The notes beneath the pieces were generated by a model that was not told the DNA's origin, did no database searches, and saw nothing but the letters and a program-made list of their open reading frames with translations. This document shows, piece after piece, positions 1 to 64,000 of a DNA stretch of 64,000 nt. Source of the stretch: Exophiala sp. HKRS030 (taxonomy: Eukaryota > Ascomycota > Eurotiomycetes > Chaetothyriales > Herpotrichiellaceae); contig JAHWDD010000002.1 of assembly GCA_023897205.1 (NCBI GenBank), positions 868,001 through 932,000 on the forward strand. The letters are read 5' to 3'. The position numbers and the translations under genes are program-made. The number at the start of each line of letters is the position of its first letter. The stretch's first letter is position 1.

Positions 1-699
1 TACGGAGTGTCATCTTGGTTACTATTGGCTCTGGTCCTCCTCTCTACCCGTCCCAAGCAGCTCAAGAATCATAAGCTCATATCTAATTTCCACCGGCGCA
101 ACAGGTAGCGACAATCCAGACTCCACCACATCTCGCTTTATTCCTATTCCATCCTCGATGCCCCTGAAAGGCTGAAAGCTTCGTGATTGCTTCGCTGCGC
201 TTGACACGCTTTAACATTTTAGTCCCTGGGATGTGGCCTCGCCTATGCTTCCCCTACGACCGTCTTGTCATGTCCGCTCCACGGTGGTGTGGCTGGCTTG
301 GACGTCGTATTCAAAGATTACCTCTACATTACACGGATGAGCTCCGGAGACCACACCTCGCTCAGGAGCTCGTTCTCTTACCCAGACGCGCTCGATGTTT
401 GTCTACTCTCCACTGGGCTAAACTGAGACACAAGTCCACCAGAAGACTGTACCATCACTGCGTACCATGTCGGCGTCCGAACTCTCAAACGCTCGTGGCT
501 TGCATGCGTTCTGGTGGCTCCGTCAGGCTGACCACAGACCTCCCGATTGAGATGGGGATGGCTCGAGAAGGTCGAGGTAATTGATATACTCTCTCCGTCC
601 GCTTCCCATGCTGTTGCTTGTTCTCTCCTCCCACGCCCTACTGCTTACCAAGTCACTCTTTTTGTTGCAAGCTTGTTAGCTTGCGTCCATTCGTTCACC
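1..699. other. Upstream region without a supported gene
   Basis: No convincing coding region or RNA gene is seen. Short open frames occur on both strands, but none resembles a known family. The right part is presumably the promoter and 5' leader of the multicopper oxidase. The reading frame of that gene stays open upstream to 547, but the signal peptide begins at the ATG at 700. Confidence 0.5.
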
Positions 700-3134
700 A
701 TGCGTTCTGTTTCTCTTTTCCTTACCTCTGCCGCTTTCGGCCTTGCGAGAGCAACCTATAGCGAGGCCGATGTGACCGTCACCGTCACCTCGACCCGAGT
801 TCACAGTATCTGCCCTGCAACTACCATCACCACCTGTGCCGCCCCTTCGACCATCAATGCTGGATCGACCAAGCCGACCACTATCAACAGCGCGGATCTT
901 AGCAGCGCCGAGAACAACTGGGCCTCGCAGTGGGAAAACCAGAAGACCAACTATGTTGGTCCCTGGAATGACTGGAGCATAAGTGCTTCGGGCCCTGGTC
1001 TGCCAACTTCAGTGCCCACGACATCAGGCTCCGAATCGACTACTACCTGGGGAAACGGTGGCCAGCCAACTGGCAGTACCACCTTGGCCACAGGCTCATA
1101 CTCGCCACCAGCACATGGTTACAACACGACCAGCACTACCGGATCCTTGGCTTCGACCACATCTGGATCCCCGACCTCGACAACCTCAAGCAGCTTCACT
1201 GGATGCCCAACCTACACTCCTGCCCATAACGCCTCGGATATCTGCAACAGCGCAGCCGACCGATCCAAGTGGTGCGGAGGTCAGGACATCAGCTCCAACT
1301 GCTACACAAATGGCTTCAAGACTGGCAGAACTGTCAGGTACACCTTGACCATTGACAACACCACCATGAGCTTTGACGGAACTGCACCCAAGGTCGCTTT
1401 GACCGTGAATGGCCAAGTGCCAGGCCCTGTCATCGAGGCAAACTGGGGTGACATGGTTGAAGTCACTGTCATTAACAACCTGCATGACAATGCCACGTCC
1501 ATCCATTGGCACGGTATCCGCCAGCTTGGCACGAACGACCAAGATGGTGTCCCCGGTGTCACTGAATGTGCTGTTGCTGGATATGGTGGCTCTCGCACTT
1601 ACACCTGGCTTGCATCTTCCTACGGTACTTCTTGGTACCACAGCCACGCTCTGGCTCAATACGGAGATGGTGTTCGTGGCCCCATCGTCATTCACGGTCC
1701 TGCCACCGCAAACTACGACATTGATATGGGAACGGTCATGATTGATGACACGTAAGTCGAGACTTTAATTCAAACGTGTCCAGTGCGCTAACATCTCTGT
1801 AGCTTCGCCAATGCCGTCGGTACCCAAGCTGATCTCATCACCCACTACGGCCCAGGTGGTTCTTTCAACACCCTCTTCAACGGAAAGAACATCAACCCAG
1901 TGGGACCTGGTGGCAAACCATTCGAGTGGACTGTGACACCTTGCCGCAAACACTTGTTCCGCATCATTAACAGGTCAGTGCCTCTCTGGATATCGTGACT
2001 CAGTGAAACTAACAAGTCGACAGCTCTTCTCAGAACATGTACGTGGTTGGTTTTGACGCACACAACTTGACTGTTATTGCTGCCGATTTTGTCCCGATTG
2101 TGCCTTACACCACCCCATACCTCAACATCGGCATTGGCCAGCGTTACGATGTCATCGTCGAGATGAACCAACCTATTGGAAGCTACTACGTCCGTGCTGT
2201 CATTCAGACCGGATGTCCCTCTGGTGGTGCCAACTCTGGTCTGGGTACGGCAAACGCCATCATGAACTACCAGGGTTCAAACTCAACTCCAGTCACCAAC
2301 ACGCCCATCACCAACGTCACCGCGGCCAGCTGTATTGACGAGCCCCTTGCATCATTGGTGCCTTACGTTTCTCTCCCTGCCGGTGACTCGGACAAGTTCC
2401 AATCATCTAGCCAAACTCTCCCAGCGGGTCAGGTCACTCAAGTCCAAACCAGCTCAGATGGTGTTGTGTACCAGTGGTTCCTCAACAACGGTGTCATGAA
2501 CGTCAACTACAGCCTGTCCACTTTGGAAATGTTGGACTCTGGAGCCAACAGCAGCACCTTCAGCAACCCGGTTGTTCTTGACCAGGCCAACGAATGGGTT
2601 TACTTTGTCATCCAGAACCAGTTCTTCGCATCCCACCCGATGCATATTCACGGCCACGATGTCTCAGTCCTCGGCACAGGCACTGGACCTTGGAGCAGCG
2701 ACCTGACCTCGACCTTGAACTTCAAGAACCCTATGCGCCGTGATACTGTCATGCTCACAGGTTCTGCCGGACCTGGACACCCTGCCGGTTACACTGTCAT
2801 TGGTTTCCAGACCGACAACCCAGGCGCGTGGGTGATGCACTGCCACATTCTGTGGCACGTCGACGATGGTCTTGCTTTGCAGTTTATCGAGCGACCTGAT
2901 GATATCGTCAAGGCTGCTTACACTTCCAAGCAATCCTTCAAGGACGAGTGCTCTGCCTTGAGAAGCTACCAGGCCGCCAACCCTCAATCTGTCAGAACCG
3001 AGGGTGAATCGGGTATGAAGAAACGTACTACTTTGGAAGCCCTTGGTGCGTCCAACAAGCTCTATGCTGGCTTGAAGAGACACACCGGTCACAGCCACAA
3101 GAGATACGCTGGTCACCGCTTCCACGGCTACTGA
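700..3134 (+). CDS. Secreted laccase-type multicopper oxidase with Ser/Thr-rich N-terminal extension
   Basis: Three exons, 700-1751, 1803-1973 and 2024-3134, join in frame to 777 residues. The protein starts with a signal peptide (MRSVSLFLTSAAFGLARA). All four copper-binding segments are visible: HWHG near residue 269, WYHSH near 312, HPMHIHGH near 612 and HCHILWH near 680. Two cysteines and N-glycosylation sequons fit an extracellular glycoprotein. In this family the enzyme oxidises phenols or related substrates with reduction of O2 to water; the real substrate (melanin, lignin, pigment or metal) cannot be told. Unusual is a stretch of about 190 residues before the first cupredoxin domain, rich in Ser, Thr and Gly and containing WNDWS, which makes the protein longer than typical ascomycete laccases (about 570-620). 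The tail is His/Lys-rich (ends HRFHGY), with no DSGL-type end. A P450 gene follows on the same strand. I am sure of the family, less sure of the substrate. Confidence 0.96.
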
Positions 3135-3959
3135 AGAAAAAACGAGTCCATGATCAAGATGGGTAATTCGCATGCAGCACTCAAAGCAAGCAAGTAATCG
3201 GAGGAGTACACTAATGGACGCATGTACACTAGTCTACCTTATTTTTCGTCAGTTCATGTCCAATTCTTGTTCCATGTAGAACTTGAGTTATCTTTTTGAA
3301 CATTGGGTGATGGGTTGTAGTCTCATTGCCATTTATGGTGCTCGCTTTGTATCTTGGAAAAGTTGTCTTTTGCAGTCTGCATTGATGTTTGTGTTGACAG
3401 TGAAAACGTGCCCATGAAACATCATACGACTTGCCCGATTCGAAGTATGATGGTTGATGACCTTGTTCTCCAATAGAAATGGCTGTTGTACTGCTGACTA
3501 TGAAACCCCATGCGAGGGACACGAGTATGTGAGCACGGGCGGTAAGTCGAGCCCATTGAACCCCATTTTGTTTGGGATGTGGAGGCAGTCCAGCCATCAA
3601 TTCTGGCACCCATTCAACCCATCATCCCATCCACCTCTACGGAGTAACGCAGTGCGAAGACATGGGGAAATCTGGGCAAAAACCCTCTGACTCCAACAAC
3701 CCCGACAACCACACAATTCGGGACCAGCAAGTACAAGTACGAATTGGCCACCACCACCACGCAATGGCACCTTTTGGTCTAATGTGGATAATGTTCCAAT
3801 TTGTGGGAGATGCTCTCAGTATGTGGAGTTGAACTTGCCTTGATTGATCGTGATATTGTTGTGCTATTTCTTTTCCCATTTGTTTCCTACTGATCCTTGT
3901 CTTACATCTTCAGTCTTCAGTCCCTCAGGACCGACGACGACGACGACAACCCCCTCAAG
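3135..3959. other. Intergenic region between multicopper oxidase and P450
   Basis: No supported gene. It holds the 3' region of the oxidase and the promoter of the P450, with a short GAC repeat about 15 bp before the P450 start. Overlapping small frames on both strands have no recognisable content. Confidence 0.5.
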
Positions 3960-5725
3960 ATGGCCTCACATCAGATCCTCTCGACGCTACATTTAGACGC
4001 CATCCCGACATGGCGTCTCGCCCTTGTCGGCTTCGTGGCCTTCCCCATCCTCTTCGCCCTGGGATTCTACTTCTGGGTCACGCCCAACTCCCTCAAAGAT
4101 TCACGACGCAAACATCTTCCGCCGGGTCCGCCTGGTCTACCGTTTTTGGGCAATTATTTTGAACTCTCCAATGCCGAGACCTTTCGGTTCCAGGCCATGA
4201 AGTGGGCCAAGCAGTACGGCGACGTCTTTTACACCCGCATGGGCGGCTCGGACTACGTCTACCTGTCGTCCCCGACCGCGGTCAAGGAGCTCATGGACAA
4301 GAAGTCGGGCATCTACTCTTCGCGCCCGCCGGCGCCCCTCGCCAGCGACGTGGCCTCGGCCGGGCGCCGCCAGCTCTTCATGGCCTACGGTCCGCGGTAC
4401 CGGGTGGTCCGCAAGATCGCCCACGCCCTCCTCAACATCAACGTCTCGACGAGTTACCAGCCCGTCCAGGACCTGGAGTCCAAGCAGCTCATGTACGACC
4501 TCCTCCACGACCCGGAGCACTTTTACGACCACAACCGACGGTACTCGAACAGCGTCATCATGACTGTCGCGTACGGCCACCGGCAAAAGGACTGGAACGG
4601 TGCCCTGACCAAGAAGATCTACACGGTCGTCAACAACCTCCAACTCTTCTCGACCCCGGGCGCCTTCTTGGTCGACACGTTCCCGTCCCTCCGGTACTTC
4701 CCGCAGTGGATGTTTGGCAACTGGCGCAAGTTCGGCGAGAAGTGCTTCAAGCACGACTCGGTCGTCTATCTGGGCCTGTGGGGAGACCTGAAGAAGGAGG
4801 TCGACGAGGGCAAAGCCAACCCTTGCTTCGCAAAGGACTTTTATCTCAGTGACCCAAACAAGGTGGGGCTCGACGAACTCCAGGCCGCATACCAGACCGG
4901 CGGTCTCGTCGAGGCCGGCTCCGAGACGACGTCGGCGTACCTCAATTCGTTCATCCTCAACATGACCGGCAACCAGCGCGTGATGAAGAAGGCCCAAGAG
5001 GAGATTGACCGCGTCGTGGGCTTTGAGAGGTTGCCAGACTGGGCCGACGAACCGAACCTGCCTTATCTCCGTGCCATCATCAAGGAGTTGCTGCGCATGC
5101 GTCCACCGAACAAGTTTGGCATCCAGCACTACACCACCGCGGACGATTGGTACAATGGATATTTCATCCCCAAGGATACCGTTGTTGTTTTGAATTGGTG
5201 GTAAGTACATGCGAGCGTGAAATACTTACACACACACACACACCACAATCTATGTCCTCTCGTTTTTTTTATTTTTGTTTTGTTTTTCTTGCGTCAAAGA
5301 TCCGAGAGATACTAACTAGAAGTCTTTACAGGGCCATCAACTACGACCCGGAGCTATGGGATAAACCTGAAGAATTCATGCCGGAACGGTTTTTGGGCTA
5401 CGACCTCCCCGCCGCCGCCTACCTGAACATCGCCAACCCCAACGAACGTGACCACTGGTCCTACGGGGCGGGGAGGCGGGTCTGCCCCGGCGTGCACGTG
5501 GCCGAAAAGTCTTTGTTCCTCAACATCGCGCGGGTACTGTGGGCCTTCAACATCTCCAAAAAGGTCGGCCCGGATGGAAAGGCCATCGAACCAAACTCGG
5601 CAATGGTGCCAGGTTGGATGACGATCCCTCAACCTTTTGAGTGTGAGATCACTCCCAGGTCGGAGAAGAAGAAGGCATTGATTGATGAGATTTGGTTGGC
5701 CAAGAAGGCTGAACTTGGGGAGTAG
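3960..5725 (+). CDS. Cytochrome P450 monooxygenase (membrane-anchored, E-class group I)
   Basis: Exons 3960-5200 and 5332-5725 give 544 residues. The ATG at 3960 is chosen because a hydrophobic anchor (LALVGFVAFPILFALGFYFW) and a proline-rich hinge (PPGPPGLPFLGN) follow. The I-helix motif AGSETT, the K-helix KELLRMRPP (ExxR) and the heme loop YGAGRRVCPG, with the thiolate cysteine near residue 465, are intact. The enzyme should hydroxylate or epoxidise a small molecule at the ER with a reductase partner. The sequence style is that of the O-methylsterigmatocystin-oxidoreductase-like group common in fungal secondary and xenobiotic metabolism; the substrate is unknown. The single 131-bp intron splits the codon for Trp414 and contains an (AC)8 tract at 5228-5243 and an ACTAACTA branch site. 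Exon 1 is strongly GC-rich at third positions. The neighbours (multicopper oxidase upstream, MFS transporter downstream) could form a small metabolic group, but no synthase is present. Confidence 0.95.
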
Positions 5726-5772
5726 ATGTTTGCTTTTTGGTGGTATTGGTAGCATGAGACATGATGACAGAC

Positions 5773-5822
<50 letters not shown>

Positions 5823-6595
5823 GGTGTGTGAATTTGGCGAGGTGTATCCAATGTATTGGAAAAGGTGGAGGGAGGTTTGACGTGGTCCTACAAGTACGGA
5901 AGTCATGAATATTGCCAATTTACTGGGTGTTTTTGTTACATGACAATGAACAAAAGGAAAATGTATTTTGTCTGTTACAATACTATCCGAACTCGGTTTC
6001 TATGCGTCTTGTTCGTTTGGCCCACATTGATGATGATTCGAATGCGTTCGACGAGTATTGAGTTGTATGTGTACATGTGTGTGTGCGCGTAGAGTCCTGG
6101 CTGCATCTAGACCAAAACCCATACGCGGTAACCTGCGTAGTAACCTCGTACCCCATGACTTCCATAATGGGCAAGTGGAGGAGGTTCACGAGGAATTTGT
6201 GGATGACTTCAAGATATCATTCGACGGTGCAGTACATATCCACATTACGTAGGGTTGAAGACACCAACCTTTTGTTCTCAGTTCATCTTCTTGAGCATAC
6301 ACTGTACTATGACAAGCCAATTCAAAATGGACCTAGGTACCAACTTGCATTATCGTATTTCCGATGCGTAATACGGACATGAACATACTCATCCCCTCGA
6401 CAGCTCATGTGTCTCGCTCATCGGTGATGTTACCCACACTTTTTCCTTGCTTGATCTTTCCACACACATCATCAACAATCACCAGGTTCCGGTAAAGTCG
6501 TATGTGGTACGTTCATTTCGTCGTTTCTTGGTCATAATGTCAATCTCGAGGTCACCTTCCCGACCTCAATCTCAGTGTCGGTCTCTACCTCAACC
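5726..6595. other. Convergent intergenic region, P450 and MFS transporter
   Basis: Apart from the AG microsatellite I see no gene. The region separates the P450 (+) from the MFS gene (-), so it holds both 3' ends. A tract of about 60 bp near 6540-6600 is rich in CTCAA/GACCTC-type short repeats. Confidence 0.5.
5777..5818. repeat. (AG)21 microsatellite
   Basis: An uninterrupted run of 21 AG dinucleotides lies about 50 bp after the P450 stop codon, in the likely 3' untranslated region. Confidence 0.98.
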
Positions 6596-8370
6596 TCAAT
6601 AAACCCAAACTCTAGGCTGTCCACTGGCGTCCAATGTCCCCTTCCTATTCATCCTCCCGTACCACCACCTCAGCCCGGTCATGACGGCGGCCACGAAGAA
6701 GCTACAAGCCGCGCAGGTAAAGTTCCCCGTGGGGTAGCCTTGCTTCTCCTCGCCCGCCTTCCAGATCCACTGGGCGATGATCTGCCCGATGCCCGCGGAC
6801 GAATTGTGCAGGGCCACGGCGAAAGGGATGGTGAGCAGGCTGGGCGTGTTACACGTGACCCAGTTGGTCATGGAAGGGGCCGAGGGGAACGCTCCGCACG
6901 CCGCGAGACACAGGCAGCCGTACCGTTTGACGTAGGCATCGTGGGGCAACAATCCCGCCGCGAGCCACCCGGCGCCGCCGACGAGCGAGGCCACGGTGAC
7001 GTGCATCCCCCTCGCGTTGAACCGATCCGCGCTGTACGAGAGCGTGATGGCCACGACGAAGCCGACGCACCACGGCGGGACGGTGAGGAGTTGGGCGTGG
7101 ATCGAAGTGTACCCTAACCCTTTGACGATGGTGGGTGTGAAGAATGTGAAACTTCCTTGGGGGACGACGTCTGCTATCTGCGTTTGAAATCGAACAGCCT
7201 TTGGTCAGTACAGAGTACAGTCGTACAACCTAGTGGTATGTATTCTCGCCAAGGAAAAAAACACTTACGTATGCAATATAATGAGCCAACATCCTCGGAC
7301 TGAAAAAAGTCTCGAGAACTTCTCTCCTCGACGCGTGGTCACGATTGTATCCTCCTCCTCTCTCGATGAGACGGTCCTCGGCGAATCGTTTGTCATCTTC
7401 GCTCAGCCACCTTGCTCGGGCAGGATAATCTGGTAGGAAGAAGAAGAGGAAGAAAGCGCTAATAATGGTGATGATTCCTTCAATGATGAAGAGCCATCTG
7501 AATCCTTGCTGTTGAACAACAAAACCCAAAGTCAGCAGAAAGGTTTGGTTTGAGGGGTGAAGTGAGGTGAGGTGAGGTGAGATGAGAGGTACTTACTAAA
7601 CCTGCAGCTCCATTGATATTTCCTACTCCGTAGGCAATGGCACCACCGAAAGCTCCGGCGAGATTACAAAACGCAACTACGAGGGCGATCCGGACCGCTC
7701 TTTCGTTGTACTGATACCATATTGTGATGAAATATACAATCCCTGTTGAGGTCAGCCATTTACTCAATCACGAACATGTACGTACAGGCGGGGAACGAAG
7801 AATTTGGGAAGGGCATGCGAACGCGGTATGCATCGTACGTACCAGGAAAGAATCCCGCTTCGAACATGCCGATCAAAAATCTCAGCACGACGACGGTGGC
7901 ATAATTGTGTACCCCGGCGAACCCGATGGTCAAGGCCCCCCAAGCCAACAACAAGATGCCCAGCCACAACGAAGGTCGGACGTAATGTTTCATGACCCAG
8001 TTCGAGGGTACCTCGAAGACGGTATAGGCCAGGGAGAACAGAGTCACGGTGATGGCGTAGTCACTTGCGCTCATGGCGGTCTGTTGGAGGAGGTCGTCTC
8101 CCGTCTCGCTGTTGAGGACTTTGGAGTTGCCGATGTTGCCTCGGTCGAGGAAGTTGAGGAGGTAGACCCAACAGCACAACGGGAGGATGCGGATGTCGAG
8201 TCGACGGTTGAGTTTTCGATTCCTCTTTTGGAGTTCGAGCTCGGCATCTTGATCACGGTCGAGGCTCGATGACGGTGACGCCTTTGGTTGGATCTGGATG
8301 TACCCGAGGCAGGTCGTTTAGCCATCGCATCATCATCACGGGGTGATTTTTTGGCGTTTGAAAGGTTCAA
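6596..8370 (-). CDS. MFS transporter, anion:cation symporter (Dal5/TNA1-type)
   Basis: Five exons on the minus strand, 8370-8304, 8247-7843, 7742-7597, 7508-7269 and 7177-6596, close in frame to 479 residues, normal for this family. Diagnostic segments are YLLNFLDRGNIGNSKV in the first membrane segment, GMFEAGFFPG, the matrix-type loop QGFRWLFIIEGIIT, LPDYPARARWLSEDD and YSADRFNARG. The family imports organic anions such as allantoate, nicotinate, pantothenate, biotin or small peptides with protons at the plasma membrane; the substrate here cannot be assigned. The first intron (56 bp, donor GTACAT, acceptor AAG) is the weakest part of the model. It is chosen because it joins an ATG-containing leader to the frame that precedes the first membrane helix. 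The intron at 7509-7596 contains a GGTGA repeat. An upstream, differently spliced N-terminus remains possible. Confidence 0.9.
7561..7581. repeat. GGTGA pentanucleotide repeat in an intron
   Basis: About four tandem GGTGA units lie inside the third intron of the MFS gene. Their length may vary between strains without touching coding sequence. Confidence 0.85.
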
Positions 8371-9485
8371 TTATCGAAACTCGAGATCAGATCGACATAC
8401 CTCTAGACTCTTGTTTTCTTGATGTTCATGTTCGTGTTCAAGTTCGGTGGGTGTATATTTCTCCATGTCGACACGAAAGGAGGGAGAGGAGCGCTTGCAC
8501 TTGTACTGGTAGATCGGACGAATCCAAAACGTGACACTCACAAACGAGCACTCGAACGTGAAGATCTTCCACGGGACAGGAGAGTCTTGATTTGAACAAC
8601 AGAAGGATGGAATGTCAGTTGCATTACGATTCTACGAAGGTATACATGAAAGGTGAGTGAACCGAGTGGTTGTATATACCTTCCCAAACCCAACCACACA
8701 CAACACGGCCTGTCTCCGGTCCTAGTGAGGGAGGGGGGAAAGGAGAGAGGGGGTGGGATTGCAATCGTCGGCTGTACCACCGATCATGCCCGTTTCCCAA
8801 TTGTTGTGTGATCCATTTGAATGGTGAAATGACAAGGATAGATAGACATTCAAGACATGGGGGGGTTCATGATGATGGGTGGGAAAATGCCAGCTTTTCG
8901 AGGGCTTGGAAAGGAATCCCTGGAACCAACCATGTTTGTTTGGGAAGAGCCACAATAGTACGGGAGTATCAGGCAATGCCAATAGGGGTGTATGGATCGA
9001 CAGGCTAAGGACTAATGTGCGGGGGTATGATATTGTAGCCAGCTAAGCCCCATGTACAATTATCATCATAGCCGGGGAGGGATTATGTCTAGGGTATGTA
9101 CGAGACCTTTTGTCCCTGGCTGTACGTTGCATTGTTCGGCAGATGGTTTTTTCATCAAGTGAATCTACTCAGTACTGAAGGGGGAGAAAAATTACAAAGC
9201 AATGACCAAAGTTCATGGTGTGCAAGAAGTCACGAGTAAGAGGAATATCTGACCAAGAAAACCATCATGATGAGATGGACCACCTTCAACTGTGACGATT
9301 CTCATTCTCGATCCTCGGGAATACGATATACAATACAACCACAACCTCTCGTTACGCCCTCTCAAAACCCTATCATCAGGTTGGCCCCTTTGGTCTTTCA
9401 CCCTCCGTCGTCGTCGTCCTCCTCCTCCTCCTCCTTTCCCATCGTGACACTCGACACTCTCTTAGTTCAAGTTCAGGTAGGGGTA
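8371..9485. other. Intergenic region upstream of the MFS gene
   Basis: No supported gene. It carries the promoter side of the minus-strand MFS gene and the 3' end of the next minus-strand gene. A TCG/TCC trinucleotide run (about 9408-9435) lies near the right edge. Confidence 0.5.
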
Positions 9486-9914
9486 TCACTCCTTCATGGC
9501 CAACCTCGCGGCCTTTAATCCATCACCCTTTTGCGACCCGATTGTCGTGTCCGTCTTCTTCATTTCCTCCTCGGGCGACGACAGATTCGAGGCGTCCTCC
9601 GCCCCCCTGATCCTCGACTGGGCCAGGTGTGAACCTTCACCGACCCCGGCGCTGCTCCTGCTGGTCGACCTTCGGCGGGCCTGCAACTTCGACCTCGATC
9701 CGTCACGTTCCCACTCCCCGGCCGTCTCCATCTCCGCTCTACCTCTCTCCGCGATCTCTCGGTCTCTCTCTTCACCTTCACGGCTGTGCAGGACCTTGTC
9801 GAGCGCCTCCATGGCGGTCCCACGGATCGCATCCCCGGCTCCGTGGATCCGGTGGATTCCAGATTCGATACTCCCGACCACTTGGTCGGTCGCGTGTTGA
9901 ATCTTGTCGGTCAT
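9486..9914 (-). CDS. Small hydrophilic protein, possibly stress-related
   Basis: A single exon of 142 residues begins MTDKIQHATDQVVGSIESG. The protein is highly charged, has no signal peptide or membrane segment, and has an amphipathic N-terminal half (GIHRIHGAGDAIRG) that could be helical. The remainder is Ser/Arg/Glu-rich and probably disordered. The composition and opening resemble small fungal CsbD/LEA-like stress proteins, but no domain can be proven. The complementary strand also stays open over this interval. I favour the minus strand because of its start context and ordered N-terminus. No function is assigned. Confidence 0.65.
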   Translation of the reverse strand: MTDKIQHATDQVVGSIESGIHRIHGAGDAIRGTAMEALDKVLHSREGEERDREIAERGRAEMETAGEWERDGSRSKLQARRRSTSRSSAGVGEGSHLAQSRIRGAEDASNLSSPEEEMKKTDTTIGSQKGDGLKAARLAMKE

Positions 9915-11053
9915 TTTTTTTTTGCGTTTTTGACAGTAGTTGACAAGTATCAGTGGTCAACCAAGGTTGTGTTGTTTTTGTCTGTCAATATGTTTGTTGT
10001 TGTGGTCGGTCGGTTGGTTCGATACGGGCCTCAAACGCGTCCTTCTTGAATATAAATTCCTTGAGCGTACTGATGGTGGCGACAATACCTAGGTATGTTA
10101 TCTTTTTGAGTGTGAATATATGCTGGACAATCCTAACCTAACGGGCCGACACGGGTAGTGACGATGAAGGTGTATTGTAGTCCAAACGATTCAAGTGCCC
10201 GCCCAAGAGATTACGGACTAGATACAGATGGATGGCAATGCGACGCTAGGGATAAATAGAAATGATGTCTGTGAGGAGGTATTTCTTCCTTCTATATGAG
10301 GGAGTTTTAGTTTCGATGAGGGTTATTTCTCTCGCGGAGGCTCAGGTGAGCATGACATGGGATCGAGCCGAAGTGTTCCGGTTCTTGACGGGAGTAATGT
10401 TGCACGGTGTTTTTGTCCCAATAATGAAAAAATTAAGTTTTATGGGAGACCACACAAAGGGAATCTCACTTCGTATTCCTCGTATACTTGCTCGATCAAA
10501 TTCGGATGGTACGCGGTAGAGAAAAGACGAATTGTATCAACCCGCCTTCGACGAAGTGGTTACTAACCAACAAGGCTGACATGTGCGGATCTACTTGTAT
10601 CTTTGTCAGACAAGGCTGGGCCCTTTACTTACACTGACACTGGCGAATGAGAAAGATGAGTTCGTTCAGGTCAACACTAGAGCGAGCAGATACCAGACCA
10701 CAGATTCTTCCGTACAGAGTGAAGACGATGCAAAGATGGCGAAGCTGGGTGTTGACCTTTGCGCATTGGTTTTTTCTTATTTCATCTGGGTCGTCAAGTA
10801 CTATTTAATACTACGTGATAATTTCTGTTTGACAATCTGTCTAATGGCATAAGGCCATTCGATTTGGTTGATTTTGTTCTTTTTATCCCATTCTCTCAAA
10901 ACTTGCTTCCCCTCAAGTATAAAGCTACCATCACGAACATACCTGACCACCAGTGAGTGCATGGTGGATAGCCATTGAATGGGCGACTCTCTTTCCCCGC
11001 GAACAAATCACTTGGATCGGTCCCATACAAAGGACCTCCCCTCCCTTTCCCAC
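9915..11053. other. Intergenic region without a supported gene
   Basis: About 1.1 kb with only short, unconvincing frames. It should contain the promoter of the small hydrophilic protein and the 3' region of the sugar transporter, both on the minus strand. Confidence 0.5.
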
Positions 11054-13430
11054 CTAAAATCTGTTGACAATCCTGTCGGCGATACTGCTTCGGCGACGAC
11101 CCTGTGCCTCACTCTGGCGGCGGATCGTCTCGACGAAATCCTTATCATTGTCGACATGACCATCGAAAGACCACAATGAAGGGCAAGGGCCAATCTTGCG
11201 TCGGAAAATGTACGTCTTGATCCACCAAGGCAAGACCGTGCCGACTTGGTGCCTCATAAAAGTGCGAGTCGGGATGGCAAAGATATAGTCGAGTTCCTCC
11301 TGTATATCAAGTCAGTCACCTCTTTGCGTAGGTCTCTTATTTGACATGATACGTACCAAGGTGCGCTGTTTAGTCTCTGGCAACCACAAGAAGATCATGA
11401 CAAAAGCAGTCAAGTTCAACCCAGCGTAGAAACCAAAAGCACCTGTAGGGGTCATGGCCGAAAGCATTCGAGGGAAGGTGATTGATAACACGGCAGCCCA
11501 GAAGAGACAAGTAGCCACGGCCCAAGACATGCCGACTTCTCGATGTGAAAGAGGAAACACTTCAGCCGAATATGTGAACGGAACTGGTCCTTCACCAGGA
11601 GAATAGAACGCAGCAAACTAGATACCATGTGAGACTCTGCAATCAATGTGACACCAAAAGGGGGAAGGTACCAGGTAGATGAAAAGAGCCACAAGACCCA
11701 AATGAGCCGTGCTCGACTCAGGGATGAGGTAGCAAAGACCGGCAGCCAGCAAAGTCCAGACCATCTGAGGGAAGGTGAACAGTAGTAAGGATCGTCTGCC
11801 AAAGGTGTCGATGGTCCAAATGGCCGGCCACGCAAAAACAAAGTTGACCAGACCAAATCCCCATGAAGCCAGCAACGAGCTCGTGACTGAAGCACCTGCC
11901 TGCTCAAATACAGTAGAACTGTAAAAGGCGATAATGTTGACTATGTTTTTGGGTAAGCCTCGATCCACAAGTTTCAGCTTCACCAAACGAAAACTTACTT
12001 CCGCACATCTGTTGGGCAATCATGACAGTGAATGATGCCAACGTGGCACGACGGACACGAGGGATGGTAAACAATTGAATGAAGCGGGTGACATAGTTGG
12101 ACCTTCTCTCGACAAGGGCAGCTTCCATGCGGAGCTGCGCATAGATATAGTACAAATCACGGGCAGCTTGGAGCTCGGTGTTTCTGAGCCTCTTCAGGGA
12201 ACGATAGGCATTGAGGTATCTTCCCTTTTTGATGTACCAACGTGGCGACTCTGTAGGTCATCAGTGGTGGGTAATCGATGGCCAATGCAACACAAACTTA
12301 CCAGGGCAAAAGTAAATCCCGATGAGTAAAGGAAGAGCAGGGAGCAATGCAGAGCCAAACTGAAGTCTCCATGAGATGGAGCCTGTGTCCTTGACCGCAA
12401 GATTGGCGCACGTTCCCAAGAAAATACCGAAAGCCGTCCACATTTGCCAACTCATGACTAGTCCGCCACGAACGGCTGCAGGGGCATTTTCGGCGCTGAA
12501 GATTGGTACGGTTGAACCTTTGCAGCCCATACCAATCCCGAGAAGAAGTCGAGTAATCAGAAGTTGTTCCCAGGCTTGATACAAGACGGTAAGTATGATA
12601 ACAGCGAGGAGACAGAAAGAGGGTACTCATTTTGAGCCACGGCACTTCCGATAGGAGACAAGAAGCAAAAGACAGCCGACACAAAGATGGTGCCTCGTCG
12701 ACCAAAGTAGTTGTTCAAGGGATCCGAGCACCAACAACCGCTGAAAGAAGGGTCAGTTGATGGTTTGATCGGAGACATGGTGAGCTTACAAAAAGGCAGA
12801 GGCAATGTACGGTCCGGCATTGACCAATCCTTGAAACCATTGATTACGAGAAGCGTTGGGGTTAGGAGAGCCGTCGGGAAGATTGTCCGACACAGGTATA
12901 CCCAAAGCATCTGGAAATGATAGGTTGGCACCGTTGGAACCAGTTTGATCCCAGCCCTGGACAGCCGCACCGATTGAACAGAGAATGATGGTGAAGTAAA
13001 GTGATTTTGGTTGGCGCCACTTGTGCAAAACCTCATTTCGGATGGCTTCCTGTTCCCCTTCCGTGAGGCCAGGAACAGTCTCAAATGCTGGAGGATCTTT
13101 AGCAACGAGAGCGCCTTTGACGAGCAAATCGGTCATTTCGGGAAAGCCATTGGTTCGGGCAAACTCTTGAACATCCTTGATGACTTCTTCGCTGGACAGA
13201 TGTGCAAGAGGGTTACGTATTCTGGCAAAGTCAGTAAAGTCTTCTCAGGGACGATTTGGTGAACATACTTGGCCGCACTGTTGTTCGCTACGTCAACATG
13301 AGCCGGCCCATGCTTCTCACCCACGTATTTCTCATCGTCGCTACTATTCAATCAGGTCAGAAAGGATTTGCATGTTTCTGTGTGAGACTTACATGTTGTT
13401 CTGCTGGTGATTAATCTCGTTAGTCGCCAT
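11054..13430 (-). CDS. MFS sugar transporter, maltose/alpha-glucoside:H+ symporter type, nine exons
   Basis: Nine exons on the minus strand (13430-13393, 13340-13269, 13221-12790, 12740-12631, 12574-12302, 12250-11999, 11940-11672, 11617-11357, 11299-11054) close to 650 residues. Sugar-porter signatures are [61 protein letters not shown] and [17 protein letters not shown] long cytosolic N-terminus of about 130 residues precedes the first membrane segment. The family imports maltose and other alpha-glucosides at the plasma membrane. Eight introns are 46-63 bp long. The fourth (12575-12630) is abnormal: the only junction that keeps the frame and the conserved AQTWEQLL reading starts ATGAGT instead of GTGAGT. 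That is an AT-AG intron, or a +1 G-to-A donor mutation that would damage the gene. Everything else looks intact. Confidence 0.93.
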
Positions 13431-16003
13431 GATGAGGTTAGTCAGCTGATAGCGATCGCTAGACACTTAGTGGTGAATAGAAGAAAAGAAAGCAGAGTAG
13501 AGTCAGAAGCGAGAATGATCACTTTATCATCGGTCAAAGAAATGCGCTCGAGAAGCGGCCTTGCAGTGAGATCGACTATCACCTGTGAGTGGGCAACTTC
13601 TGGCGCGCAATATGGTCTCTTTCATTCGAAGTGACTCCGAAACCCATCTGGGCAGTTAAAGATTCCAACTCACCGAGTGATTAAAGAGGAAATGCCACTC
13701 GAAATCTCCACTGGACAGGGACGAGGGCCTCCCGTTGTCAGTATCAGATTCGTGCGTCAATGGTCACCCGCATTTGATCCTTGTGGACACGATGACCAGT
13801 GTGACGGCATCGCCATCGCACCAAGGACGGGGACCGGGCTCCAGTCAAAAAATCATTGCATGTCGTTGGCAGGAAGCCTTGCCTCCGCTAAGTAAGAAGA
13901 GATGGCTAAGAAGGGGATCATGCCTCTTTCTCCGGATCAACATCACTGTTGGGCGGGGGTGTTGAAGGTGTAAAAGCTGCAAAAGCATGACGAGGAGGCG
14001 TCTGGTCGCAAGCATCCTGAGCTTCGACAATCCTTGCCCAAGGCTAATTCGTCTTGGCTCAAGTTGCCAATCATCCTCAAGCATGACGATCTCGGTGCTT
14101 AGATCTGATGGTCCTTGGCTTCTGATTGAGTGGATATTGCTCGCTAGAATTGTTCCAGATTGCTAGTGCGGGTACTACGAAAGAGGCTACCAGGGGCTGG
14201 CCATTTGACATCCTGCCTCGACGGGACAATGTTTCATGCGACTTTCCTTCAGCCGCAGCAAATGCCATCAACAGACGCATGCAGGGCCGGGATGGTCCAA
14301 GTCTCTCGGCTGAGGCAACACAGTATTCCTCGCCAGATCGAATGCCCATGTCGTTGCATCAGGGAATAGTTTTGTTCCTCAAAGTCGCAAAAGAGTATGT
14401 CTAGACATGGGAAACAGGGTCCGGGCTCTCACACTCGTGGCGACACGGGTGGGGAAAGCGATTGCACACAAAGACAACCCATGACATGAACTACTGGATC
14501 GGTTGAGGATACGCAGTTGTCGTCAGGTATGCGGTGTCCGACCGCTGTCATTGAATCTCTCTCCTCGCTTTCGCTGACCGTGAAGGGATCACTATGACTC
14601 TGCCAAAAAGAAGAGATGTCATAGGTGCAAAGGATATGATTGTCGATGATGCCATCAACCCCAGACTTGGTCTCTGGGGTAGCGCCGCCATAGCCGGCCG
14701 CTCGATACCTGTTGTTAATTACACGAATGGCAGTGGTGTGGCAGGAAAGGAGGATCAGTTCCGACCTCCTTTCGGTCAGTATACTCGTATAGTACCATCG
14801 GTCCGATGTCATGTAGCGTAGTACTTGTCCCGCTCCAGTGTATACTAACATAAAGCTCAAAGGGCGACGTATTGCATCATGGACTTTCAAACTCAGAAGA
14901 TGTGTTCGACCCTGTGGCAGACCAAACGTGGACCTGCCAGGTACTTCTGACTATGCTCCTTTTAGTAGTACACCATGCACATTACTTCGGTCTTGCCGAT
15001 CGTGATCACCCATACACACCCAAGGGGTCATTAGAGCTATCATGATGCTCTATCCCATTTTGAGACGCCCCTCCGGTCTGAGGTATATGACCTTTGTTTT
15101 GGACTTGACTCGGTTGCGCCAGGGTAACGTGCCGTTTGCCGAATTTGCATAGGGAATCCCTGACAGGTTGACGCCAATGTAGACAAAGGGGCCGGCAAGA
15201 ATTCCTCATTGAAACTGTCGCCTTGAACCGATCTGTCAGCAGCAAGGCAATTGTTTGCGAAGGTTAGTGCTGGAGGGCAAGTCGATGAGCTGGCGAATGA
15301 TTGCTGTGACGTTCATGTCTTGCCCGATGACGAGCTGTGAATTGAATCGCGCCACTTTATGGATTGGAAGCGTTGCATTTGTCAGGATCCCGATGCAAGG
15401 AGCGTCAGATTTCCACTTTCAGGATGCAAAACAGTTGAAGTTTGACTCCCAAGTATGATTCTGAGGCTCAGCGGTGGAGGTCGCAGTCGCAGCGCAGGCG
15501 ATCACTAGTAAATCAGGGAGGAATTCGTGTGACAAGTATCGTAGATTCGTTTTCGGCCAAAGGATTGCAGTTCGCTGTAGACGATGGCGCTGACCTTCTG
15601 AATAAATATCATTACACGCCACAACGCAGCGAGAATAGCAATAGCGAGCGGATGTGCAGCCTCGTCAAGCCAATGGACGAGGCTGCGATTGTGATTCACA
15701 AATCTCGATCCTGCAGACCGACACCAATTTCACTATGGATACAATATGTCTCCCTATCCGAAAAAACTAGGCATGATTGTGTCTACCTGACTACCGCTCA
15801 CAGAACACTTGTATGGATCCGAAGGATTCTGGCCTCGTGGGACCCAATTCACTTGTTTTCGTTTCTGCCTAGAATTAGAACGAGTCGCTTCTCGAAGACC
15901 ATCACGATTCAGATACGACGATTACGCAACACGTTATTCGGGTATAAATGGGTGAGCGCATGGGTGAAACCTTGTAGGTGAAACTTCGATACACGCCCAC
16001 AAC
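13431..16003. other. Long intergenic region without a supported gene
   Basis: About 2.6 kb with only short frames that match no family I recognise. It separates a minus-strand transporter from a plus-strand phosphatase, so both promoters lie here. A TATA-like element near the right end is listed separately. Confidence 0.5.
15943..15949 (+). promoter_or_regulatory. TATA-like box of the phosphatase gene
   Basis: TATAAAT lies 55-61 bp before the ATG at 16004, a plausible core promoter position for a short-leader fungal gene. This is inferred from sequence only. Confidence 0.45.
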
Positions 16004-16885
16004 ATGGACGAAGACAAGCAGATATTCTCACCTCTCATCAACTCTCCAGTCAGTGAAGACATACCAAATCCGATCCTTGAATATGCCCTATCTCAACCCC
16101 CTTTTGTGACGTTGAAAGGCGCATTCAATACCAGAGACCTTAGTATCAAGCCTTACCTTCAGCCGGGCTTGATCTACCGATCTGGCTCACTCACTGACTT
16201 GGACGATGAAGGAAAAGGCATTCTCACAGGTGTTCTAGGCGTCCAGATCATATTTGACTTGCGATCCGCCGGGGAGCGTAACGCATTTCCCTTTCTCAGC
16301 ATTGAGAACGTTCAGATAGTCTGGATGCCCTCTGACTCGTCATCGGCGGCCAATTTGGACATATCAGATTTCGTCAAGCTTGAAAACGACACGAATCCTT
16401 GGGAGGGCGGCTGTCGCGGCTGGAGCAAAGAATACCGGCAAATTCTAACTCTCTACAAACAGCCCTTCCAAAAGGTCCTGGACCATCTTTTGAAGAACCC
16501 AAAAGTACCAATTCTCTTCAACTGCACGGCAGGGAGGGACCGCACTGGCGTGCTGGCTGCCTTACTCCTCTCACTGGCGGGAGCGCCAGACGAGCAGGTC
16601 GCCTTTGATTATGCGCTCTCTCGAATCGGTGTTGAGCCTCAGAAAATCTTCCTCAATGCTCTCGTGAAGCAGTGGAAGCCGGAGTGGACAGAAGAAACTC
16701 CCGGAGTTGTGCAGTTCAACAATAGCAGGCCCGAGTATATGGAAAGATTCCTCCAAGATGCAAGAAAGGTTTATCATGGAGAAAACGGCGTGGACTGGGC
16801 AGAGACATATGCAACGTACGAGCTAGGATTCACCAAGGATGAGGTGCAGCAAATTCGCAACAATATGAAGGGAGAGCTGGCGTGA
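16004..16885 (+). CDS. Tyrosine phosphatase family protein (Y_phosphatase3-like) with Asn in place of P-loop His
   Basis: A single exon of 293 residues. The layout is that of bacterial/fungal low-specificity tyrosine phosphatases: an N-terminal segment FNTRDLSIKPYLQPGLIYRSG (the 'NFRDLG...lYRSg' region), IIFDLRS, and the CX5R loop with Cys174 and Arg180 in NCTAGRDRTGVLAALLL. The residue before the catalytic Cys is Asn where the family usually has His (HCTAGKDRTG). The nucleophile, the Arg and the downstream Asp-Arg-Thr-Gly are kept, so activity is possible but may be altered. It is expected to be a soluble cytosolic enzyme acting on phosphotyrosine, phosphoserine or phosphoinositide. The context, next to a regulator-like gene on the same strand, gives no pathway. 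Confidence 0.9.
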   Translation: MDEDKQIFSPLINSPVSEDIPNPILEYALSQPPFVTLKGAFNTRDLSIKPYLQPGLIYRSGSLTDLDDEGKGILTGVLGVQIIFDLRSAGERNAFPFLSIENVQIVWMPSDSSSAANLDISDFVKLENDTNPWEGGCRGWSKEYRQILTLYKQPFQKVLDHLLKNPKVPILFNCTAGRDRTGVLAALLLSLAGAPDEQVAFDYALSRIGVEPQKIFLNALVKQWKPEWTEETPGVVQFNNSRPEYMERFLQDARKVYHGENGVDWAETYATYELGFTKDEVQQIRNNMKGELA

Positions 16886-17360
16886 ACTCAACAAAGACGT
16901 GTGGAATGAGCCACCCTGCGCTACCTGCGGCTTGAGATGCACCATTAATAAGCGTGCATCGTTCGTGTATCTCGCAACGCCTAAAAGATGGCACGGGCTA
17001 GGACACCTCAGCCGCAGGATCCCGTTGTACGAGCTATCACCACCGTTAGTCGGATATCATCCAAAGCTATCGAAGTCAATGAACTTATCAAACTTGAATT
17101 GACCGGCGTTTACCCAGTCTTAGGAGAACCCCATATACAGTACGTCCTCTGAGCCTATTTCCATTTTCGGTAGTTGCTGTCGCCAAGCGAAACGGCAAGA
17201 CCAAAACTTCTCCTCGAAGTATAACGGACACTCTTTGACCACAGCATGGCTCAGAGACGGATAGTTGCCGTCTCTTGGGGATACCCGCTCGAGATGTCTG
17301 GGTACAAAGAGGGTCAGCTGCGCTCGAAGATACACTGAGCTTTCCCAGACATCGAGAATA
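16886..17360. other. Intergenic region
   Basis: No gene is supported. A minus-strand frame of about 110 codons (17120-17449) overlaps the start of the next gene and has no recognisable content. Confidence 0.45.
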
Positions 17361-19165
17361 ATGGAGGAGACCTCGTCTGGCCGTCTGGTCATTATTGTAC
17401 AAAGCGGGCGGAGCGACGAAGGCGTATCTGGGCAAGCAAAGTCAGCCATAAACTCGCATATCGCGAAGATAAGTCATCAGAGACGACGTCGAAAGAAAGT
17501 CCAGGAGGCGTTGACAGACCCTCCAGTCAGTGAATCGTATAAATCAATTAGTGATCACCATTGACGAAACAGCAGCAGGATTGGCTCCCACAGAAGAGAC
17601 ATTTGTTTCGCGATTACTCACAGTCTTCCCCGCCAGAAGACAAGCTCGACTACCACAGGCTCGGCGCTCAAGCAGACTTTCACCATGTCGAAAATGTCGA
17701 GGACGATGAACGCTCAGGACAGGTATATTTGGGCCAGTCAAGAGCATGCAGAATGCAGTCGCCTAGGACAGTGTTGGGCAAGGGGAACTCAGACCCTTTC
17801 GACTCTCTGGCTGTTGTCATTGACCCATGGGCGAACCGCTTCATGGACTTTGGGAAGACATATCTCATCCCTGCACTCTACCAGACCGGCAATCGTGGTT
17901 GGGCTCCATCGTCTCCCGCCGCACGCAACTGGCATGCCGGAATCAAAGATCTTTCCGACCGCTGCGCAGCCTTTGGCTTGATGTCCTACTATGCTACGGC
18001 TCTCACAATCATTTCCAATGATGCCAATGCAGCAAAGAGAGCTTTAGTCCTCAAGACCAAAGCTGTCGAACTTCTTCGACATCAGCTGGTTGTTATGGAT
18101 GCGCTAGGTTCATGCATCGACACCAACACTCAAGGTCTCATTTTTCGCCTGTTCCGTGCTGAAATATTAGGACGGAATTCTACAGCTGCGCTACTCCACG
18201 GAAGGATGCTTCGTAGCAGCCTTGAAAGACAATGCCAGGCAGGGACATTGGATTTGGCTTTCCTTTCGGTGTCCATCTACCATGACAATTTTCGGTCTAC
18301 TTCGTCTATGGAGTGGCCCATTTTTGACTACGAAGAGCTCGTCCCCGCGGCTTTCGCAGCCGTATGGAAAAGGGTACCCCTGACCCTGCCAAAGGAGGCC
18401 GAGGAAGACCTTGGCGAGCCTGATCCATCGATTACCGACCCCAAGCTACGGCAAACGGTCAAGGATATGCGGCCATTCTTCTTGATCTATTCCTTGATGG
18501 CCACCAGGAGGAAGACTTCCGCTTCTCCCACAGATTGGTTTTGGTTTTTGTCACGCTCCGAAACCTTTCAGGGCCAGCTGATGAACCGATACCTCCGTCT
18601 GGTGAAAGAGGCAGCTGGAGATTCCCAACGCACAGCAGCTTCACAACTCCAGGCCTGTATCTGTCTCGCGACCCTCTACACTATCCGTGCACCAGTGAAC
18701 AATCCTCAGGTTTCCGGGATGCCCCTTTACGACTCTGCCACTATAATACAACAGCGTCTTGCGGATGGGCTGTTCATTGTTGAGCAGTGTCTCCTGTTCA
18801 ACTCCAAAGCGCTGTCTGCAGTACCAAATTCTGACGGATCGTTGCTATGGATGTACTACGTTGGTACATTGGCAGAATCGCGGTGCCAGAGTTTACGTAC
18901 TCCTATGGTATTCTTCGAAAGTCGGCTCTCGGCCAAAATTGCTGAGATGAGAATCGACTCTTGGGAGAGCATGGTCTCAATATTCAAGGCCTTTCTCTTC
19001 TCAGATGTGTACTGTGTTCCATACAATCCGGAACAATGGTTCGCGACGATCAAGGCGCACGGTTCTCCGTATTCCATTGAGGAATGCAGCCGCAAACAAA
19101 GACCGGCACAACCACCCGCGAAATTCGTCAATCCTTCCTGTGTCACATCGTTTCAAGATACTTGA
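17361..19165 (+). CDS. Fungal regulator-like protein (C-terminal transcription-factor domain, no Zn2Cys6 cluster)
   Basis: Two exons, 17361-17525 and 17579-19165, give about 583 residues. The N-terminus contains KSAINSHIAKISHQRRRRKK. This matches the 'SHV.R..RRRRK' basic segment found at the start of a large group of fungal proteins whose C-terminal part is the fungal-specific transcription-factor region. Those proteins continue, as here, with a 'SDPFDSLAV...' stretch and a helical body of about 450 residues (PLYDSATIIQQR, WESMVSIFKAFLF). No zinc cluster is present, which is normal for the group. The 53-bp intron (donor GTCAGT, branch ATTGAC) and the choice of ATG are inferred; a second acceptor 17 bp downstream would also fit. 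The role is unknown, perhaps nuclear regulation. Confidence 0.75.
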
Positions 19166-19686
19166 CGTCCACATCAACGCCTCAATTTGTTTTGATCCTC
19201 ATTTTGCAACCACCAGGCACTAGGCGACAAGACATCATCATTGAGCCGAGCTTACAAGCCAGACTCAGTTGCATTCTAATACGATCAACGTGAACCTCCT
19301 CCACTATTTGAATGTGTCCGGCCACCGGCGTCAAACAAAGAACTCACCACTGACCGTCCGAATTAGAAACAAAGACGAATCTCACACCTGCTCTCACCAT
19401 GGTCAAAGGATATCCGAATCATGATCCTATTCTTGAAATGGGAGATGCTTTGTCTTCACACCCCTATTCAGATCCAGGCTCAGCTTACAGGCGCATTCTT
19501 AACATCGTCGTCGCCCCGGACATTGTCACTCCCAAGGCTTTATGAAGATATCCTTTTCGCATCAGCAAACCATATATTGTTTGCTAGCAAAACTCAACTT
19601 GGCTTTTGACTATTATACTGTGTAGCGAAAGTTCCTTCCTGACCATCAAGCAAGCAAGCGAGCGAGAGCAGAAAGAGAAAACAGCC
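19166..19686. other. Intergenic region
   Basis: No supported gene. It contains the 3' end of the regulator-like gene and the promoter of the disordered protein. The frame of the latter is open back to 19606 without an ATG. Confidence 0.5.
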
Positions 19687-20949
19687 ATGATGCCCACAAC
19701 TCCCACATCGCCAACTATGCCTCTACCATCACCTTGCTCGCCTCGTTCGGCCGCAGTCGAGCCCGGATCAGCTGCATTATCGCCAGTGATGACACTATTC
19801 TCTCCATCTTCACATATCGATTCTGTTAAGAGCGATTTCGCCATGACAAGCCCGACGTGGGCCCCTGCAAACCACTCTGTATGCCGCCGCAACAGCCTCA
19901 CCACACCAGTCGCATCTCCTCAGCAGGCTTCATTCTTCGTGAGCACGCCAGAGAGAGCATACTTTCGAAAACAACCCATTTCACCCATCCCTTACACCGA
20001 TGGTCGCCAAAGTCGTCTCTCCCAACATAATCCGCCGAGCATTGATCGTGTCCTGACTCTCCCTCTGCGCGTCAACACGAGCTTTTACAATCCCGCGACT
20101 ACAAAGGACGAAGAAGACCAGTCGCCCGCGACAGCCCTGTTCCACGGCAGCGAAGAGATGGACTGGTCGCCAGCGTCCTCGTCACCATCTCTGACGCCAT
20201 CACCACGCTCATCCTACAGTCACACTCACACTCACACCCGCAGGAGCCGCAGCTTAAGCAGCAAGGTCGTCGGCAGCAATAGGCCACAAAACCTCTCCTC
20301 TTCAGTGTCTTCACGCTCACCGATCCGCAAACGCCAACGCCCGACACGTCCGCAGTTGTCCTCCCTCGTCCTGCCTAAACCACCGCCACGGTACCATGTC
20401 ATCGTGTCAGAAGACACACTGTCACCCGACTCCCTCCGCGCGAGAATCCAATACATGCAGAGTGTCGAGCACCTCCGAGCACCACTTGTTCCCTTGATCT
20501 CGGTGTCGACGGGTCTTGCACACCCCGCCTTTCCCACCACCCTCCTGCAGTACCACCTCCTCACGCACTCCCAGCTGGACAGTCTGGCGAGATGGTACCA
20601 CCAGGTCACACCCGCCGTGGACGAGACGTTCATGTATCCTGCTTGGATCCCCGCGTGGACGTCTCTGGACGAAGCGTCAAGTCACGACAACAATGTCGTC
20701 TTGGATAACGCAGCCGCAGAGGGTGACGGTGAAGATGCGAGCGACGACGGGCTGGATCTCGAAACCAAGAGACGTCGGTTCGGGAGGTTCATCGGCCTGA
20801 GAGGGTGCGAGAGTCCCGTCCCGAGTGGACCCGAGGACGAAACACCAAGTGAACTGGCCAGACGCATGGAGAGGGAGTGGAGGCGTGCTTTGGAACGCGC
20901 AGAGGACGATGAGAGATTGTGGGAGAAGAGTTGGAGGGGAAGGTGGTAG
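19687..20949 (+). CDS. Uncharacterised, largely disordered Ser/Pro-rich protein
   Basis: A single exon of 420 residues from the tandem ATG at 19687. The first 240 residues are low-complexity Ser/Pro/Thr with many SP/TP pairs (possible proline-directed phosphorylation sites) and a short His-Thr run (SHTHTHTRRSR). An ordered-looking block follows (about residues 245-330) that is hydrophobic and Trp-rich: PRYHVIVSEDTLSPDSLRAR, LARWYHQVTPAVDETFMYP. The C-terminus is charged and helical (ELARRMEREWRRALERAEDD). No signal peptide or membrane segment is seen. I do not recognise the family. It could be a lineage-specific scaffold or regulator. Only coding status is claimed. Confidence 0.8.
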   Translation: MMPTTPTSPTMPLPSPCSPRSAAVEPGSAALSPVMTLFSPSSHIDSVKSDFAMTSPTWAPANHSVCRRNSLTTPVASPQQASFFVSTPERAYFRKQPISPIPYTDGRQSRLSQHNPPSIDRVLTLPLRVNTSFYNPATTKDEEDQSPATALFHGSEEMDWSPASSSPSLTPSPRSSYSHTHTHTRRSRSLSSKVVGSNRPQNLSSSVSSRSPIRKRQRPTRPQLSSLVLPKPPPRYHVIVSEDTLSPDSLRARIQYMQSVEHLRAPLVPLISVSTGLAHPAFPTTLLQYHLLTHSQLDSLARWYHQVTPAVDETFMYPAWIPAWTSLDEASSHDNNVVLDNAAAEGDGEDASDDGLDLETKRRRFGRFIGLRGCESPVPSGPEDETPSELARRMEREWRRALERAEDDERLWEKSWRGRW

Positions 20950-21272
20950 TATTTTCTCCGACTTTTTCTTTCCTTGGTTCGTACTATTGTCATGTCACCT
21001 GAGCTTCTTGGGAGTGTGACTGCGAGATGTGAGGGCGAGAACTACAACGCTGGTCGTGCGTGTTTGGGTTAGGTGGTCAGTCGATTCAGATCATGATAGA
21101 TTTTTCAAATTGAAGGCGGTTTCTTTACTCTGCTCTGCTTCAAAAAAGTACATGTACATCTTTCCATCAATATGGTCTCTTGTTGATAAATTGATAATAG
21201 CTGCCAGATATTCGAATCGATATCGCTGTCGACTGATACAAATGTTTGCCCGTCATGGACCTCTTGCTTAAA
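20950..21272. other. Convergent intergenic gap
   Basis: A gap of 323 bp between two 3' ends. Nothing else is visible. Confidence 0.5.
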
Positions 21273-24200
21273 CTACACGATGATCAAATTCGCAATCCTA
21301 ACACCCTTTGTCTCCACATGATAGCGTCTCTTGACACCAACGGCCACCGTCTTCAAAGCCAAAGCGTCATATACGTTCTTCCCACCACCGACCATGACCA
21401 TGTGTATGGGATTATGCCGCAACAACCCAGCCGGTGTGCGTTGCGGCTGGTCGAGGTGAGGTCTGATCAAGTTCTCTTCATGGTTGAAATCGCCAGTACC
21501 ACCACCACCACCACCACCAACCACGTCGTTTTCGTCGTCAGAAATCCGATCACTACCGTATGACACGACAACGACAAGTTGGAGAGACTGCGAGGATGGG
21601 GTAAAAGTAGGAATGTTGGCGAGTTTCGTACTAAAGTTGCATCCTCCGCGTTTCACCACGAGGACCTGGTGTGTCTTGACGACGTGGGCCGGGAGTTTAT
21701 GGTCGCAGAGGTCGTCGGTCGCGTAGATCGTGGTCCACGACAGAGGAGGCGGTTGCGAACCCACGTTGGTCATGCTCATGACTTCAGGCCACTCTGGTAA
21801 CAAAGCCGCACCGGGACCGGTGGGCGTGACTGCCGCGACGTGATAGCGTGGCTTGCTGTCAGAAGAAGACGCCGCTTGTTGCTGCTGTGACGACGAAGAC
21901 GATGACAAAGTGGAGTGGACTGAAAGCGGAGTGGTAAACGGCCACGATTGCTGATGAGGGTGATCTTTGAGGAGGTTCGAGATTTGCGAGACGATGGCGT
22001 TCCAGGCTGCCCGCATCGCACTGTCAGAATCCGCAGAGCCCCCTCCCAGGTCGTCAAGACTGAGGAGCAACGCTTCGTCGGTGATATTGGACTGGACTTC
22101 GTCTTCAGGCGGCTCGATGGGACCGGAGAGGTCGATTACAATGTCCAGCATAATTGGATCTCGAATGCGTGTAAAGTTTGGGTCTGTGTTGCTCAAACTT
22201 TCCTTGCCCGAGTCTCGGGCTAGAAACACTTTCTCGTCTTTACCTAGAGGGATATTGTTGATTGTTTGAATGCGAAAGGCATCATCAAATATGCCTGTAT
22301 CTAGCAGGATGGGGACATCTTGAACCATTCCGAGACGGAGTCCGCCGAGGGAATTGATCAGGAGGCCTTCCCTGACGCGCTGGAGTGGCGGTGCCGGTTG
22401 ACCTAGATGTGTGGCTGCGGGAAATGATATATCGAGCGTGGGTTTTGTCGGGATGAGAGAACTGATGGCGTTGAAGGGGATCAACTCCATTGGCAGTGTC
22501 CACGGGTAGTATGTGTAGTTGGAGGGGGAACTGATGTCTGAGAGTGTGATGCTAGGATGATCAGCAGCGTATTCTCCAAGTACGGACTCCACGTTATCCC
22601 TTGTCGGCATCAAATGCAATCTGGCAAGGTTGGCGGCATGGTAAACGTCTCCCCTGGCAGCGATATTTGAGATACTGAAGGGCAGTGGTGGTGGACTAAC
22701 GGGACAGAAAGCCTCTTCTTGGGGAACAGGGTTCCAAAGCTTCCCTTGATGATGGCCATTGTCCACACTGCGAGGAATCAGCAATGGATGACCCTCTGTA
22801 GTGAACACGAACGGCTCATCCAGGTGGTTGAGAGGATGTGAAGGGTCGAAAAGGAGAAACAGATACTTGGCGGTTTCGCCCAAAAAGAAGCTCTCCATTC
22901 TATCCGTCTGTTCACCCGTCAAGACATTTTGAATGCTGGCCCAGCCGCATTTGGTCCAGCAACGACGCTTGATGTCCCGAAGGACCATTTCTCCGACATG
23001 GAAGTACCATGGATCTTCAGTGGCACGGTATAGGTAGTATGTTGACTCGATAAATTCTGGTCGGCCGACCCACCAGCCCAATCCGCCCTCGATACCTCCA
23101 GTAACTAAACTCCAACGCTCTGGAAGAGCAGAGAATCTGTCCCAGAGTGCAGTCTGAAGAAGATGTGTTTCGACGGCCTCTTCAACATGGCCTGCCAGTG
23201 CCAGCAAGCCAGGGTAGAACGCGCTCAGTGCGTCGACCCAAAACCCTCTAGCAGCACCCGTGATCAAGTCAGCTTGAATATAGTGGGGGTGCTGGAAGTT
23301 AGGGCCTCTATAGAGGTGCCTTCGAATTGCAGCCTGAGCAGCGTTCCAGGCTGCGAGAAAGGCTTGAGAGGTGTCCTCTTCCAGCGGTAGAGGATCAAAA
23401 AGTACACGAGGGTCTTCCGCATCCGTGGGTGTCGCATAAGCGGGGTGTGCATCTCTAGAAAGCAGCACGTGGGATTTGTAGGCATACTCAAAGAAGCTGT
23501 CGATGCCGGCACCAATGCCGGTCCAGGTACCTATCCAGTTTCCCGTTTCAGCATCAATACCGCTCCCAATCAAGTCAAGATCACTGCGTCGATTCCAAAT
23601 GGCCCAGAATGCTCGCTTAGCAAGCTCTTCAAAGCGGCTGTCTCCGGTCAGACGACTCAGCACAGTGAATTCGAGGACCAGACTTCCAGCACCAGCACTA
23701 CATGTTTCGGTGATCTCTGGAGCAGTCTGACGAGCGTCACACTGACCACGTCCTGTGTCGGCATTCAAAGGGGAATTGGTATAGAATGGAATGCCTGTGC
23801 GGAGATTGACCCGAGGATATGGTATTCCGGTCGACGACCAAAATGCAGGGATTAAACGGTTTCCCAGGTCGTACGCCAGTCTCAGAAGTTGCCCATCATA
23901 TTTGAAGCCATTCTTCCACAGTATGACATTAGTATGATTGCTTGTGAAACTCTTCCGTGATGTTTTCGCAAAGACATTCTTCTGGTTTACAGGAGAGTAT
24001 CCACGTATAGGCAAGTCTCCCGTGGCGAATAAGTGGGCACTTAGCAGGCCACCCAGCCCTCGTATCGCAGTCTCAAAGACTTGGACCTTGCTATCCAAGT
24101 CAAATCCTCGAGCTCTTAGACCTTGGCCGGACTCCTCATCTGTGCCATCGCCGTATTGCTCGACCAGACTGCGGACACCGTCCTGGAACAAGTGTAGGGC

Positions 24201-24602
24201 TTTGTTATGTTTCGGGGTGGTAGGACTAGATGCTAGGATAGCAAGTGTCGACAGGCTATCTATCAGAGTCAAGGAGTAGTTTCCTAAAGGGTCGTTGACT
24301 TCGATGTGAGCCGGATTCTCACGGTCGCGTGTCAGGGGTCTGCAGGATATAGGTCGCAGTTCGTCCTCAGGGAATGCATGGGCCATATAATTTTCGTATC
24401 CATGATAAAATAGATCTTCAACCTCCTTCTTCAACGCTTTGATCTGGCCTGGCGTCTGTGCCTCGACTCTCACGACGGATGTGAGACTGATGACGAGAAT
24501 CACCAGCGAAACAAAGTTCAGCCATTGTGTTAGGTGCCAGGTTCTCGATGCTGAGTACAACGATGCAGCTAGAGGCGTCACATTCTGCTGGCCTATGCGC
24601 AT
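21273..24602 (-). CDS. GH47 alpha-mannosidase-like protein, EDEM/Htm1 type, with protease-associated (PA) domain
   Basis: A single long exon; the first ATG, at 24602, gives 1109 residues. A hydrophobic N-terminal segment (WLNFVSLVILVISL) ending before VEAQTPGQ fits an ER signal or anchor. The GH47 (alpha/alpha)7-barrel covers about residues 45-580. Motifs are LIDSLSTLAIL, CSAGAGSLVLEFTVLSRLTG, GNWIGTWTGIGAGIDSFFEY, PEFIESTYYLYRAT, DRMESFFLGETAKYL and the calcium-binding threonine region FTTEGHPLL. A PA-like domain (CDHKLPAHVVKTHQVLVVKRG) lies near residue 970. This layout is that of EDEM proteins, which trim or recognise mannose on misfolded glycoproteins and send them to ER-associated degradation. 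LHS1, another ER quality-control gene, lies 2.2 kb away. Glycine-rich and Ser-rich spacers near the C-terminus are probably disordered. A large intron-free gene is unusual in this intron-rich window. Confidence 0.93.
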   Translation of the reverse strand: MRIGQQNVTPLAASLYSASRTWHLTQWLNFVSLVILVISLTSVVRVEAQTPGQIKALKKEVEDLFYHGYENYMAHAFPEDELRPISCRPLTRDRENPAHIEVNDPLGNYSLTLIDSLSTLAILASSPTTPKHNKALHLFQDGVRSLVEQYGDGTDEESGQGLRARGFDLDSKVQVFETAIRGLGGLLSAHLFATGDLPIRGYSPVNQKNVFAKTSRKSFTSNHTNVILWKNGFKYDGQLLRLAYDLGNRLIPAFWSSTGIPYPRVNLRTGIPFYTNSPLNADTGRGQCDARQTAPEITETCSAGAGSLVLEFTVLSRLTGDSRFEELAKRAFWAIWNRRSDLDLIGSGIDAETGNWIGTWTGIGAGIDSFFEYAYKSHVLLSRDAHPAYATPTDAEDPRVLFDPLPLEEDTSQAFLAAWNAAQAAIRRHLYRGPNFQHPHYIQADLITGAARGFWVDALSAFYPGLLALAGHVEEAVETHLLQTALWDRFSALPERWSLVTGGIEGGLGWWVGRPEFIESTYYLYRATEDPWYFHVGEMVLRDIKRRCWTKCGWASIQNVLTGEQTDRMESFFLGETAKYLFLLFDPSHPLNHLDEPFVFTTEGHPLLIPRSVDNGHHQGKLWNPVPQEEAFCPVSPPPLPFSISNIAARGDVYHAANLARLHLMPTRDNVESVLGEYAADHPSITLSDISSPSNYTYYPWTLPMELIPFNAISSLIPTKPTLDISFPAATHLGQPAPPLQRVREGLLINSLGGLRLGMVQDVPILLDTGIFDDAFRIQTINNIPLGKDEKVFLARDSGKESLSNTDPNFTRIRDPIMLDIVIDLSGPIEPPEDEVQSNITDEALLLSLDDLGGGSADSDSAMRAAWNAIVSQISNLLKDHPHQQSWPFTTPLSVHSTLSSSSSSQQQQAASSSDSKPRYHVAAVTPTGPGAALLPEWPEVMSMTNVGSQPPPLSWTTIYATDDLCDHKLPAHVVKTHQVLVVKRGGCNFSTKLANIPTFTPSSQSLQLVVVVSYGSDRISDDENDVVGGGGGGGTGDFNHEENLIRPHLDQPQRTPAGLLRHNPIHMVMVGGGKNVYDALALKTVAVGVKRRYHVETKGVRIANLIIV

Positions 24603-25164
24603 GGCACATTCAGGATCCGTAGGGCCTACTATGGCGCCCCGAACGATCACATGCGGCAGGCAAGGACTGTTGCCGATGCTGGATGGGTAATGTGGTGATG
24701 ATATCTGGCACTTTTGTTTTGCCGCGAGACATGATGCGCCGCTTTAGTCGTAGAGTCCGATAATGGAGCGCGGCGATTGGCTCCAGCTCCGGAATCTCTG
24801 AGCGGCAGGCATTATCTGCTTAGTCAGCTGTCGATGCCTTTTGCCTCGGTGGCCACGGCGATTTTTGGGTTTGGCTTTCCCCGAAGGAGGATTCGGAGGT
24901 TAATGAGGTTCAAGGACTTTAGATAAAAAAGCTTTGTATATCCGTTTACATTACAAACCTCATAGGAGATAGGGAAAAATTCGGTGCCTTTTCAGGTAAG
25001 CATTAACGAGGTAGATTCACAACAATATAGTAGGTCAACTAGGTGGATTTTCTTTAAATATCCCATTCATCCTTCAAGCACCATCCCAGGGTGGCTTCAT
25101 TGCTCTCACTCACAGTTGTCAACCGAAATCTACATCCTGATATACTCTCTGGAATAAGGCAAAC
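24603..25164. other. Divergent promoter region, GH47 and SDR genes
   Basis: 562 bp between two divergent starts with no gene. AT-rich blocks near 24920-25060 (for example TTTAAATAT at about 25053) may serve as promoter elements for the reductase. Confidence 0.45.
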
Positions 25165-26206
25165 ATGACGCTGAAGGTCTTATTGACAGGAGGAAGCGGG
25201 TTTGTCGCGACCCATGTGCTTCAGAAACTCCTTGAGCATGGGTAAGTGAAAGTCGAAATACTTGACTGTCAGACCACTAAATGACTACAGGCACAAGGTG
25301 GTCACAACTGTACGGTCTGACGAGAAGGGCCGATATCTTCTAGACTTGTTCAAAGGAAACCCCGTCACCTATACCGTCGTCCAGGATATCGCCGCTGAAG
25401 GCGCATTCGACGAGGCTGTCAAGTCAGATCCTCCCTTCGATGCTGTCATACATACCGCTTCACCATTTCACTACAATGTGCAGGACAACAAAAGAGACAT
25501 GATAGATCCGGCGGTGAATGGTACTACTGGGATTCTCAAAGCCATTGTGAAGTTCGCTCCGTCGGTCCGGCATGTGGTGATCACGTCGTCATTTGCAGCC
25601 ATTTCGAACCCGAAAGCGCCGCCAAAGGTGTATAGCGAGGAGATCTGGAACGACATGACTATGGAAGAAGCGCTCACGACGAAGAATCCGCAAGCGGCTT
25701 ATCGAGCAAGCAAAACGTTCGCTGAACAGGCTGCCTGGGAGTTTGTTAAGATACAAAAGCCACATTTCGGCCTAACCGTGCTGAACCCACCGATGATATA
25801 CGGGCCTGTGATTCACGAGGTGGCCTCCCTAGATGCGCTGAATACTTCAAGCATACGGATTTTGGACCTATTGTTGGGTAAACCACGGGACGGGCCAGTT
25901 GGTTCCCCGATTTACGTCGACGTTCGCGACCTCGCTTTGGCACATGTACTCTCGATCGAGAAGCCCGAAGCTTCAGGGCAGCGGATATTCATGGCTGCAG
26001 GAATGGGCTCGGAGAAAGAAATGGGTGATATCATCAAACGATCTTTCCCAGAACTGGCAAAGAATGTTCGCGACGACCTTGTCGCAGACATGCCACCATA
26101 TGGCATCGACAACAGCAAAGCCAAGAAGATACTAGGGATAACTTACCGAAGCCTGGAGGAGACAGTTGTAGACACCGTCAAGTCACTGCAGGCGTTAGGA
26201 GCTTGA
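25165..26206 (+). CDS. NAD(P)-dependent reductase, extended SDR (GRE2 / dihydroflavonol-reductase-like)
   Basis: Exons 25165-25241 and 25291-26206 give 330 residues. The Rossmann dinucleotide motif LLTGGSGFVATHV is at the N-terminus. HTASPFHYN, VRHVVITSSFAAI and the catalytic Tyr163-x3-Lys167 (YRASK) are present, followed by GLTVLNPPMIYGP. In this family the enzyme reduces carbonyls such as methylglyoxal, isovaleraldehyde or larger ketones using NADPH in the cytosol. A substrate is not inferable. The 49-bp intron follows the family's usual position just after the first helix. It stands head to head with the GH47 gene. Confidence 0.94.
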
Positions 26207-26771
26207 CCTGAGAAACAAGTCGGGTCGCTCGTCAATATATTCTCCGAGTTTGTCCAGAGTGGACTGCTAGAACACATAGAATAGTAATCGCTTGTGTCCA
26301 GCAGGAGGAAAATTCGTAATGTGAATCAAACTATTCCTTCATTACCTAATTATTTGCGAATCCAAGACTCTATGCATAAAAATGGCTCTGATATACAGAA
26401 GGGGTTGATATATCCTGACGGTTTCAGGTTACTGTCTGTCAGCTTTCTTTTAGCAACATTTACACTCTATACCATAAGGAAAACCCTTGTCAGACGTATA
26501 AATTTTCGCAGATGTCATGACTCGAGATTGGACTCAAATCCTTTCAGGTGATATAATCCCCTGACTCGCGTCGACTGGACAAGTTGTCAAGAATCCTGAG
26601 AAGCACAGAAGTTATTTGATGTGGCCATCTATACCAGTCTGACGGAGTTCAGAACACTTTTCGCCTCATTCTCTGTATTCCGCTTTTTATCAGAGATGCC
26701 CTTGCAGGTCAAGTAAATCTCTCGCCCTCCAGAGAAGTATCGAGTCTACAAAACAAGTATCTTCACACAAA
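26207..26771. other. Intergenic region upstream of LHS1
   Basis: No supported gene. It is expected to hold the LHS1 promoter. I looked for an unfolded-protein-response element and saw no clear full match. Confidence 0.45.
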
Positions 26772-29741
26772 ATGGCTCCCCCAGGGCGGCGGAAGTCTTA
26801 CCTGACCGCTCTTTTCCCTCTACTACTCCTACTCCTCCTTTCCAGCAGCGCTCACGCCGCTTCCGCCGTTCTCGGTATAGACTTAGGCACCGAGTATCTC
26901 AAGGCGGCGATTGCAAAACCTGGCAGTCCGATCGAGATCGTTCTGTCGAAAGACTCGAAAAGAAGGGAAGCAGCTACACTTGCATTCAAGCCAATACGAG
27001 GACAATTAAATGACAAGGATGTCTTTCCGGAGAGGCTATACGGCGGAGATGCCGTGGCACTGTCTGCTAGGTTTCCCACCGATGTCTACCCTAATCTGAA
27101 GACTTTGCTGGGCGTTGAAACTTCATCGGACGCAGTCAAGGCTTATTCCGCGAGATATCCTGGATTGGACATCGAGACAATATCAAGATCTGGAGATGCT
27201 GGCACTGTGGGATTCAAGAGCCATAGCTTTGGCAAGAGAAATGAGGTCTTCATGGTTGAGGAACTGCTCGCGATGGAGTTGAAAAATGTTCGAAGTAATG
27301 CAGAAGCAATGGTTCCTAAAGGCACCCATGTTACCGATGTAGTCATCACGTACCCTGCGTTCTACACCGCGGAGGAGAAGCGAGCTATAGAATTGGCAGC
27401 CGATCTCGCAGGACTGAGAGTACTGGGTTTGATCAGCGACGGGCTTGCTGTTGGTTTGAACTACGCAACCCATCGCACCTTTGAAAGTGCCTCCGATGGA
27501 GGAAAACCAGAACACCACCTTGTATACGACATGGGTGCAGGTTCAACCACAGCAACAGTTCTCAAGTTTCAGTCCAGGACCGTCAAGGGGCCAATGAAGC
27601 GCAACCAAACTTTCCAAGAAGTGATTGTGTTAGGAACTGGGTATGATACAACGCTTGGTGGAGACTCTATGAATGATCTTATCGTCGAAGACATTGTCAG
27701 TCGGTTCTTGGCAAGTCCCAAGGCTCAGAAGTTGAACCTCAAAGAAGACCAAGTGCGCAAACATGGAAAGACAATGGCTAGGATCTGGAAGGACGCGGAA
27801 CGGATGCGACAGCTCTTAAGCGCTAACGCAGCGTCCTCGGCGACTTTCGAAGGGCTCTACGACGACGACATTAATTTCAAGTATAGTCTGACTAGAGAGC
27901 AATTTGAAGAACTCACCACAAGTCACGCAGCTCGAGTCGCCTCTCCGCTCGGGGTGGCGCTGGAATCAGCAGGTCTTACGCTTGACGAAGTCGACTCAGT
28001 CATTTTACATGGCGGCGCCGTTAGAACGCCCTTCGTCCAAAAGCAGCTTGAGAAAGTGGCTGGTGGATCTGGCAAGCTAAAGGCAAATGTCAATGCTGAT
28101 GAGGCAGCAGTCATGGGCGCAGGCTTCAAAGCAGCCTCCTTAAGCTCGAGTTTCAGAGTCAAGGACATTCGGGATACCGATATTGCAGGGAGCACAGTCA
28201 CACTGAAGTGGCCTTCCGACGAAAAGGAAAGATCCCAAAAGCTTTTCATGCCTTCATCCCAGATTGGTGCCGAGAAGCAGGTTCCACTCAAGGCACTCGA
28301 AGACATCAAGTTGAGTTTCATCCAAACAGCCCAGGGCAAGGATATTCCAATTCTTGATGTCGAAGCAACCAACCTGACCAAGTCCGTGGCAACATTAAAA
28401 GACAAGCATGACTGTGGCGCCACAAACATCACCACAGCCTTCACCGTTCGACTTAGTCCCCTCGATGGACTGCCCGAGGTGCTATCTGGACTGGTCAGCT
28501 GCGAGGCTAATAACAGCAAGTCGGGGACAGTGATGGACAACGTCAAGGGACTTTTCGGGTTCGGATCAAAGAAAGATGACGAGCAAAAGGTGCTCGAGGA
28601 TGATACCGAAAGTGACGAGAGCTCCACCAAAGTCACTCCATTGCCAGTTTCAGACCCGACGAGCTCAGGAACGACCGTGTCCGAAGCCTCGCCCACAATC
28701 GCAGGTTCATCGTCAGCATCGACTACCAAATCAGCAAAGTCCACGCCGTCTGTAATTTCGATTCCTCTCGCCCTGAGATCGACCATGGTAGGTCGTAATG
28801 CCCCACCAACACAGGCCTTGGCCAAGTCACGACAGAGATTGACACAATTTGACACCTCGGATCGAAATGCGATTCTTCGTGCCGAAGCGTTGAACACACT
28901 CGAGGCCTTCACCTATAGGGCCCGTGATTACCTGGAGGATGAGTCCTTCATTCAGGCGTCGAGCGTGTCGACACGGAAAGCACTGGAAAAACAGCTCGCC
29001 ACTATCTCCGACTGGCTTTACGGTGATGGTGCAGACGCCAAAGTCCAAGACTTCAAGGATAGGTTGAAGCAGCTTCACAACCTGGTTGACCCTGTTCTGA
29101 AGCGTCAAGATGAAGCGCTGAAGCGGCCCGACGCTATCAAAGCCTTGGAAGACGGCTTAGATAACATGAGCGGTATGATCAAGATGGTCGAAGGTAATAT
29201 TCAAAAAGCGATGGAAGAGTCAGCATCAAGTGCGAGCGCGACAGCATCATCCATTGCCTCTAGCGCCACTACCAGCTCTTCAACACAAGCGGGAGAGGGT
29301 GATGATCTCGAAGATGACCCCTACAGCACGTCTTCAGCGGCCGCAGCGGCCGAAACAGAAGAGCCTCCCGTAATAAAACCTTACGAATACACGAAGGAAG
29401 ATTTGTCGTCACTGACAACAAAGTATGATACGGTCAAGGCATGGCTAGATGAGAAGACGAAACTTCAAGATAAGTTAGGTCCGTCAGATGATCCAGCTAT
29501 CTTGGTGTCTGAGTTGGAGACACGCAGACAAGAGCTCCAGAAGGCGGTCTCGGAGGTCATCATGAAAGCTGTCAAATTCCAAGACATTCCACGGAAGCCC
29601 AAAGGCAATAAGAAGGGAAAGACGAAAACCAAGAAGAGCAAGTCTTCGGGCGAGAGTGTGAGCAAGACAGCTGGCAGCTCGTCATCGGCGGCTGGAGCCT
29701 CGTCGACAGGGACGCCAAAGAGTGTCAAAGATGAACTCTAG
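26772..29741 (+). CDS. LHS1: ER lumenal Hsp70-related chaperone LHS1 (GRP170/ORP150 type)
   Basis: A single exon of 989 residues. A signal peptide rich in Leu (LTALFPLLLLLLLSSSAHA) is followed directly by the nucleotide-binding start AVLGIDLGTEYLKAAIAKPG. Other ATPase-domain motifs are DVVITYPAFYT, LVYDMGAGSTTATVLKF and SVILHGGAVRTPFVQKQL. A long acidic, Ser-rich insertion (about residues 610-670) and an extended C-terminal helical domain are typical of GRP170 proteins and distinguish it from BiP. The protein ends KDEL, an ER retrieval signal. LHS1 acts as a nucleotide exchange factor for BiP/Kar2 and as a holdase in protein import and folding. The neighbouring GH47 gene also serves ER quality control. 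Confidence is very high. Confidence 0.98.
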   Translation: MAPPGRRKSYLTALFPLLLLLLLSSSAHAASAVLGIDLGTEYLKAAIAKPGSPIEIVLSKDSKRREAATLAFKPIRGQLNDKDVFPERLYGGDAVALSARFPTDVYPNLKTLLGVETSSDAVKAYSARYPGLDIETISRSGDAGTVGFKSHSFGKRNEVFMVEELLAMELKNVRSNAEAMVPKGTHVTDVVITYPAFYTAEEKRAIELAADLAGLRVLGLISDGLAVGLNYATHRTFESASDGGKPEHHLVYDMGAGSTTATVLKFQSRTVKGPMKRNQTFQEVIVLGTGYDTTLGGDSMNDLIVEDIVSRFLASPKAQKLNLKEDQVRKHGKTMARIWKDAERMRQLLSANAASSATFEGLYDDDINFKYSLTREQFEELTTSHAARVASPLGVALESAGLTLDEVDSVILHGGAVRTPFVQKQLEKVAGGSGKLKANVNADEAAVMGAGFKAASLSSSFRVKDIRDTDIAGSTVTLKWPSDEKERSQKLFMPSSQIGAEKQVPLKALEDIKLSFIQTAQGKDIPILDVEATNLTKSVATLKDKHDCGATNITTAFTVRLSPLDGLPEVLSGLVSCEANNSKSGTVMDNVKGLFGFGSKKDDEQKVLEDDTESDESSTKVTPLPVSDPTSSGTTVSEASPTIAGSSSASTTKSAKSTPSVISIPLALRSTMVGRNAPPTQALAKSRQRLTQFDTSDRNAILRAEALNTLEAFTYRARDYLEDESFIQASSVSTRKALEKQLATISDWLYGDGADAKVQDFKDRLKQLHNLVDPVLKRQDEALKRPDAIKALEDGLDNMSGMIKMVEGNIQKAMEESASSASATASSIASSATTSSSTQAGEGDDLEDDPYSTSSAAAAAETEEPPVIKPYEYTKEDLSSLTTKYDTVKAWLDEKTKLQDKLGPSDDPAILVSELETRRQELQKAVSEVIMKAVKFQDIPRKPKGNKKGKTKTKKSKSSGESVSKTAGSSSSAAGASSTGTPKSVKDEL

Positions 29742-31414
29742 ATGATATTTTGTTAGCGTAAATTTGAATCATTTGAACGAACTTGGAAGATGTGATCATG
29801 TTTACAAAAGAGGGGGCCAAAACACCACACGGTGAACATGCTCAAGATGAAAAGTGCAAGTACAAGATTGTAGGCATATCCAGGCTGGTTGGTGGGCCAC
29901 CTTAGCATGTACTCTGTAGGAATACTGTACAATACTTGTGGCCACGTTCGTGAGGCCAGCGTGGTATGTTCCAGAACAAAAGGCTGAAACGCAGGAAATC
30001 ACACAGTGGCGGAATGAGAATCCTTGAGACTGCACAAATGTTCAAAAGGTCGAGACTGCCAGGGTGTGCACGATGACCATTGGTCCTTGGGAACTACGCG
30101 AGCAGAGCGTGCGGGACAAGCCACCGTCAGCCCTACTTACATCATGCCATTCTTTGGTACGCAATTTGTATGCAGACGACGTAAGGGTCCGATGGAATTG
30201 CTGAATGCGGCCACGGACGCGGCTCGTCTGCATTCCAGCTGTCGTAGACCAAACCTGCTCAGGTCAAGCGGGGAGCAATCGACGTGGGCGCCCGATTAAA
30301 TAGCGGTATCAGGCTATACGAGAATTGTAAGGAAATCCAAGACATGGGATCTTCGCTTGGAGGCACGGAGGGAAGTCGAAGGCCGTTCTCACCGCTGTTT
30401 GCTAGATAGGTACTGTACGGAGTAGGGAGTATCTAGATTGAATAATCAAGTTGGGTACCTAGTTCGAATCGTGGCTTTGGTCAAGAGGATGGGAATGTGT
30501 GGAATGTGTCCGTTCCATCCTTTCAGCCCCCAAGGGCGACCAAAAAAGAGTCAGCCCAAATCTGCGGCGTTAGTCGCAAGACAGGACGAGACACGGTAAT
30601 AAAACCAGATTTGATACCCGACGGGTTGAGGAGGTGGGATGGTGCTTGGGGGTTCCAATGCTCGCCTCTATGCATGTACTATTGAGTAGGGCACGGGTAA
30701 TACTCGTAGAGCGACCGTCAGAGACTCCTTAGATATATCCGTACTTATACTCTGTAAATTGTGTATGGTAACTCGTAACTCTGTAATAAATCCGTGATAA
30801 CTCGTAGAGGGGGCAGCAACTCGTCAGAATCCAAGTCTTGGCCACCACTCAGCACCTTTGTTCAATCATGCAAACAACTGATACTCGTGCGGAATGATCT
30901 CTTTTCTTTATCTTCTCATCCTGCATCTGTCGAGAGACGACAACTTCTTGGACAGTACTCTGTAATCACTGGCAGTTGGGGCCATCGACATTCCATTCCA
31001 GAATCCCTCTTAGTTGAAGATCACAGCCCGACAGCTTAAATTCCAGGTACCAATTCCCAAGCGTTCAACCAACTTCTCTAGGCTGCTATTTGAGACTCCA
31101 GCGTCTCCAGTCGCCCTGTCACTGCCACGTCTTCTCCATAAAGCTGACCGTCAGCTTCGCCCGCACGGCCCTTGTACGAGAAAGCCCGCTGCCGCATCAG
31201 TACTGGCCCTGGTCGTAACCACTGCCTCAGGCTGCTGCTGCTCCTCCTCCTCGCCTCGCATCTTACAACCCACCACAACCACAAACTGCGCTCACCTCGC
31301 CCTCGTACCTCTCCTTCCCTCGTTCTGGTTCCGGCTAAAGCTTGCCATCTCCTACTCTCCCGCCAATTCTAACTGCTCTTTCCATCCGACCTTTCTCTCA
31401 TTCTTGTCGATGTC
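29742..31414. other. Intergenic region between two Hsp70-family genes
   Basis: About 1.7 kb without a supported gene. The right half (31050-31410) is pyrimidine-rich, as expected for the promoter and long 5' leader of the HSPA12-like gene. Overlapping small frames there have no recognisable content. Confidence 0.5.
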
Positions 31415-33721
31415 ATGACCTCTCGCTTGAAGAGTTTAGGCTTCGGTTCCAAACGAAAGAGCAGTGCCAACATCCAAACCAACTCCGTCGCCTCGCCAAA
31501 CGGCTCCATCTCCACCACCGCCACCACTCCTCCCCCTCCCAATTCCTCCCAGACCAGCCTGCCGCCCATGAACCAGCAAGGCGCACCAGGTCGTCCTCCG
31601 AGTTACTCATACCAGACCGTCCAAGGGCGCCCGCAGTCTCCTCTGCCGCCTCCGCAGAACCAGATGGCGCACCCTCCTCCCATCGATACGAGACAAAATT
31701 ACATGGGAGGAAACCCCCAGCTAGGCCCTCCTCAACCCCCCGGATATGGAGGTGCATATGCTCCCATCGGACCTCAGCCTGGCATCCAGCACACTGCCAA
31801 CCAGTATGCTCCTGGCCGTGCTGCCGAGGTCGAGGCTTCGAACCGCAACAAGGCTCAGCTCATTGTGGGAATCGATTTTGTAAGCTGGCTCTCTCAGACA
31901 TGTTATGCGCCAGATACTGATTGTCATTGCAGGGGACAACCTTTTCAGGTGTGGCATACGCTTTCGCGACGAACACAGAAGCAAAGGAGGATATAATTTC
32001 AGAATGGCCGGGCGCAGGCAACCAGACAAAGCAAAAGGTTGGTCGGAACATATTCCAGGCTATATCAAAGCATATGCTGACAGTCGCATCAGATCCCTAC
32101 AGTCCTATACTACGATCAGTATCAAAAAGTTGTTGGCTGGGGTCCAGATATCGCTGAAGCACTTGCTCCCACTGGGTACCCCAAGCCCGGCGTCCAAAAG
32201 GTGGAATGGTTCAAGCTGCAACTAATGCTCTCCGGGAACACATATATAGATCCTATTAACCTACCACCGTTGCCCCCTGGAAAGTCCGAAATCGACGTCG
32301 CTGCTGACTACCTCTTTAAACTCCGCAATGCTATGCGAGTGTACTTGGGGAAGACTCTGGGCGAGGTGTTCAACCGTGAGGAACGAAACATCCGATACTT
32401 CTTGACTGTCCCAGCCATTTGGAACGATGCAGGCAAAGCGGCGACCAGGGCAGCCGCCATTCAAGCAGGTTTTATCCGTGATGAGAATGATAACAGACTG
32501 ACTCTAATCACCGAACCCGAAGCAGCTGCCATGTTCTGCTCTAAAACCGGTCTCCTCAACCTCAAGATCCACGATGCTGTCTTGATTGTCGACTGTGGTG
32601 GTGGTACTGTTGATCTGATCGCCTACGAAGTCGAAGAAGAAACCCCATTCTCAGTCGCCGAATGTACTGCTGGTAGCGGTGATTCTTGTGGATCTACAGC
32701 TCTTAATCGCAACTTTTCCAACATCCTGCGAGCCAAGATCCGAAGAATGAAACTTCCTGATGGGTCAAAGACCGCCGGCAGAGTCTACGCCAAATGCATT
32801 ATGGATTTCGAAAATCGAATCAAGGCTGATTTCCGTAACAACGGCCAGAAATGGGCGGTCGATGTCGGTATCGAGGCTGAATTCCCCGAGGCGGGCATCG
32901 AAGAAGGTTACATGACATTCACTAATGAGGAAATCCTTCAATGCTTCGAACCAGTGGTAAACCGAATCCTTGAGCTGGTCCGTAACCAGATCATTGCCAT
33001 TCAAGCACAAAACAGATCCTTGCAGAATGTTTTGGTCGTCGGTGGGTTCGGTGCGTCCGAATACCTTTTCCAGCAAATCAAGCTTCACGTACCGCCACAG
33101 TTCCAGTCAAAAGTTGTCCGCCCCATGGACTCGGTCGCCGCCATCGTCAAAGGTGCAGTTACGGCAGGTATTACCGAGCGAGTGGTTACATCTCGTGTAG
33201 CCCGTCGACATTACCTGATGGCCACCCTACAGCCTTTCAAGGAGGGTTATCATCCAGAGCAATACCGTGTTCCCAGTCTTGACGGCAAGGATCGATGCAA
33301 ATATACAAGACAGATTTTCGTTCAAAAGGGCGAAAGGGTCAAGATTGGCGAACCGGTCAAGGTATCATTCTTCAGACAGGTTGCACCAGGTGCCACGTTG
33401 ATGTACGAAGACATTCTATACGCATGCGACGAAGACGTTTGGTAAGTGGTGACTTATCTAGTTGTTGAACAAGAATCCGTACTGACCAGTATCTTCAGTC
33501 CTGAATACACAAAAGACCCCCGTATCAAGGAGGTTGTTACACTCACCTCGGATTTGTCCAGAAAGAACCTTGAAAAGGACTTTGAACGCATGGACACACC
33601 TCAAGGAACATTTTACCGAGTCTATTTCGATATCTATCTCACACTAGATGGATCAGAATTCAATGCCGAACTGGTCTGTCAAGGAGAAGTCATGGGACGT
33701 TGTACGGCTCGATTCAGATGA
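31415..33721 (+). CDS. HSPA12-type Hsp70-like ATPase (cytosolic)
   Basis: Four exons, 31415-31879, 31933-32037, 32093-33441 and 33499-33721, give 713 residues. A Pro/Ser/Gln-rich disordered leader of about 145 residues precedes the actin-like ATPase fold. Phosphate and adenosine motifs are visible: GIDFGTTFSGVAYAF (split by the first intron), VLIVDCGGGTVDLIAYEV and VLVVGGFGASEYLF. A canonical Hsp70 substrate-binding domain and EEVD end are absent, as usual for HSPA12-like proteins, which are numerous in filamentous fungi and poorly understood. Each intron is short with a clear branch site. It lies downstream of LHS1 in the same direction but belongs to a distant branch, so tandem duplication is not implied. 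Confidence 0.95.
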
Positions 33722-34392
33722 TCCTTTTACTTGATACCCGATGACGTGGTGCGCCTATGTCCGCAGGAGCAAATGGACATATGCAGATGAACCGGTGTCG
33801 ATGCTCGACACTTATTGATATCGACCGTTTGGATCTGTTCTTCTGGCAACATTGATGAAGCGATGGGTCGCGCGTTGTTTTGCATGCATGTTGTTATGGG
33901 TGGCGCAAAATCTTGTCGACAAAAGCTTCCTGTTGTGAACAGGACGCACACGACTTTTCCCAGTTTGTGGATCGACTCCACGATACGAACAGAGATGAAA
34001 TCATGTGGATGTCATAGCCCCTAAGATAATACGAGGACACGGAGGAGTGGTTTGCAAGTCGGGGGTTGGATGGTAACGTGAGGAAAATTTCGGGGGTCTC
34101 GCCGAATGTAAAGGGCTTGCCGAAGTATACTTGACAAAAAAAAGCGGGTTTATGAGCAGGAGACTTGCAACGGATGAAGAGAGAAAAGTGCCAAGTAGCG
34201 AGCAGTCTAAAGTGGTTGCCAGTGGGCGAAGACAGGTAGAATATCAACCAATATGACTCTTTGTCGGGTGAGATTTTTTTCTCTGGCCCAGAATGTATTC
34301 GTCGCTTGTGCATTTGTTTGTTCTGGAGTTCTGTTGCTCCCTATTTATGTCTACTAGGGCATATAAGTGGCCTCAAAGGCACCCTAGGAAAT
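33722..34392. other. Convergent intergenic region
   Basis: No supported gene between the 3' ends of the HSPA12-like and methyltransferase genes. Confidence 0.5.
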
Positions 34393-36110
34393 TCAGAGCT
34401 TGCGCGCCACCCAGTGACTACACCTGTACCGATTCTGTAAAAGACTTGAAGGGTCTTGCACGTATCCTAGACCAGACCCATATGCTGACGTTGGGGAATT
34501 GACGTTTTCGTCTCCTACAATCTCGTGGTGAATAATCTCGAATCCGAATTGGGAAACGAGTTGGATCACTTCCTCGTCGGAGAGTTCGAAAGATCCGGGT
34601 TCGGCGATACCTTTGTCTTCGAGTTCCATGGGATGTTTGTGTTGTTGAAGGGAATGTGAATGCCGGTTTTTACCGTCGTGAGAATGAGAATGCGTGTGAG
34701 TGTCAGTATCACCGTCGCCGCCGCCCTTGCTTTCGGCGTTGTTGTTGATGTCGTTGTCACCACCATGAAACCTATCGTCAAAGTGCCACAACAAAGGTCC
34801 CAGGTTGATCCACACCCCATTCGGGGCCAGACAGTTACGGACCGTCTCGATGTAACGTATGAGGTTCGGGGCGGTGTCGATGAAAAAGACACTGACCACG
34901 CCGTCAAAGGTGCCGGTGCACCCGGGGGTCGAGTACGAAAGGATGAAGTCACCGGCGGTCATGTTCATCTCCCCGACCGGCAATGACCGGTCGATGCGGT
35001 CTTGCATGGCCGTCGCAGGGTGGACGTCGGGGACGGTGTGTCGGCGGAGCTGTTGACTCTTGCGGGACGTGACGTTTGTGAAAGTCGTGGCGAAAGGGTA
35101 GATGGAGTACTGATCTTCGTGGGCGGCACAATTGAGGATGAAATTGCTGGCCAGGAGTTGGTGGTAAGAAATTTCGTTGCCCGTGGCGTCGTACCCGGCC
35201 CGGCAGAGTTCGAACAGCAAACGACCCAGGCCGGCTCCCGGGAGGAGGAGAGATGGCGTGGCTGAACCACCAGGAGGAGATTGTCCCGCGCTCGTCGTCG
35301 CGCTCGAGTCGTCCGTCGAGGCATGTCGGTCAAGTGGGAGGTGGGTTCGAAGATCGGACAAGATCGTGTCCAGGAGAGGTTTGACCTCTGACGTGAAACC
35401 TTCGCGGGACCAGTCACGGTAGAATTGTCGAATGGTAGAATGAGCCTTGGAGAGGTCGTTGGGTCTGGCGGCGCCGTGGAATTCCAACGAGGCGGCCGGC
35501 AGCGGGTCCTTCTGGTCTGGCCCTCGTCCATCCAGACCGAACGAGGTCAGACCCAGGTCCAGGATCGCGTCCGCCAGATCGGCGTTGTGGTCTATGGCGT
35601 CGTCGACGGCGGACAAGGTGTCCAGAATGGAAATGGGAGGTCCGGACAACATCTGCCATTGTGAAGAAGGCAAGGCGTAGAGGTTCTGACGACGACGGTG
35701 GGTGGTGTTGTAGTGTGTGGTTTTGCGGTACTGGCTGGATTCAAGCTGGGTCAGCGAGGGTTAGCAAACAAAGCCAACGTACGGAGTATATCTTGGGTAG
35801 TTTTCCACTTCTGATTCTTTGCCCTTCTTTTTTTGGCTTTTCGTCTTGAAGTGACTTTTTGTTAAAAAAAAAAGGAGAAAAACAAAGACCAAAAAGCAAC
35901 TGAAAATACTGTGTAACATACTCCATATGTTCTCGCCGTATTTGCTGGTCCCTATCAACACACCATTTTTTGAACTTACCGGTATGAATCTAGAGTGGCA
36001 AAAATGGCCTGTCTCTCCAGAGGGTCACTCAACGGTCCGTTATCTTCAAACAAGGGCTTCGAGAGTGAAGCTTCATCGCCGTCGTTGCCGCCGTTATCGT
36101 CGGAAGACAT
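34393..36110 (-). CDS. Carnosine N-methyltransferase-like protein (CARNMT1 / N2227 family)
   Basis: Exons 36110-35980 and 35734-34393 on the minus strand give 490 residues. The N-terminus contains the family segment DPLERQAIFATLDSYRQYR, completed across the 245-bp intron. The SAM-binding region reads LLLPGAGLGRLLFELCRAGY followed by ATGNEISYHQLLASNFILN, and the downstream core DGVVSVFFIDTAPNLIRYIE and WINLGPLLWHF is intact. The family transfers methyl from S-adenosylmethionine to the histidine imidazole of carnosine-like dipeptides; in fungi the substrate is unproven. A His/Asp/Gly-rich insertion (about residues 375-425, with THTHSHSH) replaces a short loop and is probably disordered. The long first intron is AT-rich. 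Confidence 0.95.
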
Positions 36111-36356
36111 GTTTCCTTCACATGCGAAAGAAATACATTTCGAGCAGACAGGCTATGCCATCACAATAGCAACTAGCTCAAATTAATAATCACGCGAAAA
36201 GTGTTGGTGGGATGTTTTGTTATGAGGTTGCTTGAGGGAAGATGTAGAATCACTCCAGGCATCCCCTCTCTAGATTGGAACTAGGGTGATGCCGCTCTAT
36301 GCCCACCCTTGAGAGGCATTCACCTTGAGGTGCAAAGAGGACCGTAGGACCGTAGG

Positions 36357-36705
36357 ACAACTTGAGATCCTGCAACAACAACCCATTTATCTCATGATAT
36401 CTCTATATAAGTCTACTCGGAATTCGATTCTCTATCTATCCATTTCAGCATTACTAGTTACAGAGGTGCACTATATAGAGATATCATGGAATGAAACGCT
36501 TGTTGTTGTTGCAGGATTTCAAGTTGTCACATTTGGTCAGTTCAGATTTGATCGATTATTGATATTCTCTTGTTGCACATCGACTATACCTCTATCACTA
36601 GTGATGCCAATATAGATGAATAGAGAATCGAATTCTGAGTAGACTTATATAGAGATATCATGAGATAAAAGGGTTGTCGTTACATGATCCCATGTTGTCA
36701 CATTT
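36357..36705. mobile_element. Fold-back (MITE-like) element with long imperfect inverted repeats
   Basis: Two arms, about 36357-36470 and 36588-36705, are imperfect reverse complements. The core 49-mers (36387-36435 and 36620-36668) differ at one position. Inner segments (36448-36470 and 36587-36607, both with a CACTAGT/ACTAGT core) are also inverted. A degraded third copy in the orientation of the right arm lies between them at 36470-36545 (TATATAGAGATATCATG...GTTGTCACATTTGGTC). No coding capacity is present, so it would be non-autonomous. Target-site duplications are not clear. A simple palindromic duplication is the alternative. Confidence 0.75.
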
Positions 36706-36938
36706 CGTCGGTTCGAAGTGCCGAGTGTTGCACATATTGTAAGATTGAAGGGTTTCACGGAGAAATGCAAAGAACAATATAGTGTTGTTTATTTCACGAG
36801 ACCAGCGGGCTGAGATACTTATATTGACGATACAGTAGCTATCTGTTCTGTAGAAGCGAGCATGTAGTCGAGAGGATCGGACCTACAAACCAAAAAAAGA
36901 CCAAAAAATCAGAAGAAAAAAGTGAACAAAAAAGAAGT
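36706..36938. other. Spacer between fold-back element and tRNA-Asp island
   Basis: It contains the left member of a 34-36 bp direct repeat and an A-rich stretch (36891-36933), which reads as poly-T terminator-like sequence on the minus strand after the damaged tRNA copy. Confidence 0.5.
36861..36896. repeat. Direct repeat flanking the tRNA-Asp copies, left member
   Basis: This segment (containing AGTCGAGAGGATCGGA) recurs at 37085-37118 with few differences. On the minus strand each member lies downstream of a tRNA-Asp copy, so the two tRNA units with their 3' flanks form a tandem duplication. Confidence 0.85.
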
Positions 36939-37068
36939 CTCCCTGACAGGGAATCGAACCCTGGTCTCCCTATGACATTATTAGTCTCATGTCGCTTGCG
37001 ATTTGATTCATGAGAACATACCGCGCTTGTAATGCAACCAGATGGCTGTCATGTATGACAAGCGGAAA
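36939..37068 (-). pseudogene. 5'-truncated tRNA-Asp copy with an extra mRNA-type intron-like insertion
   Basis: Reading the minus strand, homology to the complete tRNA-Asp starts at TTTCCGC (37068), just before the anticodon arm. The acceptor 5' strand and D arm are missing, replaced by sequence related to the 3' flank of the neighbouring unit. The canonical anticodon-loop intron is kept (37026-37055, 30 nt). A 52-nt insertion (36970-37021) splits the 3' strand of the anticodon stem between GCG and GG. It starts GTATGT, has GACTAAT near its end and finishes CATAG. The neighbouring copy lacks it at this position. The T arm (B box GGTTCGATTCC) and the 3' acceptor strand (TCAGGGA) remain. Without an A box and 5' acceptor strand it should be non-functional. 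Confidence 0.85.
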
Positions 37069-37084
37069 CTGATTGATAGATGAG

Positions 37085-37118
37085 CATTAGTCGAGAGGAT
37101 CGGAACTACAACCCAAAA
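37085..37118. repeat. Direct repeat flanking the tRNA-Asp copies, right member
   Basis: Second copy of the repeat at 36861-36896. It lies between the intact and the truncated tRNA-Asp units. Confidence 0.85.
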
Positions 37119-37138
37119 TAACCCGCCCGGAAATCACC

Positions 37139-37146
37139 AAAAAAAA
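37139..37146 (-). terminator. Pol III oligo-T terminator of tRNA-Asp
   Basis: Eight A residues on the plus strand (T8 on the transcribed sense) start 8 nt after the mature 3' end of the tRNA, a standard Pol III termination signal. Confidence 0.85.
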
Positions 37147-37153
37147 CAGAAGT

Positions 37154-37304
37154 CTCCCCGACAGGGAATCGAACCCTGGTCTCCCGCGCTTGTAACGCAA
37201 CCAGATGGTTGTCTTGTATGACAAGCGGAAATCATGACCTGTACATTGTTAGAGAGAATGTCATATCTGAAGAGCGGTAGTACATACCACTAGACCATCG
37301 AGGA
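37154..37304 (-). tRNA. tRNA-Asp(GTC) with canonical anticodon intron plus a 49-nt D-loop insertion resembling a spliceosomal intron
   Basis: On the minus strand, TCCTCGA (37304-37298) pairs with TCGGGGA at the 3' end. The A box TGGTCTAGTGG, the anticodon stem TCCGC/GCGGG with GTC in the loop, the B box GGTTCGATTCC and discriminator G are all present. Two interruptions must be removed to obtain a regular 72-nt cloverleaf. The 30-nt segment 37189-37218 sits at the canonical 37/38 position, and its GACAA can pair with TTGTC around the anticodon, as in normal nuclear tRNA introns. The 49-nt segment 37239-37287 lies in the D loop after AGTG. It begins GTATGT, contains CTCTAAC ten nucleotides from its end and finishes ACAG. 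The A box is kept across the 5' junction. Whether the D-loop segment is spliced, and by what, is unknown; if it is not removed the gene is dead. Confidence 0.85.
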
Positions 37305-38128
37305 ATTGTTGGAGAGAAATTGGATTTACATCATCATATCCTACGATTAAATTTGTGGAGCTTCATACTTAGAGTTCGGCACACTAGCTCGGAGACACCC
37401 CTACCACTGTTCATCAGTTTCGTCCTCGACTTAACTGAAGGAAACCATAATTACACCCAGCTTTTTCATCAATCGTACCCATGAGTCAAGTTTTAGATGA
37501 GTTTTCTGTATTCTGTACAATTGAGGGCAAATCAATATGCCAATGCACTAGTCCCGATCGGGCGCTATCTCTCTCATTGCTTACACTCAACACCACGATC
37601 CGGCCTCTGACTCTAGCTTAATCCTTGTAGTGCAATCTCATCATTTACAGGGGCATGGTTCTGATTTAAAAAAGAGAGGTTTGGTTTGTGTTTGAAGGCG
37701 ATGTGTATTCGATGAGCATCGCAGGCGAGCTGGGAGGAAATTTGCTGGTGTACTATTCCACTCAACGACATTTCCCCAACGTAGCCACGGTGATTTTCAT
37801 AGAAGTTTTGACCCCTCCTGCTAAAGTCACACCTGAAGTCCTTGAAGGTAAAGACCGTTGAATGTAGAATAAATTGCCTTATGGTTGTTACGAGAGGAAA
37901 GGCCATTGAGTAAGCATTCAAATCATAGCCTGCGCCGCCAAGAAGCACCGAAATATAATATGCCAGCACGGCAAATATACAACAATTACTATTCACTATG
38001 TTTACTATCGTCGCGAAACACCGCCAAAAACCATACATCGTTTTCGTCATCCTCGATTACTGGGCCATGCCAGACGAAAAGCAACGACAGAGCCTACTTC
38101 GTTGATTGCTTCCAGATCCTTAGCAAGC
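37305..38128. other. Intergenic region, tRNA-Asp to PAC4-like gene
   Basis: It holds the 5' flank of the minus-strand tRNA and the promoter of the chaperone gene. A minus-strand frame of about 145 codons at 37613-38050 has no recognisable content, and I do not call it. Confidence 0.5.
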
Positions 38129-38610
38129 ATGTCGACACAAGCCACGATGGAGGGGCCATCGTTCCAACCCATCGAGATGTCGTTTCCTTTACCCAAACAT
38201 CCACATCTCAATTTCCACGCTCACATGTCTTGCTTGGGCAACTGTGTCATGATTCACCTGACCACCACCGATCTCGATCAGTCACACACCTCCGTGCCGC
38301 CACTGGGAAGTTTTGTATATGCAATGCCCCATGTACGTCGAGGTAAGCCTGTAGTATGACGTTGATCTACCTGACTAACTAGCGAAAGTTGAGACATGAC
38401 AGCACTGCGATCAGCACTCCCCTGATTACGTCTGGCTCTAGCATAGACTACGCTACGAGAATGGCAAAGATTCTCGCAAGGAGAATGAGACAGCCCGTCT
38501 ACGTTGGCTGTAGCATGAACTTCGCTGGCACCACTGCAGAAGAAGAAATGGAAGGCTTGACGGTTGCCGTGACCGAAATCATGCGCCAATGGAACGAGAG
38601 AAAGTCTTGA
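38129..38610 (+). CDS. POC4: Proteasome assembly chaperone 4-like protein (PAC4/Poc4)
   Basis: Two exons, 38129-38332 and 38383-38610, give 143 residues, the normal length. Family features are SFPLPKHPHLNFHAHMSC at the start of the beta core, the PLGSFVYAMP strand at the end of exon 1, SIDYATRMAKILARRMRQP, the VYVGCSMNFAG strand and EEEMEGL in the C-terminal helix. With its Poc3/PAC3 partner the protein forms a heterodimer that helps assemble the alpha ring of the 20S proteasome. The 50-bp intron (donor GTACGT, branch CTGACTAAC) is needed to keep frame. A second donor 11 bp downstream does not give the right phase. Confidence is good despite the small size. Confidence 0.88.
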
Positions 38611-41600
38611 TGTAGTTTTCAGGTCATCAATATATAGTCTGGAGGATTTCTGGTTGCCGCGTTCTCGAAATGGCAACAAAGTCAGGGATACCAATGCTGT
38701 AGTCAATGACAAACAAATCGGTGCCATTCCATCCAGGAACTATAGCAAACGGACTCTCGAACTATCGGGCCCCAATTTTCAAACCCCCAGTAAGTTTTGC
38801 CAATACAGGCTTTTCAAGAGCTTCATCTCCTTTTGATGTCAAAGTAAGACCGTTGGTGCAATCCTTTGGCGACCTCGTCGCATCGAATATGCCAAAAGGG
38901 TGTCGACACTGTGGCAGTGTTGAACATCCGAGGCTAGAGATCTTCATTCCACGTCTTTCATGCTAAAAAGCTACTGTTGATTTGATCCCGATAGCCAACA
39001 CCTGCTCCACTAAAGGAACAGGGAAAGGTGAGACCAAAGAATTCATGTCCGCGGACACTATCGTGTCTTTAGTCTGGGAAGGGTTAATGTAGAGATTCGG
39101 AAATCACTGACGTCGGTATGGGATGCCGAGACCTTTTCGGTTGTGGACACTGTTCGATCAATGCCTTTTCTACCAAAAGGGATGACTAAAACTCAAACAT
39201 ATCAATTACCACCAGACTGTGTCCGGCTTGCAGGTTGCAGCTGTCAACAGCCAACTATGGAGTTATGCTTTCAGGGTCTGGAAAATCTCTTCCAAGTACA
39301 GACAGGTTCGCATATCTTTTGCCTTCCAAATCAAGACCTTAGCGCGATCGTGACAAGTCTGGAGCCTTGACTAAGCTCGCGGTTGGTCCTCGTAGTCCAC
39401 GACGTGTTCTCTTTTTGAGACCTCAATCAAAGGTTAGACCGGAGCTACTGGCCGACGCTGGACCAAAATACTGGTTACGTTCATGCCCAGACCAGAAGCA
39501 CCGCCCCCAAATACCGTTCAATTTTGTACTAAGTCAAATGGCTCGCGGCAAGCTATCATCAGCCCAACGAATGGACAATCGATCCGGAGTGCTCCACGGG
39601 CATTCGGCGACCGATCAGATTTTATGGTTGTCGGGTACTCGTATGAAAGCGCACGCCAAAAACCTCCTGATGCAATCCATTTTTATCATGCTGTCGATCT
39701 CGTCGAGTGTCGCAGTTCAAGCAGATCCGGCATGGACTAGCGGCCAACTATGACTTGCTATCGAAGTCCAATTATAACGGCCCAATCCTCTGAGACTACT
39801 CATGAGCAATCATTGCTGACCAACAGAGGCCAGTTGTAGATAGTCAACTACAACCTGTGGGTTGCAAAAGCCAATTTACCTACGCCGCAGAGAGCCACTA
39901 GGACTTGTCGGTGGCTTGCAAGAGACCGTTCCTTCGAGAACCTCATTCTAGCGAAATTCGAGAAGATGACGATGTTACCCATGGGCGAACCAATCTTCCT
40001 CTGGGCTCCACCCGGCTCCCGCCGAGGGAAAGTCTCGACAGGGCTGACGCCCAGCTAGCAGGCCGCAGGGTGACGAGGAACATTATCTCCCTAGCATGGG
40101 TGTCACCAACTCCTACTTTACCGAAATCTGTGAGATTGCTTCTTCGGTTGCCTCCCGGAAGGGGACAGCGGAAGATCCTAGCCCATTTCTGATAACGGTG
40201 CCCTGTTGCTAATTTTCTGGAACGCACTGGGTGGTGCGCCGCGGACTTCGATGGGACACATCTGACACCACCCACACGAGCAATTGAGTCCCTGATTATT
40301 GCTGGATTCACAGCTTGTTCAATGAGAGGATGACTATCTGTCGTCAGCTTGTAATCCTTGGTTAGCTAGGGTTCTGATGGTGGCATATGTTTTGAGTCAA
40401 ACGAACCTTCGTCGTGTCATCAGACGTTGGTTATCCAAACCCCAGGCCCGGTATTCTGGATTTCATCTCTGCCGGGTCGGTTCTTGTTGATTTGGACCCT
40501 TTGGGTCCGTGATTCCGGAAACTTTTAAAAACACCCGTTCTATGCAATATTAGCTTGCCGGGATCTGGGGGGAGGGAGTCCGCAATAGGCTGCAAAAACA
40601 CAAGCTATGGAAAGGACTGTTCCGTACTTGGGGCCAGGACGGCATACTCTACCGAAGAACCCTACCTAGAACCACTCTCTTTGGATATGACCCTGACCAC
40701 ACCCCGACTTATCTCCCCTCCACCAACAGCCTTAGGTCACCGCCGTCAGAGTTTTTCTTGGAATTTCCAACCCAACAATACCGGGTCGGTGTCTTTGATT
40801 ACTTGTATCCTTAGTACATCGGGCGCCACGCTGGACTATTGAAATCTTCACCTAACTGACTCGCTATAGTGAGCGACGGGCACCCCATTTGCCTTGACTC
40901 AAGTCATTAATATGGATTAGCGTAGATCAGGGTTGTCCTTGAATGCTACTCTCTACTGACAATCAGGGTTGGGACGACATACGGAGGGAAGCATCAACAG
41001 TAATGCTCGCAGCGGGTCCAGTTGTACTCCGTAATTCCAGAATGTTTGGAGTGCCACTCAGTGCCCCATTACGCTGAGACCATTATCCCTCCAAGTGTTG
41101 GATCATCAGACCGTGCATATGGGTTGTCTCACATTTCACTACTTTTTTTTGGGAGATCGAGCAGTGCTGTTGTTCCATGACAGAAGCTTGGGGCAGCATC
41201 GATGTCTCTTCTGCTGAAAGGAAGCACCGCAAATCTTGTCTTATAACCCATCCTGTGTTTCACCAGATTATCGACTGCGGCAATCCTGGACCGACAATCT
41301 GCAGGGAACAGTTACCTAAGCGCCATGATCGACCGCGCACTAAAAGAACCGGGGTCTGCCTTTGCACATACTCTACCCGCTCTCCCATCCATCCCAAAAT
41401 GGGGAGAACAAAGTTGAAGTCATCGATGCTGAACTCAGCAACGGGACGGTAAATTGAGTACTGTAGAGGCTAGAGAGGATAATTCGCTGGACTTGAGAGC
41501 TATCCCACTCTCGCCGTCGGGGATGTCTTCCAACTTGGAAAGGCCGCTGATAGAATCGATGAGAAACAGGTTTCCCTTTCATAGTGTGGGCGAACTTCGC

Positions 41601-43469
41601 GGTGGAGCTTGATGATTCCCTCCCCAGTCAACGCCCCTCTCACTCCCGAATACTCTCTCCTGCAGATTCAACAAAGCCCGCAAAGGGACATACTATAATT
41701 TCTTTGGTGTTGCTGGCCGTCGCTAGTCGTGAGAGACAGACAAACCCCTGCCAGAAGCATTTGTCCGCTAACCTCTACCTTCCAGAACCCTGTCTGGATC
41801 GCCTGGTCAGTTGTGGAAGATCGACTCCTGCAGTTGAAGAACAATCTTCGGCTACGGACCGCGGCAGTCTTCTGAGACGTGCCTGGATTTATAGACGGCG
41901 AGCGCTGATAGCACAATATGTCGACAAGATGAACGAGGACGATCGAAATGGCAGATCTTTCGAGCTCAGAGTAATTCGAGCCGGCAAGAAGCTTGGAAAG
42001 TCCAGAGCTCATTCCCTCCTAACGGCCCGCTGGTGCCGCGTCCAGTTGCCCACTCGGAGTCAGTTTGTAGTCAAGGCTCATGATCACCCTCGGTCCGCCT
42101 CCACAGGACCGCCACAACAGGCCGATGGAGCCAGCTACTAGTTCACCACAGACACCTGAAATGTTTCCAAGAACTACAGAGGCCGCAGTGCTAAGCCCAA
42201 AAGGCCACTGATCCAGTGACCTCTAACTCTGCGCGACATGCTCGTCTCCCTTCAGCCAAACATCTGACGGAGCACCAGCATTGGTAGATCAAATCCCTTG
42301 TGACGAAGGGACTGCACAAGCCATCCCAGTTATCCACAGTCATCACCAGGACCGCTGTCAAATGTTTGCGGTCACGGAAAATGGCCCCAAAATCTTGTGG
42401 CGGGCTCTAGGCTGAGGGCCACGAAGCTTCTAGGGAGGTCCTAGCCCTCAGTTCGCACAGGGGAGCTCGTTTTGAAGGAGCATAGTGGGCTTCTGGCGCA
42501 CACCGCTCGGCGGCTGACCCTTGTCAGGCATGCCCCATTCGGCTGTCAGAGCGTTGTGGCTAGCTTCTTTCACTTCGGCTGCCAGAACCGGGGGTTGCTC
42601 AAGCATCTCCTAGCCTTCCAGGGCCGCGATCATTCCGAACCACCTCTTCCACGCTTGGGATTTGGCTTTCGCTCGGATTTGTCCAGGCTTGAGCGAAGTT
42701 TGCGGTCAGAGGGCTCCTATCCTATCCATGCCTGGAAACATGCTCCTCATTTTCCTGAGCGGATCCTCCCTCTCGCGCCCCTACGCCACGCGCGACACCG
42801 GCAGTTCACCTCGTGAGGTGGTCGCTCAAGTATGTCTTTTTTTCATGTGTTCGAAACCCATGAGGTGATCTATCCTTGCGCTTGTTTGTTCGCTGATTTC
42901 TCTTCCCCTCTGGAACCTCCCCCATGTCGGACTCAGCCTACTAGCCGTGGCGATCTGGCCCCCAGTCTCTGCTCGGCTTAGGATCGACGTATCAGTTGAC
43001 TCGATCGCACGCCAGGTCGCGGCTTCTCTTCCTCTCTCAGGTCGCGAATGAACTCTTGTCCAGGGCACCTATTACCCGTACAAAGGTCTCGTATGCGACG
43101 TGCGCACGACAATCTCGGCTGTCCTGCTTGTGGGCGTGGCGACCAGTCGTAGTGGGCCACTCTCGCTTTCCCTCCGTGGAACCATACGGCCAAGGTCGGG
43201 CATTTATCAGTCTCCATACAACCACTGCATCTCGCTTCGATCGCCACCTTGATTCGAAGAGATCGCTGACTTTGACCTGCATTTCCTTTACACCATAACC
43301 ATCTCATCCTTTGCTCCTGCAGGTTACTTGACGTGGACTGTCTTGTCCCGGACAAACAGACGGGGAGAAGTGGGATGCCTCGATACTCGAACACAGTCTT
43401 CTCACGATCACGACGATTGACTGGCGCGGAGCCGTTCTTCTCAGAATAGCACTCGTTTGATCGGTAGAG
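38611..43469. other. 4.9-kb stretch without a supported gene
   Basis: This is by far the longest gap here. Both strands show only frames up to about 200 codons with no recognisable motif, splice-linked partner or codon bias. It might be old, decayed coding or transposon sequence, but I see no terminal repeats or transposase motif. The last part (about 42,800-43,469) is probably the promoter and leader of the downstream regulator. Confidence 0.5.
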
Positions 43470-46007
43470 ATGCAGAACCAGTTGTATTCTGTGAAAGACT
43501 CGCCGAGCGTCGCTTCCTCGGCGTCGCCAATGAGTGTGCAAGATCAGAGCCAACAACCTCACTCGGTGCCTTCCTTCCCCCCACACGCTCGTTCCGGGCT
43601 GTCACCGCAAGAGCCATCGACAATGTCTTCATTTTATCCTTCTCACGACCTTGGGTCCGCATCCCCTCACGACAGTCTGTCGCACTTGGGCGAATCGCTA
43701 CGGGCAGGAGGTATTGGAAGTGGCACTCCATCTCCCGCGCAGATCTCAGCCATGATGATGCACAATCCGAAGCGGGCGTATCGACAGAGAAGAAAGGACC
43801 CGAGCTGCGACGCGTGCCGTGAGCGCAAAGTCAAGGTGGGTGTTGCTCAGGATTTGGGGCCCCGTCGTTTGCTAATCGTCCGAAGTGCGATGCAACAGAG
43901 ACATCGAGCTGTACCGAATGCTCCAGTCGAAATGTCCGCTGCCAATTCACAAAAGACACCAACCGTCGCATGTCATCGATCAAGTGAGTGCGCATTTTCC
44001 ATTCGCACTCATTCCTCTCTGACGCTTATAGACAAATCCAGGATTTAGAGCGACAGTTAATGGAAACCCGTCAACAGCTCGATCGATTCCGGGCCCTCGA
44101 GCAGAGAAACGACCTCGCCGCCGAATTCCATCCTGACATCGCCTCTCTGGTTTTTTCAGACTTCCCGAACATTGGAAAGTCACCACGAAGGATGTTGAAA
44201 GCAAGGTCGCCGCAAGATCTGTCAAACTCAAGAAATCTCCTATACGACGTAGGTCGCGGGCTGCTGAAACCTCCTGTCACAGGTGCGCAACCACGAGCAC
44301 AAGTTCCATTGTCGAAGTTTTCAGATCTGCAAGGCTTGCCCTCGCGAGAGAGTGCGGAAAGACTATTTCATTATTATCACGAATGCGTACATCGCCATTT
44401 TCCTGTTTTGTATTGGCCCAGGTTTCAGCGCAATTTCGCCATAGCCATGGAGAACCCAAATACACCAACTGTGCCTGTTGACTGGGTTGCAACTCTATAT
44501 GGCGTCCTAGCATGCGGCGCATTAGCTACACATGATGTTAGTAGGGTACCAGAGGCGCAAGACTATCTCACCCGGGCCATTTCCACTATCAACTTCTGGG
44601 AAGACGATGTGACGAGTAACCAAGGTATTGTGGCATTTCTGGCCAGCATCGCGCTGTCGGAGATGAACAGGAAATCAGCAAGTTCGGTCTGGCTGGGCGC
44701 TGCCATTCGCATAGCCCAGGATCTTGGCCTACACGTCCAGGGTGGCCAGTGGTCGCCTATAGAGGGAGAAATGCGCAAGAGGATATGGTACTCTTTCTAC
44801 GTCTGGGATCGGTAAGGACTGGAAGCAGCGTGTTCATCAGTTTCGTTTGTGTGCTAATGCATACAGACTTTTGGCGCTCGAATTGGGCAAACCAATGGTC
44901 ATCAACGACGACGAATGCGACACAGAATATCCTCAGATCTTGGAGGAAGAAAGACTTGTGTTGAGCGACGATCTTCATACGCCTTTTCCAGCCACTTTGC
45001 TGTTAGCAAGTGTTTACGTTGCCAGGCTCATGGCGCCGTTGGCAAAAATGTTTCGCTCCCTCTGCATTACGAACGAAGCCTTGACAAAGTTCGAAACGCA
45101 CCTTGGGGACTGCCTTCAATTGCTACCTCCAACCTTGCAACCATCGGCCACGAGACCACTAGATCCGTGTATTATGGCGCCCATTATATATTTTCAAAAC
45201 GTGCGGTTGCTGCTACATCGCCACAATCTATCCCCCTCCTCCTCACCAGAACAACGAGCGCAGGCTATCGAAAGATGTGTCCAGGCCGCTCGGGATACGG
45301 CGACTGTATTGTCAAGATGCATGGTACCTCATATACAACCGCATGATTGGGAACAGAGGTTCATTCTTTCCTCGACCACCGTTATCTGCACGCACTTATG
45401 GCGTTGCATGCTTCTACTTCTATTTCGACAGACTTTCGACCCATTTTTTCTAATATTGAGAGCCCTTTCTACCATTAATGATGCTCGGTCTATCAATGTC
45501 AGCGCCGGAAGATACATGGCATTCTTCATACAACGGCTGATCGAGTACTATGAACGAGGTGGCTCATTGGAACCGGAGCATGACGAAGAGCTATTGGTCT
45601 TCTTGTCCGCAGACCTACAATCGACCACGCATAGTTGGGTCTGGGGAAACGCTGAGACTGGGACACATCTAAGCCGTCGACAAAAGCATGGCAGACCCAA
45701 AAATTTGAATCCAGAGCACGAGCATTTTCCTGCGAACGCCGCCTCCACTCCATCCTGGGATAGCTTTCTGTCAGAAGAGGAACAGCGTGACTGGGGTGGC
45801 TGGCAGAATATTGAGAAACTGGCGAGGCATCTTCAACGACTCTGTGACTCACGGCAGCAGCGTATGCATGACCAACATCCATCTCCTTACCCGCATCAAT
45901 CAGGATCGACTGAACATGATCTTGGACGCACGCTCCCGCCCGTGAATACACCCAATACCCCGACGGGCGACAACCGATCGAGGATGACGATCGCGAATAT
46001 CATATAA
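43470..46007 (+). CDS. Zn2Cys6 transcription factor with fungal_trans domain (XlnR-like type)
   Basis: Four exons, 43470-43835, 43886-43983, 44032-44811 and 44867-46007, give 794 residues. The binuclear zinc cluster uses Cys113, 116, 123, 131, 134 and 141 (CX2CX6CX7CX2CX6C); the first intron splits it after RERKVK. A coiled-coil segment (IQDLERQLMETRQQLDRFR) follows, suggesting a dimer. The middle homology region is clear: RLFHYYHECVHRHFPVLYWP, SSVWLGAAIRIAQDLGLH and EMRKRIWYSFYVWDR. It is expected to bind CGG-type half sites in the nucleus and to control carbon or secondary metabolism genes. A second regulator, an SDR and a sugar-type transporter follow within 6 kb and are candidate targets. 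The C-terminus is Pro/His-rich and disordered. Confidence 0.95.
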
Positions 46008-46437
46008 CGGACGACGATCACCACTATTTCAACGTCCCACGAAAATTGCATGACTTTTAATGTTTCTTTATGATTTTCCAGCTAAAGCAAGATACTATCA
46101 AGATACCCTATAGTTAGAAACGAAAAGGGCAATGACACGCTCAACTTCTCTCTCCATTTTCGAATACATTCCAGCCGCAACTACGTCAAGAAATGCAGGG
46201 ATGCTGAAATCTCAGAGACAACGCCGAATGGTTATCCTTGCGGTGTTGTGTCGTCAATGACACCTCGTGTCATTGCGTGTGTGATCTGATGTGTGTGAGT
46301 GAACTCTCTTGGTACGTGATTGAGAAGATAGTTCACGCCTTGAGCAGATCCTGTTAATCTGAGGGTTTCTTCGTCGTGATTTTGACTCGTATCGCAAGGA
46401 GCGTCTTCCACTACAGTACACCAGTGTCGGTGCATCT
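46008..46437. other. Convergent intergenic region
   Basis: 430 bp between the regulator's 3' end and the SDR's 3' end. No gene is visible. Confidence 0.5.
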
Positions 46438-47453
46438 TCACAGCACCAACCTCAGCTTGAGTTTTTCTGTGCCGGAAATTTCTCCCTCACGCTGCAGGAG
46501 CTCTTGCATGTCCCACGTACAGCTGATATATCGCCCTGCTAACCATTCTCTGCGTACTTGAGTCAAGAAAGCGATTGTATCTCCGGTTAATTCCGCCTTA
46601 TCTGTAAGGTCTGATGAAGAAAGACTTGTCAGTCACTGGAGGCCGCAAACCAGTGTTCATCAGCAACTCACATGCATGTGTTTCCTGCGGCATCGCCTCT
46701 GCCAGCTGAGTCATTATCCCCCCTGGGTGAACTGAGTACGCCAGGAGCCCTTCTCGAGCAACCTCCACCAGGAGGAACTCGGTGAACTTGAGCACGGCCC
46801 ACTTGGACGTACCGTACGCACTGGCGTTTATTCTCAGGTTATGGGACGCTACCGAGTTGATATTGACCATGGTTTTTAGACCTCCAGTTGTGCTCATCAT
46901 CAGTGGCAAGAAGGATTTGGAGACGAGGTATATCCCTTTAAGGTTTACTTCAAACGTCCGCCACCATAAGTCTTCATCCGATTCTATGACGGGAAGAGCT
47001 GGCGTCATAAAGCCGGCATTGTTGACCAAGATATCTAACCCACCAAAGTTTCGAGATGTTTGGTCCACTGCTTGTTGGACAGAATCGCTACTTGTGACAT
47101 CAAGATTCATCAGAAGGATTTTCGGCGTAGTTTGACGTCCGGCCTGTCTCGCGGCTTCCTCAAGGACCTGCTTCACGTTGTCGAAACCATCGATGGCACC
47201 AAGCCCTATACAAGATGCTCCTGCTCTCGCGAATGACTTGGCAATCGAGAGACCGATCCCTCTATTGCCACCGGTAATGAAGACAGAGCGGCCGCTGTGG
47301 TTGGATTTGGCAGCAGAGTCGATATATGGGTAGGTGTCACTCCATATCGTCTTTGTATAATCGGCAGCTGTTGGATACCGTCAGTGAGGATTGTAACAGT
47401 GACGGCCAGGCTGACGTACCATTCTGAGGGACTATTGGGGGATATGAGGACAT
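46438..47453 (-). CDS. Classical short-chain dehydrogenase/reductase
   Basis: Exons 47453-47420, 47367-46672 and 46610-46438 on the minus strand give 300 residues. The cofactor loop is ITGGNRGIGLSIA. NNAG (in DILVNNAGFMTPAL), the catalytic Ser in NINSVASHN and the Tyr-x3-Lys in YGTSK are intact, followed by HPGGIMTQLAEAM. The last exon supplies the usual family end (FLTQVRREWLAGRYISCTWD). The enzyme should use NAD(P)H on an alcohol or carbonyl in the cytosol; the substrate is unknown. Its start is 384 bp from that of a divergent Zn2Cys6 regulator, so shared control is likely. Confidence 0.95.
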
Positions 47454-47836
47454 TTTTCCTTGTCAAACAGGAGAGGCTCTAGTTGAATGCTAGAAGTGAT
47501 ATTTGCGCTTCAGAATCGAGTAGGATATGCCGTGCTCACGAGTAGCAGTCACTGGGACTGCATTGGCTTGAAAGGAGGCGAATATATACCAATGTGAGGT
47601 GAAAGAGTACCAAGGAAAAGGAAACACAGAACTCCGACGGAATAACGATGATCCGACAAAAATCGCCGAAAAAGGCCGAAGATTGCCGCAGAATTCTCCT
47701 TCCAGTCCAGCACCATATATGTATTACACCTCCTCGTACACTCCCATGCGCCATTTTGAGTGCTCATTGATATACCCAAATGAAGTCCTTCGCAAATCAC
47801 CGAGTAAATCAAGGATTCTGATCATCTCCATACGCT
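47454..47836. promoter_or_regulatory. Bidirectional promoter between SDR and Zn2Cys6 regulator
   Basis: 383 bp separate two divergent start codons with no gene between. The segment includes an inverted CGG-like pair (CTCCGACGG near 47631-47639 and other CCG/CGG triplets) that could serve a Zn2Cys6 protein. I cannot define a proven operator. Confidence 0.5.
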
Positions 47837-49890
47837 ATGTCCGATCCAGGCTCGGCTACAAACATTGATTGCGAAGTCCAAACTCCGCGAACGCTCAAGA
47901 AAGCCAAAGCATGTGCATCTTGCCATGCACGGAAGATCCGCTGTGACTTACAACTGCATGAAGATACCCATGCTACTTGCAGCAATTGCAAAAACTCAGG
48001 CAGATTCTGCCAGTAAGCCTTACTGATTGGTACTTTTGAGCTATCTACAGCGTATCCTGAGCTGACTGGCTCCCTGCTATAGACCGCACATCAGGAAACG
48101 AAAGCACGACCAAGTCCGTGACGCACCAACTGCCCTGCACCGCGCCGATCGGCATGCTGGATCCAGGGAGCTTGGAGCGCATGTGCCGGCAAGAGAGTTC
48201 CCTGTGCATGATACTCTCACATCTAGCAAACAGCAACCTAGCTATCTAGGGCGTTCCAGTTACATTACAGGAGATTTTGCTGTCGATGAAGACGATGCCC
48301 ACCAGTATCAAAGCCCGTCGAAGACATCAACCACTCTACAGACGCAAATCCAGCGCCTGGCATCCGCGGATGAGACTCCGCAAGGACCTCTACGGCAAAG
48401 TCTACTCAGGAATTTCATGTTATATTGTCGTCCATGGATGCCCTTGATAGATGAAACTGACTTGGACAAGCTTGATATTGGGACTAGAAACTCATTGCTG
48501 ATGACAGCGATGTTGGTTGCAGGAAGTATCGTTTCTTCTACAGCACAGGCTGCAGAAGCCGGACAACTGTGTTATCAACGAGCAAAGATTCTATTCTACA
48601 CTGGTGCGGAAGTGCATACCCTCGAAACGATTGTGGCTACAATATTCCTGCAATGGCTGAACCCCTCGGGTCCTGAGCATGTGTCAATTGACAGTAGCAG
48701 CTTCTGGCTTCGCATTAGTGTCGGTCTCGCACATCAATTGGGACTCCATCGCGAGCCCGACTCTAAACTGCCAGATGCCAAACTGCGGCGAAAGATCTGG
48801 TGGACTCTTGTTGTAGGTGGTGCATTCCAGCACGTCGAGTGTTCTTGCTGACGGGAATCAGGCTAGGGATAATCAAATAGCCACAAGTCACGGCCGCCCG
48901 AGAGCTATCAACCTGGAAGATACCAGTGTCCGACCTTTGCGAGACTCTGATTTCGACAAGCAACAAGATGCTGCTCTTTTCAAGCACTTTGTACGAATCA
49001 CCTCCATCTTGGGTGATATGACTGAGCATTATCGCCGTGGTACTCTATCTGATCGTAAGAAGCTCAACATAGAGGCTGAATTGCTGAGGTGGTTGATGGA
49101 AGTACCAGAGTCATTGAGACTGTTTGATCGAGATACCCGGTCGCTCAAGGAATACTCCTTGAAGTCCAGGCAGTTGCATATACCATACTTCACAGCCTTG
49201 ATCATCCTCTTTCGAGACGTAACGCCTACTCAGACCCCTTCACCACTCAGCTCGCTGGCCGCGTCCTTCATTTCCGGTATCTTCGAGGAGTATCTGACCC
49301 ATGAGGATATGTCCCACCTTGCCGCCCCTGCTATTTTTTACTTGCTGGTTGCTGCACTCGTGCAGATCTCCTATCACCGATTTCCTCGCTGGAATGCAGC
49401 ACGAACAGAAGAGGTTCAAATCATCAACTTGTCCTTGAATGAATTAAAGCGACGGTTCCCCACCGCTCTCGGTGCTGAAAGAGTGGTAAATCAAGCAATG
49501 AAGCATGCAGCAAATTTACAAACGCCGTACACCCCATTGCGCACTTGCTTGAAGCCTGAACATCAAGATTTTGTCTCTGCTTTTGGGCCGCAGCTGTGTA
49601 GACAATGGCAAGTCGTATTTGGCTCGAATGAGGTTGATGGGCCTATGGGTGGAAGATTTAATACTAGACATGCAGCTGGATTGATTGAGCCGGTAAGCAG
49701 TTCTGTGAGAACTGAGTCACGGTTTGGCACCCCTGATGATTTGGTGAACACCCTGGATCATGATCCTGACTGGCCCGGTACTGTCACAATGGGACCCGAA
49801 GATCCAGCAGCAATTTTCCTCGATCAAGATGGATTCGATGCCGTCGGCCGGTGGTGGTGGCAAGATTGGATGCCGTTGACAGGGTCCTGA
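47837..49890 (+). CDS. Zn2Cys6 transcription factor, likely local regulator
   Basis: Exons 47837-48012, 48083-48812 and 48862-49890 give 644 residues. The zinc cluster starts near the N-terminus with Cys26, 29, 36, 48, 51 and 58 (CX2CX6CX11CX2CX6C); the longer third spacer is allowed in the family. The middle homology region includes FMLYCRPWMPLIDETDL, ISVGLAHQLGLHREP, LRRKIWWTLVARD and ATSHGRPRAINLED; the last two are joined by removing the 49-bp intron. The ending (RWWWQDWMPLTGS) is Trp-rich. Its place between the SDR and the transporter suggests it controls these neighbours. The inducer is unknown. Confidence 0.94.
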
Positions 49891-50055
49891 ATTTTTTGCG
49901 AGCGTCTACATACCGCCAAATAAAATGGGGCAGGGGATGGTACAGAGAAAATCGGGTCAAAGTTTATCCACTGATCATATTGTCACACCCATCGGAGTGG
50001 ATTACATCAAGGCACTGAACATACTAACAAAGCGCTCCTGAAAGCTAGCCTGGCC

Positions 50056-51809
50056 TCAGTTCTTTGGCACTTCGACCACTGATCCATGTGCCTCGATCGC
50101 CTTTGCGGCTGAGAGATCCAGTGCATCAACGATTCCTTCCCGTTCGGCCTGAGGCACACCCATAATGGTCGACAGCTTCGGGACCTCGCTATGCACCACA
50201 CCGTCCAAATTCTCGTCGATCTCCTCAAGCGTTCGACCCCGAGTCTCAACCCAGGTGACCAAGATTACCACAAGAGCCAGGACATCCCAGGCGCCGTTGA
50301 TCATATACGTCTTCCAGCCGATAGCCTCAAGTGCATAAGGGAAGGCGAAGGTGACCATCAAGCCCATGCCGTTGGATAAAAAGGTATACCAACTCATGCC
50401 AATGGAACGGACGCTGAAGTTCAAGACTTCTGGCGGATACATGACGGTCAGAGGAGTCCAGCCGAAACTATACGAGCCCTGAAACAAAAAGATGGAGGCT
50501 ACGGTGCCGTATATGCCGGAAGTGTTGGAAGTGGTTCCGTAGACCTTTGTCAACGCGCCGACGATGAAGATGAAGACGGTCAGGGAACCTTGTGAGAGGG
50601 CCGCAAGAGTCTTTCGACCAAGTCTATCAGCCATCAAAGTACCGACGAGTGATACCACCAGGCACCATGCGTTCAAGATGATGTTGATCTCTAGCTGCGT
50701 GGTTGAGTCGGTCACACCGGCTTGGGTGAGCATGGTACCAAAGTAGTACGAAATAATGTTGTTTCCAGCCAGCATGGAGAAGAGTGCCACCTGGCTGACC
50801 AGAAAGATCCTCTTTCGAGTTGACGCACTGTTGAGGAATTGGGCGATGAACGAAGGCTTTTCGTACGTTTGTTCGAACGACAATGTATCTGTGACTTCGC
50901 GGTACTGGATGAGCACGGCTGCGTCGTTGGTGTTTCCATTGGAGCTAGTTGCAGCGAGAGAGACTAGTGCTTCCTGATGACGGCCTTGAGAGACTAGCCA
51001 ACGAGGACTCTCGGGGGTAAAGGGCAGAAGTGAAAGACACATCAGGCTAAAGAGTCCTTGGAGCAGAGATGGAAGTCGCCACGCCCAGGTCGAGTCGAAC
51101 TTGGCAGTACCATATGTGACTCCCGCTGCGATCAAACCGCCAACATACCTATCGAATTCAATTAGTAGATGGGGCAGTGGCTCGGAATGGAGGAGACCTG
51201 CCAGAAATCATAGAAGAGACTGTCAACATGGTTAGCAGCTGTGCATATCGCGGTACGGTATGTTGGAGTTGTGCTCACCCTAATCCCAAGGCACGGTATT
51301 TGACAGGAAGAGTTTCAGCGACATAGCTGGGCCCGGCGATGGCTGAGGCGCCTGTGCCGAAACCAACGATAATACGTGCGACGACGAACATGGCAATGTT
51401 CTGAGCCGCAGCTTGGATGATGACTCCAATGATGGTCAGAACGGCACCGAAGAATAGCGCCCATTTTCGCCCGACCCAGTCTGGCACTTTCCCAAAAAAG
51501 AGGCCTGCGATGACACTGCCCATCCACACGGACGCTGTGTTAAGGGAGAGCGTGGCCGTGGTCAAGGTGAAGTAGTCGGTATAAGATGGGAGGATGTTCA
51601 GGCCATTCATCATGGAGCCGTCGAAGCCCAAAGTCTGCATGACACAGGATTCACACAATTAGCTTCTTACACTCGTTGCGGGACTTTGGCTCGTGTGGTG
51701 GTTCATTACTTACTGTCGAAGTCACACATGATGTGAGTACCAACAGGATACTAGCAAAGGCTGAATTTTTGGGAACCCACGCGGGTAGGTCAAAAGGGAT
51801 AGGAGACAT
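50056..51809 (-). CDS. MFS sugar transporter, lactose-permease-like, with an 18-nt microexon
   Basis: Four exons on the minus strand, 51809-51714, 51634-51279, 51219-51202 and 51148-50056, give 520 residues. Sugar-porter motifs are GFDGSMMNGLN, PDWVGRKWALFFGA, VARIIVGFGTGASAIAGPSY, FTPESPRWLVSQGRHQEAL, LMADRLGRKTLAA, YPPEVLNFSVRSIGMSWY and VETRGRTLEEIDENLDG. The family imports lactose, cellobiose or hexoses with protons across the plasma membrane. The third exon codes only for LFYDF plus parts of two codons. The intron after it needs a GC donor (GCAGGT) with branch CTACTAAT to give the conserved FWYVGGL reading. It is flanked by two Zn2Cys6/SDR genes and a divergent DUF1479 gene. Confidence 0.93.
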
Positions 51810-52931
51810 GACTTGCAGATAAAGTGAAATCCGTGTCTGCGATGCTCTGTCTGAAGCCCGATAGGAAAGGTTGATGGCGAATGCGAAAGACACCTCCTTC
51901 TGCGACGATCAAGAAGTCACGTACATGGCTACTATATGTATATACCGCTGCCGCGGCACCAGAGGGGGGACTCAGACGCCCAGACGGGCGGAACACTATG
52001 GTTATCTATCTCTCTATCGGACTGTCGAAAGGCAAAAACGCTTTAGATACGAACTTGCCGCCATCTGACAAAGAGTCAACTGCAGTTGTCCAATCGCGCT
52101 CGAGTTGATTGAAAAGTGCTTCCCCGAGTGGGCCGTCATGTCCTCGCCTCGACTTTTGGGAGGTTGACGCTCCACCTGTTAACACGGGGGACTTGGGCGA
52201 GGCTTGGACCATCACGACTTCGTTTTGTCAGTCCTTTCCCTAGATTTGGCTTTCGGGCGAGGTTGACTTTCAACCTCTTCATCGGAATTGGCCATGCGGG
52301 AGGATCGTGTCAGTTCACAACATCGAATTACGAATGATGGCGGCGCAACAAACGATACCCATCTCTTCGGGTTGGTTGGACCACCACAATTTCCCCATGC
52401 GGAGTATAGCGCATAGGGGGGTCATGAGGTGTAGTACATGTCCGCGAACTCGGCCGAGCTTTTAGCATCGTGATAGCGATGATCCCACAGTATCCAGACG
52501 TTTCATTCGTCAAGTTGGGGGGACATCCATAAAGCGTAACCGGATTTCTTCATGTGTGGCGTGCACCTGAGTTTCTGTAGGGTAAGTCTGGAGCATTCTC
52601 AATCAGCTTTGGTTTCCCCTTGTCAGTGTCATCGGGTAAGTAAGAGAATAAGAAGAGATAAGAATCGAAATGTTTACTTCACAGCAGTCATAAGTCGAGA
52701 GTGAGAAAGTCTTTGATCTGGCGGCGCCCGTTCCATACCGCTGAAAACTCATCACAAGCTTGGCCAAAGGAGGCAGATACCGGTCTTTTTTCGCTATAAG
52801 CCAGAAAAAGTCAAGCCTATTTCGTCCTTTTGGATACGATAAAACGACCTACACATACACACGGTTACACCCAAACAACGCAGTCCATTTACCTCGGATA
52901 TAAGGTGAAAGAACCAAGCCACGAAACAAAG
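51810..52931. other. Divergent promoter region, transporter and DUF1479 gene
   Basis: 1.1 kb without a supported gene between two divergent starts. The DUF1479 frame is open back to 52830 without a convincing ATG. Confidence 0.5.
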
Positions 52932-54388
52932 ATGCCAGGAAAGCTCATGTCATGGCCCGACTGGCCTGAATTCACCCCCGGCAAGGCCGAAACTGGCGAT
53001 GATCTGATCGCCTACAAGAAGGCCATCGTGGACCAGTATGGACAAGACGCCCTGGTCAAGAGTTGGCTCAAGGTCTGTAAGGAGTTGGAGTCGGTGACGG
53101 ACAGGATCGCCGAGCTGGGGTCATCGGCCATCCCGGAGGTCTCGTTCGATGACATGTTTACCTTGTCCCCCGAGAAGAAGGAAGAACTCAAGAATGTGGG
53201 ATGTTTTGTCGTTCGCGACGTGTTCACTAGAGAACAGGCGGATGAGTGGTTCTTGAACTTGAAGGAATACGTCGCGGCGAATAGGTCGTCCATCGGAGGT
53301 GAGTCGTCTTGTTTTTGATTTTGTGTTGAATCCATATGCGGGCGTGAAGAGTCATGGAACTCGACACGGAGATGGCGAGATCTTTCCCCGTCCTACCTTT
53401 CTTCTCTGGCGAATATCTGACGTGGGAACGGGGCAAAACAATAGGATGGCCGGCCGAAACACCATTCATACTCAACCTTTACTTTTCCCCGACTCAAATC
53501 GCGGCACGTTCACACCCCAATCAGCTCAGGTTGTCCACCGAGTTGAATTCGTGGTGGCACGACGACGAAGGGACGACGACCCCGGAGCCACTGTCGTACG
53601 CCGACGGGGTCCGCATTCGGCCTCCCGGGGTGCCCTTCAGGGGGTTGGGCCCGCACATCGACGCGGGCAGCCTGTGCCGCTGGGCTGACCCGATGTACCG
53701 GTCCTTTTACGACGCCGTCTTCTCCGGTCGCCCGGAGGATCTCGACTCGTACGACCTCACGAAGCGCAAGAAGGCCAATCAGGCCATGTTCGCCGGGTCG
53801 GCCCACTCTCGCGTCTTCCGGAGCTTCCAGGGGTGGACCGCCCTCACGTCGGCGGGGCCGGGGGAGGGCAGTCTCATGCTCTACCCCGACGTCAAGTGGG
53901 CAATGTCGTACCTCTTGTTGCGCCCCTTTTTCCGCCCGCCGTCGGACGAGGCGGACGTCATGGACGCCACGAGATGGACCTTTGACGCGGCGGGGGAGTC
54001 CCCGTGGTTCCCGGGGACCTTCCGGGACGACAGTCAACTCCTGAGTCCCTCGTCCCACCCCCACCTGCGCCTCCCGGAGTGCATGGTCGGCATCCCGCGC
54101 ATGAACCCCGGCGACACCGTCTGGTGGCACGCCGACATGTGTCACGCGGTGGAGGTGGAGCACAACGGCGACCACGAGGCCAGCGTGGCCTACATCGCCG
54201 CCACGCCCCGGACGGAACAGAACATGAACTACGTCAAGCATCAACTGGAGGACATGCTGAACGGGATCCCGCCCGAGGATTTCCGGAGAGGGTCGTCCGA
54301 GAAGACCTTCAGGATGTTCACCGGGGAAAAGAGCAACCTGGGTGGCGAGGCCGGCCGGAGAGCCATGGGGTTCGATCTGATCGTTTAG
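52932..54388 (+). CDS. DUF1479 family protein (YbiU-like, Fe(II)/2-oxoglutarate oxygenase-like fold)
   Basis: Exons 52932-53298 and 53445-54388 give 436 residues, normal for DUF1479. Features are GCFVVRDVFTREQADEWF at the start of the fold, GWPAETPFILNLYFSP across the junction, the histidine-rich GLGPHIDAGSLCRW (HxD pair) and WWHADMCHAVEVEHNGDHEA with the distal histidine, then SVAYIAATPRTEQN. HxD...H suggests iron and 2-oxoglutarate binding, but the family's reaction is unknown. The second exon has very GC-rich third positions, unlike exon 1 and the neighbouring genes, a mark shared with the P450 at 4-5 kb. The 146-bp intron is long for this window; the frame also stays open through part of it. 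It may act with the adjacent transporter and SDR. Confidence 0.93.
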
Positions 54389-54879
54389 GTACGACCTTTT
54401 CCGTGCCGGAGGACATGAATACGATAACTGGATGTACGTCCTTTACTCGTCCGTGGTAGTCGGTGAGTTAGATACAAAATGCCATACGGATATTATTGCC
54501 ACCACTATTACGACGGAGAACCAAGAAGTACTATGTAACAGTACCCTAGGCCAAGATACCCCGTAAAACCATCACGTAACTACCGTATCATCGGAATTCC
54601 ATCCCAACGTAAACAGACGGGCTGCGGAAGAGATGACTGGGATTTCTTATAGTACGAAGGATTTTATACGCGGTGTATACTCTGTAATTCCTGCAGGATT
54701 CGTTAACCCCCCCAGCAGGGGGCTTTCCAGGTCGGTACTCCGTACTTGGGTCCAAATACTCACTTGCAAGGTGCGACGATAAGGGGAGTTGGAAATGGAG
54801 AGTCCATGTCGCTTATACGAAATACTGGGATTGATAGATATGCAAGCTGCAAGGGGCACGGGGTAAATACCCGCGAGCG

Positions 54880-54927
<48 letters not shown>

Positions 54928-56323
54928 GTGTGTGTGTGGCTCTTATTTTTTTGGGGGGGGAGGGGGGGGAGGGGGGGCGGCGAGGTCATTCAACGCATCA
55001 TGCAGGGGAACGACTGTTTCACCTGTTACGGCAACATCCCCTCCAGAACCCCTTTCGAGTTGGCACAAGTCCCCAAATACGAGGGCGAGTAATCGTACAG
55101 TAAACTTGCCACATGCATCGAGCTCGCATCGTCAACCTCGAACACGACGTAAAATAACTCGACGACTCAGGGGGGGGAGGGAAGGGGGGAGGGAAGGACG
55201 GAGGAGGAATGAAGTCTCCTGCAGGGGGGTTTTAAGAGGTCAAGCTTGACTCTTTGCAATGGCCCTTTCGGGCGCGAGAAGAGTAGACTTTTTTTGGGTT
55301 GGTGTGTTTGTGTGTGTGCTCTGTTCTACGCTTCGAGTTCTCGCACGCATCTGTCCCCAAAACGATGGACTTGACTACTTACTGTTTGTACACGGAGTAC
55401 GTAGGTAAAATTCCGACGTTTGTACTCTGTACAAGTCGCAAAAACGGGGGGAGAGAGCACTGAGTAACTAATAAAATGGATGATGGGACGACATCACCCT
55501 TGCGAGGCACCAAAGTGTCAAGGCGCCGCGCTGTAGCTACAGGGCATGCCGGGGGCACTCAATCATAAAGTACAGTAGGTGCTCCGTAACTACTTCGGCT
55601 GACCTTCCCCAATGCCCTCCCCCCCCCAAGTTATTAACCACCCACAAAGCACCAGGACAGATTTTTCACACGACAGCTTCAGCACGGACAGTTCAGTGTT
55701 ATGGCAATAATAAATCAACACTCGACTTCTTCTCATCTCAACTCAACACACTGTGTGACCTGATCGCAATTAGGCATCTTGGTTTAGAAGATGGCCAAAG
55801 AACGAAATTCGAAATTTGAAAGAAAATGATGAGTCAATTTTAATGATTTTTTGATTGTCAGAAAACTTCTCTTTCTACATGCCACACATTAACAGGTTGA
55901 TATGCTACTCTTTCTCCATCACCTCCTCTCAAGAGAACTTCCACCACAACCGATTTGAGAAGTACACACGAGAGCTTGAAATGTTTCAAGATAGCAACAC
56001 CACACCATATGCACCACACATTAATGCTGCTTCCTTTTTTGCCTTTTGTCGTTCCCACCGAGGCCCACTCAACCTCGTGATGAACCTGGTATAATAATAT
56101 GTATAGTCGTAAGGATCGTCCGCTCGCGCCTCTCGCTGTATCGAGGGCCGAGACTAATGTTGTTTATATGAAATTCATGATGTTCGTCATTGACATAAAA
56201 TGATCAAATCATCCAACCCTGTGTGCGCCAGAAGCCCCAGAGACGAGGAACTGCGACAACAAGTGGTGTTGTTGTTGAAGAATCGAAAAAAAGAAAGACC
56301 CAAACCCAAGATAGTCAACGCAT
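54389..56323. other. Low-complexity intergenic region
   Basis: 1.9 kb with no supported gene. It contains microsatellites, runs of G (54951-54977) and several short homopolymers, and it should include the 3' regions of the DUF1479 and cell-wall genes. Confidence 0.5.
54883..54977. repeat. Compound microsatellite (GA)n-(GT)n and G-rich tract
   Basis: About 21 GA units run from 54883 to 54925, followed by GT units to about 54937 and then blocks of seven to eight G separated by A or C. The G blocks could form a G-quadruplex on the plus strand. Confidence 0.9.
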
Positions 56324-57463
56324 TTATGCGAGGGCAACGAGGGCAACGAGACCACCGAGGAGAGCGACGGCGGGCTTGTTGTTGCTGCTGGCAGCACCGG
56401 TGTAGGTGGCAGGAGCAGGGGTGGTGGCGGATGGGGCCCAGCTGCTGACCAGAGCAGGAGCAGTGGTAGGAGCAACGGGAGCAGGGGCGGCGGAGGTAGG
56501 AGCCACTGGAGCAGGAGCAGGAGCAGTGCTGGTCCAGTCGTTCCAGACGGAGCTGACGACAGGAGCAGGAGGAGCCGGGGCAGGGGCGACAGAGGTAGGC
56601 TTGACAGGGGCGGGAGCGGGAGCGCTCGACCAGTCACCCCAGGCGGAGGTAGGCTTGACTGGAGCAGGGGCGACAGTGGTAGGCTTGACAGGGGCGGGAG
56701 CGGGAGCGCTCGACCAGTCACCCCAGGCGGAGGTAGGCTTGACTGGGGCAGGAGCCACGGGAGTGGTGGTGGTCCAGTCACCCCAGACGGGGACGGTGGT
56801 AGTTGGCTTGACGGGAGCCTTGGTGGTGGTGGTGGTCCAGTCGTTCCATGCGGGAACGGTGGTAGTTGGCTTGACGGGAGCCTTGGTGGTGGTGGTGGTC
56901 CAGTCGTTCCACGCGGGAACGGTGGTGGTAGGCTTCACTGGCACAGTGGTGGTGGTGGTCCAGTCGTTCCACGCAGGGGTGGTGGTGGTTGGCTTCACTG
57001 GCACAGTGGTGGTGGTGGTCCAGTCATTCCACGCAGGGGTGGTAGTGGTTGGCTTGACCGGCACAGTGGTGGTAGTGGTCCAGTCATTCCATGCGGGAGT
57101 GGTGGTAGTGGTGGTCTTGACCGTGGTGGTGGTCGAGGTCCAGTCGTTCCACGCAGGAGTGGTGGTGGTGGTAGGAGCCACGGTGGTGGTAGTGGTAGGA
57201 GCGACTGTGGTGGTAGTCGAAGTCCAATCGTTCCACGCAGGGGTGGTGGTGGTCGAGATGGGAGCAACGGTGGTGGTGGTGGTTGGGACGGTGGTAGTGG
57301 TGGTAGTAGGAGCCACGGTGGTGGTAGTGGTGGTAGGAGCGACTGTGGTGGTAGTCGAGGTCCAGTCGAGCCACGTACCACCGGTGGTGGTGCTAGCATC
57401 TCGCTTGACGGCGGCGGCGGCAGCAGTGCTGGCCAAGGCCAGGACAACAGCGGATTTGACCAT
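56324..57463 (-). CDS. Thr-rich repetitive GPI-anchored cell-wall protein
   Basis: A single exon of 379 residues on the minus strand. A signal peptide (MVKSAVVLALASTAAAAA) ends in VKR, a possible Kex2-type site. The body consists of Thr-rich linkers (TTTTTTVAP) and tandem modules of about 20 residues carrying WNDWT, changing to WGDWS with Pro/Ala-rich linkers (SAPAPAPVKPT) toward the C-terminus. The end, SSNNKPAVALLGGLVALVALA, has the small omega-site residues and hydrophobic tail of a GPI anchor signal. Heavy O-mannosylation is expected; the Trp motif may mediate contacts in the wall. I cannot name a family. The other strand is open across most of the gene because of the repeats. Copy number of modules is likely variable. 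Confidence 0.88.
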   Translation of the reverse strand: MVKSAVVLALASTAAAAAVKRDASTTTGGTWLDWTSTTTTVAPTTTTTTVAPTTTTTTVPTTTTTVAPISTTTTPAWNDWTSTTTTVAPTTTTTVAPTTTTTPAWNDWTSTTTTVKTTTTTTPAWNDWTTTTTVPVKPTTTTPAWNDWTTTTTVPVKPTTTTPAWNDWTTTTTVPVKPTTTVPAWNDWTTTTTKAPVKPTTTVPAWNDWTTTTTKAPVKPTTTVPVWGDWTTTTPVAPAPVKPTSAWGDWSSAPAPAPVKPTTVAPAPVKPTSAWGDWSSAPAPAPVKPTSVAPAPAPPAPVVSSVWNDWTSTAPAPAPVAPTSAAPAPVAPTTAPALVSSWAPSATTPAPATYTGAASSNNKPAVALLGGLVALVALA

Positions 57464-59795
57464 TTTGAATGATATTAGGGTTGATATGTGTACAGAGGAT
57501 TAGATCCGTGTGCTGTTGAGGGAAACGAATGATAGTCGAGCCTTAGCGAGCGAGCCCTGGGACTGTTGATGGAAGCGAGAGTAGAAATCTGACTGGCGTG
57601 AGGTAGGAAAGAAAGTGAGAGGAAGAAGACGGGAGGTCAAGTATTTTATGCGTTGAAGCTCTGCAGCTCGGTACCCATCCCAATCCAATACCTGCTCGCA
57701 TGACAAGATCCATTGCTGCTGAGATGGACAAAAACAAGGACCTGTTCCTGAAAAAACACACTGCGAAGTCTGCGTCATGGTGGGGAGAAAGTATTGTTGT
57801 CGGTGGAACTAGTTCCCACCGTCTGCAAGGGCGCAGCATGAGCGGGACGGTCAATGCTCCGCTATAAGGCAATGTTGCATCGGGAGGAGATCGATGGTGT
57901 GTGGGTGAGTGGGTGCTGCGGTACTGCAGTGGCCAGCCGTCTTGTTTGTTTTCCCTCTGTTCCTGCATGCCTGCTGGCGGGATCCCGTACGGTGGGTGGC
58001 CTCGTCCTCGATGTTCTCTTCCTCTGGAAGTTTCAATGAAACCAGAAGCATTGTCCATGTAGGAGTCGAACTATTGCACAATAATGTCGAGTATTGCGCT
58101 ACCCATTGACAAGCGAGTGGGAAGCTCGAGCCACCCAAAGAGCTTGTCAAGGCTGCTAGTCGTTCCCATGGTCGACGATAACAGCCCACGTGCCTGGAGT
58201 CAATGAGAGGCCTTCTGCTAACTTTTTCCGCTGATCGCTCCCAGCAGTTCTTTGTTGTTGGTGCCTTGCGTATGGAGACTTCTTCGATCCGTGGGTGTTC
58301 TGGATGTTGGCTTCCTGGCATGCTGCATTTTACCCTTCCCTCCCGCTACACACTATTGAAGGAGTAGTTCGGCTTCTGAGTCAAAAAAGACTGGCTCTTT
58401 CCAGCGACGGGCCTTGTTGAGCACCCTTCGGTAGCCTCCAACCGCCATCCTCGGATCAACCGATAGGCTGATGATTGGGTTTGGACCTAGTGAGCCCTAG
58501 TCGATAACCCAAGAAGACCCAAGGCGAATCGAGAGAAGCCGAGAAGCGCCCAACATGTGGTTTCCATCACATTCTACCGACCGTTGCGTGATCGACGCCT
58601 TGCTCGTACTCGACCGCTCGTTGTCAAGGATTTGGGACGAACTTTTGCCAGGTTCTGATGACGACTGACGCCCATCAACTTGCCCTTCCCGGTTTTCCAG
58701 TCAAAAGGGCAGATCGAAAGCTGTGACATCCTGACATTGACGGTGCTCTCCGATCCCCCCATCAGTGCACAGTGTTGGGGGACAGGCCTTTGACATGGAC
58801 TGTGGCGCCCGGCTCATTCGGCAGACACCACCAAGAGCCCATCTGTGCGTGCTTTGCACCTATTTCTGGTATCAAGTCATGAAGCTTTGGCCTAGATGTG
58901 CTCGACACACAGACTTTTTTCTTCGAATACCCGTCGAGCACGGGCCACCTGGACAATAGTCTTGGGTGCTTATTCCGTATAGTTCTGTCGTATCCATTTC
59001 TATTGATCGCCCCAATGTTACTCGCCAAAAGTTGCTGGCGGCCATCCAGTTGGACCATGGGGAAGCTGAGAAAAAAAACTGGGAACCCTGCATGTCTTAC
59101 TTTAGTGATGGTGTCTTACCAGGCACAGCGTCATGACTGGCTTCTTCTCGCTAAGCTTCTTGTTAGACTTGCAGCTGTTCGGCGATTTTCATGCATCTCG
59201 AGAGCTTCATGGGCTTTTCATCAGTCCACTCAACGTACTCGGAGTCATCATGGCTTGCTGTGACCATGCCAACGGTCAGAAACAAAGAACGCCACCCTTC
59301 CCAATGTTTTGCCGAGGGATCCCGATCACAAACACATTTTTTCTCACGGGGAGTCGCCCAGCCTTGCCCACCTTTTTTGTCCACACTCTTGTCCACCTTT
59401 GGTAAGGTTATCCTCTCCCCCAGTAGTTCCAAGTGACCTATACTACCCAGGACGGAATGGTAGCAAGTTCTTGAAGATATGGGCCGGTGGACGAATATTT
59501 CACGTAACTGACACTTCGCAACGCCACTGTGGCTATCATGATTCCTTCTTGGCTGCTTGACGGAGAAATGCACTATAACGCACTTTTGAAGACTGATTAC
59601 AGCACTGCGTTAGGTACTACTGTTATAGTCGACGGAGTATTTGCCCGGCTAAACAGCAGACACGCACACACCTTGCCCGACCATCCCCCACCCCCAATTC
59701 TCATGCAACTCCTCTACTCGTAGGCTTGTGACCAGTGCTAGTTAGCATCGCGGGGGAATAGGTAGGTCAGTTGACAATGTTATGAGGACCATGGT
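57464..59795. other. Intergenic region without a supported gene
   Basis: 2.3 kb. The left part is the promoter of the cell-wall gene (minus strand). Several overlapping frames of 100-170 codons at 57543-58321 lack any recognisable content. A weak tRNA-like hairpin series near 58040-58110 is discussed under rejected items. Confidence 0.5.
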
Positions 59796-61635
59796 TCAAT
59801 CGTCTTCTCCAGTGTCGCTACCCTCGTCCCAACCGAAGCTGTAGTGCTGTGCTAGTTGAGAGAGATCAGAATAGACAGCTTCCCGTTCTTCCAGCGGCAT
59901 CAGCCGGGAGGTGGTATTCCTCAATTCGAGAACATGGTCTTTCATCCTCGAATTACAGCTCAGCGCTGCCGATATGTCTAGTCCGTTCTCGTGGTCCCGA
60001 TTCGTCTCGAAGAGACTGTTAGGAAACGTCTCCAGCAGAGGAAATCGTAGTCCGGTCTGAAATCTGCGCATGGGAGTGTCAGTCGAAGTATAACTGGAGT
60101 CCTGTACTAGTTTTTCCAATAGTGTGCCCATTCCGTATCCGGGAACTGAAAACTTCGGCTGGCTCACTTCTCACGCTCACGCTCACCTTTTTTTTGACTC
60201 AAGACGAAAGCGGAAGGGGAAAACAAACTGACTAAAACAGTAGGAGGAATGCCACTTACATCTCGACCACGCTCTCTTCATTCTGCCTTCTGCGGAGCCT
60301 GTCCTCAGGATCGAGGCTAAGCGAGAACGAATCATGTTCTGCCCTTCCTCGTTCGCATTCAACCTGCGCGAAGACATGGTTTCGATCGCTCACGATAGAA
60401 TTCTGTAGTCTCGGGAGATATTCCAGGTCAAAGTGTGTGGGCTCGGGGTGCCAATCGTGAGGTGCATTCTCATCGGCGTGAATCCTACCGTTCGACTCTC
60501 CGCCATTGGAACCGTTCATGGCGTGATTGTTGAACTTGGCCTGCAATTCGAAGAGGTTCTGGCTATCGCTAGTGTTCAAGGTGTCTTCAAGCAGGCTCAG
60601 TGAGCCTCGCTTCCTCGCATCCGCCCGCAACCTTGTCGGAATGGTGACCGACTCGAAGCCGGCGCAAAGCAGGGCGGTTGTCATCCAGTCAGATGCCGAC
60701 GGAAAGTTCACATATCCCGGTAAGCTCGACGGTGGTGCTGCGAGTCGGACGTACACCGAAGCCAGCTGGCCAATGGCCCGAAGGGATCTCGCGGAATTGC
60801 ATGCTCGTTGCAATTGTTTTTGCTGTCAGAGTCAATTTGGCATTGTTTTGCTTCTTGCCCGGCGACGACTTACCCTAACTACTCTGGTAGAGTCCTCGAT
60901 GCCCCAGCACCAGATACTCATCTTGCCGAACTCATCACGTAGGGCGTCGAGGTATTTTGCTGCGAATCCTCCCCATGCATCGTTGGCTCCGGTCAGAATT
61001 TGGAATCCTTGCATGTGATCGCATTCTTCTACGAAGGGCCGAATATCACGGTCCAGTAGATCGAAGTCTCGATCCAAATTTCGGAAAAGGTCTTCTCCCG
61101 CCACCCAGTCTTCGAACGGCATGATCTGAGAGTTGAGCTCATACTCGTTGAGTTGGACAATCGATTTGGGATTGTAGTAAACCCGGTTGAAGTCGCTCCA
61201 GTATCTCACATCTGCATCATGCAATTGAGACGTGGGTAACCCGAGATCGAGCTTTCGCTGATATTCTGATGGCTGTATCGTAGGCTGTCGGTGTGTCGTC
61301 GTCATACCCTCCCACAAGCCAGTGGGCGCTTCATCTTGAAGTTCGTACAACGCATTGAACTTGCGCAACGTGCCGAATCCTCCTTTCAAGTCATAGATGA
61401 CCGTTCGTGGTGTAAACGTCTCATGTCCGTCGGCACCTATACCTGGGCGGAAGTGTACATCATGATCGATGACGGATTCTTCGTTGTCAGAATATGTGAA
61501 GTACGATTCCTAAGCACAAAGTCAGTCACATGCGGGCCGCGGTCGAGGTTGTTCAAAAAATACTTGAGCGTTCCAAAAATGGGTAGCAAGGTAATTACTC
61601 TTCTGACCCAGTTGAAGGGTCACAATTTCATGCAT
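59796..61635 (-). CDS. DML1: DML1/Misato family protein (tubulin-like, mitochondrial inheritance)
   Basis: Four exons on the minus strand, 61635-61564, 61509-60874, 60822-60260 and 60063-59796, give 512 residues. The N-terminus [20 protein letters not shown] and the following [20 protein letters not shown]...[14 protein letters not shown] are diagnostic of Misato/DML1. The tubulin-like middle reads [20 protein letters not shown]. In yeast the protein is needed for mitochondrial DNA inheritance and in animals for mitochondrial shape. All exon junctions keep phase. The third intron (196 bp) is long and could hide a small exon, but none is needed. The C-terminal part is acidic (ends [12 protein letters not shown]). 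Confidence 0.95.
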
Positions 61636-61927
61636 TGTTCGCCATTGAATATCTGAGAGTCTTGACGCCCTTGGATTGATTGATATCAGGCTGTGAAAAG
61701 CACCGCGGAGATGGAGAGGCTTGGCATTTGCAGTACTGCTTATGGCATGCCATTCGGGATACAAAAGTAGTTTACAATGCTTGCTCGTGGCTTCAAACAT
61801 CAATAAATGTGTCGCATCGACTAATTGATCTATAGGTACTCCGTATGGACACTTGGTTATCATTCACCTCATCCCGTATCTACACAAAAGGTCACTATAC
61901 TGTCCATACAATTCAGCACCAGAGGCC

Positions 61928-63433
61928 TTACACCGGAAATTTGTTGCCGTACTTTCCTCTGTTATCCACACTGAATATCAAAAGTGCCATAGTGTGCCGC
62001 ACAAAGAGCCCAAATAGACCGCAACAAGTTTGCATCACTAATAGCTCCCGCATTAATTGATCCTCCCTCATCGGCCCTCTCCAAACGAGCCATAGATTAA
62101 TGATTGTCAAGTTCGAAGTCGTTGATATTCGATTTGTCTTGGGATCAATCGTCACCTGTATTAGCCGAAGCTTTTCGAGCATGAGGAACATGGTGGTTTG
62201 AAGCTTGGTTGGGGGCTTTTCCCGAGGCCATGGTGTGACGCTGGGTTCAAGTAGGCCGGTTCTGGCGTTGAATTTGGGTAGTCGATGTCGTGGACAAGGG
62301 ATCAGCTTGAATAGCTGTGGCGTACTGTAGACGAAGTTGACGATTTGTGGAATGAGGAGTAACAACAACGTCTTACTGAAATGTGCCATGATCGCCACCA
62401 CAGCAAAGGTCATGCCAGCTACATAACAGTACGTGTCGCCAACGAAGACTCTGGCCGGATACTTGTTATGTATGAACAAGGCTATCGAAACGGCCAAGAA
62501 CGGTAGAAGGACATATAACGTGAGAAGATGTGAATCTGTGGCGGGATGGGGGTGTGTGGCGTAACCATTCGACAAAACCGGGTTTCCAGGGAAAGGGACC
62601 AGATACAGTGATGAATTGAGAATCAAAAGTCCTGCAATGACTAGCGACTGGCCAACTTCGATACCGTTGATTCCAGCAAGAATGTTGATCGAATTTGGTG
62701 CAAATATGGACAATGCTGACATGTAAAGGTAGTACAAGAACGAGAGATCGATCAAGCGTGCTCGCCTGGGCATGTATGGAACGAGAAAATTTGGTACCAC
62801 AACTGAAGTGACTCCGAAGTCGACGTAATAGACAATAAGAAGTGGCAGAGACGCAATTGCGGGAATGAAGAATTTATGTCGCCATCTCAGATCCAATATA
62901 TCGTCCGCCATACCGAGAATGGTGGTTGCTTGGAGAGTGTTCAAAGCCGATTGATAGGAGGATAGTTTTGAATGCGGGAATCGATGCAAGAAACGGCCCG
63001 TCTCGACCTCGGTGACCTCTAGGACGACGTCCCTGTTCCCGCCACCAGACGTTGCGGCAACAATGTCCTTGTAAAATGCGAATGGGATAAATGCCATCAA
63101 CGCTAAGATGTAGACTGAGGCGGCCACCGCTCCCATGGCTTCGGGACTGCGCGTGGTTGTCAGTCATATCAGGGATGCCGGGCGATGTAGATGCACTCAC
63201 ATTTCTTTTGGTGCCAACTTGCTCATATCCCTGCCTCTGAGCCCTGCTTTGACAAATGACGGCCCCGACCAGCGGACAAATGCGTAGGTCATGGAAAAGG
63301 CCAAAGTCGAAAATGCCAGGGAGGCCACAAGAGGAGCACCATCTCCCTTGAACGTGTTGGCAATGACAGACAGCGAGGCTCCGGTAACGAGCAGCAGCGA
63401 CCAGCGCTCTGCATGGCCCAGGCTAGAAGACAT
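61928..63433 (-). CDS. ALG7: UDP-GlcNAc:dolichyl-phosphate GlcNAc-1-phosphotransferase (first step of N-glycan assembly)
   Basis: Exons 63433-63201 and 63146-61928 on the minus strand give 483 residues. About ten membrane segments are visible. Catalytic landmarks are GMADDILDLRWRHK (the DD pair), APNSINILAGINGIEVGQ (NxxNxxDG-like loop) and HNKYPARVFVGDTYCYVAGM (metal/uridine loop), with PHSKLSSYQSALN upstream. The enzyme moves GlcNAc-1-phosphate from UDP-GlcNAc to dolichyl phosphate at the ER membrane and is the tunicamycin target. It serves the same glycoprotein quality route as the GH47 gene in this window. The last 40 residues, including the WRGPMREDQL motif, match the family end. Very confident. 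Confidence 0.97.
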
Positions 63434-64000
63434 ATCGATGGTCTAACTTGCTGGCGTCGGCGGGGATCCGATGCCGTATGTACTCCGTATCGTCAAGGAG
63501 ACTGAAGAGTTTCCAAGAAAAGCTTGCAAATCATCATGAATCAATCTCAGGCGCAACCGAAACTTCAAAGAGAATGACAGGAATACGTATAGCAAAGAGG
63601 ACCACGTGCTGAGAATGAATGGTTCTTTTTTTGGTGAACAGGCCGGACGACAGCTGTCCTTTCTCACAGACGGCCATCTCGGAATATTATTTTTCCGTAA
63701 TCCCGTAACCCCAGCCTTCCTCCCGAACGCCAATCAACGTAGCTCTATTTCAGCCTCCTTGACCTCATCGTCGCCTTTTGAGGGCAAATAGCACAGGCCG
63801 GTTGTTTGACCTTCCCTCAATATTTGTCGACACTGGTTGCGCATTCGCATTCAGAGTCAACGCGCTCCTGTGTTGATACGTGCTTGATCTATTGAGATAC
63901 GCAGAGTCTGTTGACCCGGATGTCAGCGCACTAGATGCAGTCACAAAACGCGTTCAACCATGGCCCCTCTGTCTGTACCTCGAAAGTAACTCAAATCTAG
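63434..64000. other. Upstream of ALG7, window end
   Basis: 567 bp with no supported gene; it should include the ALG7 promoter. A neighbouring gene may start beyond the window. Confidence 0.45.

What the first reader, a model, noticed from the sequence alone, without database searches (positions are those of the whole stretch)
37239..37287. mRNA-type intron inside the D loop of a tRNA-Asp gene
Seen: the tRNA-Asp(GTC) gene gives a normal 72-nt cloverleaf only if this 49-nt segment and the usual 37/38 intron are removed. The segment has a 5' GTATGT, a CTCTAAC branch-like site with its A about 10 nt from the end, and a 3' ACAG, exactly the signals of the spliceosomal introns of nearby protein genes. 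Known: eukaryotic nuclear tRNA introns are cut by the tRNA endonuclease at 37/38; ectopic ones are known mainly from archaea and some red algae; mRNA-type introns in another Pol III gene (U6 snRNA) are known in some fungi. Inference: this may be a spliceosome-removed intron in a Pol III tRNA precursor, or a fatal insertion. Its ends also contain TGTAC/GTACA, which could pair and offer an endonuclease-type alternative.
Basis: partly seen in the sequence, partly recalled or inferred. Interest (0 to 1): 0.88.

Follow-up and report, generated by a model that had tools for sequence, protein, structure and literature searches.

The report
tRNA genes interrupted by mRNA-style introns
In this black-yeast fungus, all four tRNA-Asp genes found, and many other tRNA genes, are interrupted away from the usual spot by short segments with the signals of messenger-RNA introns, so making these tRNAs would likely depend on the spliceosome rather than on the tRNA-splicing enzyme alone.

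Summary
On the minus strand, 37304-37154 is a tRNA-Asp(GTC) gene with a 49-nt GTATGT..CTCTAAC..ACAG segment (37287-37239) in the D loop and a 30-nt intron at 37/38. It is not isolated. Four tRNA-Asp genes were found in the 59.8-Mb genome; all are interrupted, at several sites. Removing the GT-AG segment at two different sites gives the same 72-nt tRNA in three genes, letter for letter. I found 24 such inserts in 19 of 69 tRNA genes read, one in a truncated tRNA-Asp copy beside the window gene, and one in a U6 gene. Each of these 26 has exactly one GT-AG placement that restores the RNA; 22 have a CTRAY branch motif near the 3' end. Signals match introns of protein genes in the window; bulge-helix-bulge motifs are absent. 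Uninterrupted paralogues show the empty site for Pro, Leu-TAA, His, Ser-GCT and U6. Best explanation: spliceosomal introns in Pol III tRNA transcripts, predicted to be removed by the spliceosome beside ordinary 37/38 introns. Removal is untested (no RNA data), and the gene inventory is incomplete.

The parts
37288..37304 (-). tRNA-Asp(GTC) exon 1: acceptor 5' strand, D-stem, up to G18
   Evidence: same letters at L002 and L003
37239..37287 (-). 49-nt mRNA-type intron in the D loop (18/19): GTATGT ... CTCTAAC ... ACAG
37248..37254 (-). branch-site-like CTCTAAC, A at 37249, 10 nt before the intron's last base
37219..37238 (-). tRNA-Asp exon 2: rest of the D arm to A37, with anticodon GTC
37189..37218 (-). 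canonical 30-nt tRNA intron at 37/38
   Evidence: ARAGORN i(39,30)
37154..37188 (-). tRNA-Asp exon 3: 3' anticodon stem, variable loop, T arm with intact B box, acceptor 3' strand, G73
37139..37146 (-). run of 8 T, Pol III terminator-like
37069..37090 (-). copy 2 (truncated tRNA-Asp): CTAATGCTCATCTATCAATCAG before TTTCCGC, reading like the 3' end of an intron at the other Asp site; the 5' half of this copy was not found
   Evidence: read directly; 3' duplication; the intron reading is inferred
36939..37068 (-). copy 2: 3' part of a second tRNA-Asp with its own 37/38 intron (37055-37026)
36970..37021 (-). copy 2: 52-nt GTATGT ... GACTAAT ... CATAG insert between GCGCG and GGAGACC (3' anticodon stem)

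Best explanation
The 49-nt segment carries the donor, branch and acceptor signals of a short fungal spliceosomal intron and interrupts one of four tRNA-Asp genes found, all of them interrupted in this way, so it is predicted to be cut out of the Pol III precursor by the spliceosome. Proposed order (inferred): Pol III transcribes the gene from its A and B boxes to the T run; the spliceosome removes the GT-AG intron by two transesterifications through a branched A; once the tRNA body can fold, the tRNA endonuclease and ligase remove the ordinary 37/38 intron. Shown here: the inserts, their signals, identical mature sequences from different insertion sites, empty sites in uninterrupted paralogues, and the same kind of insert in 19 tRNA genes and a U6 gene. 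Inferred: removal by the spliceosome, the order of steps, and origin by reverse splicing of mRNA introns into Pol III RNAs.
For: Four of four tRNA-Asp genes found carry GT-AG inserts: window, L002, L003 and L012, the last with two. The mature 72-mer is identical in three of them although the window insert lies 7 nt from the L002/L003 site. A search with the uninterrupted 72-mer returned only pieces of those three genes (6 matches). Of 78 sites within 3 mismatches of the 5' half, ARAGORN was run on 51 (50, L083) and flagged only those three and a tRNA-Pro gene. Altogether there are 24 inserts in 19 tRNA genes, one in the truncated copy and one in U6; each has exactly one GT-AG placement among 1-6 equivalent ones. 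CTRAY lies 7-35 nt from the 3' end in 22 of 26, against a shuffle mean of 4.6 and maximum of 12 in 2000. Uninterrupted paralogues show the empty site for Pro-CGG, Leu-TAA, His-GTG, Ser-GCT and U6. After removal ARAGORN names the right isotype and anticodon for 17 of 19, before removal for 1 of 19. L002 against L003: exons 98-100% identical, intron 58% (shuffled 95th percentile 57), upstream flank 51%, downstream 59%. Protein-gene introns of the window have the same donor, branch and acceptor types; three are 53-57 nt, one 79.
Against: No RNA evidence was available, so splicing, lariats and mature ends are untested. The inventory is incomplete: the tRNA family search scored 63 of 1707 candidates, several expected isoacceptors (elongator Met, Trp, Phe) were not recovered, 27 of the 78 5'-half sites were not read, and ARAGORN missed L012, which I recognised by eye, so a diverged tRNA-Asp gene cannot be fully excluded. 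I set most boundaries by choosing the GT-AG placement; only for the three identical Asp genes and the five paralogue pairs are they fixed independently. Four of 26 inserts lack a strict CTRAY motif (L088, L109, second of L113, second of L103). L012 and L103 have the B box interrupted in the DNA, which should weaken their promoters; the B-box count is biased, since most genes were found by their B box. The exon/intron contrast is weaker for Arg-TCT (exons 80-86%, intron 62%) and Lys (exon 85%, intron 63%). Only five protein-gene introns served as yardstick. No relatives' genomes were available.
Confidence: 0.87

Rival explanations
1. The inserts are ectopic tRNA introns cut by the tRNA splicing endonuclease, as in archaea, the red alga Cyanidioschyzon and nucleomorphs.
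For: Such introns in D and T arms are known (PMC4090602, section 5 read). The ends of the window insert can form a 5-6 bp helix, more than its shuffles.
Against: 0 of 26 inserts have a 4-bp bulge-helix-bulge central helix, and none reaches 3 of 4 pairs in all three helices (there the truncated copy's insert was read one base off). Over all inserts end pairing is at shuffle level and folding is no stronger than shuffles (mean z +0.48). The GT-AG ends and CTRAY motif would be unexplained.
Confidence: 0.05
2. The interrupted genes are pseudogenes; functional tRNAs come from uninterrupted copies.
For: The second copy in the window is truncated. A review treats D- or T-arm insertions in single gene copies as supposed pseudogenes (PMC4090602, section 5). 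Uninterrupted paralogues exist for Pro-CGG, Leu-TAA, His, Ser-GCT and, read by eye, Ile-AAT and Gly-TCC.
Against: No uninterrupted gene was found among the 69 read for Asp (0 of 4), Arg-TCT (0 of 2), Lys (0 of 2), Leu-CAA (0 of 2), Ala-AGC (0 of 2) or Ser-AGA (0 of 1); for Asp alone this was also searched directly. Mature Asp sequences are preserved while introns and flanks have diverged. A run of 4 or more T lies within 30 nt downstream in 16 of 19.
Confidence: 0.05
3. The inserts are copies of a recently mobile intron-like element rather than old independent introns.
For: Many genes are affected at many sites; donor GTAAGC recurs in 9 of 26.
Against: Two inserts at the same site (L002, L003) are only 58% identical, near shuffle level, so insertion is not recent there; the inserts read show no common body by eye (no all-against-all test was run).
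Confidence: 0.03

Closest known systems
mRNA-type introns in U6 snRNA genes (fission yeast and other fungi) and in fungal U3 snoRNA genes
   Same: Spliceosomal introns in small structured RNA genes of fungi; for fission-yeast U6 thought to arise by reverse splicing (PMC10484740, passages; PMC5832005, passages). This genome has one too, in U6 gene L146.
   Different: Here the hosts are tRNA genes, many isotypes and many positions. PMC5832005 (2017) states that U3 and U6 were the only small structured RNAs known to be often interrupted by an intron.
Spliceosomal introns in rDNA of lichen-forming and other ascomycetes
   Same: Short spliceosomal introns in a transcript not made by Pol II; yeast removed such introns from Pol I rRNA (PMC8527467, abstract and passages).
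   Different: Pol I rRNA, not Pol III tRNA. Whether this genome has rDNA introns is untested (five SSU requests unanswered).
Canonical eukaryotic tRNA introns at 37/38
   Same: The window gene and many others also carry one.
   Different: The inserts discussed lie in the D, T, variable or anticodon-stem regions and carry GT-AG and branch signals.
Ectopic tRNA introns of archaea, Cyanidioschyzon merolae and nucleomorphs
   Same: Introns outside 37/38, up to three per gene (PMC4090602 section 5; PMC8450103 passages).
   Different: Those of archaea and Cyanidioschyzon are endonuclease introns with BHB motifs, those of the Guillardia nucleomorph 3-24 nt; here no BHB, 47-65 nt, spliceosomal signals.

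Membership tests
U2-type spliceosomal intron | 5' GT and 3' AG at exact exon junctions | tested here: met
   26 of 26 inserts have exactly one GT-AG placement that gives the same product; boundaries fixed independently for 3 Asp genes and 5 paralogue pairs
U2-type spliceosomal intron | branch-site motif near the 3' end | tested here: met
   CTRAY 7-35 nt from the end in 22 of 26, shuffles mean 4.6, max 12 of 26; present in the window insert
U2-type spliceosomal intron | signals and size like mRNA introns of the same genome | tested here: met
   four homology-placed introns and one donor in two window genes; small sample
U2-type spliceosomal intron | lariat and exact joined exons in RNA | not testable with these tools
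   no RNA data held
Endonuclease (BHB) tRNA intron | bulge-helix-bulge with 4-bp central helix at the exon-intron borders | tested here: not met
   0 of 26
Canonical eukaryotic tRNA intron | position 37/38 | tested here: not met
   the 25 tRNA inserts lie elsewhere; the genes often have a separate 37/38 intron
tRNA pseudogene | decayed tRNA sequence, dispensable because intact copies exist | tested here: not met
   window gene: mature 72 nt identical to L002 and L003, no uninterrupted Asp gene found (not exhaustive); copy 2 at 36939-37090 does look decayed (5' half missing)
mRNA-type intron in Pol III genes (U6 type) | spliceosomal-type intron inside a Pol III-transcribed structured RNA gene | tested here: met
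   tRNA genes with B box in 17 of 19 and T runs of 4 or more in 16 of 19; U6 L146 against uninterrupted L145. Transcription itself not tested

The most novel reading that the evidence does not exclude
In this black-yeast lineage the spliceosome has become an obligatory tRNA-maturation machine: every aspartate codon is read by a tRNA whose precursor must first be spliced like an mRNA, some tRNAs go through up to three spliceosomal steps plus one endonuclease step, and mRNA introns keep invading Pol III genes by reverse splicing, tying translation directly to spliceosome capacity.
Probability: 0.72. Interest if true: 0.94.

Novelty: new variant of a known kind. Interest (0 to 1): 0.92.

Why it matters
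Textbook tRNA splicing is spliceosome-free and, in eukaryotic nuclei, mostly at one site. A fungus in which all tRNA-Asp genes found, and about a quarter of the tRNA genes read here (19 of 69), need mRNA-type splicing would overturn that division of labour. It would show spliceosomes acting on many Pol III transcripts, and give a natural record of intron gain in RNAs whose exact mature sequence is known. It also warns that tRNA finders can mis-name such genes: ARAGORN named 1 of 19 correctly before the inserts were removed. Reported tRNA counts in relatives vary widely (38 to 79 in the papers seen; 42-45 in Exophiala spinifera); whether missed interrupted genes explain the low ones is a guess. 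It makes the reverse-splicing idea of intron gain testable in Pol III RNAs other than U6.

Tried and rejected
Endonuclease (BHB) reading of the insert ends: tested on all 26, rejected. Special meaning of the TGTAC/GTACA ends: 6 bp in the window insert against 3.79 for its own shuffles, but 3.92 against 3.75 bp on average over all inserts, so taken as chance. Group I or II introns: rejected on size (47-65 nt), recalled knowledge. Pseudogene reading: kept only for copy 2. ARAGORN on the window without introns allowed and Rfam at gathering threshold find nothing. Not every interrupted gene is hidden, though: L042 and L076 and L086 (36.9 bits) pass Rfam's tRNA cut-off unspliced, while L002, L012 and L103 gave no match at E up to 1. 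The SSU rRNA search for rDNA introns did not complete. L128, first taken as a tRNA candidate, could not be read into a convincing gene and was left out of all counts; so were the four tRNA-like units in L126, L080 and L081 (below the Rfam cut-off), L110, and L083 and L084 (chance 5'-half matches). No multi-species comparison was possible: I found no other fungal genome in the collections on offer.

Counting: 69 tRNA genes read = 42 over the cut-off, plus 10 uninterrupted (L082, L096, L104, L107, L114, L118, L124, L127, L130, L133) and 17 interrupted ones. Two of the 42 (Arg-TCT) are interrupted, so 19 of 69. The B-box searches gave 184 sites (55, 32, 53, 44); 60 stretches around them were fetched, and most of the A- and T-class and 8 of the C-class sites were not read. 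ARAGORN's anticodons for L041, L046, L057, L061-L063, L065, L067, L068, L074, L076 and L079 were re-read by eye.

Full report
OBSERVATION. On the minus strand the window holds a tRNA-Asp(GTC) gene from 37304 to 37154. It reads exon 1 (37304-37288), a 49-nt segment (37287-37239), exon 2 (37238-37219), a 30-nt intron at 37/38 (37218-37189) and exon 3 (37188-37154), followed by 8 T (37146-37139). The 49-mer starts GTATGT, has CTCTAAC with its A 10 nt before the last base, and ends ACAG. ARAGORN with introns allowed mis-names the unspliced gene and calls Asp(gtc) once the 49-mer is removed.

SECOND COPY IN THE WINDOW. A partial tandem duplicate lies at 37090-36939. Its 5' half is missing; what precedes TTTCCGC looks like the 3' end of an intron at a second Asp site. 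It has its own 37/38 intron and a 52-nt GTATGT..GACTAAT..CATAG insert (37021-36970) in the 3' anticodon stem. This copy is most likely a relic.

ALL tRNA-Asp GENES FOUND ARE INTERRUPTED. The genome (59.8 Mb, 50 contigs) was searched with the window gene, with the 5' half allowing 3 mismatches (78 sites), with the Rfam tRNA family and with the uninterrupted 72-mer. Four full tRNA-Asp genes were found: the window gene, L002, L003 and L012. L002 and L003 carry GT-AG inserts of 56 and 57 nt between CATGA and TTTCC. L012 carries one in the D loop and one in the T loop. None is uninterrupted. ARAGORN was run on 51 of the 78 sites (50, L083); it flagged only the window gene, L002, L003 and a tRNA-Pro, and it missed L012, which I recognised by eye. 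So the screen would show a plain gene but could miss a doubly interrupted one, and 27 sites were not read. Removing the inserts gives the same 72 letters for the window gene, L002 and L003, although the window insert is at a different site. This fixes those boundaries without appeal to splice signals.

GENOME-WIDE. B-box patterns and the family search led to 69 tRNA genes that I could read: 50 uninterrupted except at 37/38, and 19 with at least one insert elsewhere. The 19 carry 24 inserts: Asp x4 genes, Arg-TCT x2, Lys-CTT x2, Leu-CAA x2, Leu-TAA, Ala-AGC x2, Pro-CGG, His-GTG, Ser-AGA, Ser-GCT, Gly-TCC, Ile-AAT. Ile-AAT (L103) has three inserts plus a 37/38 intron; Ser-AGA (L135) has two plus a 37/38 intron; Lys (L113) has two separated by only 2 nt. 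A U6 gene (L146, 66 bits) has the same kind of insert at AGAGAAG/ATTAGC, absent from the U6 gene L145 (87.6 bits). For Asp, Arg-TCT, Lys, Leu-CAA, Ala-AGC and Ser-AGA no uninterrupted gene was among the 69. The inventory is a lower bound: the family search scored 63 of 1707 candidates, many B-box sites were not read, and elongator Met, Trp and Phe were not recovered.

SIGNALS. With copy 2 and U6 there are 26 inserts, 47-65 nt. Each has 1-6 placements that give the same product and exactly one of them is GT-AG. Donors: GTAAGC in 9, then GTATGT, GTTCGT (3 each), GTTAGT, GTGAGT (2 each) and single ones; acceptors CAG in 17, TAG in 7, AAG in 1 (where copy 2 was read one base off; one search corrects it to GTATGT and TAG). 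CTRAY lies 7-35 nt from the end in 22 of 26, against a shuffled mean of 4.6 and a maximum of 12 in 2000 (letters between donor and acceptor shuffled). The four without it are L088, L109, the second insert of L113 and the second of L103. Protein-gene yardstick: three introns of an HSP70-like gene and one of an MFS gene have both ends fixed by homology (53, 55, 57 and 79 nt; donors GTAAGC, GTTGGT, GTAAGT, GTAAGT; CTGAT, CTGAC, CTGAC, CTAAT; CAG); for a second MFS intron only the donor GTGAGC is fixed, since relatives' protein models differ there (the intron at 33442 read by eye). This is a small yardstick.

EMPTY SITES AND SELECTION. Alignments of Pro-CGG, Leu-TAA, His-GTG, Ser-GCT and U6 against uninterrupted paralogues show the insert as one clean block. 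Between L002 and L003 the exons are 98-100% identical, the intron 58% (shuffled 95th percentile 57), the upstream flank 51% and the downstream 59%. So the tRNA is preserved while intron and flanks drift. The contrast is weaker for the Arg-TCT pair (exons 80-86%, intron 62%) and the Lys pair (3' exon 85%, intron 63%; the 5' exon comparison is distorted by the extra insert of L113). After removal ARAGORN names 17 of 19 genes correctly (L002 and L076 fail), before removal 1 of 19.

ALTERNATIVES. No insert has a 4-bp BHB central helix (0 of 26), and none has 3 of 4 pairs in all three helices. The inserts are no more structured than shuffles (mean z +0.48), and helices between insert ends average 3.92 bp against 3.75 shuffled. 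The window insert itself has 6 bp against 3.79, as have two others (L095 and the first of L113); I take the TGTAC/GTACA pairing as chance. A pseudogene reading cannot hold for all Asp genes at once, unless an uninterrupted one escaped the searches.

ORGANISM. A window protein (21273-24740, minus) is 99% identical to one filed as Knufia peltigerae, 89% to Rhinocladiella similis and 88% to Exophiala spinifera: a Chaetothyriales black yeast. No other fungal genome could be searched, so the age and spread of these introns are untested.

LITERATURE. PMC5832005 (2017, passages) says U3 and U6 were the only small structured RNAs known to be often interrupted by an intron. PMC4090602 (2014, passages, section 5) treats D- and T-arm insertions in nuclear tRNA genes as mostly supposed pseudogenes, with nucleomorph and red-algal exceptions. 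PMC8450103 (2021, passages) says eukaryotic tRNA genes are limited to one intron. PMC13149111 (2026, passages) describes tRNA splicing as not using the spliceosome. PMC8527467 (2021, abstract and passages) reports yeast removing lichen spliceosomal introns from Pol I rRNA. PMC10484740 (passages) describes the fission-yeast U6 intron. Ten paper searches listed no title or abstract opening that reports spliceosomal introns in nuclear tRNA genes; lists were capped, and subscription papers and preprints are not held, so this is not proof of absence. The Canzler 2016 U6 paper and the 2003 rRNA intron paper (recalled) were not held.

MECHANISM. Shown: inserts, signals, identical products, empty sites, genome-wide recurrence. 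Inferred: Pol III transcription (B box in 17 of 19 unspliced genes, a count biased by B-box searching; T run of 4 or more within 30 nt in 16 of 19), removal by the spliceosome, then the endonuclease step at 37/38. Twelve of 26 inserts follow AG or GG (corrected for copy 2), and several lie just after the A-box core, as reverse splicing into proto-splice sites might give; this origin is a hypothesis.

Noticed in passing
G000 C6:3268860-3270960 (L126): Four tandem tRNA-like units of 188-308 nt with A- and B-box-like sequences, 7 of 7 acceptor pairs and TTTT within 40 nt downstream; ARAGORN gives odd anticodons (tta, ttc, ttc) with 112-137 nt introns for three, by eye some read TCA or TTA, and Rfam gives no convincing match.
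   Followed up: partly
G000 C10:880100-880650 (L113), tRNA-Lys: Two GT-AG inserts separated by a 2-nt exon (CG), so splicing would probably have to be sequential.
   Followed up: partly
G000 C5:53539-54089 (L103), downstream of tRNA-Ile: The B box of this gene is interrupted by an insert in the T loop; a separate T-arm-like hairpin with a GGTTCAATTCC box lies about 30 nt after the gene, before a run of 9 T. It might serve as a replacement promoter element.
   Followed up: no
G000 C5:2143871-2144024 (L146): One of two U6 genes has a 53-nt mRNA-type insert with donor GTTCGT; the same donor occurs in tRNA-Asp L012 and tRNA-Leu L109. A GGTTCGAGTCG box lies downstream.
   Followed up: partly
window 36356-36699: Inverted repeat with 112-nt arms, 86% complementary, 120 nt apart, just downstream of the tRNA copies, with direct repeats in and beside the arms.
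   Followed up: no
G000 whole genome: The assembly is 59.8 Mb, against 32-38 Mb for Exophiala spinifera and E. oligosperma assemblies (PMC7412599, passage).
   Followed up: no
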